Shown here: positions 1 through 44,270 of the stretch, in pieces
How the letters are laid out: the number at the start of each line of letters is the position of its first letter
How positions within the stretch are numbered: position 1 is the first letter of the stretch
Source: a virus
Direction: 5' to 3' (one strand)
DNA: 44,270 nt
IMG/VR virus record: IMGVR_UViG_3300034072_000212
Span: 1 to 44,270 of that record
Position numbers and translations under genes: made by a program
The notes under the pieces: generated by a model
What the model was told of the DNA's origin: nothing
What the model saw: only the letters and a program-made list of their open reading frames with translations
Database searches by the model: none

Positions 1-127
1 ATTATCTTCTACAATCACATCACGTGAATACGCATCTACAAAAATGCCCTGCAAAAATCCACTAACATTACTGTTCCTAATTATCCCACCGTTCATACTA
101 TTGAAGCGGATACCGTCGTTTACATTT
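1..127. repeat. 127-bp terminal overlap, left copy
   Basis: These 127 bases are identical to the last 127 bases of the window (44144-44270). A reading frame passes through the join without a break, giving one tailspike protein. The length equals a common largest assembler k-mer, so this is most simply the overlap of a circular assembly and not a biological terminal repeat. The unique genome is then 44,143 bp. Confidence 0.93.
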
Positions 128-1281
128 GGTCCACCACTCCCACTACCATTTACGTTGTCTACAACAAGATTGCACGGCATGAATGGAGAAATCAGACTTT
201 CGTACCCATCATCTATTGCACGGCGAATATTGTCTGCCTCACTGTCAGAATAAACAAGCCATCCAGCAAAAGGCCCAGCAGTTCCAGTTATTGTGTTTAG
301 AACATTGATGTTCTTGAAGCAACTACCATTTAATCCAACACGTTTTGTAGATGCTTGCGCAAATTCAAAGCCAGGATCACCAGCAGTATGCAAAGCAGCT
401 GCATATGTAATCTGTTTAATTGAGACTCCATCTACAGTAATTGCATAGCAACTAGATAGCCGTATTCCTATCGAACCAGTATCCTGACCTGTTACAGCTC
501 TAGACAAATTACCTATGTTGATCCTTGTCACACTAATATTGTTTGGATGAGTAGTATATAATGTGCCAGCTTCAAATGCAGTTTTATTTGCTGATTGTGC
601 CGCATTTGTATCCGCTACGCTAATTGACTCTCCAATGTAGCCCCAATCCATGAATACACCACCAAACAGGGTATTACTGTCTGGGATAGTTATCTGATCA
701 ATTCTACCGTTGTTGGCTCCACCTACAATAGCAATAGCTGTTGCACCATTACAAACACTACTCAAAGTTAAATTAGACATTTCCCAGCCATATACACCTT
801 CAAACGAGGATATACTGCCGACAACACCACCTTCTCCATAAGCAGGCCCCACGCTGATAGGAGAGTGCCAAATTGCTTGCGAGCCTGCTGAGTTACTAGA
901 TGAAACAGTAATAGTTCCATTATGGATTTGTGATTTAGTTTTTAGCCTGACGCCATATACAGAACCAGTACACTCAAGTGACAAAACACTTCCATTGAGG
1001 TCAACATAAACATTGTCTGGGATTACAAGCCCTTTGTTCGGAGTAGTGTCATTGATTACAATTCTATATACTTTGCCATATCCAGCTGTAATAGTTCCAC
1101 CACCTAATAGTGCTAGTCTATTCAACTCTGCTTGGAGTCTTGGATAATCGTTGACGATTGCATTTCCTACACAGCCAGCACTTTCAAATGTACGAAAGAA
1201 CTTCAGAATTGCAGCAGACCCTTGCCGAGCAATTTGATCTACAGCAGTAGGAAGTTGGTCTCTGAGAGAACGAGGAGGCAT
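1..1281 (-). CDS. Tailspike / beta-helix receptor-binding protein, N-terminal part
   Basis: This is the first 427 codons of a 633-residue protein; the remainder is at 43523-44143 once the circle is closed. I translated the minus strand from the ATG at 1279-1281 and met no stop. After about 45 residues (a coiled or adaptor-like start) come Gly-, Asn-, Val- and Ile-rich turns such as GGGTITAGYGKVYRIVIND, typical of right-handed parallel beta-helix (pectate-lyase-like) spikes. Such proteins bind and often cleave surface polysaccharide. The start overlaps the stop of the 112-aa gene (TAATG), so the two are translationally coupled. No P22-type head-binding domain is recognisable, so attachment probably uses the short N-terminus or a partner. 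Substrate and catalytic residues cannot be named. Confidence 0.85.
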   Translation of the reverse strand, partial: MPPRSLRDQLPTAVDQIARQGSAAILKFFRTFESAGCVGNAIVNDYPRLQAELNRLALLGGGTITAGYGKVYRIVINDTTPNKGLVIPDNVYVDLNGSVLSLECTGSVYGVRLKTKSQIHNGTITVSSSNSAGSQAIWHSPISVGPAYGEGGVVGSISSFEGVYGWEMSNLTLSSVCNGATAIAIVGGANNGRIDQITIPDSNTLFGGVFMDWGYIGESISVADTNAAQSANKTAFEAGTLYTTHPNNISVTRINIGNLSRAVTGQDTGSIGIRLSSCYAITVDGVSIKQITYAAALHTAGDPGFEFAQASTKRVGLNGSCFKNINVLNTITGTAGPFAGWLVYSDSEADNIRRAIDDGYESLISPFMPCNLVVDNVNGSGSGGPNVNDGIRFNSMNGGIIRNSNVSGFLQGIFVDAYSRDVIVEDN

Positions 1282-1619
1282 TATTGACTAATCCTTGCTT
1301 CAATTGAACCACTTGTGTACGCAGTACAATTCCAACGATACAACACACCACTTTCTGGCTCTGCAAAGATTTCTTCACAAGGTGCAGTAAATTCAATAGC
1401 AGTGCCCAATGCAGTTAGTGGGTTCCAAGTTACTCCGTTATCATAACTGCGCTCTAGTTGCAGTGTTGCAACAAATGTGCCATCAAGACTAGCATTAAAT
1501 GTACCACGCATCCGAGCACTAGAACTTACTTCAACAGCATTCAGAGTTTCATCCACTTTAGCACGGTTGACAAATGATACACCCATACCATTACCACCAC
1601 GATCAGCATAATTAAGCAT
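1281..1619 (-). CDS. Probable small tail-associated beta protein
   Basis: A 112-residue protein encoded directly before the tailspike (TAATG overlap) and after the putative small terminase (8-nt overlap). It is rich in beta-type sequence (FNASLDGTFVATLQLERSYD), resembling small virion or tail beta-sandwich proteins. A GAGGAGATAACTG ribosome site precedes the ATG at 1619. The position suggests an adaptor or companion of the tailspike, but that is inference. No signal peptide, membrane segment or catalytic motif is visible. Confidence 0.7.
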   Translation of the reverse strand: MLNYADRGGNGMGVSFVNRAKVDETLNAVEVSSSARMRGTFNASLDGTFVATLQLERSYDNGVTWNPLTALGTAIEFTAPCEEIFAEPESGVLYRWNCTAYTSGSIEARISQ

Positions 1620-2217
1620 CAGTTATCTCCTCAAATACACCGTCAATGGTTGGCAACTTGTCATCAGTCTTACGAACAACTACAATCTGTAGTGCGTTCT
1701 CCATTGTATGTTTATGCTCGATAATATCATTAGGACGATGGCCACTGCGATCAAGAATATCTTGCGATGCTTTGAATGATAGCACATCATTGTCACTGTC
1801 TGCAAGTTCTACTACACGCATAGCAGCTTTACGAGCATTAGCAGCAATTAAACTCTGTACGTCATTCTTAGCAGCTTCCATCAAGTTGTCACGTGCAGAC
1901 TGCATGAACTCTTGAAACAACTCACTCTCTTTAATCAGTTTGACCTGATCTACAGACAGCTTGTTATCAAGAGCAATAGCAACTTGAGTCTCACTAAGAC
2001 CGAACAGAGTATAGAACGCAACTAGTCCGAGTGCATTCATATCTTTAGGTGGAGCAGGAAGATCAGCTACACTCTTACGAGCAGACAACACGATCTTCTG
2101 TGCTTCACTATTAGATGGCACTTCAACAAACTTACGTTCACGTACAGCTGTACCTGTCTCTGGATTGATGATAGTACCATCTGCTAGAACAAGAGGTTGA
2201 TTAGCATCTGCTAACAT
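1612..2217 (-). CDS. Putative terminase small subunit
   Basis: A 201-residue, mostly helical protein. The middle (about residues 70-110, with LSETQVAIALDNKLSVDQVKLI) reads as a helix-turn-helix. The later stretch FKASQDILDRSGHRP, about residues 148-162, resembles the helical segment and DILDR-GH signature I associate with small terminase subunits. Small terminases recognise the packaging site and hand DNA to the large subunit. The gene overlaps its upstream neighbour (TAATG) and downstream neighbour. It is separated from the large terminase by the tailspike. It could also be another DNA-binding virion protein; the call rests on motif appearance and on the absence of any better candidate. Confidence 0.55.
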   Translation of the reverse strand: MLADANQPLVLADGTIINPETGTAVRERKFVEVPSNSEAQKIVLSARKSVADLPAPPKDMNALGLVAFYTLFGLSETQVAIALDNKLSVDQVKLIKESELFQEFMQSARDNLMEAAKNDVQSLIAANARKAAMRVVELADSDNDVLSFKASQDILDRSGHRPNDIIEHKHTMENALQIVVVRKTDDKLPTIDGVFEEITDA

Positions 2218-3140
2218 TACCGTACCCTTACACGCTTCAATGCTCGCTTCTTCATTGCATCTTTAACACTGCGTCCTACAGTAGCACGAACACCAGCATC
2301 AGGTGAGTAATCTTCACCATAGATTAGACTTTCTGGTGCAGTCTTAGCACTGTTTGCAATAGTAGCATTAACACCAGACCTATTCTCTAACATAGGACGT
2401 GATACACCTTCAATAGTCTGTTGTGATGCAGGTGCAGCTTTAGGACCAGTCAACAATTTCTGTCGCTCAATCAATGCTTGTTTAGCACTAGGAGCAGCAC
2501 GTCCTTGTATAGTACCACCATCAACAGTACCAGCCTGCATACGTCTTGCACGTCCAACAGCACTGTTACTGCCTTGCATGAGTCTAGGCTGTGTAGTGTT
2601 ACCATCACCATTAGCTGCACCACCGGGTACAGGAGCAGGACCAGTATTAGCACCAAACTCTGGATCATTAATACCACTAGAACCACCTTTACGACGATTA
2701 CGCATAGCTAACAGTGCAGCAATACCACCGCCACCAGCAGCACCACCTATAAGCCAAGGCAAAAAGTCTGACATATCACCACCCGGCGTGTTAATACCAA
2801 CTGGCTTTTCATCAAACACTTGTGGAATGTCACTGGTGTCAGCACCGGGAGGTAGAACATTTGCTTCTGACTGTGCAATACGATTGTTAACTACAACGTC
2901 CATCGGGTTAGGACTAGAGGCATTACTAGTTGTAGTATTAACATCAGGTGCAGAACTAGTAACTGTATTAGGATTAGGAGCAGATGCATTAGGAACATTA
3001 GGATAGATGCTCATTTTACCACCTGCTGCCATCAATCCACGTTGACGTAGCAAATCTTCAATAGTGATAGGCTGTCCAGTCTGCTGACTAATAGCAGGAC
3101 TTACACCATCTTGACCAGCTAGAACTGTACCCTGTTGCAT
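2217..3140 (-). CDS. Virion-associated protein with one membrane-type segment
   Basis: A 307-residue protein I do not recognise. Residues about 45-110 are a low-complexity Asn/Pro/Ser/Thr linker. A hydrophobic Gly/Ala-rich segment follows at about 126-146 (FLPWLIGGAAGGGGIAALLA), then a basic tail (MRNRRK) and an extended basic C-terminus ending RVRVR. Single glycine-rich hydrophobic helices occur in phage ejection or penetration proteins, so an internal virion or DNA-delivery role is possible, but this is inference. It starts right after the 188-aa gene and overlaps the putative small terminase by one base. Confidence 0.7.
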   Translation of the reverse strand: MQQGTVLAGQDGVSPAISQQTGQPITIEDLLRQRGLMAAGGKMSIYPNVPNASAPNPNTVTSSAPDVNTTTSNASSPNPMDVVVNNRIAQSEANVLPPGADTSDIPQVFDEKPVGINTPGGDMSDFLPWLIGGAAGGGGIAALLAMRNRRKGGSSGINDPEFGANTGPAPVPGGAANGDGNTTQPRLMQGSNSAVGRARRMQAGTVDGGTIQGRAAPSAKQALIERQKLLTGPKAAPASQQTIEGVSRPMLENRSGVNATIANSAKTAPESLIYGEDYSPDAGVRATVGRSVKDAMKKRALKRVRVR

Positions 3141-3141
3141 G

Positions 3142-3708
3142 TTAGATCACCACTTTAAATGCGACTTCAAACGAAGTATTACCTACAGATGCTACACCAC
3201 CCTGCACAACACGTATACCAGTACCTTTTGGTACAACAATCTTTCTGCTGTAATCTAAAAACTCTACAGGATCGTAGTTGATAGCAGCAGTTTCTTCTGG
3301 GAAGATGTTTACAGTACTAAGAACTGCACCTGCTGTTGCACCACCACTAGGAGAGTTACGAGCAGATATAAAAGGAGATAGACCACTCATGTTGTTATCA
3401 AACTTGCTAAAGGTAGCAGCATTGAGTGCAGTACCTTCTAAAGTTGCAGCAGTACCACCAGTACCTATAGCACTGGTACGAGTTAGATACAACGCTAGTG
3501 CAAGAGTGCCAGTAACAGCAACATCACCATGCTTTTGTGCAGTTACACTTTCAATGAGCAGCTTAACATTACTGTTTGCATCATTGAACAGATCGAAGTA
3601 TACTTTGTTTGCTCCAGCTGCAATAGGTGGAATAAACAACTTATATTCGTTGTATGTAACAACACCACTACCGTTACCAGATAGATCAGGTGTAGTAGCG
3701 TAAGGCAT
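3142..3708 (-). CDS. Probable virion structural protein
   Basis: A 188-residue beta-rich protein without membrane segment, unidentified. Its N-terminus contains PDLSGNGSG, closely matching the C-terminal DLSGNGGG of the gene encoded just before it and the SSGNGG near the C-terminus of the 223-aa protein beside the capsid gene. The rest is soluble and Ala/Thr/Gly-rich, like capsid decoration or tail proteins. The ATG at 3708 overlaps the preceding stop (TAATG). Its place in the minus-strand late arm supports a virion role. Confidence 0.65.
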   Translation of the reverse strand: MPYATTPDLSGNGSGVVTYNEYKLFIPPIAAGANKVYFDLFNDANSNVKLLIESVTAQKHGDVAVTGTLALALYLTRTSAIGTGGTAATLEGTALNAATFSKFDNNMSGLSPFISARNSPSGGATAGAVLSTVNIFPEETAAINYDPVEFLDYSRKIVVPKGTGIRVVQGGVASVGNTSFEVAFKVVI

Positions 3709-4082
3709 TAGAACGTACCCCCACCATTACCAGACAGATCACGAGGATAAGTAGCAGGACGACGCGACACATTCACTACCATCTCTTTAAGAGCAGTAAT
3801 ATCAGCAGCATCAGTGTTACGATTGATGACAGTAACAGTCTCAACAACGCGACTACCACCACCTACATCATTAGAAGTCTCACCAGCAACTCTCTTGTAC
3901 GATGCATTAGCAGCTTCACCCGCAGCAGCACCAATAGCAGTATCAAAGAGTTCCTTGATCTTCCTAAAACCTTCAACACCTACAGCACGCTGCAAACGAG
4001 CACGAGTAGGAGCCTTATTAACCAAAAGAGCATATCCAGTACCCTGATCAGACCAGAAACCAGAACTAGTAACAGCAGCCAT
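3708..4082 (-). CDS. First gene of the minus arm, unknown (124 aa)
   Basis: I start this at the ATG at 4082 (MAAVTSSGFW), which has GGAG about 8 bases upstream, and not at the GTG at 4097. It encodes 124 residues. It is helical in the middle (RLQRAVGVEGFRKIKELFDTA), with a Val/Thr-rich part, and ends DLSGNGGGTF, a motif shared with the next gene. No domain is recognised. It is the promoter-proximal gene of the minus arm, downstream of the non-coding region that separates the divergent arms. It may be a virion or assembly protein. Confidence 0.65.
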   Translation of the reverse strand: MAAVTSSGFWSDQGTGYALLVNKAPTRARLQRAVGVEGFRKIKELFDTAIGAAAGEAANASYKRVAGETSNDVGGGSRVVETVTVINRNTDAADITALKEMVVNVSRRPATYPRDLSGNGGGTF

Positions 4083-4176
4083 GTTATTAAACTCCACTAT
4101 TGTTTGCAGTTGTTTCCCGTCCGAAAACTCGTGTGCATTATATATTATATATGTGTGTATGTGTAGTAGTGTATAT

Positions 4177-4204
4177 ATTATATAGTATATATAACACCCT
4201 TACA
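4177..4204 (-). promoter_or_regulatory. Candidate promoter for the minus arm
   Basis: On the minus strand a perfect TATAAT (plus 4177-4182) lies 16 bases after TGTAAG (plus 4199-4204). The -10 is perfect but the -35 is weak. It lies about 95 bases before the ATG at 4082 and points the right way. The surrounding TA-rich sequence makes chance matches to TATAAT likely, so this is tentative. Further upstream, TTGACA (plus 4280-4285) and TTGACC occur on the minus strand without a good -10. Confidence 0.4.
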
Positions 4205-4710
4205 TGCGAAGAGGCGGGGCAGCGCCTAGACACATTTATGAGGTCGTGTCGTGGGTCAAGGGTAGCACCCGAAAATCTCATGTCAAGAGGGAAAATGCAT
4301 ACAGCGATTTAATTCTGCTAACACGCAACAACACTAGGGACCACTTACCCCGACAGGTGCGTAGCAACTGGCGGGCGTAACCACTCTGCACATTTACACA
4401 CACTCTAGACACACAACTACAATACATAACACATGCAACACACTCTTATACAGCTGTAGTGTGGTTGTAGCATGACTCTTTGCGTTTTGTAACAGAGTTA
4501 TGCTGTGTTTGACCTAAATACACACCTACACACATTCCCTCTTACCCACTTTTGGAAACACGGGGGGAGTAGGGGGGCTGTTTAGATTTGGGTTTGGTAG
4601 GTGAGTTGCATTTGTTGTGCTGGTCGGCATAGGCTATAGGATTGCTATCACATAACAACACTCACATGCTCCAACACATGCCCTTGTTTTTGTAACATGC
4701 ATGTTTGGAC

Positions 4711-4772
4711 ATACTAGATATGGTGCTGTTATATGTTGTGTATACTAGATATAGTGTTGCTTATATATTGTG
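4711..4772 (+). repeat. Imperfect 31-bp tandem repeat
   Basis: Two adjacent units begin ATACTAGATAT at 4711 and 4742 and continue with similar T/G/A-rich sequence (GGTGCTGTTATATGTTGTG against AGTGTTGCTTATATATTGTG). They are about 80-85% alike with one indel. They lie upstream of the plus-arm promoter in the divergent non-coding region, so they may be iteron-like or protein-binding sites. Confidence 0.7.
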
Positions 4773-4864
4773 CATGTAGTGTGTGATATTATTGTTATAT
4801 ATCAATGTGTTATGTGTATGTGCTTATTATATATGCATGTGCTGTATAAAATATAGGCAGTATT

Positions 4865-4893
4865 TTGACATAAGGCACAAGATATGGTATGTT
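4865..4893 (+). promoter_or_regulatory. Plus-arm promoter (TTGACA-N17-TATGTT)
   Basis: TTGACA at 4865-4870, a 17-base spacer and TATGTT at 4888-4893. The -35 lies within TTTGACATAA, a string also found at the 6379 and 11907 promoters. It points to the gene at 5008, leaving a leader of about 105 bases that holds a stem-loop. This looks like the main early promoter of the plus arm. Confidence 0.7.
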
Positions 4894-4956
4894 GCATCTA
4901 TTATAACACAATATGTAGTGTTGTTTGGGTTGGCACGCATATTGCTATGTTATAGT

Positions 4957-4981
4957 CGTAACAAGGCTGTTTCTTGTTACG
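4957..4981 (+). promoter_or_regulatory. Leader stem-loop before the 5008 gene
   Basis: CGTAACAAG (4957-4965) pairs perfectly with CTTGTTACG (4973-4981) around a 7-base loop. It is followed by ACACATAGAAGGGAA, which includes the ribosome binding site of the gene at 5008. The same order of hairpin then ACATAGAARGGAA recurs before the genes at 5280 and 7011. No U-tract follows, so it is not a normal terminator. Confidence 0.65.
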
Positions 4982-5007
4982 TGACAACACATAGAAGGGA
5001 ACAAGCT

Positions 5008-5199
5008 ATGTCCATTGATGAACAAATTGCAATCAATCGCGCTAACCTTGAAGGCGCATATAATCGTGCGCTTGAATATCTTAACAAACAATCTGATTTG
5101 GCAATGGAACAAGGTAATAAGCACGAAGTCTATTATTTCATGCGCCAGCTAGATCAACTTGAAACACATGTTAGGAAAGTAATGCAGCGCATTGGCTAA
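5008..5199 (+). CDS. Small helical protein, first gene of the plus arm (63 aa)
   Basis: I start at the ATG at 5008 (MSIDEQIAINRANLEG) because AGAAGGGAA sits at the right distance; the longer upstream frame has no ribosome site and an unconvincing composition. The 63-residue product is almost all helix with heptad-like spacing and no Cys, so it may be a small coiled-coil or helical-bundle protein. Function unknown. It is the first gene behind the 4865 promoter, a position where phages often place host-takeover genes; that role is only inferred. Confidence 0.75.
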   Translation: MSIDEQIAINRANLEGAYNRALEYLNKQSDLAMEQGNKHEVYYFMRQLDQLETHVRKVMQRIG

Positions 5200-5211
5200 C
5201 CATTTCAACCT

Positions 5212-5259
5212 TTACAGCATAACTAGTTAGTTGTGCTGTAATAGATGCAATGGTGCATC
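5212..5259 (+). promoter_or_regulatory. Two consecutive leader stem-loops
   Basis: TTACAGCA (5212-5219) pairs with TGCTGTAA (5234-5241). A second hairpin, GATGCA (5244-5249) with TGCATC (5254-5259) around ATGG, follows at once. The string ACATAGAAGGGAA comes directly after, forming the ribosome site of the gene at 5280. These occupy most of the gap between the first two genes. Confidence 0.65.
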
Positions 5260-5279
5260 ACATAGAAGGGAATACAGTT

Positions 5280-6074
5280 ATGACTATCACTAACACCAAT
5301 CAGGCAATGGAATATGCCAAGACGGCAGGCAATGCGTTTGTGTCGGCAGAAAAGAATGATGCAAAGGGAGAAGCTTATGCAATCGCTGCACTAGTCGCGT
5401 CTTGGGATAGCTTTGAGTTGTCCTATACGGTTGAACGCAAGAAAGATGAATATGACGCGCCGGTGACTATTCTTGTGTCGCAAGTTATGGACAAGACTTT
5501 CAACCGTGACGGCACCGAGGATAAGAAAGCAACTGGTGCGCGCAAGCTGGCACTGGCTAAGCAATTGTTCGGCATTGAAGAGCCTAGCAACGCTCACTTG
5601 TCCAAGATCAATCGCGCATTGATGGCCGCTCGCTATCTTGTTCACCACAAGGCGGATGTAACTATCAAGGCAGGCAAGTTGACTATTCCTTACGGTTTGG
5701 TCGAAGCTGCACCTAAGGACAACGCTAGCAGCAAGGCAAAGCTTCAGTATGAAATGATGAAAGACAAGCCGGTTAGCCTTGATGGCAAAGAAGGTATGTC
5801 CCTCTCGGCATTGCGTGCCCGTGCTACTGCCCAATTCCCTGTTAACAAGCGTGCATCGCGCACCAATACTAAGGACACTGGCACAACGCTTGTCGCGTCT
5901 ATCAAGCTGGTCCGCGCCACGCTTGAAAGCCAGCTTGCCGATAACGGTGAAAGCAATGTTGCACTGACTGACAGTCTGCGCCGCGAATTGTATATGCTTA
6001 CGCAATCCGCTGCCGCATACTTTGCTGCCGATCCTATTGGTGACATTGAGGACAACGCAGCAGTTAACTTCTAA
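5280..6074 (+). CDS. Unknown 264-aa protein, G+C-rich gene
   Basis: I start at the ATG at 5280 (MTITNTNQAMEYAKTA), 8-9 bases after AGAAGGGAA. The 264-residue product is Ala-, Lys- and Asp-rich and soluble, with no membrane segment and no catalytic motif I know. The centre (residues about 85-125, KLALAKQLFGIEEPSNAHLSK) is helical and could include a helix-turn-helix. The gene is visibly richer in G+C and in C/G-ending codons than its neighbours, and stem-loops lie on both sides. It is probably well expressed. It could be a DNA-associated or host-takeover protein, but I do not recognise it. Confidence 0.8.
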   Translation: MTITNTNQAMEYAKTAGNAFVSAEKNDAKGEAYAIAALVASWDSFELSYTVERKKDEYDAPVTILVSQVMDKTFNRDGTEDKKATGARKLALAKQLFGIEEPSNAHLSKINRALMAARYLVHHKADVTIKAGKLTIPYGLVEAAPKDNASSKAKLQYEMMKDKPVSLDGKEGMSLSALRARATAQFPVNKRASRTNTKDTGTTLVASIKLVRATLESQLADNGESNVALTDSLRRELYMLTQSAAAYFAADPIGDIEDNAAVNF

Positions 6075-6163
6075 TGAATGTTGCGCATATCATCGCCACA
6101 TTGTTCTTTGTTCTAGTTGGAGCAAGCGCCTGTTACGTGATATACAAAACACTCACTGATTGA
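6074..6163 (+). CDS. 29-aa single-pass membrane peptide
   Basis: The ATG overlaps the preceding stop (TAATG at 6072-6076). The frame encodes 29 residues: a short start, a hydrophobic stretch of about 20 residues (HIIATLFFVLVGASACYVIY) and a polar tail KTLTD. It fills the gap up to the terminator at 6169. The perfect coupling and hydrophobic character make it a plausible small membrane protein, for example an inner-membrane effector. It is below normal gene-calling size. Confidence 0.6.
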   Translation: MNVAHIIATLFFVLVGASACYVIYKTLTD

Positions 6164-6168
6164 CAATC

Positions 6169-6200
6169 AACCCCGGTGGCTTCGGCTGCTGGGGTTTTTT
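6169..6200 (+). terminator. Rho-independent terminator
   Basis: AACCCC (6169-6174) pairs with GGGGTT (6191-6196). An inner GGC-TTCG-GCT gives a UUCG tetraloop, and a run of six T (6195-6200) follows. It ends the transcription unit 5008-6163. Confidence 0.85.
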
Positions 6201-6513
6201 GTTGTCTGTTGTTCGTGTGCTGTCGCGTGCAGTACGGATCGGCACAGGTCATATCCACACACTCGGACGTAAGTATAATTTAATCAGAATGCAGCCCAAA
6301 CCCGCACAAATCAGCCATTTACTAACACGAATTAGCTACCTAGAGTGCTTCCAGATCGGCCTGTCAAGTAGGGGCCATTTGACATAAGAGAGTAAGTGTG
6401 TTACTCTACAAGAACAATAGGGGTTTGGCTTTGTTATTCCGACGCGTAGCAGTCGTGGTACAATCCTGTGACAAATCGTCTGTTGTTACATAACATGAAG
6501 TGGAACTCATATT
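6201..6513 (+). other. Non-coding gap with a promoter
   Basis: About 310 bases after the terminator and before the gene at 6514. I find no credible gene or tRNA here. The only clear element is the promoter with an inverted repeat at 6379-6407. A small RNA cannot be ruled out. Confidence 0.6.
6379..6407 (+). promoter_or_regulatory. Promoter with operator-like inverted repeat
   Basis: TTGACA (6379-6384), a 17-base spacer and TACTCT (6402-6407). A perfect inverted repeat, AGAGTAA (6389-6395) and TTACTCT (6401-6407) around GTGTG, covers the spacer and the -10. A dimeric repressor binding there would block RNA polymerase. The -35 lies in TTTGACATAA, as at 4865 and 11907. It would drive the genes from 6514 onwards. 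Confidence 0.65.
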
Positions 6514-6681
6514 ATGAAACTCAAAGTTGCATACTCCTCTCTATCTCGTATCAATCACACCATTGACGAACAAGGTTTGGTCATGCGTAGCACACGTGAT
6601 CTTATCTTTCATGCTGCTAATAGGTATGCGTGTAAGTCTGGTGCAAAGTTCTTTCATGACTATGGACAGAACAAGTATTAG
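6514..6681 (+). CDS. Small basic protein (55 aa)
   Basis: The ATG at 6514 (MKLKVAYSSLSRINHT) opens a 55-residue frame ending at the TAG at 6679-6681. A GTGGAAC stretch upstream is a weak ribosome site. The product is basic, soluble and unidentified. The next gene starts 9 bases later with a good ribosome site (TTAGGAGATTGCA) that overlaps this stop, which supports the frame as part of one transcript. Confidence 0.6.
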   Translation: MKLKVAYSSLSRINHTIDEQGLVMRSTRDLIFHAANRYACKSGAKFFHDYGQNKY

Positions 6682-6690
6682 GAGATTGCA

Positions 6691-6927
6691 ATGCGTTACT
6701 ATATCGAAGCATTCGATCAAGATGGACAACAAGTGTTAGGCAATCTAGATGGTCAAGCTGCACTTGGTGAGTTATCCAATCCAACACGCAGCAAGAAGTG
6801 GCGTAACCTTCAACGTCTTGCACAGTCACCAGAACAACTAGCTAAGTGTTGTCGTCGTGCTAGGCTGTGGCATCTTGTCAATGCTAATGGTACTGTGTTG
6901 GGTCGAGTTGATATTCGTAATACGTGA
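6691..6927 (+). CDS. Unknown 78-aa protein
   Basis: Begins MRYYIEAFDQDGQQVLGNLDGQ after TAGGAGATTGCA. It has an N-terminal beta-hairpin-like part, then a basic Arg/Leu-rich helix (residues about 30-60) including CCRRARLWHL, and ends with another beta segment. Not recognised. It is the second gene behind the 6379 promoter. Basic charge and small size would suit nucleic-acid or host-protein binding, which is inference only. Confidence 0.7.
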   Translation: MRYYIEAFDQDGQQVLGNLDGQAALGELSNPTRSKKWRNLQRLAQSPEQLAKCCRRARLWHLVNANGTVLGRVDIRNT

Positions 6928-6971
6928 TAAGTTGTGTATTAAGTTTGTTGTGTGTGTGTGTGTAGTAGCCA

Positions 6972-6987
6972 CGATCCCTACGGGTCG
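6972..6987 (+). promoter_or_regulatory. Leader stem-loop before the 7011 gene
   Basis: CGATCC (6972-6977) pairs with GGGTCG (6982-6987) around CTAC, with one G-U pair. It is followed at once by GAACATAGAAAGGAAC, the ribosome site of the 7011 gene. The same arrangement occurs at 4957 and 5244. A (TG)n tract precedes it (about 6948-6963). Confidence 0.6.
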
Positions 6988-7010
6988 GAACATAGAAAGG
7001 AACTAATATC

Positions 7011-7253
7011 ATGTCTAAGTATTCCAACAAGCAGAACACTCCTCTCAAGACCAAGAAGTTCGGTGATGCACGTGATCGTGGTGATTACAGTGCCAAGCGT
7101 AGCACTATGCCTGCTCGACAGCGTGATGGACAGACTTATGCAGGTGGCAAGCGTCTGCGTAAGGCTATGAAACGTCTTGGTGCACGACAGAACGAGTTTG
7201 CTGGTATGCGTGATGCATCTGGTTACACCAAGCCCGGCTCGATGAAGTCTTAA
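7011..7253 (+). CDS. Very basic 80-aa protein
   Basis: Begins MSKYSNKQNTPLKTKKFGDA behind ACATAGAAAGGAAC. Lys and Arg are abundant throughout (KRLRKAMKRLGARQNE) with Gly and Ser turns, so it probably binds nucleic acid. No known domain is recognisable. The stem-loop leader and strong ribosome site suggest high expression. Confidence 0.75.
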   Translation: MSKYSNKQNTPLKTKKFGDARDRGDYSAKRSTMPARQRDGQTYAGGKRLRKAMKRLGARQNEFAGMRDASGYTKPGSMKS

Positions 7254-7274
7254 CTCGTATTAGGAGTGAGTGTT

Positions 7275-7604
7275 ATGCAGTTCACTATCACAAAACAACA
7301 TGTCGAACAGATGATACAGACACTCAAGGATGGTGATGATGCAGTCATTGCTAATCGTGGTGGTTGTAACTATGCAAATCCTTGTATCATTGGTTCTGTA
7401 ATGGACAAAGATTTCATACAACATTTAGATCGAAACAATGCTTTACAAGAGAGTATACAAGCACTGCATGGAAGCTTTGTGTTGTTTGATAACGATGTTG
7501 ATGCCTATGAAATATATAAAACACAGGAAGCATTTGACAATCCAGACAGTCATGAAGTTGATGAAGTAATCTATCACCTCAATCTAGCAATCAGTGGAGT
7601 GTAA
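7275..7604 (+). CDS. Unknown 109-aa protein
   Basis: Two starts are possible; I use the ATG at 7275 (MQFTITKQHVEQMIQTLKDG), because AGGAG at 7262-7266 is 8 bases upstream and overlaps the alternative GTG at 7266. The 109-residue product is acidic and of mixed alpha/beta type, with no catalytic motif I know. It is followed at once by the next gene, whose ribosome site lies in its last codons. Confidence 0.7.
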   Translation: MQFTITKQHVEQMIQTLKDGDDAVIANRGGCNYANPCIIGSVMDKDFIQHLDRNNALQESIQALHGSFVLFDNDVDAYEIYKTQEAFDNPDSHEVDEVIYHLNLAISGV

Positions 7605-7605
7605 C

Positions 7606-7911
7606 ATGCAAACACAGATCAACAATCCACACAAGTCGGCAGAAGATGCACGCAAGTCGTCAGCAGTACGCAGTCTGCACACCATTGCACGTGAAATCCA
7701 TGACGACTGGATCAATGTCAACTACGGTGCTAAGCCTTATCTTGAAGCTATGGCTATGGGTAAGGATGTAACACGTGACAACATCAAGCAACGCAAGTTC
7801 TATCTTGACAGCTACAGCAGTGTAGTGCGTTATTTCTTGGCAAATGCTGCTAGTTGGCGTGGTGACAAGGCTAAACAGATCAAGAATGAACTCAAGACAT
7901 GGATTAACTGA
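7606..7911 (+). CDS. Unknown helical 101-aa protein
   Basis: Starts at the ATG at 7606 (MQTQINNPHKSAEDARKSSA); GGAG at 7596-7599 lies upstream within the end of the preceding gene. The protein is mostly helical and basic with several Trp and Tyr residues. Unidentified. It is tightly packed between its neighbours, with gaps of 1 base on each side. Confidence 0.75.
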   Translation: MQTQINNPHKSAEDARKSSAVRSLHTIAREIHDDWINVNYGAKPYLEAMAMGKDVTRDNIKQRKFYLDSYSSVVRYFLANAASWRGDKAKQIKNELKTWIN

Positions 7912-7912
7912 C

Positions 7913-8254
7913 ATGCTAACAGCAGCACAGAAAGGGCAGTGGCTCACGGACTTGCGTAGTGGTGAGTTCAAGCAAGGTATAAGTAGGTTGTGTACTGTAT
8001 ATCCCGATGGCAATGAATGTTATTGTTGTCTTGGGGTACTTGCTCATAGACAAGCTATTCACTGTGAATTGGAAGAAGTAGATGGTGATGTAAAAAGAAA
8101 AGTATATTACTTCAAAGATGACGAGTCTGGATACGCTGGAATAACACCAAACAGTTTATATTGGGATGCTTATGTAGTAGCACTCAATGATGCAGGTGCG
8201 CCATTCTCCGAGATAGCAGATTGGATCGAACAAAATGTCGTTACATCAGGATGA
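7913..8254 (+). CDS. Phage protein of the CCLGVL type, function unknown (113 aa)
   Basis: I start at the ATG at 7913 (MLTAAQKGQWLTDLRSGEF), one base after the preceding stop. The layout WLTDLRSGEFKQG, then YCCLGVL, then an acidic middle and FSEIADWIE near the end matches small phage proteins I recall from many tailed phages, none with a known function. Cys residues in CYCC could bind a metal but no clear site is visible. It overlaps the next gene by 20 bases. Confidence 0.75.
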   Translation: MLTAAQKGQWLTDLRSGEFKQGISRLCTVYPDGNECYCCLGVLAHRQAIHCELEEVDGDVKRKVYYFKDDESGYAGITPNSLYWDAYVVALNDAGAPFSEIADWIEQNVVTSG

Positions 8255-8447
8255 CATATGGCCAACATGCTCTGTATGTGGTGATGAGTTCGATCCAAGA
8301 CGACAACAGTTAGGTTATGACACTTGTTTACGGCATGGTGAGGCTAAGAAGTCTTACTGTGCTGTTCCTGTGCCAAAGTCTAACTACATCATAGCCACAA
8401 GCAGAGAGCAAGTAGTAAATCCATACTCACATAAAGGAACAAGATGA
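8235..8447 (+). CDS. Small zinc-finger-like protein (70 aa)
   Basis: Begins MSLHQDDIWPTCSVCGDEFD. Cys12, Cys15, Cys31 and His34 form a C-x2-C / C-x2-H pattern that would bind one zinc ion. Short single-finger proteins like this are common in phages and may bind nucleic acid or host proteins. The ATG lies inside the end of the 113-aa gene and its ribosome site is weak, so translation probably depends on coupling. Confidence 0.65.
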   Translation: MSLHQDDIWPTCSVCGDEFDPRRQQLGYDTCLRHGEAKKSYCAVPVPKSNYIIATSREQVVNPYSHKGTR

Positions 8448-8644
8448 TGTATCTACGTAATTCATTGGTTGCAGCAGCAATTGCAAGTGCTTTGTCAGGG
8501 CCAATCATTTCAGTTAGTCCTGCTCAAACAGTTGGCACACCTGCTAATCCTCACAAGCGTAAGCAAGATCGTAGCAAGTACATGCCACATCAGGGTGAGC
8601 GTGAGATTGCTCGTCGTCTGCGTCAACAGGAGAAGAAGTCATGA
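8444..8644 (+). CDS. Small protein with hydrophobic N-terminus and basic tail (66 aa)
   Basis: ATGATG at 8444-8449 follows AAAGGAACAAG; either ATG could be used. Residues about 8-27 are hydrophobic (LVAAAIASALSGPIISVSPA), like a signal peptide or membrane anchor. The rest is basic (HKRKQDRSKYMPHQGEREIARRL). The basic part resembles small cytoplasmic phage proteins, so the hydrophobic start is unusual. It overlaps its neighbours by 4 bases on both sides (ATGA type). Confidence 0.65.
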   Translation: MMYLRNSLVAAAIASALSGPIISVSPAQTVGTPANPHKRKQDRSKYMPHQGEREIARRLRQQEKKS

Positions 8645-8955
8645 CAACTATTCAAATCAAGACACCAGTGAGTGATCGTAGCCACAAGGTAGAGTTCATT
8701 CGATATGACTTGCCTGATGGTAGGCGTAGCTTTGATAACTTTCTCACGAACAAAACTGTTTATGCTGCTGCAACACGTATTATCAATCGTGGTCATAGAT
8801 TCGAGGTTGAGATACTGCGTAATGGCATGATCCATGCTACTATCACTGATGATGAAGCAGATCATGCACACGTGTTGCATCCTAATGGGCCGGGACTTGA
8901 GTTGGCTATCGACAAGATGATTATTGAGTTTGATCTAGATGGTAATCAGGAGTAA
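8641..8955 (+). CDS. Unknown 104-aa protein
   Basis: Begins MTTIQIKTPVSDRSHKVEF; the ATG overlaps the preceding stop (ATGA). GGAGAAG of the preceding codons serves as the ribosome site. The sequence alternates beta-type segments and charged turns and is soluble and slightly acidic. No domain recognised. It lies directly before the MazG-like gene in the same transcript, which does not by itself indicate a function. Confidence 0.72.
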   Translation: MTTIQIKTPVSDRSHKVEFIRYDLPDGRRSFDNFLTNKTVYAAATRIINRGHRFEVEILRNGMIHATITDDEADHAHVLHPNGPGLELAIDKMIIEFDLDGNQE

Positions 8956-8960
8956 GTAAT

Positions 8961-9494
8961 ATGAATATCACACATGAAGAATACGCTAAGAATGTAGCTG
9001 CACGTTGTAGTAATCAGTTCCATGGCGAACTTGTTAACTTCATTGGTGCAGCACAAGTAACTGCTAATGCATGTCGTGAGATTGTAGCTGTAGACATGCT
9101 CAAGAAGGCATTGTTCTATGGCAAGCCTGTTGATCTTGATACGAAGCCACAAGAACATATGGCAATGATTTGGAATACTGCTATTGGAGACATGAAAGAG
9201 TTTCGTCCGTTATTCCATGCGGTTCTTGGCATTATGACAGAGAGTGCAGAACTGGTAGAAGGATTTACGCTAGGCTTCTCAAAGGGTGACTTCGATACTG
9301 TCAATCTCAAGGAAGAACTCGGTGATGTACTCTGGTATATCCAACTTGCATGTAATACTCTTGGTACTTCTATCCCTGAACTCATGACTATCAATGACAA
9401 GAAGCTTGAGAAGCGGTTTGGTCCTGTGTTCAGTGAGGACAAGGCTAACAATCGTGATCTTGATGCAGAACGTAAGACACTTGAAGGAGAATAA
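8961..9494 (+). CDS. MazG-like NTP pyrophosphohydrolase
   Basis: A 177-residue all-helical protein. MTESAELVEGF at 92-102 (E94, E97, E100) and NLKEELGDVLWY at 115-126 (E118, E119, D122) match the ExxE and ExxD metal-binding motifs of the MazG/dUTPase-like all-alpha NTP-PPase superfamily. These enzymes hydrolyse nucleoside triphosphates to monophosphate and pyrophosphate with Mg2+. In phages they may clear altered or non-canonical nucleotides or act on (p)ppGpp-related stress; the substrate here is unknown. The ribosome site is AGGAG at 8948-8952. Residues 1-75 extend the N-terminus beyond a minimal MazG domain. Confidence 0.85.
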   Translation: MNITHEEYAKNVAARCSNQFHGELVNFIGAAQVTANACREIVAVDMLKKALFYGKPVDLDTKPQEHMAMIWNTAIGDMKEFRPLFHAVLGIMTESAELVEGFTLGFSKGDFDTVNLKEELGDVLWYIQLACNTLGTSIPELMTINDKKLEKRFGPVFSEDKANNRDLDAERKTLEGE

Positions 9495-9496
9495 TC

Positions 9497-9982
9497 ATGC
9501 GCAATCTCGAACATGCAGCTATCATTCTTGATGAGTCTCTGACTACTGTTAAGGTACACTTCAAGACTAGTATCCAATATGTAGGTCGTATTAAGGAATA
9601 CACTGGTGGTGATACCTACACCTATCTGTGTGAGAAGTCTCTTGCACACCAGCTAGACATAGGTGATATTGTTGTACTTGAGGATGCTCCGACTGGTGCT
9701 ACTTGTAAGGTTGCACAGGTTGTATCGATCGACAGTGAGAGTGATATTCTTGCCGATACTGACATTGAATACAAGTTTGTTATCGGTAAGGTAGACACTA
9801 ACTATCGTATCCAGATGCGTAATCGTCTGCGTGATAGTGTCGAACAACTCAAGACTATTCAGCGTAACAAGATGCGTTATCAGATGAAGCAAGAACTGAT
9901 GCTTGAGTTCAAGGGAGATATTAATGCCTCTGCCGCTGATACGAATAACATTGCCAGCTCGAATGCAGGTGATGTGCTTTGA
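9497..9982 (+). CDS. Unknown 161-aa beta/coiled protein
   Basis: Begins MRNLEHAAIILDESLTTVKV after GAAGGAGA. The first 100 residues look like a small beta-barrel (YVGRIKEYTGGDTYTYLCEK, GDIVVLEDAP, YKFVIGKVD), a layout I recall from small phage proteins of unknown function. Residues about 110-140 are helical and basic. No active site is evident. The next gene starts within its 3' end. Confidence 0.72.
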   Translation: MRNLEHAAIILDESLTTVKVHFKTSIQYVGRIKEYTGGDTYTYLCEKSLAHQLDIGDIVVLEDAPTGATCKVAQVVSIDSESDILADTDIEYKFVIGKVDTNYRIQMRNRLRDSVEQLKTIQRNKMRYQMKQELMLEFKGDINASAADTNNIASSNAGDVL

Positions 9983-10148
9983 ACGTGACAAGGTGAACAG
10001 ATTGTACCGTGCTTGGATACACACTAGTGACTTCGAGTACGGTACATTCCTTGAGTTACATGATGATGGACTCATAACACGTGTTACGATCAGGAAGCAT
10101 GAGCCTGATGATGTTGTTGTGATTAAACCTAGAGATGAGGATATATGA
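9924..10148 (+). CDS. Small protein overlapping the 161-aa gene (74 aa)
   Basis: I choose the ATG at 9924 (MPLPLIRITLPARMQVMCFE) because AAGGGAGA at 9911-9918 lies 5 bases upstream. The first 59 bases are thus in the preceding gene. A later ATG at 9963 is possible. The product looks beta-rich and acidic at its end (KHEPDDVVVIKPRDEDI). Unidentified. The stop overlaps the next ATG (ATGA). Confidence 0.65.
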   Translation: MPLPLIRITLPARMQVMCFERDKVNRLYRAWIHTSDFEYGTFLELHDDGLITRVTIRKHEPDDVVVIKPRDEDI

Positions 10149-10288
10149 CAAAACAATATAAATCTTCAGATGGTCCAGTATTAATTATATCGAATAAAGG
10201 AGTCCATCCAACACATCTTGACAAGATTGTAGATGAACAAAGAGAGTATTACAACCGTAAGCAAACTAAGGAACAAAAAGATGCGTGA
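10145..10288 (+). CDS. 47-aa basic peptide
   Basis: The ATG at 10145 overlaps the preceding stop (ATGA), and the frame runs 47 codons to the TGA at 10286-10288. The product has a short beta-like start (VLIISNKGVH) and a charged helical tail. Evidence for expression is the ATGA coupling and the overlap with the next gene start at 10281; no clear ribosome site other than the upstream GATGAGGA. Function unknown. Confidence 0.5.
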   Translation: MTKQYKSSDGPVLIISNKGVHPTHLDKIVDEQREYYNRKQTKEQKDA

Positions 10289-10490
10289 TCCAATGCCACA
10301 ACCAAGCAGACCTACTATGGTCAACGCAAAAGAACTCATAGAACAGCTATATAGACAGACAGATAGCAAGACTTTCTGGACACATCATGACACTCGTGAT
10401 GTTATCATCTGTGTCGTGTCGTGCACACTGGGTACATTCATTGGTAACAGTGGTGCGTTGTTTGTTGCTAACATGATGGGATGGTTGTGA
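10281..10490 (+). CDS. Small membrane protein (69 aa)
   Basis: I start at the ATG at 10281 (MRDPMPQPSRPTMVNAKELI), 8 bases after AAGGAA. A polar N-terminus of about 40 residues precedes a hydrophobic C-terminal segment (VIICVVSCTLGTFIGNSGAL) long enough for one membrane span. Probably an inner-membrane protein with a cytoplasmic N-terminus. Early-gene membrane proteins can act in superinfection exclusion or host takeover, but nothing specific is visible. Confidence 0.65.
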   Translation: MRDPMPQPSRPTMVNAKELIEQLYRQTDSKTFWTHHDTRDVIICVVSCTLGTFIGNSGALFVANMMGWL

Positions 10491-10491
10491 T

Positions 10492-10986
10492 GTGTCAGAC
10501 CTAAAGAAACTAAGTAAAGTCTTTACCAAGATCGACATGCAAGCAACAAAGTGTATGCCTCACATGGATACACCTTGTTGGCCATTCAAAGGTGCACTGT
10601 CTAAGAATGGCAGACCTTATGTACAGATTGATGGCAAGAAGTATCTAGCATACAGACTTAGTTATGAATGTGTACATGGTCTAGGCAGTCTTGATGGTAA
10701 GATCGCGTGTCATCAGTGTGACAATGAAATCTGTTGTAGACCTGATCATATTAAGCCAGGTGATCACCAGAAGAACATGGATGAAATGAAAGAGCGTGAA
10801 CGTCATGGTATGCCACATCATGCAGTACGTGCGATACGTAAACTTGCATCACAAGGTAGATCACATCAAGAGATAGCTGACTTGTATGGTATTGGTAGAT
10901 CGACTGTGACAGAGATTGTCAATGGTGTGAATTACAGTCATGTAGATGGAGATAACAATGAAACTAGTAATACAGATCAAGCCTGA
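10492..10986 (+). CDS. HNH homing-type endonuclease with C-terminal HTH
   Basis: A GTG start at 10492 gives 164 residues; an in-frame ATG at 10537 is an alternative. Residues 28-100 match the HNH_3 layout: CWPFKGA, a beta pair, AYRLSYECVHG (Tyr where the family usually has His), then ACHQCDNEICCRPDHI with Cys73, His74, Cys76, Cys81, His86, and NMDEM. Residues 112-146 form a helix-turn-helix (SHQEIADLYGIGRSTVTEI) that should guide DNA binding. Free-standing genes of this kind cut DNA to spread themselves and are common in phages. No split gene or intron is evident next to it. Confidence 0.82.
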   Translation: MSDLKKLSKVFTKIDMQATKCMPHMDTPCWPFKGALSKNGRPYVQIDGKKYLAYRLSYECVHGLGSLDGKIACHQCDNEICCRPDHIKPGDHQKNMDEMKERERHGMPHHAVRAIRKLASQGRSHQEIADLYGIGRSTVTEIVNGVNYSHVDGDNNETSNTDQA

Positions 10987-11263
10987 TGGCAACAGCATCT
11001 ATCAGTTGTTTGAGAAAGAACCTGACTTGGAAACTCTACAGAAGATGGTAGAGGGTTACATCCAAATGGTCCCTAATTGGCCTCGGTTTGCTAACATGAG
11101 TTGCGAAGTGTATGCCAATGAGGATGGCTTGTACAAGAACATGGATTACAACACAGAAGCAACTAATCTGTGGCGTAAGTATCTAGATAGCACAGGTCAA
11201 GAATACGATCGAGGTATGGCAACTCTGGTAGGACCAGTGGTTCTAGTATGTGAGATTAACTAG
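10958..11263 (+). CDS. DUF3846-like protein
   Basis: I start at the ATG at 10958 (MKLVIQIKPDGNSIYQLFEK); GGAG at 10948-10951 supports it, and the earlier ATG at 10946 overlaps that site. The 101 residues follow the DUF3846 pattern: LQKMVEGYIQMVPNW, then EVYANEDGLYKNMDYNTEATNLW, then a hydrophobic LVGPVVLVCEI end. Members occur in plasmids and phages and their role is unknown. It overlaps the end of the HNH gene by 29 bases. Confidence 0.72.
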   Translation: MKLVIQIKPDGNSIYQLFEKEPDLETLQKMVEGYIQMVPNWPRFANMSCEVYANEDGLYKNMDYNTEATNLWRKYLDSTGQEYDRGMATLVGPVVLVCEIN

Positions 11264-11309
11264 ACCTACTATATGTAGTGGGTTGACTTTTGAATGAAGG
11301 GAATGTAGT

Positions 11310-11669
11310 ATGATTAATCCTGACAGCCTTAGTGATGCCGAACTTGTAGCATGTGTTACTGAACTCGTGGCACGTGCTGCTGCTCATATGCGTAATCAAG
11401 ACAAAGATGAGTGGTTTGGACTGAACATTGAGTGTTATGGCTATACCAACAGTGGTAGTTCGATTGAAATCAAGCATCAAGCTATGTTAGGCAGTTCTAA
11501 TACAACCAAATCTGTTACTGGTGACTTGATTAGGTCTGCTGTTAATGTAAACCAGATGCGTTATATGGACAAGTGTACTCCAACCGTGCATGTATCTCTT
11601 GCACTGCCTGCACCTGCTACAGATGAAGCAGAGTTCGTTGAAGTGCATGAAGATGACATGCCAGTCTAA
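11310..11669 (+). CDS. Unknown 119-aa protein
   Basis: Begins MINPDSLSDAELVACVTELV after GAAGGGAATGTAGT. The first 30 residues form a helix pair, the middle is beta-like (WFGLNIECYGYTNSGSSIEIK), and the end is acidic (FVEVHEDDMPV). No motif recognised. It follows the DUF3846-like gene after 46 bases. Confidence 0.72.
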   Translation: MINPDSLSDAELVACVTELVARAAAHMRNQDKDEWFGLNIECYGYTNSGSSIEIKHQAMLGSSNTTKSVTGDLIRSAVNVNQMRYMDKCTPTVHVSLALPAPATDEAEFVEVHEDDMPV

Positions 11670-11680
11670 GGATTAGTACA

Positions 11681-11905
11681 ATGGTAGAAACCGTAACAGC
11701 ATATATGGCTAGTGATGGATCACTGCACCGAACCAAACTTGATGCGTCAAGACATGATGCACGTGTGTTGCTGCTCAAGTACATAGGCAATGAAGGTTTT
11801 GTAAATCAACTGCTTGATGACCCTCATTATATTGTCAATGCACTATATTCGTTGTGTGAACTGTCTGCAAAGAAGGTCATCAATGAGGGATGCAAGAACG
11901 TCTGA
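11681..11905 (+). CDS. Unknown 74-aa protein
   Basis: Begins MVETVTAYMASDGSLHRTKL after AAGGATTAGTACA. The start, a short strand followed by SDGSLHRTKLDASRHDARVLL, resembles small phage proteins with an N-terminal strand-turn and then helices. Unidentified. It ends just before the promoter at 11907, closing the transcription unit that began at 6514, although no terminator is visible there. Confidence 0.68.
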   Translation: MVETVTAYMASDGSLHRTKLDASRHDARVLLLKYIGNEGFVNQLLDDPHYIVNALYSLCELSAKKVINEGCKNV

Positions 11906-11906
11906 T

Positions 11907-11935
11907 TTGACATAACACGTAATATGTGTTATAAA
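11907..11935 (+). promoter_or_regulatory. Strong promoter with internal operator-like repeat
   Basis: TTGACA (11907-11912), a 17-base spacer and TATAAA (11930-11935). A perfect inverted repeat ATAACAC (11912-11918) and GTGTTAT (11926-11932) occupies the spacer and overlaps the -10. TTTGACATAA is shared with the 4865 and 6379 promoters. A ribbon-helix-helix gene lies 300 bases downstream. Confidence 0.75.
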
Positions 11936-12234
11936 GAACTTACACTGTCCACAAAGACAGTTGTAGCTGATCCAACTGCAATTGGTGAAGCAAGCTGGTA
12001 ATATAGTTGCAGCTATGTTACTAGTGTGGGTAGTAAGTATTCACGTTATCTTGTGCTCTGCTTACGTGACCCACAACTTGTTATGTATTACTATATCTAC
12101 CATGAGGTAATTGGCTTGCACCCCCTACATACCCCACCCACGAACAAGTGGCTCCAACATCCTCCCTTAGCTACTTGGATCGACGCAAGACAGGTTGCTC
12201 ATGGTAGTTCTAGTTGTACATGAAAGGAACTTAC
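11936..12234 (+). other. Structured leader or untranslated RNA
   Basis: About 300 bases downstream of the 11907 promoter without a convincing gene. ACTGTC (11944-11949) can pair with GACAGT (11956-11961), while CAGTTG (11959-11964) can pair with CAACTG about ten bases later; the two overlap and so exclude each other. The later part is C-rich (about 12119-12143). It may be an untranslated leader with attenuation-like control or a small RNA. I saw no tRNA. Confidence 0.5.
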
Positions 12235-12402
12235 ATGCGACGACATAGATACAAGAAAGATGATGAACCAGACAGTGTTAAGTTGTCTGTAACATGGACT
12301 AAGAAGAACTACGACGCAATCAAAGCCTATGCTGATCGTAACAACATGTCGTTCAGTTGGGCTGCTAACATCTTTGTAGAAGGGACTATGAACAATGAGT
12401 GA
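12235..12402 (+). CDS. Ribbon-helix-helix (Arc/CopG-like) regulator
   Basis: I start at the ATG at 12235 (MRRHRYKKDDEPDSVKL), preceded by GAAAGGAACTTAC; the upstream in-frame ATG at 12214 would overlap the ribosome site. The 55 residues hold one strand (SVKLSVTWT) and two helices (KKNYDAIKAYADRNN and SFSWAANIFVEGT), the size and order of ribbon-helix-helix DNA-binding dimers. Such proteins usually repress their own and nearby promoters. The inverted repeats at 11912 and 6389 are plausible targets, which is inference. It overlaps the next gene by 8 bases. Confidence 0.7.
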   Translation: MRRHRYKKDDEPDSVKLSVTWTKKNYDAIKAYADRNNMSFSWAANIFVEGTMNNE

Positions 12403-12823
12403 TATTCTCAAGATCAAGAGTGCAGTACTTAATGCATTCACTAAGATTGGAAAAGTCAATGGAACAGCACCCCCAACCAGTCTCTCTAATACCTTCCCCA
12501 TTGCTTATGAGTTCTTTGTTGCTCAAACACTGCGATCAGTCGCCAACAAGCGATACGAAGCAGCAAAGATCAAAGCAGAACAAGCTGGGCTTTTCGGTGA
12601 TGACACCAAGAAGTTGCCTGTTGGTAGTACTACTGTACACTCCAACGAACACTTCGACATTGTTGCTAAGAAAGCTAATTCATCAGTTACACTTGACAAG
12701 ACACAACTCCACAATTACTTGTCACGTGAGTATGATGAGGTCACTGCACTTAAGATACTTGCAGCAGGTGAGAAAGAGCGGGCAGGTGCTGTAACTATCG
12801 ACTGTAGTTTGAAGGGATCGTAA
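12395..12823 (+). CDS. Unknown 142-aa protein
   Basis: Begins MSDILKIKSAVLNAFTKIGK; the ATG lies in the end of the regulator gene. Residues 35-70 are helical (YEFFVAQTLRSVANKRYEAAK), a linker follows, and the last part (HNYLSREYDEVTALKILAAGEKE) is helical again. The linker PVGSTTVHSNEHFDIVAKK is beta-like. No recognised domain. Coupling to the regulator puts it under the same control. Confidence 0.72.
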   Translation: MSDILKIKSAVLNAFTKIGKVNGTAPPTSLSNTFPIAYEFFVAQTLRSVANKRYEAAKIKAEQAGLFGDDTKKLPVGSTTVHSNEHFDIVAKKANSSVTLDKTQLHNYLSREYDEVTALKILAAGEKERAGAVTIDCSLKGS

Positions 12824-12826
12824 CAC

Positions 12827-13051
12827 GTGACAGACGAACCTAAGTTCTCACAACAGGATCACGGCAAGCGAGTGCGTGTCACAGATCGTAATGGTCGTGT
12901 GTACTACGGAACTATTCGTGGTGTGATGTATCAACCGAACTTTGTTGATATTGATACACCTGATAGCAAGCGTGATCCATTCTACTTCCCTGCTGATATG
13001 GTAGAACTGGTTAGCGATGATGATGACAGTGTAGTTCCTACTGATGGCTGA
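12827..13051 (+). CDS. Small SH3-like protein with acidic tail (74 aa)
   Basis: A GTG start at 12827 follows AAGGGATCGTAACAC. Residues 12-62 (KRVRVTDRNGRVYYGTIRGV and later VDIDTPDSKRDPFYFPADMVE) look like a small beta-barrel of SH3 type. The end is acidic (SDDDDSVVPTDG). Function unknown. Confidence 0.68.
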   Translation: MTDEPKFSQQDHGKRVRVTDRNGRVYYGTIRGVMYQPNFVDIDTPDSKRDPFYFPADMVELVSDDDDSVVPTDG

Positions 13052-13058
13052 TCGCTGA

Positions 13059-13087
13059 TTGCAACACGCTGCTAGTTTGTGTTGCAA
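13059..13087 (+). promoter_or_regulatory. Stem-loop, first of a tandem pair
   Basis: TTGCAACAC (13059-13067) pairs perfectly with GTGTTGCAA (13079-13087) around 11 bases. It is followed at once by a second, stronger hairpin. It lacks a T-run of its own. Confidence 0.6.
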
Positions 13088-13091
13088 CACC

Positions 13092-13130
13092 GTCCCTGTC
13101 TGTCAGTTGTCTCATCGTCCAGACAGGGAC
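13092..13130 (+). terminator. Stem-loop with short T-run, possible terminator
   Basis: GTCCCTGTCTG (13092-13102) pairs perfectly over 11 bases with CAGACAGGGAC (13120-13130). ACCTTTTGTA follows, with four T. It may be a weak intrinsic terminator or a leader hairpin: the ribosome site AAGGAT of the 13153 gene begins nine bases later. Confidence 0.6.
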
Positions 13131-13152
13131 ACCTTTTGTAAGGATAATCTAT

Positions 13153-13386
13153 GTGAAGGATAATGTTGTGCAATTCCAAGTGAAGCCAAAGAAACTAACA
13201 AGGACATACAAGCGGCATCACTACACAGTTGAATATGTACCAGCCACTAAGAAGTGGAAGTGGATTGTAGAAGTAGTCACTACAACTCGATATGGTGAAG
13301 AAGCTGAAACACAGAACAAAGCATTCCGTGCAGCAGAGAAGCACATTGATCGAGTGTTGAAAGCACAAGGTAAGGAGTCAGCATGA
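13153..13386 (+). CDS. Small basic protein (77 aa)
   Basis: A GTG start at 13153 follows AAGGATAATCTAT. The 77-residue product is basic, with beta strands (RHHYTVEYVPATKKWKWIVE) and a C-terminal helix (NKAFRAAEKHIDRVLKAQ), a strand-then-helix order that recalls dsRNA-binding-like or small regulatory folds but is not diagnostic. It overlaps the next gene by four bases (ATGA). Unidentified. Confidence 0.7.
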   Translation: MKDNVVQFQVKPKKLTRTYKRHHYTVEYVPATKKWKWIVEVVTTTRYGEEAETQNKAFRAAEKHIDRVLKAQGKESA

Positions 13387-13682
13387 TCCAAGCAGCGGCA
13401 GACACACCAATACAACGTGCTAGTATCGATCAACTCACGTTTGCAGAACTGGAGAGTCTTGTAGAGGAAATACAAGAACGACGGATGCGTAGTCAGACTA
13501 TATATCAAGAGGCTCTAGCTGCAAAGGCTGCTATCAAGGAGAAGAAAGACAGAGACTTGTATCAGAAGCGTCTAACACAGATCGAGAAGAAACTAGACAG
13601 TGTTAACAAGGCTTGTGATATGATTGCAAAGTACATGAATGAAGTGAAGTTGCTTCGCATGACCGTAGGTGACTTAGCATAA
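13383..13682 (+). CDS. Coiled-coil protein (99 aa)
   Basis: Begins MIQAAADTPIQRASIDQLTF. Residues 17-85 are almost continuous charged helix with heptad pattern (LTFAELESLVEEIQERRMRS, then KEKKDRDLYQKRLTQIEKKL), so a dimeric coiled coil is likely. ATGA overlap with the preceding gene. Role unknown. It may be an accessory of the recombination genes that follow, but this rests only on position. Confidence 0.72.
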   Translation: MIQAAADTPIQRASIDQLTFAELESLVEEIQERRMRSQTIYQEALAAKAAIKEKKDRDLYQKRLTQIEKKLDSVNKACDMIAKYMNEVKLLRMTVGDLA

Positions 13683-13692
13683 GGATTGATAG

Positions 13693-13992
13693 ATGGTAAA
13701 TATAATTAAAGGTGGTACAGGCGATGCTGATGTACTGCGTGGTCGTGATGTAGAACATGAGTTGCGTGGTGTAGACTTGGATAGTCGTACTAAGTCTATT
13801 CTTATTCAACTTGCAGAACGTACTCACCAGAACAAGAAGGCTATTGCAGAATTGGCACTCATGTTTGATAAAATGATTGATAACATGCAGGGCTTTGCTG
13901 ACATTGCTCACAACATGAAAGAGCGTACTGACCGCTTCGTCAAGGATCAAGAAGTGGGGGAGCGTGTAGATGAAATCAATAAGCCGAATTAA
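13693..13992 (+). CDS. Helical 99-aa protein before the nuclease
   Basis: Begins MVNIIKGGTGDADVLRGRDV after AAGGATTGATAG. Residues 30-90 are helical and charged (LIQLAERTHQNKKAIAELAL; DIAHNMKERTDRFVKDQE), again coiled-coil-like. It overlaps the start of the nuclease gene by 23 bases, so translation is probably coupled. No known domain. Confidence 0.72.
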   Translation: MVNIIKGGTGDADVLRGRDVEHELRGVDLDSRTKSILIQLAERTHQNKKAIAELALMFDKMIDNMQGFADIAHNMKERTDRFVKDQEVGERVDEINKPN

Positions 13993-15043
13993 GAAGGTAT
14001 CACTACGTCTAGCTACAGAAGCTGACAAGCATATACCTGCTTATGACAACACAAAGTTACAAGCCATCAATCAATGTCCTACATGGGGCATTATTCGTTA
14101 CACACATCACAAGACTATGTATAGTGGTGGACGTAACATGGCTCTAGAAATGGGGAGTGCAGCACATGAATTCTTTGCAGCGGTGCGCTTGTGGCAACTT
14201 CGTTATTACCAACAACAGCCCGATCTTGCAGACTTCCACGGCTATAGGTTGTATGGAACTACACGATATCAAGGGATGTTATCTGCTATTAGAAATACCC
14301 AAGATGAGCGAACGCAATCACTCGATTTCACCCTTGCAAGTCTTGACGGATGTGGCTTCTATGACGACCCAAATGATAGACGACGCACGCTTACCAATCT
14401 AGAAGAAGCATGTATTGCTTATGTAGATCGTTGGGACTTCAATCGTATGCCTGTTTGGGTACGTACTCCTGATGATGTAGAGAGTGATGTAGGTATTGAG
14501 TGTCCGTTTGATATTGTTATCACTTTTGAAATGATTGATGACAGTGTTGTACAGTATCGCTTCATTGGTAAGATGGATGGACTACATGAGCGGGATGACA
14601 TTCTGTACCTACACGAAAACAAGACAGCATCACGACTTGATGACAGTTGGCGTAACAGCTTCTTGTTGTCATCACAAGTCACTGGCTATTGCATTGCTGT
14701 AGGTGTATGGGCAGGTAGGCCAGTTCAGAACGCTGAAGTATACGGCGTGACTGTGCCACTACCCAAGTCGTATGACTACGGCGGTATTGTAAGGGAGACA
14801 GTTACACGACATGACTATCACTTCGCACGATGGTTCGATTGGTTCTTGCATACTGTAGAGTTGGATCAGAAGTATCGTAACAACATTATCGATGCACCTA
14901 AATATACTCACAGTTGTAATAGGTACTTCTCGTCATGTCAGTTGATCCCGTTCTGTGACAGCAGTGATGAAGATCAAATTGAGATGTTGAAGGACATGCA
15001 CGTCGAGGAATGGTCACCCTTATTCGAGACAAGCGGAGATTAA
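13970..15043 (+). CDS. Cas4/RecB-like PD-(D/E)XK nuclease with likely Fe-S cluster
   Basis: A 357-residue protein. GSAAHEFF (about 63-70) is the N-terminal His motif, and FIGKMDGL followed by LYLHENKTAS (about 195-220) supplies the Asp and Glu-x-Lys of the PD-(D/E)XK active site; SSQVTGYC follows as the usual Q-x3-Y. Cys36 and the C-terminal Cys316, Cys323 and Cys329 match the spacing of the four cysteines that hold a 4Fe-4S cluster in Cas4 and AddB-type nucleases. It probably degrades or resects DNA ends in recombination together with the RecA-fold ATPase at 15257. GGGGGAG lies 7 bases before the ATG. Confidence 0.85.
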   Translation: MKSISRIKKVSLRLATEADKHIPAYDNTKLQAINQCPTWGIIRYTHHKTMYSGGRNMALEMGSAAHEFFAAVRLWQLRYYQQQPDLADFHGYRLYGTTRYQGMLSAIRNTQDERTQSLDFTLASLDGCGFYDDPNDRRRTLTNLEEACIAYVDRWDFNRMPVWVRTPDDVESDVGIECPFDIVITFEMIDDSVVQYRFIGKMDGLHERDDILYLHENKTASRLDDSWRNSFLLSSQVTGYCIAVGVWAGRPVQNAEVYGVTVPLPKSYDYGGIVRETVTRHDYHFARWFDWFLHTVELDQKYRNNIIDAPKYTHSCNRYFSSCQLIPFCDSSDEDQIEMLKDMHVEEWSPLFETSGD

Positions 15044-15044
15044 C

Positions 15045-15257
15045 ATGCCACAATTCATAACAATCAATGGTGATCTAATAGCAGAGACAGAAAAAGCATG
15101 GCTTGTAGCTATCGATGGTGATAGAGACAACCAGACATGGCTTGCTAAGTCACAGATTGAAGAAATCGATCCCGATGCAGAGAAGGGAGACAAAGACGTA
15201 GATATTGTTATCAGTGAGTGGTACTACAACAACAAGATTAGCAAAGAGACAGATTGA
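15045..15257 (+). CDS. Small acidic protein between nuclease and ATPase (70 aa)
   Basis: Begins MPQFITINGDLIAETEKAWL after GCGGAGATTA. The sequence reads as a small beta-barrel (strands around residues 3-32) with an acidic tail rich in Asp and Glu. It lies between two recombination genes, with its stop overlapping the next ATG (TGATG). A role as their partner is inferred from position only. Confidence 0.68.
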   Translation: MPQFITINGDLIAETEKAWLVAIDGDRDNQTWLAKSQIEEIDPDAEKGDKDVDIVISEWYYNNKISKETD

Positions 15258-16066
15258 TGGAAATCTCTATCCCAGGTGTGACTATTAAGTCTGCCAATGA
15301 AATGCAAACACGTATGTCAATGTTGCTGTGGGGTGCTGCTGGCTGTGGCAAGACTACTCTAGCTGCATCTGCACCGGGTAACAAACTACTCATCAACTTC
15401 GATCCTGATGGTACTATGTCTCTTGGTGCGCGTGATGACGTACTTGTTATGGACTTGTCTCGTGAGAAGTACAATGTTGTAGAGAAGTTCAAGAGTGATG
15501 ATCCGTACAATCTAAGTAAGGTATTATCTGATGATAGCTACGGTATTGATACTGTTATTGTCGATAGTCTCACTAGTTACAGTCAGTATGCAGTTGAACA
15601 AGGGATTGCAAATACTAAAGGTGCTACACTCGAACGACCTTCACCGGGGGCTTATGGTGCACGCAATGCTCTCACTTTGCGTCTTGTGGCTGGCATGCTT
15701 CGTCTTACTGGTAAGTACAATAAGAACTGCATTTTCATAACTCACGAAGATGGTCCTACAACAGATGACAGTGGCAATGTCCTCTACATCACAATGATGT
15801 TGGGTGGTAAACTGCCTGACCAAGCTGCACTACAGATTAGTGAGGTTTGGTTTATGATGGATACTGGTAAAGAGCGTCGTGTACTAGTACGCAACGGTCG
15901 TACCAGAAAGCCTATGAAATCTCGCATGTTTGACACAAGAGATAAAATAGAGTATATTAGCAAATACGATCCTAATGGGGATGATGCTCCATATGGATTG
16001 CATTCTTTAGCAAGTTTTATACAGGAGTACAACGCTAATGGCGGCAACAAAATCAAACTCCCGTAA
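15257..16066 (+). CDS. RecA-fold ATPase, Sak4-like recombinase
   Basis: A 269-residue protein starting at the ATG at 15257, which overlaps the preceding stop. Walker A is GAAGCGKTT (26-34), Walker B DTVIVD (98-103). LITHED-type sensor residues (CIFITHEDGP, about 160-170) follow. Size and order match the Sak4-like/AAA single-domain recombinases of phages, which promote single-strand annealing with an ssDNA-binding partner. The next gene likely encodes that partner and overlaps by 29 bases. The exact subfamily is inferred. Confidence 0.82.
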   Translation: MEISIPGVTIKSANEMQTRMSMLLWGAAGCGKTTLAASAPGNKLLINFDPDGTMSLGARDDVLVMDLSREKYNVVEKFKSDDPYNLSKVLSDDSYGIDTVIVDSLTSYSQYAVEQGIANTKGATLERPSPGAYGARNALTLRLVAGMLRLTGKYNKNCIFITHEDGPTTDDSGNVLYITMMLGGKLPDQAALQISEVWFMMDTGKERRVLVRNGRTRKPMKSRMFDTRDKIEYISKYDPNGDDAPYGLHSLASFIQEYNANGGNKIKLP

Positions 16067-16565
16067 CAAGAAATCCCAAGCGGATGCAGTGACTAATGAG
16101 GCGAAGTCACCTGCTACTCAAGCCTCTGTTGCAACAACTAAAGAAAGTACTAACATGAGTGAACACAGCATCATTGAGTTTAGTGAAGATATCTCGAATG
16201 CAGAAGCACCTGCCCCGCTTCCGGTAGGTGACTATCCTGCTGAAATTCGTGGCGCAGAACGTAAGACTAGTGCAAAGGGCAATCCTTATGGTTCTGTTAC
16301 GTTCTTTATCGCACCCGAGAATTACCCGGCTGATTTCGTTGAGGGTGATCCTGACGGCATGACACTGCTCTATAACCGGGTCACGCTCGATGACAGTCCG
16401 CAGGGTCGTTACCGTATGCGCAAGTTCTGTGAGGCCATTGGAGCGCCCATGGGCAGCAAGGTAGACCTGAACGATTGGGTGGGCCTGACCGCTACCGTAT
16501 CGATCGGACACGACACCTACGAGGGCGAGACGCGGGCAGTCATTACCAAGGTCAACGCTGCGTAA
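16038..16565 (+). CDS. Probable ssDNA-binding / recombination partner protein
   Basis: Begins MAATKSNSRNKKSQADAVTN behind AGGAG (16023-16027); a second in-frame start at 16155 (MSEHSIIEF) is possible. The first 39 residues are low-complexity and basic. Residues 60-175 are beta-rich (GDYPAEIRGAERKTSAKG, SVTFFIAPENYP, WVGLTATVSIGHDTYEG), the layout of OB-fold proteins encoded beside Sak4-type recombinases. The gene is A/T-rich at first and becomes clearly G+C-rich from about 16240, suggesting codon selection for high expression or a mosaic origin. Confidence 0.65.
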   Translation: MAATKSNSRNKKSQADAVTNEAKSPATQASVATTKESTNMSEHSIIEFSEDISNAEAPAPLPVGDYPAEIRGAERKTSAKGNPYGSVTFFIAPENYPADFVEGDPDGMTLLYNRVTLDDSPQGRYRMRKFCEAIGAPMGSKVDLNDWVGLTATVSIGHDTYEGETRAVITKVNAA

Positions 16566-16571
16566 TTAGTG

Positions 16572-16611
16572 AGGCATGGTGCATTTTGTTATTGACAGAT
16601 GCACCATGCCT
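16572..16611 (+). promoter_or_regulatory. Perfect 13-bp stem-loop
   Basis: AGGCATGGTGCAT (16572-16584) pairs perfectly with ATGCACCATGCCT (16599-16611) around 14 bases. No T-run follows. The -35 of a candidate promoter (TTGACA, 16592-16597) lies in the loop, so this may be an operator in DNA or a processing/termination hairpin in RNA. Confidence 0.65.
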
Positions 16612-16620
16612 TGCTACCTA
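16592..16620 (+). promoter_or_regulatory. Candidate promoter (TTGACA-N17-TACCTA)
   Basis: TTGACA at 16592-16597 and TACCTA at 16615-16620 with a 17-base spacer. The -10 is weak. It points at the gene at 16664 and overlaps the right arm of the 13-bp inverted repeat, resembling the operator-bearing promoters at 6379 and 11907. Confidence 0.5.
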
Positions 16621-16663
16621 ACATATGTCCTTTGGACGGATTTACTTGAAAGGAAAATTTCTC

Positions 16664-16924
16664 ATGGCTGACAAGACTGAAACCACCGAAGCCCCGAAGC
16701 GCAAGCGCGCTGCATTCACCCGTACCCCCAAGCCGATCTACATGCTTGTGGCTCGTCGTGATGATGAAGGTAATCTCCAGCCGTTTGATGTTAACGCGCA
16801 TGGTCTTGAGTTCCAGTTTGAACGTGACACTGACAAGGTTCTCGAAATCGTGTCGGATAGTAATGGTGCGTTCAAGCCGATCAAGGTTACTATCCCGGTC
16901 GCTGAAAAGAAGGCTATTGCGTAA
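16664..16924 (+). CDS. Small G+C-rich protein, 86 aa
   Basis: I start at the ATG at 16664 (MADKTETTEAPKRKRAAFTR), 6 bases after GAAAGGAAA. A basic N-terminus (PKRKRAAFTRTPKPIY) leads into beta-type sequence (MLVARRDDEGNLQPFDVN; LEFQFERDTDKVLEIVSD). It may bind nucleic acid. The gene is more G+C-rich than its neighbours and lies between two stem-loops with its own candidate promoter, an arrangement typical of independently expressed inserts. Function unknown. Confidence 0.72.
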   Translation: MADKTETTEAPKRKRAAFTRTPKPIYMLVARRDDEGNLQPFDVNAHGLEFQFERDTDKVLEIVSDSNGAFKPIKVTIPVAEKKAIA

Positions 16925-16952
16925 CTCGTATTACGTAACAGCTTAAACACTA

Positions 16953-16992
16953 GGCAGGGGTCGGGGTACAGGACGGTATCTCGGCCCCTGTC
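16953..16992 (+). promoter_or_regulatory. Stem-loop before the 17011 gene
   Basis: GGCAGGGGTCG (16953-16963) pairs with CGGCCCCTGTC (16982-16992), 11 pairs with two G-U. GCATGAAGGGAC, containing the ribosome site of the next gene, follows directly. No T-run. Confidence 0.6.
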
Positions 16993-17010
16993 GCATGAAG
17001 GGACTAGGCA

Positions 17011-17280
17011 ATGTCAGTGATGCGCGATCAAAGATTACAACTCACAATACCTTACCCAGCACACATTCCTCGCGGCAGAGGCATCAATGCAACAGGTAAA
17101 TTCAGTGCATGTAAGCTAAAAATGAGTTGCACACTCGAAGAAAAGGCACTATTAGAAAAGGCAGCAGAGAAAGCACACGTATCACAATCAGAGTTTGTAC
17201 GTTGGTGTGTTTTATATGCGGCAAAAGAGGTAATGAAAGATGAGCAAGCTGAACGACAGGATGATCGAACGGATCGGTGA
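17011..17280 (+). CDS. Putative ribbon-helix-helix protein (89 aa)
   Basis: Begins MSVMRDQRLQLTIPYPAHIP after GAAGGGACTAGGCA. Residues about 34-75 show a strand (CKLKMSCTL) then helices EEKALLEKAAEKAHV and SQSEFVRWCVLYAAKEV, the order of CopG-like ribbon-helix-helix proteins. The N-terminal 30 residues are an extension. A second regulator of this type in the genome is likely, but the operator is unknown. It overlaps the next gene by 41 bases. Confidence 0.6.
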   Translation: MSVMRDQRLQLTIPYPAHIPRGRGINATGKFSACKLKMSCTLEEKALLEKAAEKAHVSQSEFVRWCVLYAAKEVMKDEQAERQDDRTDR

Positions 17281-17470
17281 TGTTCTAGCTGCTGCACTTC
17301 TCAACAACGAACAGGGTGTTGTAGAGTGGGCAGAGCGGGCAATCGCTGATGCTAACACTCTTAACCGTGTCCGTGATCGTGACATTAATACACTTAACCG
17401 ACTGGAAGGGATATTTAGTCGTGACTTCTACAAACGCAACTGTAACGGAGCAAATCCCGTTTACGCTTGA
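17240..17470 (+). CDS. Small helical protein overlapping the helicase start (76 aa)
   Basis: Begins MSKLNDRMIERIGDVLAAAL; AATGAAAGATG is a weak ribosome region. Two helices with an acidic middle. The frame overlaps the regulator gene by 41 bases and the helicase start at 17421 by 50 bases. Unidentified. Confidence 0.6.
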   Translation: MSKLNDRMIERIGDVLAAALLNNEQGVVEWAERAIADANTLNRVRDRDINTLNRLEGIFSRDFYKRNCNGANPVYA

Positions 17471-18728
17471 TCCTAAGCAGGAAGAAGCAGTACACCTTGG
17501 ACTTGACGTAACCAAGCGTGTTGTTGGCATCACTGGTGCAGCAGGCTCTGGTAAGACTACCATCCTGCGCATCATATATCGCCAACTAGAAGCAGCAGGC
17601 TATAGTGTTGTACTGTGTGCACCTACTGGCAAAGCTGCAAAGCGTATCTATGAAGCGACAGGCATTGAAGCTATTACAATCCACCGACTGCTAGAGTATT
17701 CGCATCCCGGTGAACCTGATCCTAAGACGGGTAAGCCTTGTCGCTTCACTTTTCCCAAAAGAACATCTAGTAATCGACTTGAACAAGACGTTGTACTCTG
17801 TGACGAGTATGCGATGGTGTCTGATGAAGTTCACAGGTCACTGTTCAATGCTCTCAAAGCAGGTGGTGCTATTCGTGTGTTTGGTGACAACAATCAGTTG
17901 AAGCCGATCGAACAAGATGAACATCTGAATAAGCAACCTAGCAACTTCTTTCGCATCTTGGACCAGTTCCCGTCTGTTCGTCTTGATACAGTACATCGTC
18001 AAGGTAAAGATAGTGGTATCTTGCTCAACTTGCAGCAGATACTCAAGCGCCGTATGCCTGCTAAGAACGATCAGTGGCAGATGACTATTACTGATCAGCC
18101 TGTTCGTGCACTTACTGACTATATCATGGACTGTCTGGATCAGGGTATCGACTTTACACAGGTTGAGAACCAGATCATCACTACACAGCGTAATACTTGG
18201 ATTGGCACTATGCAACTTAATCAAGTTGTGCAGGGCCTGTTCCACAGTAAGCTTGATCCTGCTTATCACATCCCGCGTCACAAGTGGGTTGAAGGTGATA
18301 ACAAGGAGAAGGGTGGTACTATCCGCATGTATGTTGGTGATAAGGTCATCATGACCAGCAACAACTACAACCTGATGGTGTTCAATGGCGAGACTGGTGT
18401 TATCAAGGAGATCGATCCTGGTACACAAGAGATCATTGTTGACTTTGGTGACAGAGAACAAGCATTTCCACCTGTTATGGAAGTACTCAACCAGTATGGT
18501 AAGATTGTTCAGGTTGACCCACGTAAAGACCTTGACCTTGCATATGCTATCTCGACACACAAGAGTCAGGGCAGTGAGTATCGTCGGGTCGTGTACATAA
18601 TGAACAAGTCAACCAGCTACATGCAGAACATCCGTAACTTCTACACCGCTTGTAGTCGTGCACGTGAGCATGTTAACTTGATTAGTGACCAGCGTAGTAT
18701 TGTTAACTCTCTTAACAAGGCAGGATGA
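17421..18728 (+). CDS. SF1B DNA helicase, RecD/Dda-like
   Basis: I start at the GTG at 17421 (MTSTNATVTEQIPFTLDPKQ), about 10 bases after GGAAGGGA; the in-frame ATG at 17349 lies inside other genes. 435 residues. Q-motif Gln20, Walker A GAAGSGKT (39-46), motif Ia APTGKAAKRI, motif II LCDEYAMVS, motif III GDNNQLKPI, and the C-terminal ISTHKSQGSEY and TACSRAREHV (UvrD_C_2-like; motifs V and VI). These are the hallmarks of 5'-3' SF1B helicases such as RecD2 and T4 Dda. Likely role: remodelling forks or loading recombination. It is followed by nucleotide and polymerase genes. Confidence 0.88.
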   Translation: MTSTNATVTEQIPFTLDPKQEEAVHLGLDVTKRVVGITGAAGSGKTTILRIIYRQLEAAGYSVVLCAPTGKAAKRIYEATGIEAITIHRLLEYSHPGEPDPKTGKPCRFTFPKRTSSNRLEQDVVLCDEYAMVSDEVHRSLFNALKAGGAIRVFGDNNQLKPIEQDEHLNKQPSNFFRILDQFPSVRLDTVHRQGKDSGILLNLQQILKRRMPAKNDQWQMTITDQPVRALTDYIMDCLDQGIDFTQVENQIITTQRNTWIGTMQLNQVVQGLFHSKLDPAYHIPRHKWVEGDNKEKGGTIRMYVGDKVIMTSNNYNLMVFNGETGVIKEIDPGTQEIIVDFGDREQAFPPVMEVLNQYGKIVQVDPRKDLDLAYAISTHKSQGSEYRRVVYIMNKSTSYMQNIRNFYTACSRAREHVNLISDQRSIVNSLNKAG

Positions 18729-18740
18729 AGGGATAATATC

Positions 18741-18902
18741 ATGAATAACAACGATGCAGTACTCATTCCACAGCACTTAGCATTCGGTATTAGCACTAAT
18801 AATGTCACAGGTATGAAAGCAATGGAGTTGTGCCTTGATGACTCACTTCGCATTATCTTTTGTAAGGAAGAAACTGATCTGTCTGTGAGTACCATTCAAT
18901 GA
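18741..18902 (+). CDS. Small protein, 53 aa
   Basis: ATG at 18741 after GATGAAGGGATAATATC opens a 53-residue frame (MNNNDAVLIPQHLAFGISTN) that ends overlapping the next ATG (ATGA at 18899-18902). The good ribosome site and exact coupling support it. No domain recognised. Confidence 0.65.
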   Translation: MNNNDAVLIPQHLAFGISTNNVTGMKAMELCLDDSLRIIFCKEETDLSVSTIQ

Positions 18903-19516
18903 AAGTAATCTTGTTCAATGGTCCACCGGGTGTAGGTAAGGACACTGCTGCACGTGTAGTACAGAAGCCAATCCGTGACTACTACAAACGTTGGAATGCA
19001 GTTGAACATTTTAAGATGGCTGAACCTCTCAAGAAAGGGGTTCATGCCATCTTTAATTTGTTCTACAGTCCAGAGCATTACGATGCATACCCTGACGAGA
19101 AGAACGCTAAACACGAGTTGTTGTTTGGTATGTCACCACGTGAGGCATATATCTGGATGCACAAGGTACTAGCCAAGAAGTTTGGTGATGACATTGTAGC
19201 TAGATTGATGCTTAACAAGTTGCACAACACTCGTGATGTGAAATGTGTCTTGCTGTCTGATGGCGGTATACTAGAAGAACAGCGTGTCATTGTTAACTAC
19301 GTCAAACCACACAACTACAAGATCATTGAGATACGATCGCCAGATCATACCTTTGAGGGTGACAGTCGTAAGTACTTGGGTGAAGCACTCAAAAAAGAGT
19401 TTCCTAACATACATTATGAAAAGGTGTGGAACTTGCATGGTGGTACTGACGAGTTACGACTGTTCAACGAAATGGTAACTGCATCTGTAATGAAGTTCAT
19501 AGAGGATAGAGATTGA
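18899..19516 (+). CDS. Deoxynucleoside monophosphate kinase-like P-loop protein
   Basis: 205 residues. The N-terminal P-loop GPPGVGKDT (8-16) and the following helix, then MAEPLKKGVHAIFNLF and the RVIVNYVK and RSPDH segments, match the dNMP kinase family of T4 gene 1 type. These phosphorylate dTMP, dGMP and modified nucleotides. In this order, kinase then polymerase, it would feed dNTP synthesis. The substrate preference cannot be read from the sequence. Its stop overlaps the polymerase start (TGATG). Confidence 0.78.
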   Translation: MKVILFNGPPGVGKDTAARVVQKPIRDYYKRWNAVEHFKMAEPLKKGVHAIFNLFYSPEHYDAYPDEKNAKHELLFGMSPREAYIWMHKVLAKKFGDDIVARLMLNKLHNTRDVKCVLLSDGGILEEQRVIVNYVKPHNYKIIEIRSPDHTFEGDSRKYLGEALKKEFPNIHYEKVWNLHGGTDELRLFNEMVTASVMKFIEDRD

Positions 19517-21987
19517 TGTTTACTATCGGACAGATGAACCAAGAGATAATGAAAAGGATACAACAGTATGGCCTTACAATTGATTGCGGAGTCGACGGTT
19601 CCACAGATGCTACCATTGCTATCATTGCTGAAGCACCCGGTGACCGTGAACGAGTACTCAAGATGCCTCTTGTGGGTGGATCAGGAAAAGTTCTCTGGGA
19701 CACTGTCCGAAAGTATGGCATCAATCGACGTAACACTTACATTACAAATGTCGTCAAGAAACAACTGCTTGGAAGTGGTGATACAAAGGAAAGAGTAGAT
19801 GACGGAGACTTTGCAAACTACAGTGCAATCTTGCAGTGGGAACTCTCGCAACTCCCCAATCTCAAGTACATCCTCTGTCTTGGGAACTTCGCGCTACAAG
19901 CGATTACGGGCTACAAAGGGATCAATACCTATCGAGGAAGTGTCTTTCCTGTACAACTCCGTCAAGCCTACAACGACAAGGAAGTCGTAACACGTGATGT
20001 ACAAGTACTAGCTACGTACAATCCTGCTGCTGTACTGCGTAATCCTAGTAATGAACTCATGTTCAAGTTTGACATGGGCAGACTGAACGAGTTGGCAACT
20101 GGTAAGTTTGAGCAGCGTGACGTTGAAGCTATTATCAATCCTACATTTGATGAAGCAATGGCTTACATCGAGAAGATGCGGCTGTCACCTGATCCTGTAG
20201 GACTTGACATTGAGACTTCATCAGGTGAGACGATCTGTATAGGATTGTCTGACAATATTTACAATGCTATGTGCATTAACTTTCGTGATGCCAACAGTAA
20301 CAGGTTCACTGTCAAACAGGAAATGCAGATATGGGTAGTAATACAACGCTTAGTCAAAGACCCCAATGTGCGTTTAGTGATGCAGAACGGTATGTACGAC
20401 GCAAGTTGGCTGTGGTTCAAGGATCGTGTCAAGATCGAGAGTTTCTGGTTCGACACTATGCTTGCACATCACACCTTGTATCCCACACTACCACACAATC
20501 TGGGTTTCCTTGTAAGTCAGTACACTAATCACCCATTCTACAAAGATGAAGGCAAGATTTGGAAAGAGACAGGTGATATTGATGCAGAATGGCGATACAA
20601 CGCTAAAGATGTGTGTCTCATGCTCGAAGCACAGCAGAAGATGCTCAAAGAACTACAAGCACAACAGATGGACGAGTTCTTCTTCTCTCATGTTATGACT
20701 GTACAACCACATCTAGTTGACATGACTGTGCATGGTGTTAAGATCGACACTGATCTAAAAGAGAAGATCGTTGTTGACATGCGTGCTAAGATCAAGGTGA
20801 TGAAGGAACAGTATTATGATATGGTTGCAGCCAGTACTGGTGATCCTGATTATCGTCCTAACCCTAACAGCCCGAAGCAAATGGCTGAACTGTTCTTCAA
20901 ACGACTTAAGTTGGTTGGACGTGGGCAAGCGACGGATAAAGAGAACCGTCGTAGAATGCGTGATCATCCTCGTACTCCTGATGATTGTGTGCAACTCCTT
21001 AATCATATTGATGAACTAGCAGAAGAACAGAAGTTCGTATCAACATATGCAGAAATGAGTATAGACGATGATGGACGAGTTCGTTGTGAGTATAAACAAA
21101 TGGGTGTTGTCAAGGCACCCGGTCGCTTATCTAGTGCGTCAACAGGATGGGGGACAGGCAGTAACTTACAAAATCAACCAGCACGCTCTCATGAAATGTT
21201 TGTTGCTGACGAAGGTTATGAGTTCTCCTATTTCGATCTGTCGCAAGCTGAGGCTAGAGTGGTGGGTTGGCTTGCTCCAATACCAACTTGGATCACTGAC
21301 TTCGAACGGGCAAGATTGGAAGGTGGATTTGATTGTCATAGATCACTTGCAGCGCAGATGTTTAACATGGCATATGACGATACGCCAACGGAAGATATTG
21401 GGCCTGACGGTAAGCACACCAAGCGTTACATTGCAAAGCGTTGCCGTCACGGACTCAACTACAGAATGATGCCAGATCGACTTGCTACTACACTACACGT
21501 ACCATATGCAGAAGCAGAGTACTTGTGGCATCTATATCACAAGATCAATCCAGAGTTGCAAGAGTGGTGGGCTAAGACTGTAGAAGAAGTCAAACACAAA
21601 CGTAGTCTGTTCACACCATACGGCAGACGATGGATACTATTGGAGCAGTTTAGTGATGAAGCAACAGAAAGTATCATTGCGTTCAGACCGCAGAGTACGA
21701 TTGGAGACAAGGTTACTAGAATTATTCGTCTATGTCACAGTGATCCTGATTGGCCTCGCGGCTTGGCACGTATTGCCCTCAATATACACGACGCACTCAT
21801 TGCCCTTAATCATATTAGTGTTGGGCCTGTGGTTAGGGCTATAATGAAGAAACACGCAGAAGAACCTATTATTATCAAAGGCTATGATGGAGTTGAACGT
21901 GAACTGATTATACCAGCAGACTTGAAAGTTAGTGTACCTGATGAGCATGGTGTTCACAGGTGGAGTAATATGCAGAAGGTGAAGTGA
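19516..21987 (+). CDS. Family A DNA polymerase with N-terminal UDG-like domain
   Basis: I start at the ATG at 19516 (MFTIGQMNQEIMKRIQQYGL); 823 residues. Residues 1-195 resemble a uracil-DNA glycosylase of the family 4/5 type: IIAEAPGDRE (37-45), PLVGGSGKVLWDTV (51-64), YITNVVKK (75-82), LCLGNFALQ (120-128), ATYNPAAVLRNPS (166-178), where Asn169 replaces the usual His; only Cys24 is left of possible Fe-S cysteines in the N-terminal part. The 3'-5' exonuclease follows: Asp231/Glu233, Asn291-x3-Tyr-Asp296, Tyr361-x3-Asp365. Pol motif A is DLSQAE (574-579), motif B R637-x3-K641-x7-Y649 and motif C HDA (758-760), where E is replaced by Ala. It is the replicative polymerase. Confidence 0.88.
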   Translation: MFTIGQMNQEIMKRIQQYGLTIDCGVDGSTDATIAIIAEAPGDRERVLKMPLVGGSGKVLWDTVRKYGINRRNTYITNVVKKQLLGSGDTKERVDDGDFANYSAILQWELSQLPNLKYILCLGNFALQAITGYKGINTYRGSVFPVQLRQAYNDKEVVTRDVQVLATYNPAAVLRNPSNELMFKFDMGRLNELATGKFEQRDVEAIINPTFDEAMAYIEKMRLSPDPVGLDIETSSGETICIGLSDNIYNAMCINFRDANSNRFTVKQEMQIWVVIQRLVKDPNVRLVMQNGMYDASWLWFKDRVKIESFWFDTMLAHHTLYPTLPHNLGFLVSQYTNHPFYKDEGKIWKETGDIDAEWRYNAKDVCLMLEAQQKMLKELQAQQMDEFFFSHVMTVQPHLVDMTVHGVKIDTDLKEKIVVDMRAKIKVMKEQYYDMVAASTGDPDYRPNPNSPKQMAELFFKRLKLVGRGQATDKENRRRMRDHPRTPDDCVQLLNHIDELAEEQKFVSTYAEMSIDDDGRVRCEYKQMGVVKAPGRLSSASTGWGTGSNLQNQPARSHEMFVADEGYEFSYFDLSQAEARVVGWLAPIPTWITDFERARLEGGFDCHRSLAAQMFNMAYDDTPTEDIGPDGKHTKRYIAKRCRHGLNYRMMPDRLATTLHVPYAEAEYLWHLYHKINPELQEWWAKTVEEVKHKRSLFTPYGRRWILLEQFSDEATESIIAFRPQSTIGDKVTRIIRLCHSDPDWPRGLARIALNIHDALIALNHISVGPVVRAIMKKHAEEPIIIKGYDGVERELIIPADLKVSVPDEHGVHRWSNMQKVK

Positions 21988-21988
21988 T

Positions 21989-22306
21989 ATGGCAGATGAA
22001 GCTAAACTCGAAACACAGATCAACAGTAGCAGTTTTGGTGACGAACAGACTGACAACGCTCGTTGGATCAAGTTCCCTTGTACAGTAGAGAACAAGACTG
22101 ATGAATACATCGATGTGAAGTACTCACGCAATGACGATCGTACAGGTGAACCTGATCTAAACTACTATGCTATTAGTAGGTTCACAGCAGATCAGGTCAA
22201 GAACTTTGCTAAAGTTACTGACAAGGCTAAGTCTCTTGAGATTGAACACGCTGCACTTACTGATGAACTGTTGAAGTATGAACAGAACAAGCGTGCTGTA
22301 GAATAA
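21989..22306 (+). CDS. Unknown 105-aa protein after the polymerase
   Basis: Begins MADEAKLETQINSSSFGDEQ one base after the polymerase stop; GAAGGTGAAG within the polymerase end is the ribosome site. Residues 20-70 are beta-like (ARWIKFPCTVENKTDEYIDV), followed by a helix with acidic and basic residues. Unidentified; position suggests a replication accessory. Confidence 0.68.
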   Translation: MADEAKLETQINSSSFGDEQTDNARWIKFPCTVENKTDEYIDVKYSRNDDRTGEPDLNYYAISRFTADQVKNFAKVTDKAKSLEIEHAALTDELLKYEQNKRAVE

Positions 22307-22314
22307 ATAACTAA

Positions 22315-22347
22315 GCCCCACTAGCTGCTTGTTGTGGTTAGTGGGGC
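22315..22347 (+). promoter_or_regulatory. Stem-loop before the 22366 gene
   Basis: GCCCCACTA (22315-22323) pairs perfectly with TAGTGGGGC (22339-22347) around 15 bases. The ribosome site AGGAG of the next gene starts about 7 bases later. No T-run. Confidence 0.6.
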
Positions 22348-22365
22348 AAGCACTAGGAGATCACA

Positions 22366-22704
22366 ATGGCTAAAGTCGAACAGATAGACCGGGATGCGGC
22401 GGCCAAGGCGCTGGGCTATGGCACATGGGAAGACGCCACCGACTACCGCAATAGCGGCGCAGAGGATCGACGCGCCAAGCACATGGCCGAAGCCTTCGCC
22501 GCCCACCGCGCCACCGAACGCGCCCGCATCTTCGCAGCGATGAGGGAGCCGGATGCACTTGAGCGACTGGTTGACGATGTAATCGATGCCGCAAACATCG
22601 TCTGCTATGGCGGCTATTACGAGATCGACAGGGAAGCTGCCACGAACGCACTGGACATCGCCCTATCCGCCGCAGCCGATGCAATGGAGTCTAAACAGGA
22701 ATAA
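22366..22704 (+). CDS. Unknown G+C-rich insert, 112 aa
   Basis: Begins MAKVEQIDRDAAAKALGYGT after TAGGAGATCACA. The product is helical and rich in Ala, Arg, Asp and Glu. Its G+C content and C/G-ending codons differ sharply from the genes on both sides, with long runs such as GCGGCGGCC. It is preceded by a stem-loop and sits between the polymerase-linked and the helicase-like genes. This is the clearest composition outlier in the genome and may be a recently acquired moron. Function unknown; small acquired phage genes of this kind sometimes block host defences, which is speculation. Confidence 0.75.
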   Translation: MAKVEQIDRDAAAKALGYGTWEDATDYRNSGAEDRRAKHMAEAFAAHRATERARIFAAMREPDALERLVDDVIDAANIVCYGGYYEIDREAATNALDIALSAAADAMESKQE

Positions 22705-22709
22705 CTCTT

Positions 22710-23957
22710 ATGCCAAAGCGAGTTAACTATGCCAAAATTGTTGGACCCGATACCTTCCTCGGACAGTATCTTCTATACAACGACAGTTCAGAGACGCCTC
22801 TTGTCTATGACTTCTTTACAGGACTGTTTATCCTTAGTAACGTTGTTGGTCGTACTACTGTTGTTGAGCGTGGCTCCGCTTCGGTATTTCTTAACATGTA
22901 TTGTATCCTTGTTGCGGAGAGTGGTATCACAAGGAAGTCAACATCAGTAAGACGTGCTACCAAGATACTACACAAGATGGGTGTGTTCACTATTGAAAAC
23001 AAGACTACACCTGAAAAGCTTGAGTACATGCTTGTAGCAGAGTCAAGAGAGAAAGGACATTGCAGTGCGGCTATTTGCATCGATGAACTCGTTAAGTTCT
23101 TGGGTAAAGAAAAGTATATGGATACTATGCCTGGTCTGCTCACTGATTTGTATGATTGTCCTGACATTCGTTCTGGTGGTGGATCATTTGTACGTGGTGA
23201 TATGCGCTTGGATAATGTATATCTCAACTTTCTTAGTGCTAGTACTCCTTCTTGGCTCATCAGAGCGGTCAATCCTGATGTAATTGAAGGTGGTTTTACA
23301 TCACGTGTTCTGTTTGTAGTCAGTGAGAAGCGTAAAAAGTGTAACCCATGGCCGGAGAAGCCTGATGAAGAACTACATACCAGCATCATCAATCATCTTG
23401 AACGCATTAAACGGGAAGCGTCCGACATTCCCAAGGTGGCAATTAGCAAAGGTGGAAGAAGTAAGTTTGAAGCTTGGTATAGACGTAGAGAAGTCAAACG
23501 AGACCCCTTCCGTAAGTCTTTCCAGTCGCGGGAAGATGGTCACATCCTCAGAGTTGCTGCGTTGCTCTGCATCAACGATCAAACCTGGGAAATACAAGCT
23601 ACACATATATCCGCTGCGATCCGCATCATCGAAGAAGTAAGAGAAGATGGAGCACTGATCTTTGAAGGCACAGGTACTCACGGTCGTACAATCAGTGGGA
23701 TTGACAACTTGCGTGACATGCTACTAGCTGCTGGAATGAATGGTGTTACACAGGCACAACTTACTAAGCGTGTGCAAGCATGGATCAATGCATCTACAGT
23801 ACGTGCTGCTCTAGATGTGATGCATGAAATGGATATGGTACAGAAGTTTACTGGAATACAACTAGGTAGGGGTAGACCTAGTACACTGTACAGAGCCACC
23901 CGCTACCTAATTGATAGTAAGAGTCTAGAGAAAGTTATGGAAAGGTTAGAACCATGA
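22710..23957 (+). CDS. DUF3987-like P-loop protein, possible helicase/primase-helicase
   Basis: 415 residues. ILVAESGITRKSTSVRRA at about 66-83 is a Walker-A-like loop in which the usual GxGKS reads GITRKST, and AAICIDEL (120-127) is the Walker B. The C-terminal 90 residues (MNGVTQAQLTKRVQAWI and later GRGRPSTLYRATRYL) look like a winged helix. This order matches DUF3987-type proteins that replace replicative helicases in some phages. The altered P-loop leaves open whether it hydrolyses ATP. The ribosome site is AGGAA. Confidence 0.68.
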   Translation: MPKRVNYAKIVGPDTFLGQYLLYNDSSETPLVYDFFTGLFILSNVVGRTTVVERGSASVFLNMYCILVAESGITRKSTSVRRATKILHKMGVFTIENKTTPEKLEYMLVAESREKGHCSAAICIDELVKFLGKEKYMDTMPGLLTDLYDCPDIRSGGGSFVRGDMRLDNVYLNFLSASTPSWLIRAVNPDVIEGGFTSRVLFVVSEKRKKCNPWPEKPDEELHTSIINHLERIKREASDIPKVAISKGGRSKFEAWYRRREVKRDPFRKSFQSREDGHILRVAALLCINDQTWEIQATHISAAIRIIEEVREDGALIFEGTGTHGRTISGIDNLRDMLLAAGMNGVTQAQLTKRVQAWINASTVRAALDVMHEMDMVQKFTGIQLGRGRPSTLYRATRYLIDSKSLEKVMERLEP

Positions 23958-24163
23958 ACAAAGAACTTGAATGGATGGAGAGGTATCTTGAGAACACAAT
24001 TGATAGACTTAAAATAGAAAGCTACGCAATAGATAAACAGATAGAATTGTTGCGCAAGTTCCAAGATGACCTAGAACGCTGCAAACAAAACCAAGAGATT
24101 ATTAGAAAGCAAAAGAGACGTTCTAAGAGTGCACCAGCTAGCAGCTATCAAGGAAATAGTTAA
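23954..24163 (+). CDS. Coiled-coil protein at the end of the plus arm (69 aa)
   Basis: Begins MNKELEWMERYLENTIDRLK, overlapping the preceding stop (ATGA). Almost all helix with a basic tail (RKQKRRSKSAPASS). Its stop TAA (24161-24163) shares two bases with the stop of the large minus-strand gene. Unidentified; might be a DNA-associated accessory of the helicase-like protein. Confidence 0.68.
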   Translation: MNKELEWMERYLENTIDRLKIESYAIDKQIELLRKFQDDLERCKQNQEIIRKQKRRSKSAPASSYQGNS

Positions 24164-27100
24164 GGCTGCATAGGCTTGTTATACTTCTCCATATCGAAGT
24201 CCTGATACGTGAAACTAGGATCACCAATAGTTTCACGTATCTGATCTTCTATGATCCTAACAAGTGTTAGCTTCTGCATGTTGATATAAGCCCTCTCCTC
24301 ATTGAGTTGATTGAGCAGCTTATTCCTGTCCTCGATGTTAGTGATCTTGTGACCTGCACGCACTTCTTCAACTTGCTTGTTGATAGGTGTTAGCATGGCA
24401 TCAAGTTTACGCAACTCTTTCTGCAAGGTCTGTGTGATAGCACCGATCGAAGCAAGATACGTACCTTCGTATTCAGGCTTCATGATATCTACAGGATCGA
24501 GACGAGCCAATCTAGGATCAGCATTAGTTTGATACTTACGTAGTATCTCCTGATCAAATATCACATCAGCCTTATCAACACCTTCCATCTTCTTCTTCAA
24601 GATGTTGTAGTCGGTATCACCAAGACTTTTAGTAGTAGTGTATCCACCAAGCAGTGTACTAGCAACAGGATTACTGCCACGAGCAAGTTGATCCTCATAA
24701 CGCTGCATTGCAATTCTGAATGCACCCAGGGGTGTGGTAGCATCAGACTCTACAGCACGATAGGTATCATCTGCAATCTTGACGATACCCATAACACCTG
24801 ATCCCAACACAGAATTAATCATAGACTCTGCTTCTGCTGTAACCAAGCTGCCAGTAGTTCTGCCTTCACCAGCAGTAGGATCGGCTTGCTGTGGACGCTG
24901 CATCATACCTTGACCAGCAATGCGTGACATTTGCGGATCGATGCCGTTGAGTGACAAGATCACATTAGCAAGAGGAATGCCACTAGGATCAAGAGGATCA
25001 TTAGCCATCAGACCAGCAGTTGCAGCTGTACTAGCAGCCTCTTGCATCCTCTCTTGCTGCATCACATCTGGACCTTCCTCAAAGTACTTCATCCATACAT
25101 TGAAGAAATCTTCATTGATGTTGCCCTGTTCATCCATTGCAATAGCATCAAGTGTTGCAAACAGTGGACCAGTGATAACACGCAATGCAGGTTCGATCGG
25201 TAACTCCATACCACCAAACGTAGTTATGGCAGAAGTGTTCTGTGTATCAGTCTTTTCACTGACCATTCTACGCACTTCTGGATCAACAGCCATAGCACCA
25301 TAGCGCAGTGCAGCAAGAGTACCAACCAGTGCCATGGTGTTCATGGTGAACCCAACAGGATTGTTCTTGATGCTCCTGCCAATGTGAGCAAGAGACTGTA
25401 CACCAATGTTAGCATACATTACACTGTCAGCAAGCATGTTCCATCCCTGACTACTGCCATGTTGTGCAGCATCTACAGAGATACGACGGACATTGCTAGC
25501 CAACTCGTTCAACTGCTTTTCTTTAGCAGACAGAGTTGGTGCATTCTTGATCTTGTTTATGTTGGTAGCTGCGTACTGATACCTGAAACCTTCCTGCATG
25601 TTACGTACAGCTGCCATGTACATACGAGAGATTAGTGCAGACTTGCTCTTGTGGAATGCATACTTACTAGTAGCAAGTGCAGCCTCATACAGAGTAGGAT
25701 TACCCTGCATTGCTTCACGATAGATACGACTGTTCATCTGACTATAAAAGTTAGGAGCAATGTCCTGCATAGCTACAGGCAGAGACTTCACAGCGTCAGT
25801 GTCACCACCATATGCACCTTTAGAAGTGGCACCCATCTGGTCAAGAATTGACTTAAGACTGTTGTTGTAAGCATTCTGCAAAGTATCACGCAGAGCAGTA
25901 GTACGCTGTGGGCCAATCCAGTCACGTACAAACCCACTGTTACGTATTAGCTGTTCTGTTAGAGTGTTTGCAGCAGCTTGTGTCATTTCCCAACGCAAGT
26001 TACGCAATGCACCAATAGGCGCAGTAATCAACTGTGTAGGATCGAACCTACCGAGGTTGACAGGACTGCCTGCCTTGTTGAGCACTTCATTAATCAGACC
26101 AATATCATAACCCTGTGGTTTAGTCAGTACACCAACTAGAGTATCATACACAGGTGATGTGGTCATACCAAAGAATGAGATTACGTTACCAGCACCAGTA
26201 GTAAAGTACTGTGCAATGTTACGCATAGTACCAAGTACAGGCATAGTAGCACGCGGTGCAAACAACATAGAGTTGTATAGAGCAGGATCACCGATCTGGT
26301 AGAACCGTTCTACACCCTTGTCATAGACAGTGATAACACGTTCTGCTTTAGCTGCCTTCTGTGGGTCAGTAATCTCTTTGATAAGAGAGCGAGTCTTACC
26401 GTCTGATCCTGGGATACGGATGTTACCAGCACCGTTGTTCATCACGTCTTTAATCATATCACGACGTAATGCATTCTGTTCTGCATACTTGATTACAGAA
26501 CCGATACGATCAGACAGACCATCGATAGGATTGTCTACAGCACCAACTTGTACACCCTCGAACTGTTCAGTAGCACGAGAGAACATTTCTTTGACACCCT
26601 GACTACCATCATTACCCATGCCTCTTGGTGTTTCAGGTTCACCTACGTTACGCACACTACGACCAAAGTGGACATAGTTAGGTGACTGGTTACGCATTTT
26701 GGCATAGTCAGCAGGAGAGATTAGTCCTTGATCTAGTGCATACTTGATAACACCTTGATATTGTTCACGGATCAAGTCAGTGTACTTGCCGAGTTTAGGA
26801 TCAGTCTCTACAATGTTGACAAGTTGTAACATATCAGCAGGAGTCTTGTCATTGAATGCAGACTGTGTACCAGTGCGTGCTACGTCGTCTAGAGCAGACT
26901 TGTAGAGTAGCGCATCCGTCACCATCTGGAACTCGGTAGGGTCCAAGTCCTTAGCCATGGCTTCTAGAACAGGTGCAAGAGGCTCTGTCTTGATGGCACT
27001 GTTAGGAAACTCACCAGTAGCAAGAGTGTGTTGTACTTTAGCAGCAGTAGCTTGTCCTACAATACGATCAAGACGATATTCATACTGTTTAGCATCTTCT

Positions 27101-28308
27101 GGTGACAGTACTTCACGTGCAAGGTTACGAATAGGCTGATCTGCCTGTACAACTTTACCAATACCCTGTTGTACAAGATTATCACGTGGTCTAAACGTGC
27201 GTGTACCAGTAGCACCATCCATGATAGTACCCTGACGCAGACGCTTCAATACTTTAGCACCAGCCATGCCAGCAAGTGAGACACCTGCAATAGCAGCAGC
27301 ACCTAGAACAACCTTCTCACCAGTTGTCATAGGTGTATCATTGACTGTAGGAAGTCCAGATGCATTGCCTAGTTGAATAGGCTGTGTTCTGTCACCTTCT
27401 ACATAAGTGCCACCAAGTGATTTAGCCAATTCCTGTAGCTGTTCAGTAGGCATACCAGAGGCAATAGCCTGTTGCATAGTAGCAATAGACTGTTGATCCC
27501 TCTGTGAAGTCATCTGTGCAAGCAGACCTTCATCTACTTTGATGCGTTGTTCATCTGCATACTTAATGATCTGGTCATAAGGTGCACCCTTAGCAAGCAT
27601 ATCCTCTAGATTAGCTTGTGCAACAGCTTCATCAAGTAATTCAGGCTTCTTGTTTAGATCAGCAAGACCAAAGTAGTCATCATCTTGTGTGTTGACAGCT
27701 TCATTGATGCCTACACCAATAGCACCACTCACAGGCAATGCAGTAGACATGGGTGTATTACGTAGTGGCAACACAAGTTCACCAGCTACGTTAACAGCAC
27801 CTTGTCCAACCTTACCAAGTTGTGATGTAGCACCAGTCAATCCCATCTTAGGACCGGGTACTGCAAGACCACCTGCAATGTTGAGTACAACTTGTGCTGC
27901 ATTCTCTGGATCAGTGATGCCTAGATATGAGTTAGTACGATCGATAGCATTCATAGTGCCAGCAACCGAGTCACCTAGATACGTACTAGGATCGGGAACT
28001 TCACCATCTACAAGAGTCTTGACAATACCAGCTACAGCACCTGGAGCCTTAACAATAGCAGGTACATAGTTCTCGTCACCAGATAAATAACGTCCTGCTG
28101 CATTGATAGGATTGTACTGATCTAATGTCTGGTTGACATTATACAAGAACTCCTGCACACCACCAGCTTGTTCAGCCTGTCTCTTACGCAGTGCTGCCTT
28201 GACTTTATCTTCTTCTGTCGATGCATTAGCAATAGTAGTCTGTGCCAAGCCAGCAGGGACTTGACCTAGATACTGCCAAAACTCTTGGAGTGCATTACGT
28301 TCAGGCAT
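24160..28308 (-). CDS. Large internal virion / ejection protein with LPD38-like region (1382 aa)
   Basis: The largest gene. Segments such as VITVYDKGVERFYQIGDPAL and the following long helical region (about residues 620-950) match the LPD38 polyvalent-protein region found in large phage virion proteins. A helical, glycine-rich membrane-type segment is present at about 330-350 (VVLGAAAIAGVSLAGMAGA). Helix-rich giant proteins at the end of podoviral late operons form the internal core and are ejected with DNA to cross the envelope. It follows three smaller ejection-type genes. I do not see a clear lytic transglycosylase motif. Start ATG at 28308. Confidence 0.8.
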   Translation of the reverse strand: MPERNALQEFWQYLGQVPAGLAQTTIANASTEEDKVKAALRKRQAEQAGGVQEFLYNVNQTLDQYNPINAAGRYLSGDENYVPAIVKAPGAVAGIVKTLVDGEVPDPSTYLGDSVAGTMNAIDRTNSYLGITDPENAAQVVLNIAGGLAVPGPKMGLTGATSQLGKVGQGAVNVAGELVLPLRNTPMSTALPVSGAIGVGINEAVNTQDDDYFGLADLNKKPELLDEAVAQANLEDMLAKGAPYDQIIKYADEQRIKVDEGLLAQMTSQRDQQSIATMQQAIASGMPTEQLQELAKSLGGTYVEGDRTQPIQLGNASGLPTVNDTPMTTGEKVVLGAAAIAGVSLAGMAGAKVLKRLRQGTIMDGATGTRTFRPRDNLVQQGIGKVVQADQPIRNLAREVLSPEDAKQYEYRLDRIVGQATAAKVQHTLATGEFPNSAIKTEPLAPVLEAMAKDLDPTEFQMVTDALLYKSALDDVARTGTQSAFNDKTPADMLQLVNIVETDPKLGKYTDLIREQYQGVIKYALDQGLISPADYAKMRNQSPNYVHFGRSVRNVGEPETPRGMGNDGSQGVKEMFSRATEQFEGVQVGAVDNPIDGLSDRIGSVIKYAEQNALRRDMIKDVMNNGAGNIRIPGSDGKTRSLIKEITDPQKAAKAERVITVYDKGVERFYQIGDPALYNSMLFAPRATMPVLGTMRNIAQYFTTGAGNVISFFGMTTSPVYDTLVGVLTKPQGYDIGLINEVLNKAGSPVNLGRFDPTQLITAPIGALRNLRWEMTQAAANTLTEQLIRNSGFVRDWIGPQRTTALRDTLQNAYNNSLKSILDQMGATSKGAYGGDTDAVKSLPVAMQDIAPNFYSQMNSRIYREAMQGNPTLYEAALATSKYAFHKSKSALISRMYMAAVRNMQEGFRYQYAATNINKIKNAPTLSAKEKQLNELASNVRRISVDAAQHGSSQGWNMLADSVMYANIGVQSLAHIGRSIKNNPVGFTMNTMALVGTLAALRYGAMAVDPEVRRMVSEKTDTQNTSAITTFGGMELPIEPALRVITGPLFATLDAIAMDEQGNINEDFFNVWMKYFEEGPDVMQQERMQEAASTAATAGLMANDPLDPSGIPLANVILSLNGIDPQMSRIAGQGMMQRPQQADPTAGEGRTTGSLVTAEAESMINSVLGSGVMGIVKIADDTYRAVESDATTPLGAFRIAMQRYEDQLARGSNPVASTLLGGYTTTKSLGDTDYNILKKKMEGVDKADVIFDQEILRKYQTNADPRLARLDPVDIMKPEYEGTYLASIGAITQTLQKELRKLDAMLTPINKQVEEVRAGHKITNIEDRNKLLNQLNEERAYINMQKLTLVRIIEDQIRETIGDPSFTYQDFDMEKYNKPMQP

Positions 28309-28310
28309 TG

Positions 28311-29120
28311 TTACCTACCACCGAAAGGAGAACGTGGTTTAGTAGTCTGCAAGTTCTGTGGAATAGCACCCTTACCTTTGTAAGTAATGTTATTGCCAAA
28401 AGGTGTTTGCTCAAGTTCCCACTTAATACCACTGTCGTCAGAGCCACCACCACCAGATGCAGCACGTATCTTAGCAATAGCCCTCTGTTGCTCTACATCT
28501 TTCATCCTAGCTTGTGCATTGAGCATAGCTGCTTCTGCTGTAGTCTTATCATTGGCATCGCCATAACTCATACCATTGAGATTAGGAATGACATTGTAGC
28601 TATCAACAGGAGTAGTAGGCTCGGTGACACCACGTTGTAGTGCTGCAACTCTATCCTCATTTGTCAAGATACCAGCGTCATACAGCTCGCTAGTAGCTTC
28701 TGCCTCTGTCTTGCGTGTACCAGCTTCACGATCTGCAATGCGAGTTGTGTCATTAACTATTGCACCAATAGGATCAATCAGTCCCATGGTCTTAGCAGGC
28801 ACAACACTGTTAAGAATACCTTTGTCTGCATAATCACCCAATTTATTGAGTACAGCAAGTCGGATTTCAGCATCAATATCTTTGTCCATCAACATAGACA
28901 TATACTGTTGTATCTGTGCTTGATCTTCTTGCCCTTGCTGCTGTGCATTCTGTTCTCTACCAAGCAAACCCAAGTAGTGTGCACTACCGAACAGAGGGTC
29001 AGACTGTGCTTTGGCAACCATTGCATTAGCAGCAGCAGGTGCAAATACTTTATACTCTTGATCTGCACGTTCCTGTTGTGCCTGCAACATAGCAGTGATG
29101 TTCTTAAGACGATCAGACAT
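28311..29120 (-). CDS. Internal virion protein (269 aa)
   Basis: Begins MSDRLKNITAMLQAQQERAD. Mostly helical with Gln/Ala-rich stretches (NAQQQGQEDQAQIQQYM), a Gly/Ser linker (SGGGGSDDSG) and a basic C-terminus ending RSPFGGR. Located among ejection genes, 2 bases before the 1382-aa gene. Its composition fits proteins packed in the capsid and ejected with DNA. No catalytic motif. Confidence 0.7.
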   Translation of the reverse strand: MSDRLKNITAMLQAQQERADQEYKVFAPAAANAMVAKAQSDPLFGSAHYLGLLGREQNAQQQGQEDQAQIQQYMSMLMDKDIDAEIRLAVLNKLGDYADKGILNSVVPAKTMGLIDPIGAIVNDTTRIADREAGTRKTEAEATSELYDAGILTNEDRVAALQRGVTEPTTPVDSYNVIPNLNGMSYGDANDKTTAEAAMLNAQARMKDVEQQRAIAKIRAASGGGGSDDSGIKWELEQTPFGNNITYKGKGAIPQNLQTTKPRSPFGGR

Positions 29121-29131
29121 ATCACTACTCC

Positions 29132-30100
29132 TTAAATCTTCAAGCCTGCACCAGATGCAGCACTGCCAATACCTGCCAAGAAATCACCAAACAGATTGTA
29201 GTTGGTGTTATTCATCCTCTGTTGTGCACCACTACGCAAGCCAGACGCAGCATTACCAACAGTAGCAGCAGCAGTACCACTGCCACCCATACCAATCTCA
29301 TACTTGCTTAGATCAATCTTCTGTTGATCCTGTGCAATAGCACGACCTTCTGCATCATACGTAGATGGAGCAAAGCCAGTATCAAACCTGTCGTTAGCCT
29401 GTGTAGTGAACAATCCATACATATTACCACGATCAGACAACCTATTACGGTTGATGCCTTCTGCGATCTGCATACCTTCTATGTCAGGAGAGCCAATTTG
29501 GAGACGATCCTGAGCACGTGACCGTGCAATGTTCCTAAGTGCAGACTCAACACTGCTAGAGCCAGTGCGTAGACCGAGAGTAGTAGCAGCGCGAGCCGCA
29601 TCATCGTAACCCGCATTTATAGCTGCCTCTCTATCAGTGCGCAACTGATTACCAATACGAGTTCCATCGACTTGACCAATGCCACCAATGAAATCCAATA
29701 GATTAGTTCTAGCAGCATTAGCATCACCAGAAGCTTGCTGCCTACGACCTTCTACATCAAGGATACCTTGACGCCTGATAGCCTGATCGATCGTATTACG
29801 TGCAAGTTCTTCACCATAGCTGGCATCTTGTATCTGCCTCTGCTGCGGTCCAAGAGTTGTCTTGTACGTGTTAGTAGTAGGATCGAACCCACTAGTACCA
29901 CCAGACGGATCAACTAGATTGAAGTTACGACCTTGCAAATCTTTAGACAGTGATTGAATGTAGTCACCGTACTCGATCTGCTTGTCAGCAAGCTTCTTCT
30001 GTAGTTCATAATCACGCTTGGCTTGTTTGTTCTTCTTGCTACCACCGATCAGACCACTGATAGCAGAACCAACTCCAAGCACCGCATTAAAGATGCTCAT
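29132..30100 (-). CDS. Ejection-type internal protein (322 aa)
   Basis: I start at the ATG at 30100 (MSIFNAVLGVGSAISGLIGG) rather than the TTG one codon earlier. The amphipathic, glycine-rich N-terminus is typical of P22 gp7/gp20-like pilot proteins, which insert in the membrane on ejection. Residues 20-60 are charged helix, then Arg/Gln/Ala-rich helices follow; the C-terminus is glycine-rich (FLAGIGSAASGAGLKI). The ATG overlaps the upstream stop (TGATG). A role as DNA-ejection protein is inferred from context and composition. Confidence 0.72.
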   Translation of the reverse strand: MSIFNAVLGVGSAISGLIGGSKKNKQAKRDYELQKKLADKQIEYGDYIQSLSKDLQGRNFNLVDPSGGTSGFDPTTNTYKTTLGPQQRQIQDASYGEELARNTIDQAIRRQGILDVEGRRQQASGDANAARTNLLDFIGGIGQVDGTRIGNQLRTDREAAINAGYDDAARAATTLGLRTGSSSVESALRNIARSRAQDRLQIGSPDIEGMQIAEGINRNRLSDRGNMYGLFTTQANDRFDTGFAPSTYDAEGRAIAQDQQKIDLSKYEIGMGGSGTAAATVGNAASGLRSGAQQRMNNTNYNLFGDFLAGIGSAASGAGLKI

Positions 30101-31023
30101 CAAAATACTCCTTGCGATCCAAGACCTCGGCCCTGTTCACTACGACGTTTGCGCTCTGCCAATGCAGTAGCTACATCAGTATCTCGCAAGTTCTGCGCAC
30201 CTTGTGCTTGTCCTGCGGTATTAGTAATCTTACTAAAGTCGAACAAGTTAGTACCACCAAAAGCACCAAGCAGTTCACCATTTGCATTAGTCTGTGCACG
30301 TTGTCCAATCTCATTACCACGCGACACAAAGTCATTAAAGTCGAAGTTACGACCTAGCTGGAACGTGTTAGCTGCATTGTAAGCATCATCACGTACTTCA
30401 TCAGCTTGACTGCGATACTTATCAATGATACCAGATGCAAGATTAGACAACTGTGCTCGTCCAGCTTCTGCACCTTGATTAATAGTATTCATGCCAGCTT
30501 GTTGACCACGCTCATTGAAAATACCGCGAGCAGTCCCCCGATCGAGAAACTGCTGCGCGGAAGTTTTTTGCTCATTGAGTATGTCATTGATCGCATTGTC
30601 TAGTAAGTTGCTGCCTACAACGCGACTACCATAATTGCGGCCAAACAGTTCATCAGCCTGACGAGTGAGTTGGCTACGTTGTTCGCTTTCCTTCCCACTC
30701 AAAGCAGTACTAGCTATGTTACGACCGTCAATAGATGCTGGATCACCGCCTTTCTGTACGTTAGAAACTGCACGATCAATCTCCTGTTGCAACAAGTCTT
30801 GATATGTGTTTCCTACTCCTCTGCTGTTGGCGTAACCGAGCGCATCCTGCAACAGTCTACTACGCAGTTCGTCAATATTGACTGTCTGAGTAGGACTCGT
30901 GATTGCAGGAGTTGGTGCAACTGCTTGTGTAGTAACTGGTTGTGACAATGAAACAGCTTCGGGACCACCGTAGTTCTGCCCCATCAACTGCGTGTACCAG
31001 TCAGCAGCATTGTAATTCAACAT
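30100..31023 (-). CDS. Internal virion protein, first gene of the ejection unit (307 aa)
   Basis: Begins MLNYNAADWYTQLMGQNYGG. A Pro/Thr-rich stretch at 30-50, then helical Gln/Arg/Asn/Ala-rich sequence with the repeated elements LRSRLLQDALGYANSRG, DNAINDILNEQKTSAQQF and GRAQLSNLASGIIDKYRSQAD. It resembles the other two ejection-type proteins in composition. The consensus minus-strand promoter at 31085-31112 lies about 60 bases upstream, so it opens the transcription unit. Confidence 0.7.
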   Translation of the reverse strand: MLNYNAADWYTQLMGQNYGGPEAVSLSQPVTTQAVAPTPAITSPTQTVNIDELRSRLLQDALGYANSRGVGNTYQDLLQQEIDRAVSNVQKGGDPASIDGRNIASTALSGKESEQRSQLTRQADELFGRNYGSRVVGSNLLDNAINDILNEQKTSAQQFLDRGTARGIFNERGQQAGMNTINQGAEAGRAQLSNLASGIIDKYRSQADEVRDDAYNAANTFQLGRNFDFNDFVSRGNEIGQRAQTNANGELLGAFGGTNLFDFSKITNTAGQAQGAQNLRDTDVATALAERKRRSEQGRGLGSQGVF

Positions 31024-31084
31024 CGCATGTGGTCCCTATTTCAGAATAGATGTGTGGGGGGTCTTTGGGTCGTCCTTATACGAC

Positions 31085-31112
31085 AGTATACACCCCCCGC
31101 CGCTTCTGTCAA
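31085..31112 (-). promoter_or_regulatory. Consensus promoter for the ejection-protein genes
   Basis: On the minus strand TTGACA (plus 31107-31112), a 16-base spacer rich in G and then TATACT (plus 31085-31090). A hairpin GTCGT-ATAAGG-ACGAC follows in the leader. It is the best-matching minus-strand promoter I see and stands between the lysis cassette and the ejection genes. Confidence 0.7.
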
Positions 31113-31153
31113 GTGCTTTTTTCAGTTTGATCCAAAAATATCTTAACACGAGT

Positions 31154-31408
31154 TTAGAAAGTTTTGGGTGTTTGATTGCAGTCATTATTAACAACACACT
31201 CATATGTAGAGTTGTGGGCATCGATCTGGTCTTGTGTCTCTTTTGTATCGATGCCATCTGTGTCAATTCCACCTGCTTTAGTGATTGGTTTAGCTAATAG
31301 TTCGTAATTACTGACAGTCCGCACGGTTTCTGTCGTATTTCTCACACAACCTACGATTACGAGCGTCATCAGTAGGAGTGTTAGCGTTGTCGTTGGCTTT
31401 CTTAACAT
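31154..31408 (-). CDS. Outer-membrane spanin-like lipoprotein (Rz1-like)
   Basis: Starts at the ATG at 31408 with AAGGTGA upstream, 84 residues. A basic start, a hydrophobic segment LTLLLMTLVIVGC and Cys21 form a lipoprotein signal (lipobox VIVGC), so the mature protein would be acylated and tethered to the outer membrane. The frame overlaps the 3' part of the i-spanin-like gene by about 100 bases, the usual Rz/Rz1 arrangement. Mature part is about 63 residues, longer than lambda Rz1 and not notably Pro-rich. Confidence 0.75.
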   Translation of the reverse strand: MLRKPTTTLTLLLMTLVIVGCVRNTTETVRTVSNYELLAKPITKAGGIDTDGIDTKETQDQIDAHNSTYECVVNNDCNQTPKTF

Positions 31409-31595
31409 CTTCAATCACCTTCTCATTGCTTGTAGCACGTTCTTGCAGCACACCAGACTCTTTAGAAGTCTTTGCAATCATCTTATTACCAGTTGTAATG
31501 GCCATATAGATGGATGCAAGCAGTGCAACAAACAGAAGTCCTGCTACAATCCATTTACCGTGTTTGGTCCATATCAGACCTGCTATTGTCCACAT
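31308..31595 (-). CDS. Inner-membrane spanin-like protein (Rz-like)
   Basis: 95 residues. An N-terminal transmembrane helix (KWIVAGLLFVALLASIYMAI, about 14-33) and a charged helical periplasmic part (SKESGVLQERATSNEKVIED) are typical of i-spanins, which span the periplasm with the lipoprotein encoded in an overlapping frame. Together they fuse the membranes at the end of lysis. C-terminal Cys residues (RLCEKYDRNRADCQ) may form a disulphide. It overlaps the putative holin's 3' end by 41 bases. Confidence 0.8.
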   Translation of the reverse strand: MWTIAGLIWTKHGKWIVAGLLFVALLASIYMAITTGNKMIAKTSKESGVLQERATSNEKVIEDVKKANDNANTPTDDARNRRLCEKYDRNRADCQ

Positions 31596-31815
31596 TTTTC
31601 CTGTCCTCTATCGTTCTCATCTTACCGCCAGAACTCGATCCAAACCAGAAATCCCATGCACTCTTGACTAGAAGTGTCCATGTTGCGATCGTACTGCCTT
31701 TGAGCAAGTTATCAGCAGAATACTTGAGTACCCACCAAGATGCCCACGCAAAGATGACAAGGATCACTACAGTTAGGAACTGTAAGAACATCCTGTTGGG
31801 AAGCATGTCACGCAT
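31555..31815 (-). CDS. Putative holin (86 aa)
   Basis: I start at the ATG at 31815 (MRDMLPNRMFLQFLTVVILV), overlapping the lysozyme stop; the longer upstream frame lies inside the lysozyme gene. A strong hydrophobic helix (FLQFLTVVILVIFAWASWWVL, about 10-30), a polar linker and a weaker second segment (TWTLLVKSAWDFWFG) precede a charged tail. This resembles small holins that open the inner membrane to release endolysin. A second membrane protein at 32352 is the other candidate. Confidence 0.65.
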   Translation of the reverse strand: MRDMLPNRMFLQFLTVVILVIFAWASWWVLKYSADNLLKGSTIATWTLLVKSAWDFWFGSSSGGKMRTIEDRKNVDNSRSDMDQTR

Positions 31816-32359
31816 TTCCGAGTCTCTTGTCAACCCACCCGTAAAAATACTTTTCACTAAGTTCACGACGCTCACAAATAGTCGCATAACGTTCACCTTG
31901 GAATGCATCAAGAATGCGGATTAGTACTTCCTCGCCACGAGTGCCACGAAGTTCAGCAAAAGAACGCAAAGCCCGATGACTTGCAGGACCAAATCTACCA
32001 TCTGCAACAATATCTCCGTATGCAGTACCACGATTGTTAAGCAAGTTCAATGCACGCTGCAAGAAGCGAACAGGAATTGCTTGGCCCATATTAACTCCCG
32101 TATCGAACATTTCGTTGGCAACACGTGGATACACCCCTGCCACCATATCCAGACCGACACGCTTCCAGTAGTATTCGTAGTAGATACTAATTGCTTCATC
32201 ACGAGTCATGTCCCTCATTGGTTTGTTGTAACCAGTGGATACTGCAACAGCTTTAGTAATACCCCAATTAGTCTCACCACCGGGATCATCACGATCAAAT
32301 ACGTAACCGCCTTCATGACCTAGTGTAGCACTGATAGCCTTACGTGCGTGTTCATTCAT
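31808..32359 (-). CDS. GH108-type endolysin (N-acetylmuramidase)
   Basis: I start at the ATG at 32359 (MNEHARKAISATLGHEGGYV) because AAGGTGA lies 5-7 bases upstream; a GTG at 32368 is possible. 183 residues. HEGGYV (15-20) carries the catalytic Glu16 and DPGGETNWGIT (23-33) is the signature of the glycoside hydrolase 108 family. MFDTGVNMG (about 83-91) continues the fold, and the C-terminal part (about 110-183, with DGRFGPAS) matches the peptidoglycan-binding domain PG_binding_3. It cleaves the glycan strands of the cell wall. No signal peptide, so it needs a holin. Confidence 0.88.
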   Translation of the reverse strand: MNEHARKAISATLGHEGGYVFDRDDPGGETNWGITKAVAVSTGYNKPMRDMTRDEAISIYYEYYWKRVGLDMVAGVYPRVANEMFDTGVNMGQAIPVRFLQRALNLLNNRGTAYGDIVADGRFGPASHRALRSFAELRGTRGEEVLIRILDAFQGERYATICERRELSEKYFYGWVDKRLGNA

Positions 32360-32615
32360 GTTTGTCACCTTCCAATTTAGCTACTCGATCTTCTAATGCT
32401 TTTAGATTGGCATTGTAGTCAAGTCTATCATCTGTGAGCCTCTGTACATTAGTCTCAATAACTGCAACACGTATCAATAGACTAGATACATTTGTTCCAA
32501 TCCAGAACAACATGCCTAATACTACAGCAGTAATTACACTTAGTGCAGTCTTTTCCAATGTACCTAACTCACTGTGGATAGGCTTCTTTCCTTCTTGTGT
32601 AACTTCCACTGGCAA
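32352..32615 (-). CDS. Membrane/coiled-coil protein of the lysis cassette (87 aa)
   Basis: Begins MPVEVTQEGKKPIHSELGTL. One transmembrane helix (ALSVITAVVLGMLFWIGTNV, about 24-43) and then a coiled coil (TNVQRLTDDRLDYNANLKAL). The order, a short cytoplasmic end, one helix and a coiled coil, resembles XhlA-like or class-II-type holin accessories. Its stop overlaps the endolysin start. It may be the holin, an antiholin or an accessory; the sequence cannot decide. Confidence 0.6.
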   Translation of the reverse strand: MPVEVTQEGKKPIHSELGTLEKTALSVITAVVLGMLFWIGTNVSSLLIRVAVIETNVQRLTDDRLDYNANLKALEDRVAKLEGDKHE

Positions 32616-32620
32616 TCTCC

Positions 32621-33085
32621 TTACAGTGTGCTAACCCAGTAAATCTGTACAAAGACAGTATTAGACTCTGCTACAATGCCATTATCATCAGTAACAGTAC
32701 ACTTAAATGTAGCATTGTAATCCACACCATCGAATGCACCAGTGACAGTAAATGTAGTAGATGCACTTGTTGGACTATCAATAGTGACTAGAGCAGTACC
32801 AGAGACGAGTTCCCAATTGTATGTAAATGGACTTGTACCACCAGTGACGTTGCAAGTAACAGAACCACTAGTAACATCACCAGATACAGATGCACCAGAG
32901 TCTACACCAATAAGAACAGTTGTACTCAGTGCAGCAGATAGATACACAAATACTGTACGTAGAGTGTTGCCATCATCACGCATCTTGACTGTCTGTATAG
33001 TACGCAACACATTACTTGCATCACGAAACCTGATACGTGTTACAGTCCGTAGTATGCCTAATTCGTCTCTGATCTTGATGCCCAT
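32621..33085 (-). CDS. Ig-like tail-associated protein with N-terminal repeats (154 aa)
   Basis: Begins with three tandem units of about 14 residues: KIRDELGILRTVTR, then IRFRDASNVLRTIQT, then VKMRDDGNTLRTVFV. Residues 55-154 form an Ig-like beta-sandwich (SGDVTSGSVTCNVTGGTSPF; FTVTGAFDGVDYNATFKC). Ig-like domains on phage virions often mediate weak surface adhesion. It lies between the tail-fibre gene and the lysis cassette. Tail association is inferred from position. Confidence 0.68.
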   Translation of the reverse strand: MGIKIRDELGILRTVTRIRFRDASNVLRTIQTVKMRDDGNTLRTVFVYLSAALSTTVLIGVDSGASVSGDVTSGSVTCNVTGGTSPFTYNWELVSGTALVTIDSPTSASTTFTVTGAFDGVDYNATFKCTVTDDNGIVAESNTVFVQIYWVSTL

Positions 33086-33088
33086 AGA

Positions 33089-34351
33089 TTACCACTCAAA
33101 TACCATATCACCTGGAGCACTTGTAGGATCAGTGCCAGCAGCCTGTGCATAAATACGACTGTCAGTGTAACCAGTAGCTACAAAGTGAGGAAATGCACCA
33201 CGACCAGTCCTAACAAGTGCTCCACCCATAGTACCACCACCAGCAGCAAGATTGTTGAATGCAACACCAGCACTAGAAGCACCAGTACCACCGTTAGCAA
33301 TGCTCAAGTCAGTGCCAGACCAGTTGCTATCACTGATAGTCGATAGAGTAGCTAGAGAGCCTAGACCAAGATTGGTTCGAGCGTCGGATGCAGTAGTCGC
33401 ACCAGTACCACCATTTGCAACAGCTACTGTACCTGTAAGTCTATTAGCAGGAAATGATGTAGCATCAAGTGAGCCTGTAATAACAAATGCACCCGTAACA
33501 GATACGTTGCCAGTAATCAGTATATTGCCTGCAACATCTAACTCACTTGTCGGAGCAGCCTTATTGATGCCAACTCGACTATTGACTACATCAACAAAGA
33601 CACCAGTGACGCTGCCAGCATTACCAATCTGCATGACACCAGTTGTATTGACTTCTCGTACAGTAACAGGGGTAGCACCATTTAGTGTCAGCTGTATACC
33701 ACGAGTAGAGCGTGCATCAAAGATATATCCAGCAGCAGAAGTGAAACTCATTTTATCTGTTACATGTGAGTATGCAATGCTTCCTGCATCGTCATCGCTA
33801 TCACCAAAGTTAATACGTCCTACACCATTTGTAGGCGTCATGATGCTAAGACCAGCAGCAGTTGATCCAGACGAAATGACTAAATCATCTGCATTTGTAT
33901 TAGGAGTATTTGCAGTTCCTCCAGATGCTGTAATGGTGACTTTGTTGAACCTGTAGATGGGATCAAGCAAGTTAAACTGCGTACCGTCATACAATACACG
34001 TATTACACTACCACTAACAATGTCATCAGCAGTTGCAGCACTGCCTAGAACAAATAAGTTCTTAGCACCAAGTCCATTAACATTAATAGTAGTAGCACCA
34101 GTATTCGTAGCAGCCACCTTGATAGACAGAAGTAAGCCACTAGTGTATGCAGTAATATCAGTAAACGTGGCAGCGATAGCATTAGCTGTACCAGTACCTA
34201 CTGCAAACGGAATAGGCACAGTTGCATCTTCTAGAGCCTTGAGAAATGCATCTACAAGACGCCAGTTGTTCCATTCATCTTCATGCCAAGCCTGTGAATT
34301 GAAATCAATCAAGCCAAAGTTGAAGTTTGAAGTATAAGCACTAACACTCAT
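33089..34351 (-). CDS. Tail fibre protein
   Basis: 420 residues. The N-terminus (MSVSAYTSNFNFGLIDFNSQ) differs from the T7 anchor type; the middle is Gly/Thr/Ala/Asn-rich beta sequence, and the repeats VANGGTGATTASDARTNLGLG-type (about 310-335) and IANGGTGASSAGVAFNNLA-type (about 350-368) are hallmark tail-fibre motifs. The C-terminus (GTDPTSAPGDMVFEW) is short, with no chaperone domain evident. It is the likely primary adsorption fibre, complementing the tailspike. Overlaps the upstream gene by 4 bases. Confidence 0.85.
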   Translation of the reverse strand: MSVSAYTSNFNFGLIDFNSQAWHEDEWNNWRLVDAFLKALEDATVPIPFAVGTGTANAIAATFTDITAYTSGLLLSIKVAATNTGATTINVNGLGAKNLFVLGSAATADDIVSGSVIRVLYDGTQFNLLDPIYRFNKVTITASGGTANTPNTNADDLVISSGSTAAGLSIMTPTNGVGRINFGDSDDDAGSIAYSHVTDKMSFTSAAGYIFDARSTRGIQLTLNGATPVTVREVNTTGVMQIGNAGSVTGVFVDVVNSRVGINKAAPTSELDVAGNILITGNVSVTGAFVITGSLDATSFPANRLTGTVAVANGGTGATTASDARTNLGLGSLATLSTISDSNWSGTDLSIANGGTGASSAGVAFNNLAAGGGTMGGALVRTGRGAFPHFVATGYTDSRIYAQAAGTDPTSAPGDMVFEW

Positions 34352-36000
34352 ATCCTAATTCCTAGTCTCTTGTAGCGCATAGTGATCGAAATGAAAGCAA
34401 GTTTATCTCTAACAGAACCAGTGAATCTTAGTCTAGCTATCTGGAACTTAGCAGGCCACGCGTATAGCTTCTTGTAACTTGTGTTACGTCCACCACCAAA
34501 TGGTTGAGGTCCATTACCGTAGCCGCCTTGTGATCCACCACTAAACTCTGTTGACAAAGAGAAGCTAGACTGCTCATCTACTGTCATACGACAAGTGAAC
34601 TCACCCTCACCACTGGTATCAAAACTGATGTACTTACTCTCTTTGTTCCTAGCACGATCACCAAGATCAAGCCATGGCATTTCCCAATCAAACTCAATCT
34701 CATTACCTTCTGGATTAGGTGTAGCAGAGATCGTGTCTACAGCATCAGCATAGATAGGATTGTCACGTGAGCCATACAACCAGATGTTGCCATCTTTATC
34801 ACCAAAGAACACACTGCGTCCAATCGATCGACAACCACACGTGAAGTTCCAACCTTCAAACACGCACCAGTTGTTCTGACGCAGTGACGGCTTATAGTTG
34901 AATACGAATGCTTTAGTCTCTGTAGTATCTTCAACAGTGTTAGCATTAGGCACGAACAGCATGTACTGACCTTCACGAGAGTCGTATACACGGAACACTC
35001 TATCTTCTAGTTCTTCTACAGACAATGCATCATATGCAGCAGTAATCTCTGGATCGATCAGTTCACTCATGCGTTCAGGCTTGAAACTGCTGGACAAGAT
35101 AGTACGCTTGATAGAGGGTACACCCTGCAAGTCAGCAAGCAAACCATCATCACCAACTGCAATAGCTGCACGATGTGAGAAGCTACCATGATCCCTGATT
35201 ACATCACTAAAGTCAGGTTCATGGTCATCACCAGTATAGATACCTAGAGTACCTACAACAGTGCCCTCAAGAAACAACACAAGCACTTTGTCACGGAACG
35301 GCAGTAGACCACGAATGGCAGTAGCATCACTAAGACCATTCACATCCACAAATGTAGCATCATTAGGTGGTGGATCACCAAACCAAGTACCAGCTGCACC
35401 ACGTTGTGAGATGTGTACCCTCTTAGGATTGAGAGGGTCACCTGCCATTAACAGATAACGACCAGCAGCCACAACATACCTACAGATAGGTACATTGATG
35501 TTAGTGTTAGTAGCGTTGTCTTGTAGATACTCGACTTGGAAGTCGCTAGTTACAGTGAGTGGTTTGTCACTACCATTGCAGATAATAAGTTCACCACCGA
35601 ACACTGCAAATGACACAAATGTAGTCGGTCCCCAAGCAGCAGGAGCATCAGGGAGCGCAGCAGCAATTGTAGTATCAAAGATGCGGGTTACAGCACCAGT
35701 ACCGTTGACACGCAGTATTTCACCATTACTACCTACTACAATGATATTGTTGTTGAAGAATTCAATATTGACTATATAGGCAGTACTAGTAAATAATGCT
35801 GCACATTGTGCAAACAATCTATAACCATATCGTACAGATACTTTGCCGTCGTTGTCAGCGAACACATTACGCATGACTGTGCTGTACTTGAAGTCCATGT
35901 TTAGTGGATCATCAATAACATTAAGGCCGCCACTGAAACCACGTAGTGTCGCAGTTTGCAATGGCAGCCTTGCTCTGATCTGTTTAGTAATAGACTTCAT
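34348..36000 (-). CDS. Podoviral tail hub/nozzle protein (P22 gp10-like stabilisation protein)
   Basis: 550 residues, starting MKSITKQIRARLPLQTATLR. The repetitive beta blades (VVGSNGEILRVNGTGAVT; YLLMAGDPLNPKRVHISQRG; VFFGDKDGNIWLYGSRD) resemble the beta-propeller of the tail tubular protein B / gp10 class, which closes the portal channel and forms the tail nozzle. It directly follows the adaptor gene, sharing TAATG. Assigned by fold-like pattern and position, not by a diagnostic motif. Confidence 0.72.
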   Translation of the reverse strand: MKSITKQIRARLPLQTATLRGFSGGLNVIDDPLNMDFKYSTVMRNVFADNDGKVSVRYGYRLFAQCAALFTSTAYIVNIEFFNNNIIVVGSNGEILRVNGTGAVTRIFDTTIAAALPDAPAAWGPTTFVSFAVFGGELIICNGSDKPLTVTSDFQVEYLQDNATNTNINVPICRYVVAAGRYLLMAGDPLNPKRVHISQRGAAGTWFGDPPPNDATFVDVNGLSDATAIRGLLPFRDKVLVLFLEGTVVGTLGIYTGDDHEPDFSDVIRDHGSFSHRAAIAVGDDGLLADLQGVPSIKRTILSSSFKPERMSELIDPEITAAYDALSVEELEDRVFRVYDSREGQYMLFVPNANTVEDTTETKAFVFNYKPSLRQNNWCVFEGWNFTCGCRSIGRSVFFGDKDGNIWLYGSRDNPIYADAVDTISATPNPEGNEIEFDWEMPWLDLGDRARNKESKYISFDTSGEGEFTCRMTVDEQSSFSLSTEFSGGSQGGYGNGPQPFGGGRNTSYKKLYAWPAKFQIARLRFTGSVRDKLAFISITMRYKRLGIRI

Positions 36001-36653
36001 TATCTACTCCATTCAGACCATCTATCCGGAATGTCAGCACTTTCTGTATCTAGCAGAATAGGCGCATGTAGATTGTCTTTCTTTAGTTGATCGTACTTGG
36101 ACTCATACAGGATACGATGCTTCTCTGCACTTGCTAGGTTGTCGTCATCTGTGAAGTACTGCCATGCAGCAAAGTGAGTTAGTACAGTAGAGTCGAATGG
36201 TACTTCATCAGTCAACAAGAAGTCATCATAACGCTTCCTACCTACAATCAGAAGTGTGCCAGTAGCTGTAGCAGGATAAACTCGAAACAACTTTGCTTCA
36301 CCACTGGCTTCTATGAACCTAGGTGTACCATCACCAATAGGAATAGTACTGTTATAGCCAGATGGCATTTCAGGCAAAGGTCTGCGAGAGTTTTCCTTGA
36401 ATATATATTGAATATCCTCATACCGAGTGATATGAGTTAGTGCAGTACTAATCTCACCAGTAGTACCATTCAAAGTTCTAGTCTCACGACGACGAAACTG
36501 TGGCCACCACTGATCTGCATACACATGATCAAATGCGTCCTGCACAAACTGCATTATAACTTCTTGTGAGTACAACTGTACCTGTGAGCCTGCAACCTGA
36601 TATAGTGCACGCTCAACACGAGTTACAAGTTGTTGCATTGTTTTGTAAGTCAT
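36000..36653 (-). CDS. Tail adaptor protein (gp4 / tail tubular A-like)
   Basis: 217 residues: a helical first part (MQQLVTRVERALYQVAGSQV; IMQFVQDAFDHVYADQWWPQ) followed by beta sequence and a C-terminal helical part. This size and order fit the adaptor rings under the portal (P22 gp4, T7 gp11). It starts shortly after a stem-loop and a GAGGTG ribosome site and lies just before the nozzle-like gene. The exact homologue is not certain. Confidence 0.7.
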   Translation of the reverse strand: MTYKTMQQLVTRVERALYQVAGSQVQLYSQEVIMQFVQDAFDHVYADQWWPQFRRRETRTLNGTTGEISTALTHITRYEDIQYIFKENSRRPLPEMPSGYNSTIPIGDGTPRFIEASGEAKLFRVYPATATGTLLIVGRKRYDDFLLTDEVPFDSTVLTHFAAWQYFTDDDNLASAEKHRILYESKYDQLKKDNLHAPILLDTESADIPDRWSEWSR

Positions 36654-36667
36654 AACACACCTCTATT

Positions 36668-36701
36668 GTGGGGAGAAGCAGGACGGTGTACTTCTCCCCA
36701 C
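36668..36701 (-). promoter_or_regulatory. Stem-loop before the adaptor gene
   Basis: GTGGGGAGAAG (36668-36678) pairs perfectly over 11 bases with CTTCTCCCCAC (36691-36701). In the minus direction AATAGAGGTGTGTTATG follows, with the ribosome site of the adaptor gene. It separates the head genes from the tail genes. No T-run, so it may limit read-through or protect the downstream mRNA. Confidence 0.65.
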
Positions 36702-36729
36702 GCACTACATAACAGGAAGGGATTAACTG

Positions 36730-37401
36730 TTATGCAGAATAGTGTGCAATACCGTGCAGACCACCATTGCCAGACGAATTGACAAAGTTATCAGTCAGTA
36801 CGATCGCAACAAGACGCTTACTACCATCTGGTGTAGTGGTAGGAGTATACAAACCACGAGGATCAGCAGTAGTTGCAGTCTGCGGATCAGTGCGAACACC
36901 AGCAGTCAGAGTACCAGCAGCAGCGGCAACACCATCAGCCTGTTCTGCGACTGCATTAACAGTACGATAAGGCAGACCAAAGCGAGCACCCCAGCCAAGA
37001 TCAATAGTAGTTGCAGCAGTTGCAGTCCAACTAACACTGTCAAGCCAATAAAAAGCCTTAACACCAACGACACTGTTAGTACCGTTAAGAGTAAGAGTTT
37101 CACTCATAGGCTGGCCGAGATAGTCACGACCCTTGACAGTAACAGTACTAGTAGCAGCACCAGATGCAACCACACGGACATTACGACCGTAGTTTGCATC
37201 AGCCTGATCATCGAGCAGAGTAGTAGTGCTACTAGCAGATGCAATCGACTGATCATTCAAGATGTTGTCAGCAGCACTCACAGCAGGAGTACCAAAGTCA
37301 ACTTCAAGAGGACCAGCATGAATTACATCAGCAGCATAACCAGCAGCAGGGACATAAGAATTGTAACGACGCTTGTTGAAAGTCGCAATACGAGCAACCA
37401 T
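36730..37401 (-). CDS. Probable capsid decoration or head protein (223 aa)
   Basis: Begins MVARIATFNKRRYNSYVPAA. Beta-rich, Ala/Thr/Val/Gly-rich throughout. Near the C-terminus, VNSSGNGGLHGIAHYSA repeats the SGNGG string found at the ends of two proteins of the 3.1-4.1 kb region. It lies just downstream of the capsid and 115-aa genes, where decoration proteins and head fibres are usual. No specific fold named. Confidence 0.65.
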   Translation of the reverse strand: MVARIATFNKRRYNSYVPAAGYAADVIHAGPLEVDFGTPAVSAADNILNDQSIASASSTTTLLDDQADANYGRNVRVVASGAATSTVTVKGRDYLGQPMSETLTLNGTNSVVGVKAFYWLDSVSWTATAATTIDLGWGARFGLPYRTVNAVAEQADGVAAAAGTLTAGVRTDPQTATTADPRGLYTPTTTPDGSKRLVAIVLTDNFVNSSGNGGLHGIAHYSA

Positions 37402-37413
37402 TAGAATAACTCC

Positions 37414-37761
37414 TTACTTAGAACGAGAGGGCTTGCTCTCTGCCAAATCTTCAACAATCACATCAACATGATCGTCAGTACCAAAGTCATAAGGATCACC
37501 ACCACGATCTACAACATCACCTGTTTCCATGTCGATGATGCGAGGCTTGAGATGATAACCCATTCTAATCAGTTCTGCCTTATCAGTAATGCGGATGCTG
37601 TGCCCTTGAGGGAAGTATACATAGTAACAGTCCTTTTCTTCGGTTACAGACTCGGCTTGAAGCATCTTCTTACCGTTACTTTCAACCATCGAATACTTCT
37701 GATACGTGACTTCTTCCCTCTTAGGTCCAACAGTCTTGTACTTAGCTTTGAGCAATGCCAT
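37414..37761 (-). CDS. Head-associated protein, unknown (115 aa)
   Basis: Begins MALLKAKYKTVGPKREEVTY. Beta-type first half with YYVYFPQGHSIRITDKAELI, then an acidic C-terminus. Between the capsid and decoration genes; a minor head or completion protein is possible. Not recognised. Confidence 0.68.
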   Translation of the reverse strand: MALLKAKYKTVGPKREEVTYQKYSMVESNGKKMLQAESVTEEKDCYYVYFPQGHSIRITDKAELIRMGYHLKPRIIDMETGDVVDRGGDPYDFGTDDHVDVIVEDLAESKPSRSK

Positions 37762-37782
37762 GATTTCCGTCCTTAGTTTAGA

Positions 37783-38736
37783 TTAGCTATTGTTAACAAC
37801 TGCGTGAGTACGATAAGCACGCCACAGGCAATACTGACCCTGCCACACAATACGACTACCAGTTGCATCAGTATCCCAAGGCGCAGACAGGCTCTTAACC
37901 TTCATGTTCACATGACGCAGAATATGCAGACGCAGATACTTGCTGTTGATGAAATACACCTTGTTGACAGGGCAATCTTCATCATACAGCATAGGAATGT
38001 TCTGGTGCGACATTCCAGTGAAGCCAAGGTCCATCATGCGCTTACCGTTGCTGGTTTCGCTAAGATTAAAAACAATCTTGTCACGAACAGCGGCACGATA
38101 CAGACGCCAGATATTGCGACCGCACAGGATAAGGTCCGGCTTGTCACTCTTGAGAGTAAGATCAAGCAAAACATCATCAAAGGCTTCTTCAATGTTAGTA
38201 GCATCAAGTGCGCCAGCAAAGTTGTACGACGAAGTACGCCACTGACTTTCAGTTGCACGGTTGATACCACCAAGAGTACCAGTGGTAGGATCATCAGGGA
38301 TCAACGAAGCAAGACCAAGAGGATCAGTACCACCACCTGCTGCATACAGATAGTCACTGAACTTTTCCTTGATACTTTCTTCAAGAACGTCCATCTTAGC
38401 CTTCATCAGCTTAAAGATAACGCTCTCACCCTTGTTCTCATCTTCTTCCTGATCGGAAATGATGACAGTACCAGCAACACGCGACCAGTTGTACTCGATC
38501 TGAGTAAACTCATTAGTCTGTGCAACAGGAAGCTGATCGTAGTATTCATACGATGCAACATTAGGGTTACGACCTACAGTAAGAGGATTAGTGATGTGAC
38601 GACCACCATCTTCGTACTCAACACGGTTATTAGAGAACGCCCATGCCATTAGTGCATTAGAACGCATCGAAGCCATAATCAGCTTACGACGCGACTTCTG
38701 CAAAGTAGCAACAAGCACGGTCTGCAATACGGACAT
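37783..38736 (-). CDS. Major capsid protein
   Basis: 317 residues, starting MSVLQTVLVATLQKSRRKLI after AGGAG. Position directly after the scaffold gene, size, and segments ENKGESVIFKLMKAKMDVLEES (long spine-type helix), LILCGRNIWRLYRAAVRDKI and the beta-rich C-terminal half are consistent with the HK97-fold capsid protein. The motif GGRHITNPLTVGRNP near residue 45 suggests an E-loop region. Assigned mainly from context. Confidence 0.82.
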   Translation of the reverse strand: MSVLQTVLVATLQKSRRKLIMASMRSNALMAWAFSNNRVEYEDGGRHITNPLTVGRNPNVASYEYYDQLPVAQTNEFTQIEYNWSRVAGTVIISDQEEDENKGESVIFKLMKAKMDVLEESIKEKFSDYLYAAGGGTDPLGLASLIPDDPTTGTLGGINRATESQWRTSSYNFAGALDATNIEEAFDDVLLDLTLKSDKPDLILCGRNIWRLYRAAVRDKIVFNLSETSNGKRMMDLGFTGMSHQNIPMLYDEDCPVNKVYFINSKYLRLHILRHVNMKVKSLSAPWDTDATGSRIVWQGQYCLWRAYRTHAVVNNS

Positions 38737-38746
38737 TAGTTAACTC

Positions 38747-39820
38747 CTAGATATTCAAGCCTGCTTCTCGCATAGCTTCACGAACAATATCACCAGTATC
38801 GGCTGTTTCACTCGCAACACTCACACGATTAGCAGGAATAACATTGTTGCCATTAGCACGACCGTTAGGCGGCATAGGCTGTTGCTGCTGTTGTGTGGGC
38901 TGTTGCTGTTGATTGCTCACCTGCTCTGCAAGTGGTCTGTTCCAGTCAAGTCCACGCTCAATAAACGCTTGCTTCAACTGGAAGTACACCTCTGCCAATG
39001 TGGCATTAGGGTTCTGTTGCAATCCTTGTGCGATAAGATCGTCATGGATGCGAGCATCAGGATAACTACCATAGAAGCTAGCAACTTCTTGTTCAATCTG
39101 CTGATCGAGTTGTGCTTCGTTAGGTGCTTGCTGCTGCTGTTCCAACTGGCCCCTGTTAATCTGTCCCAACTTTTCAGTTAATTGGGCATTCACACCGGGT
39201 ACTAGCGTAGCAATGTTATACCCCGCAGAGCCGAGTTCTGCAAGCAATTTCGTCATGGTCCCTACAGGATCACTGCGCATGTCAGAATACAGCTTGGTTG
39301 CACTAACAAGACGTTCAGGCTCCATCTGGTATGTCTGCTGTACTTGCTGCGACAAGTTCTGATAGTTCTGTGTAATAGTCTGCAACTGTGTAGTAGCAGT
39401 AGCAAGCTGTGTCTTGTAGTGGTCACGTTCCTGCTTGGCAGTATTCATCGACTCGTAGAAGCGACGCTCTGCACCGGCACGGACAACCTGGCCATTAGGC
39501 AGAGTTAGATCACCGGGATTACCACCTTGCTTCCCTTCTTTCTTTCCTTCTTGCTTAGACTGCTGTTGTGTATTTCCGTTAGGGTCGCTGCTGTTGCTAT
39601 CCTTTCGATCAGCGGGTAGTTGGTTATTGTTTTCCGTTCCCCCCTGCGCCTGATTTGCAGTGCTGTCGCCTTCCGTAGTCCCTTCTTCCTCGACATTTGG
39701 CTTACCATCCTGTGCTTCAATTGCCATATCAAGATGCTTGGCAAGAATAGGATCATTAGTTTCCTGTCCGTCATCAATGCCAAACGGGTTTTCATCACTC
39801 TGATTAGTATTAGTAGTCAT
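38747..39820 (-). CDS. Scaffolding protein
   Basis: 357 residues; the first 110 are acidic and low-complexity (Asn, Gln, Asp, Glu) and the rest helical with long Gln-rich stretches (QQTYQMEPERL; QQQAPNEAQLDQQIEQEVAS; QQQQPTQQQQQPMPP). Such composition, the place between portal and capsid genes and the lack of Cys are typical of scaffolds, which drive procapsid assembly and then leave. The C-terminus (REAMREAGLNI) would contact the capsid protein. Overlaps no neighbour. Confidence 0.82.
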   Translation of the reverse strand: MTTNTNQSDENPFGIDDGQETNDPILAKHLDMAIEAQDGKPNVEEEGTTEGDSTANQAQGGTENNNQLPADRKDSNSSDPNGNTQQQSKQEGKKEGKQGGNPGDLTLPNGQVVRAGAERRFYESMNTAKQERDHYKTQLATATTQLQTITQNYQNLSQQVQQTYQMEPERLVSATKLYSDMRSDPVGTMTKLLAELGSAGYNIATLVPGVNAQLTEKLGQINRGQLEQQQQAPNEAQLDQQIEQEVASFYGSYPDARIHDDLIAQGLQQNPNATLAEVYFQLKQAFIERGLDWNRPLAEQVSNQQQQPTQQQQQPMPPNGRANGNNVIPANRVSVASETADTGDIVREAMREAGLNI

Positions 39821-39834
39821 AGTCTCGTCCTTAT

Positions 39835-42000
39835 CTAGCCTTGTGAGGCCGTTTCAAGTTGTGCCTGTATCTGTTGTAGTGCTTCGGCAGGTGGCACACC
39901 CTGTTGCACTAGTGCCTCTAGCTCTTGTTGTGCTTGAGGCGGTAAACTTGCAATCTGTTGTCTCAACTGTTCCTTGAGTTGTTCATCCGTCTGTGCGGCC
40001 TCTGGACCTTGTTGTTCTGCTTCACCACTAGGACCGCTACCTGCTTTGGTAAGAGCCATTTCCATTGTTTGCATGACCATCTGCCATTCTTCATCAGTAA
40101 TCACTACCTCATTGAATGAGCGTTCAATCATCTTTAGCATAACAATAACAAGAGCAGGAGCAGCATTAGCAAACTGACCAAGTACCTGTGCCAGTTCAAG
40201 AGCCATCTGTTTCTTACTCTCAGAGTTAGGCTTGTTAACACTACCACCTTCAACACGCATATGATAGTTAGTGTTGAAGTCAGCAGGATCAGTAATACGC
40301 TTCCAGTTCTGTGCGTACTGAGGACCAATCAACTCTACAACATCTTCTGCATCCCAATTCATGAGACACATCATGATGATGTTCCACATAATGTCAGCAA
40401 TGAAATCTTCAATCAGATCAATGCGTTCTTCTGTACGAATATTAGCAGTCTGACTGTAAGACTCAACAGCTTTGTTAGTGGTGTTAGTCTTGAACTGTGC
40501 ACCACGCATTGCAGCATTAATACCAGTAATACGATCGATAGCAGCTACTTTACTGTCAACACTGAACAACTCTGGCACACGGATAGCAGGCGGAGTAAGA
40601 GAGAAGATAATGTCATCAATCTTCATGCCCTCTGGTACATCAATACCACGTGCAGTACCATCATCACCTTTGAGTACAGCTTCTACATCAGCTTGCTTGA
40701 TCTTGTCCTTGTTGTAGAACACGTTACGACGTGCCCACTTACGACTGCGACGCAATTCGTCATTAATCTCATTGATAGCATCTTGCTGATCGAGATAGTA
40801 ATTGACTTCACCACGAGGACTATTCGTGTTAGGAGACTCATGGAACCACAAGAAGAAATAAGGGAAGAACCTAGGCAGTTTGTAAGGATCATCCCATACC
40901 CAAATAGGCCACCTCCAGTTGTTGTCTGCAAACATCATCACACGACGAGTTGTCTTGTCCCACACATACCATACCTTAGTATGCTGTGCAGACTTGAATG
41001 CAGCTTCATTGCTGTAACCATAAGTAGCAGCTTTGAGTTCACCTTCACCTTGCAGCAGTGAGAAGTTGTTAACCACATCCTCTACTTGCTTGCTACTATC
41101 TACATGCATCACATGAGTAGGCTCATAGATAGACTTGTACTCGTCGCCATGTTTAGTAGCATAGACTGCATTGATGTAACTAGTAGGCAGATAATCCCAC
41201 TCCATCATCCACATAGCATCACTGCCATCAGGTTCGATACTAGTAGGATCAACAACAACTCTGTCAGGTGTTAGTGAACGAGTCCAAGGACCACTAGGTG
41301 ATAGCATTGCAACCTTTTCTTCAAGTGCAATGAGTTCACCTTCAATCTCTCTAATCTCTTTCTTGTTCTTAGCCTTTTCAAGACGCATAGCAAGATCAAC
41401 AAGCTGCTGTTGTGCAGTCTCGTCACTATCTTGTTTAGCAGTCCAACCAATCTTGATGCCACCCTTGTTAGTAAGTAGTGAAGTCAAGATAGTACGACGC
41501 ATCTTGTTCTTGAAGTTCAAGCCAGGAGCAGTTTTCATTGACATGAGTTTGTTAGCAAGACGTTCGACAGACTTACAGAACAACTCATATGCGTCGTTAT
41601 CACTGGTCACAGTAACAGTAGGGTTCTGTGCATATAGCATCGGCACCATGATGCTACAGTTAGCAAACACGATGTTTTCTGTCTCTGTCCACTGCTTATT
41701 CAGTCTGCGTGAGTACAGAGTGTTACCAGACTCATTGTCTTTCTGCTCTCTATGCCCACTCTGATCGTTGCAGTAATATGCAATAGCTTCTTCCCAAGCC
41801 TTGCTACTATCACCACGAGCCTTAATACCACCATCTTTACGTGCACACCACAACGGACCCATGTGCTTAGACACAGGAATACGACTATCACGAAACTTAC
41901 GATAGACAGGTGTAGTATCAGCTTCTAACTGCTTCTTACCCATACCACTAGCAGATAGTGCCTTCTCAAGCAGTGGATTGTCTAATTCTTCATCACGCAT
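39835..42000 (-). CDS. Portal protein (P22-like, large)
   Basis: 721 residues, long for a portal but usual for the P22 type. WTETENIVFANCSIMVPMLYAQN (about 105-128) is the typical portal start of the stem region, KVAAIDRITGINAAMRGAQ precedes the tunnel helices, and the C-terminal 120 residues are Gln-rich helix, like the P22 barrel. It forms the dodecameric DNA channel at the capsid vertex. The ATG at 42000 overlaps the terminase end by 8 bases. Confidence 0.85.
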   Translation of the reverse strand: MRDEELDNPLLEKALSASGMGKKQLEADTTPVYRKFRDSRIPVSKHMGPLWCARKDGGIKARGDSSKAWEEAIAYYCNDQSGHREQKDNESGNTLYSRRLNKQWTETENIVFANCSIMVPMLYAQNPTVTVTSDNDAYELFCKSVERLANKLMSMKTAPGLNFKNKMRRTILTSLLTNKGGIKIGWTAKQDSDETAQQQLVDLAMRLEKAKNKKEIREIEGELIALEEKVAMLSPSGPWTRSLTPDRVVVDPTSIEPDGSDAMWMMEWDYLPTSYINAVYATKHGDEYKSIYEPTHVMHVDSSKQVEDVVNNFSLLQGEGELKAATYGYSNEAAFKSAQHTKVWYVWDKTTRRVMMFADNNWRWPIWVWDDPYKLPRFFPYFFLWFHESPNTNSPRGEVNYYLDQQDAINEINDELRRSRKWARRNVFYNKDKIKQADVEAVLKGDDGTARGIDVPEGMKIDDIIFSLTPPAIRVPELFSVDSKVAAIDRITGINAAMRGAQFKTNTTNKAVESYSQTANIRTEERIDLIEDFIADIMWNIIMMCLMNWDAEDVVELIGPQYAQNWKRITDPADFNTNYHMRVEGGSVNKPNSESKKQMALELAQVLGQFANAAPALVIVMLKMIERSFNEVVITDEEWQMVMQTMEMALTKAGSGPSGEAEQQGPEAAQTDEQLKEQLRQQIASLPPQAQQELEALVQQGVPPAEALQQIQAQLETASQG

Positions 42001-43513
42001 AGCGGTGTGCCTTTGTTCTAGTATTACTTGCTATCTCTTGTTCAGTCCAACGTTTGGTTGACGGTGGTGGCCCCAAATCTCGTCTTGCAAACATAGCAAC
42101 TCTTGGGCGATGTGACAAGAGATATTTGAGGGTATCCATAGCGTGATCGTTGCGATCCATCGGCAAATCATCATACTCACCTTGTTGATCTTTCTTCCAG
42201 TAGTAATCAACGATTTCAGCATCAATGAACTGCAAGTTGTTACAGAAGAAGATGCGAGGCGATCCATACTCCAACTTGATAGGATGACGATGTGAACTAT
42301 CTACAGCAAGATATCCCTGTACCTTAGCAATACCACTCACAATATCATTGTTAGCACGTACCATACGAATACCACATTCTGCATACATACCTGCAACAGA
42401 TACACCAACAGTACGTTTATCACCACTAGTTCTACGGAACACAGCAGGATCAGCTAACACGTGACTGTCATCCAGACTTTTACCAAACATATTATGCAGA
42501 TTACGTCGCTTCTGCTTAATCATCTGTGCAAGAGTATCTACACTAGCTTCTGCCTGATGGAACCCATCGAACACAAACACATTACCAAAACCATCTACAA
42601 ATGCTAACAGATAACAAGCAGGCTTTGCAATACCATGGTCATATGCTTCAATGATTGTAGGATCGAACCCATCAAATATCTGTCTCTCGTAGTAGTTAAT
42701 GATAGTCTCATAATCTAACATATGCACAACTTGGTCATACTGTGGATATACAAGACCTTCAAAACCACCCCACTCACCAAGCAAGAACCTCTTACGCATC
42801 TGGCCCTTGTATTCTGCTTCAAGAGTCTCAATAAAGTCAGATGGCAAGTTATCTCTGTTCTCGTATGTACTGCCTTCAAACAATTCGATGATTGGTTTAC
42901 CATCACCGTCTTGAGTCAGATCAGGATTGATGATGCCATTATGAAAGTCATGTAGAGGCTTAACTAGTTTCTTATACACCCAATTACGTGTTGGGTTACA
43001 CAATAGCATCATCCAACGAGGGCCAGTAGTAGGCATAGTAGGATCATCACCGGCGTAACGAGCATTACCACGCAAGCGGCCAAGTAGATCAAGATAATCC
43101 TTGTACTGTATCTCTGGGTCCTCAACTTGGTCAACAAGTATCCAGTCATAAGTAGCAGACAGAAGATTACTTGTACTGCTCTCATTAGACTTGCCCTGTT
43201 GTGCAATGTAACGAAAGTTGATGATACTGCCGTTCTCAAGTTCTACTACGTTATCTTGTGACAGGTTCTTTCGTTTGATCCAACTGTCAGGACACCATTT
43301 CAAGAACTCTTTCCGAACAGTATCATTCAACTTAGGATACGTACTACGTGCAATCAGTCCATTGCTACCGGGATAATCTCTAGCAAGCTTGAGTGCTTTG
43401 ATTACACCAGATGTAGTTTTACCATTACCAAAGCCACCACCAAAGATTTGTATCTTCGATTTAGACTCTTGGAAACGATATTGTAGACCGCCCTCTACAA
43501 GTTTATATTGCAC
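41993..43513 (-). CDS. terL: Terminase large subunit
   Basis: 506 residues. GTG start at 43513 after AAGGAATT. Walker A is GGGFGNGKTTSG (25-36), Walker B ILVDQVEDP (about 125-133) with a catalytic Glu, and the C-terminal nuclease is seen in AYDHGIAKPACYLLAFVDG (about 310) and DPAVFRR (about 365), the acidic metal-binding positions. It is the packaging motor and headful-cutting nuclease. It follows the tailspike gene. Together with the P22-like portal this suggests headful packaging, which is inferred. Confidence 0.9.
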   Translation of the reverse strand: MQYKLVEGGLQYRFQESKSKIQIFGGGFGNGKTTSGVIKALKLARDYPGSNGLIARSTYPKLNDTVRKEFLKWCPDSWIKRKNLSQDNVVELENGSIINFRYIAQQGKSNESSTSNLLSATYDWILVDQVEDPEIQYKDYLDLLGRLRGNARYAGDDPTMPTTGPRWMMLLCNPTRNWVYKKLVKPLHDFHNGIINPDLTQDGDGKPIIELFEGSTYENRDNLPSDFIETLEAEYKGQMRKRFLLGEWGGFEGLVYPQYDQVVHMLDYETIINYYERQIFDGFDPTIIEAYDHGIAKPACYLLAFVDGFGNVFVFDGFHQAEASVDTLAQMIKQKRRNLHNMFGKSLDDSHVLADPAVFRRTSGDKRTVGVSVAGMYAECGIRMVRANNDIVSGIAKVQGYLAVDSSHRHPIKLEYGSPRIFFCNNLQFIDAEIVDYYWKKDQQGEYDDLPMDRNDHAMDTLKYLLSHRPRVAMFARRDLGPPPSTKRWTEQEIASNTRTKAHRYA

Positions 43514-43522
43514 AACAATTCC

Positions 43523-44270
43523 TTAAGATGATACAGGTCTTATTGTTTTGAATACTGCTGTACTGTTTCCCACTCCAGATGTAGTACATACACAAGCTTC
43601 AAAACCGCCAGCAAGAGGCTCATTATATTCTATAATTTCACCTTTTACCCAGTTGCCACCACTTGGGTTAACATCGCCAGAGAGTCCAGCTCTATTAGCT
43701 TTATACACTCCTCTAGTAATTCCATCAGTGCCTACTACATAATCATAAGGCACTACGGTTACACCGGCATAATTTGTCGGTACATAACTTGGATCAGTAA
43801 CACCAATTCTCCATTTGCGGAGTTTGTTGAACTCAGAACCAGAAAACAATACTTCACCAATACCAGTAGTTTCAGTGGCACTGTGGTGATAATTGTCCCA
43901 ACCTTCTAGTCCAGACACACCGCCTTCTGCCCAAATGCCGTATCTTTGGGTCGGATCATACATACCTTTAATTCCAGTAATATTTTCATACACCTTACAA
44001 TTGGTGCTAGTATTGATATAAATACCTGCACTTGTGGTATCTGTGCCATTACCAAATGTCTTGTTTCGACGAACAGTAATATTGTCAGGAGGATTAGGCC
44101 CATCATATACTGCAATGCCATGACTTCGATTGTAACTTGATGTATTATCTTCTACAATCACATCACGTGAATACGCATCTACAAAAATGCCCTGCAAAAA
44201 TCCACTAACATTACTGTTCCTAATTATCCCACCGTTCATACTATTGAAGCGGATACCGTCGTTTACATTT
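43523..44270 (-). CDS. Tailspike / beta-helix receptor-binding protein, C-terminal part
   Basis: The remaining 206 codons of the tailspike gene (plus 127 overlap bases), continuing the frame from position 1 without a stop. Beta-helix rungs (GIFVDAYSRDVIVEDNTSSY; NITVRRNKTFGNGTDTTSAG; INTSTNCKVYENITGIKG) end at about residue 540 of the whole protein, then a C-terminal region with VTVVPYDYVVGTDGITRGVYKANRAG follows, probably the trimerisation or fibre end. TAA at 43523-43525 precedes the terminase ribosome site. Confidence 0.85.
   Translation of the reverse strand, partial: NVNDGIRFNSMNGGIIRNSNVSGFLQGIFVDAYSRDVIVEDNTSSYNRSHGIAVYDGPNPPDNITVRRNKTFGNGTDTTSAGIYINTSTNCKVYENITGIKGMYDPTQRYGIWAEGGVSGLEGWDNYHHSATETTGIGEVLFSGSEFNKLRKWRIGVTDPSYVPTNYAGVTVVPYDYVVGTDGITRGVYKANRAGLSGDVNPSGGNWVKGEIIEYNEPLAGGFEACVCTTSGVGNSTAVFKTIRPVSS
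44144..44270. repeat. 127-bp terminal overlap, right copy
   Basis: Identical to positions 1-127. It shows that the window is one full circle plus an overlap and should be trimmed for annotation. The length suggests the k-mer of the assembly, not a packaging repeat. Confidence 0.93.

Follow-up and report, generated by a model that had tools for sequence, protein, structure and literature searches.

The replicative DNA polymerase encoded in the window, the whole 44,270-nucleotide stretch of viral DNA analysed here, begins with a uracil-DNA glycosylase (UDG) domain of family 4 type. Across the clade of phage polymerases to which it belongs, this domain has shed the catalytic residues and retained the residues that recognize uracil. 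The domain is very probably a catalytically disabled UDG. We suggest that it serves as a non-cleaving uracil reader that anchors or stalls the polymerase, which is the best explanation overall and one that we hold with slightly less than even confidence. The fusion of a UDG, an exonuclease and a family A polymerase is already known and widespread among phage family A polymerases. The new part is the selective loss of cutting residues within this known fusion.

The first and last 127 bp of the window (1-127 and 44144-44270) form an identical direct repeat, which points to a probably complete, circularly closed phage genome of about 44.1 kb. The polymerase sits in a replication block together with a helicase, a deoxynucleoside monophosphate (dNMP) kinase, a primase/helicase, Sak4-like annealing and SSB-like proteins, as well as a PD-(D/E)XK nuclease-like protein recognized by a weak match. 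The genes and domains discussed below are:

17349..18728, + strand, RecD/Dda-like helicase, upstream replication gene (profile matches)
18899..19516, + strand, dNMP kinase (phrog_139), overlapping the polymerase start
19516..21987, + strand, UDG, 3'-5' exonuclease and family A DNA polymerase, 823 aa (ORF, Pfam, AlphaFold2, Foldseek)
19573..20106, + strand, family-4-type UDG domain, residues 20-197 (Pfam stretch 28-179 = 19597-20052)
20152..20658, + strand, 3'-5' exonuclease domain, residues 213-381 (Pfam)
20776..21810, + strand, family A polymerase domain, residues 421-765 (Pfam, Foldseek)
21787..21795, + strand, polymerase motif C, HDA (758-760), ordinary for the group
22710..23957, + strand, DUF3987 primase/helicase-like protein, downstream replication gene (profile matches)

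Elsewhere in the window, positions 5250-6074 encode a protein of 274 aa that matches no PHROG and resembles histidine phosphatases only below threshold.

The polymerase reading frame is intact from the ATG at 19516, which overlaps the stop codon of the dNMP kinase gene, to the stop at 21987. Pfam recognizes UDG (PF03167, with an E of 1.2e-16 for the whole protein and of 7.8e-18 when residues 1-203 alone are the query), DNA_pol_A_exo1 (E 2.2e-13) and DNA_pol_A (E 7.2e-28), and all three matches exceed the curated cut-offs. The full-length AlphaFold2 model (pLDDT 90, pTM 0.84) matches Bst/Klenow polymerases in a Foldseek search of the PDB. Pfam, AlphaFold2 and Foldseek thus agree on the layout proposed in the earlier note, a UDG in residues 1-195 followed by an exonuclease and a family A polymerase, in the domain order of the SPO1 and PaBG polymerases (PHROG 17). 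A profile search had been named beforehand as the test of this layout, and it assigned the N-terminal residues to PF03167 and to no different fold.

The UDG domain belongs to the UDG superfamily and its fold is nearest to family 4. The model of residues 1-203 (pLDDT 94) has family 4 UDGs as its best PDB matches (1l9g, E 6.7e-14; 4zby, TM 0.76-0.79). The NCBIfam model UDG_fam4 matches the same residues with an E of 1.1e-21, under the curated cut-off of that model, as is expected of a divergent family member. The assignment goes far past chance. Of the initial call of family 4/5, the family 4 part is borne out by UDG_fam4 and Foldseek, and the family 5 part was dropped. Motif 1 of family 4, GE(A/G)PG, appears as AEAPGDRE with both of its glutamates. 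The window domain shares the fold and the motifs GEAPG-E-TNVV with the family 4 UDGs of Thermus (UDGa, 1ui0), Sulfolobus (4zby) and Thermotoga (1l9g) and retains the equivalents of Glu41, Glu47 and Asn80. It differs from them in having Asn in place of His155, no Asn89 motif, no Fe-S cysteines and a fused polymerase. The absence of the four Fe-S cysteines had been noticed before and holds, as residue 24 is the only position where cysteine exceeds 60% in the clade. Many fusions of the sister lineage also lack the cysteine of the family 4 KCRPP motif with the full catalytic signature retained, so that loss of the Fe-S cysteines alone tells little of activity.

Relatives were collected by a profile scan with two exonuclease-domain patterns, and the UDG pocket was therefore not selected for. 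The scan yielded 37 viral loci, of which 36 form the window clade and one (L059) serves as outgroup. Once near-duplicates were dropped, the clade comprised 27 non-redundant polymerases. Residues were numbered by Thermus UDGa (Tth), with equivalences taken from PMC5387724. The key positions in the window are:

19630..19650, + strand, motif 1 EAPGDRE, residues 39-45 (Glu39 = Tth Glu41, Glu45 = Tth Glu47)
19747..19749, + strand, Asn78 (= Tth Asn80)
20020..20022, + strand, Asn169 in NPA, at the position of the catalytic His155 of Tth UDGa
20038..20040, + strand, Arg175 (= UdgX Arg184, DNA-backbone contact)

In Thermus UDGa, His155 acts in catalysis through leaving-group stabilization, whereas Glu41, Glu47 and Asn80 hold and select uracil (PMC5387724). 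Asn80 makes a bidentate contact to uracil N3/O4, Glu47 excludes thymine, and Asn89 in the PPxN motif is a second catalytic feature that positions water (PMC5387724). The recognition residues are kept clade-wide: the Glu41 equivalent in 24/27 members, the Glu47 equivalent in 25/27 (Asp in the other two) and the Asn80 equivalent, the family 4 contact to uracil, in 23/27. The catalytic residues are gone. No member has His at residue 169 (Asn in 24, Asp, Ser and Ala in one each), which confirms the earlier observation of Asn where His is usual, and the PPxN motif is found in 0/27. Glu39, Glu45, Asn78 and Asn169 occur together in 21/27 members. Leu or Met replaces the stacking Phe54 in 16/27, which counts against uracil reading; in Thermus UDGa, F54A costs about 17-fold.

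The effect of such a loss can be gauged from the Thermus H155S mutant, in which Km is about unchanged (0.76 vs 0.97 uM) and k2 is lowered about 3000-fold (7.2e-5 vs 0.23 per s; PMC5387724). By the same token, the pocket of the window clade is predicted to bind uracil in DNA without cutting it. The earlier suggestion that the UDG part may bind without cleaving is supported at the level of sequence by the loss of the His155 equivalent and Asn89 alongside the retained recognition residues. Asn at residue 169 by itself is no proof of inactivity, since UDG families 2 and 6 also lack the motif-2 His (PMC5387724). The domain could accordingly be an active glycosylase of altered mechanism or substrate, with Asn169 in place of the family 4 His, and conservation of motif 1, Asn78 and Asn169 is what a working active site would show. 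We consider this unlikely. The substitute used by families 1 and 2, Asp or Asn at the third motif-1 position, is absent here, where the most frequent residues are Ala, Gly, Tyr, His or Ser, and Asn89 is likewise missing. The polymerase would also be expected to harm itself by making abasic sites in the single strand that it copies. One UDG match was found in each of the 15 clade genomes searched, with no second, active UDG among them. UdgX shares with the window domain the family-4-like fold, the pocket residues and the motif-B Arg184, which contacts the DNA backbone (PMC10359453). UdgX has a KRRIH loop and crosslinks through His109, both lacking in the window, and UdgX-type crosslinking was ruled out by the absence of the KRRIH loop from the window sequence.

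The UDG domain is under purifying selection. Among the closest pairs, its dN/dS lies mostly at 0.03-0.12, close to the values of the exonuclease and polymerase domains; more distant pairs are saturated. Overall it is less conserved than the other two domains, a point against uracil reading: mean pairwise identity in the clade is 41.5% for the UDG domain vs 52% for the exonuclease and 50% for the polymerase. Positions 39, 45, 78 and 169 are conserved above random sets of UDG columns (p 0.012), as are eight motif positions including these four (p 7e-5). Asn169 is present in 21/21 clade members with an intact recognition triad and missing in 3/6 with a broken triad (Fisher p 0.007, a value that takes leaves as independent and overstates the evidence). 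A domain that is vestigial and persists for no reason other than that the polymerase folds around it is difficult to reconcile with these dN/dS values and with the presence of the domain in every clade member found. Progressive decay does occur elsewhere, with motif 1 lost in Gordonia, KimJongPhill and Triscuit, and one clade member (L003) has lost every key residue but Glu45. On balance, a purely vestigial domain seems improbable.

Members that have lost pocket residues bear on a different alternative. Asn78 and Asn169 are lost and the domain is retained in L003, L030 and L051, with Glu39 gone too in L003, and L027 carries E39D and N78Y. The base-reading pocket is thus dispensable in some members, which argues for a second, pocket-independent role. 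The main rival to uracil reading is that the UDG fold holds the polymerase on DNA, similar to vaccinia D4, with base recognition being incidental. Processivity is a role suggested for such domains in the literature (Kazlauskas and Venclovas 2011, in the passages of PMC5135824 that cite it). Vaccinia UNG serves its polymerase as a processivity factor and binds DNA in a similar way whether or not it is damaged, and the backbone-contacting Arg175 is kept as Arg in 24 and Lys in 3 of the 27 members. Pure anchoring has no need, however, of Glu45 with its exclusion of thymine, nor of Asn78 and Asn169, which most members keep together with Glu39, and the four residues tend to go together when lost. 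We regard anchoring alone as a serious possibility that falls well short of even. That the domain reads uracil as proposed appears to us a little less than an even prospect.

The sister lineage of fusions mostly retains the catalytic set. Among its 17 members, the Glu41 equivalent is present in 16, Glu47 in 12 (Asp in another 5), Asn80 in 12, His in 11 and PPxN in 11. In both the polymerase tree and the UDG tree (FastTree, midpoint-rooted, drawn without support values), the window clade forms one group. The signature EEFNH, with His, turns up again in other branches of the polymerase tree, and His is therefore probably the ancestral state. The sequences are consistent with His having given way to Asn once, at the root of the clade. 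No domain loss was found among the clade members recovered. In two other loci, Kuura (L007) and Vibrio ABTNL-3 (L016), the polymerase is split into separate frames, with the UDG and exonuclease apart from the polymerase, and three sister loci (L074, L079 and L085) have shortened polymerase frames.

The earlier note left open whether such fusions had been described, and they have. The UDG domain was reported on the polymerases of SPO1 and Shbh1 (PMC5135824) and PaBG (PMC7412058), and it occurs in many GenBank phages. The polymerase matches 1090 phage records, mostly via its polymerase part, with 39 matching over at least 80% of the length, and PHROG 17 ('DNA polymerase') covers the UDG region too. 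The polymerases of the Bacillus phages SPO1 and Shbh1 share the order of N-terminal UDG, 3'-5' exonuclease and family A polymerase. SPO1 retains the motif-2 His (HPNTVL) and has lost its equivalent of Asn80, a pattern opposite to that of the window. The DNA polymerase I of the 'Lupandier' jumbo phage PaBG has the same three-domain order, and its UDG domain, modelled on Tth UDG 1ui0, was proposed to be active in repair (PMC7412058); the contrast with the window rests on this published description. The phiLo family A DNA polymerase (PDB 9qhs, 2026) matches the UDG-domain model at a Foldseek E of 1e-6. The match is distant (TM 0.62 by query length) and the phiLo chain is much longer (>1100 aa). 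A literature search found no publication on 9qhs. The vaccinia D4 UDG likewise serves a viral replicative polymerase, but as a separate and catalytically active subunit (PMC10253040).

Under the uracil-reader explanation, the N-terminal 200 residues or so would go back to a family-4-type UDG domain that joined the phage's replicative family A polymerase at an early date and has been inherited with it. The clade domain would then have lost catalysis, with Asn replacing the His155 equivalent and Asn89 gone, and kept the pocket that tells uracil from thymine. It might thus act as a non-cleaving reader of uracil on DNA close to the polymerase, the uracil stemming from cytosine deamination or dUMP incorporation. 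Once bound to uracil, the domain could anchor or stall the polymerase, which would prevent the copying of a C-to-T change or allow host repair to act. The expected lack of cleavage follows the Thermus H155S data, the retained pocket residues suggest uracil binding, and archaeal family B polymerases provide the analogy for stalling or anchoring. These polymerases use a read-ahead pocket to sense uracil in the template and stall. The likeness to the window is one of proposed function only, as the archaeal enzymes have an unrelated fold, belong to a different polymerase family and do not use a UDG as their pocket. From this analogy, we predict that the pocket serves to halt the polymerase at uracil or to anchor it there. 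More tentatively, a silenced UDG in a family A replicase may read template uracil and halt synthesis, having arisen once by a His-to-Asn change and been kept clade-wide, as a convergent counterpart of the archaeal read-ahead pocket. If true, this would be to our knowledge the first replicase of family A to read ahead for uracil, an ability gained through the disarming of a repair enzyme rather than by evolving a new pocket. It would also give a role to the UDG domains of phage polymerases, for which the papers found suggest only processivity or repair. Sister lineages with and without the catalytic His provide a natural contrast, so that purified proteins could address the question directly.

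A link to modified-base (hmU) metabolism was rejected for this clade. Thymidylate synthase/hydroxymethylase (PF00303) and dCMP deaminase (PF00383) were found in none of 15 clade genomes and dUTPase (PF00692) in only one, where most of the clade contigs may be incomplete and the window's record looks complete. The clade hence gives no hint of genomes that contain uracil or hmU. SPO1, by contrast, has a dUMP hydroxymethylase. A dCMP deaminase, thymidylate synthase or pyrimidine hydroxymethylase lies beside the polymerase in six loci of other lineages (L008, L009, L012, L015, L017 and L023), which suggests that the fusion is tied to modified-thymine genomes there.

The polymerase part carries the family A hallmarks, including the motif A and C aspartates (DLSQAE, HDA) and the O-helix residues K641 and Y649. 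Motif C does read HDA, as first noticed, but there is nothing unusual in this: the third letter varies among relatives (HDA, HDS, HDN, HDQ or HDD) and HDE occurs in none of those compared, so HDA was ruled out as a mark of an altered polymerase. His645 (window 21448-21450) occupies the O-helix position of Pol I Phe762 and T7 Tyr526, which governs ddNTP discrimination, and the window clade shares this His with the sister lineage and with L006.
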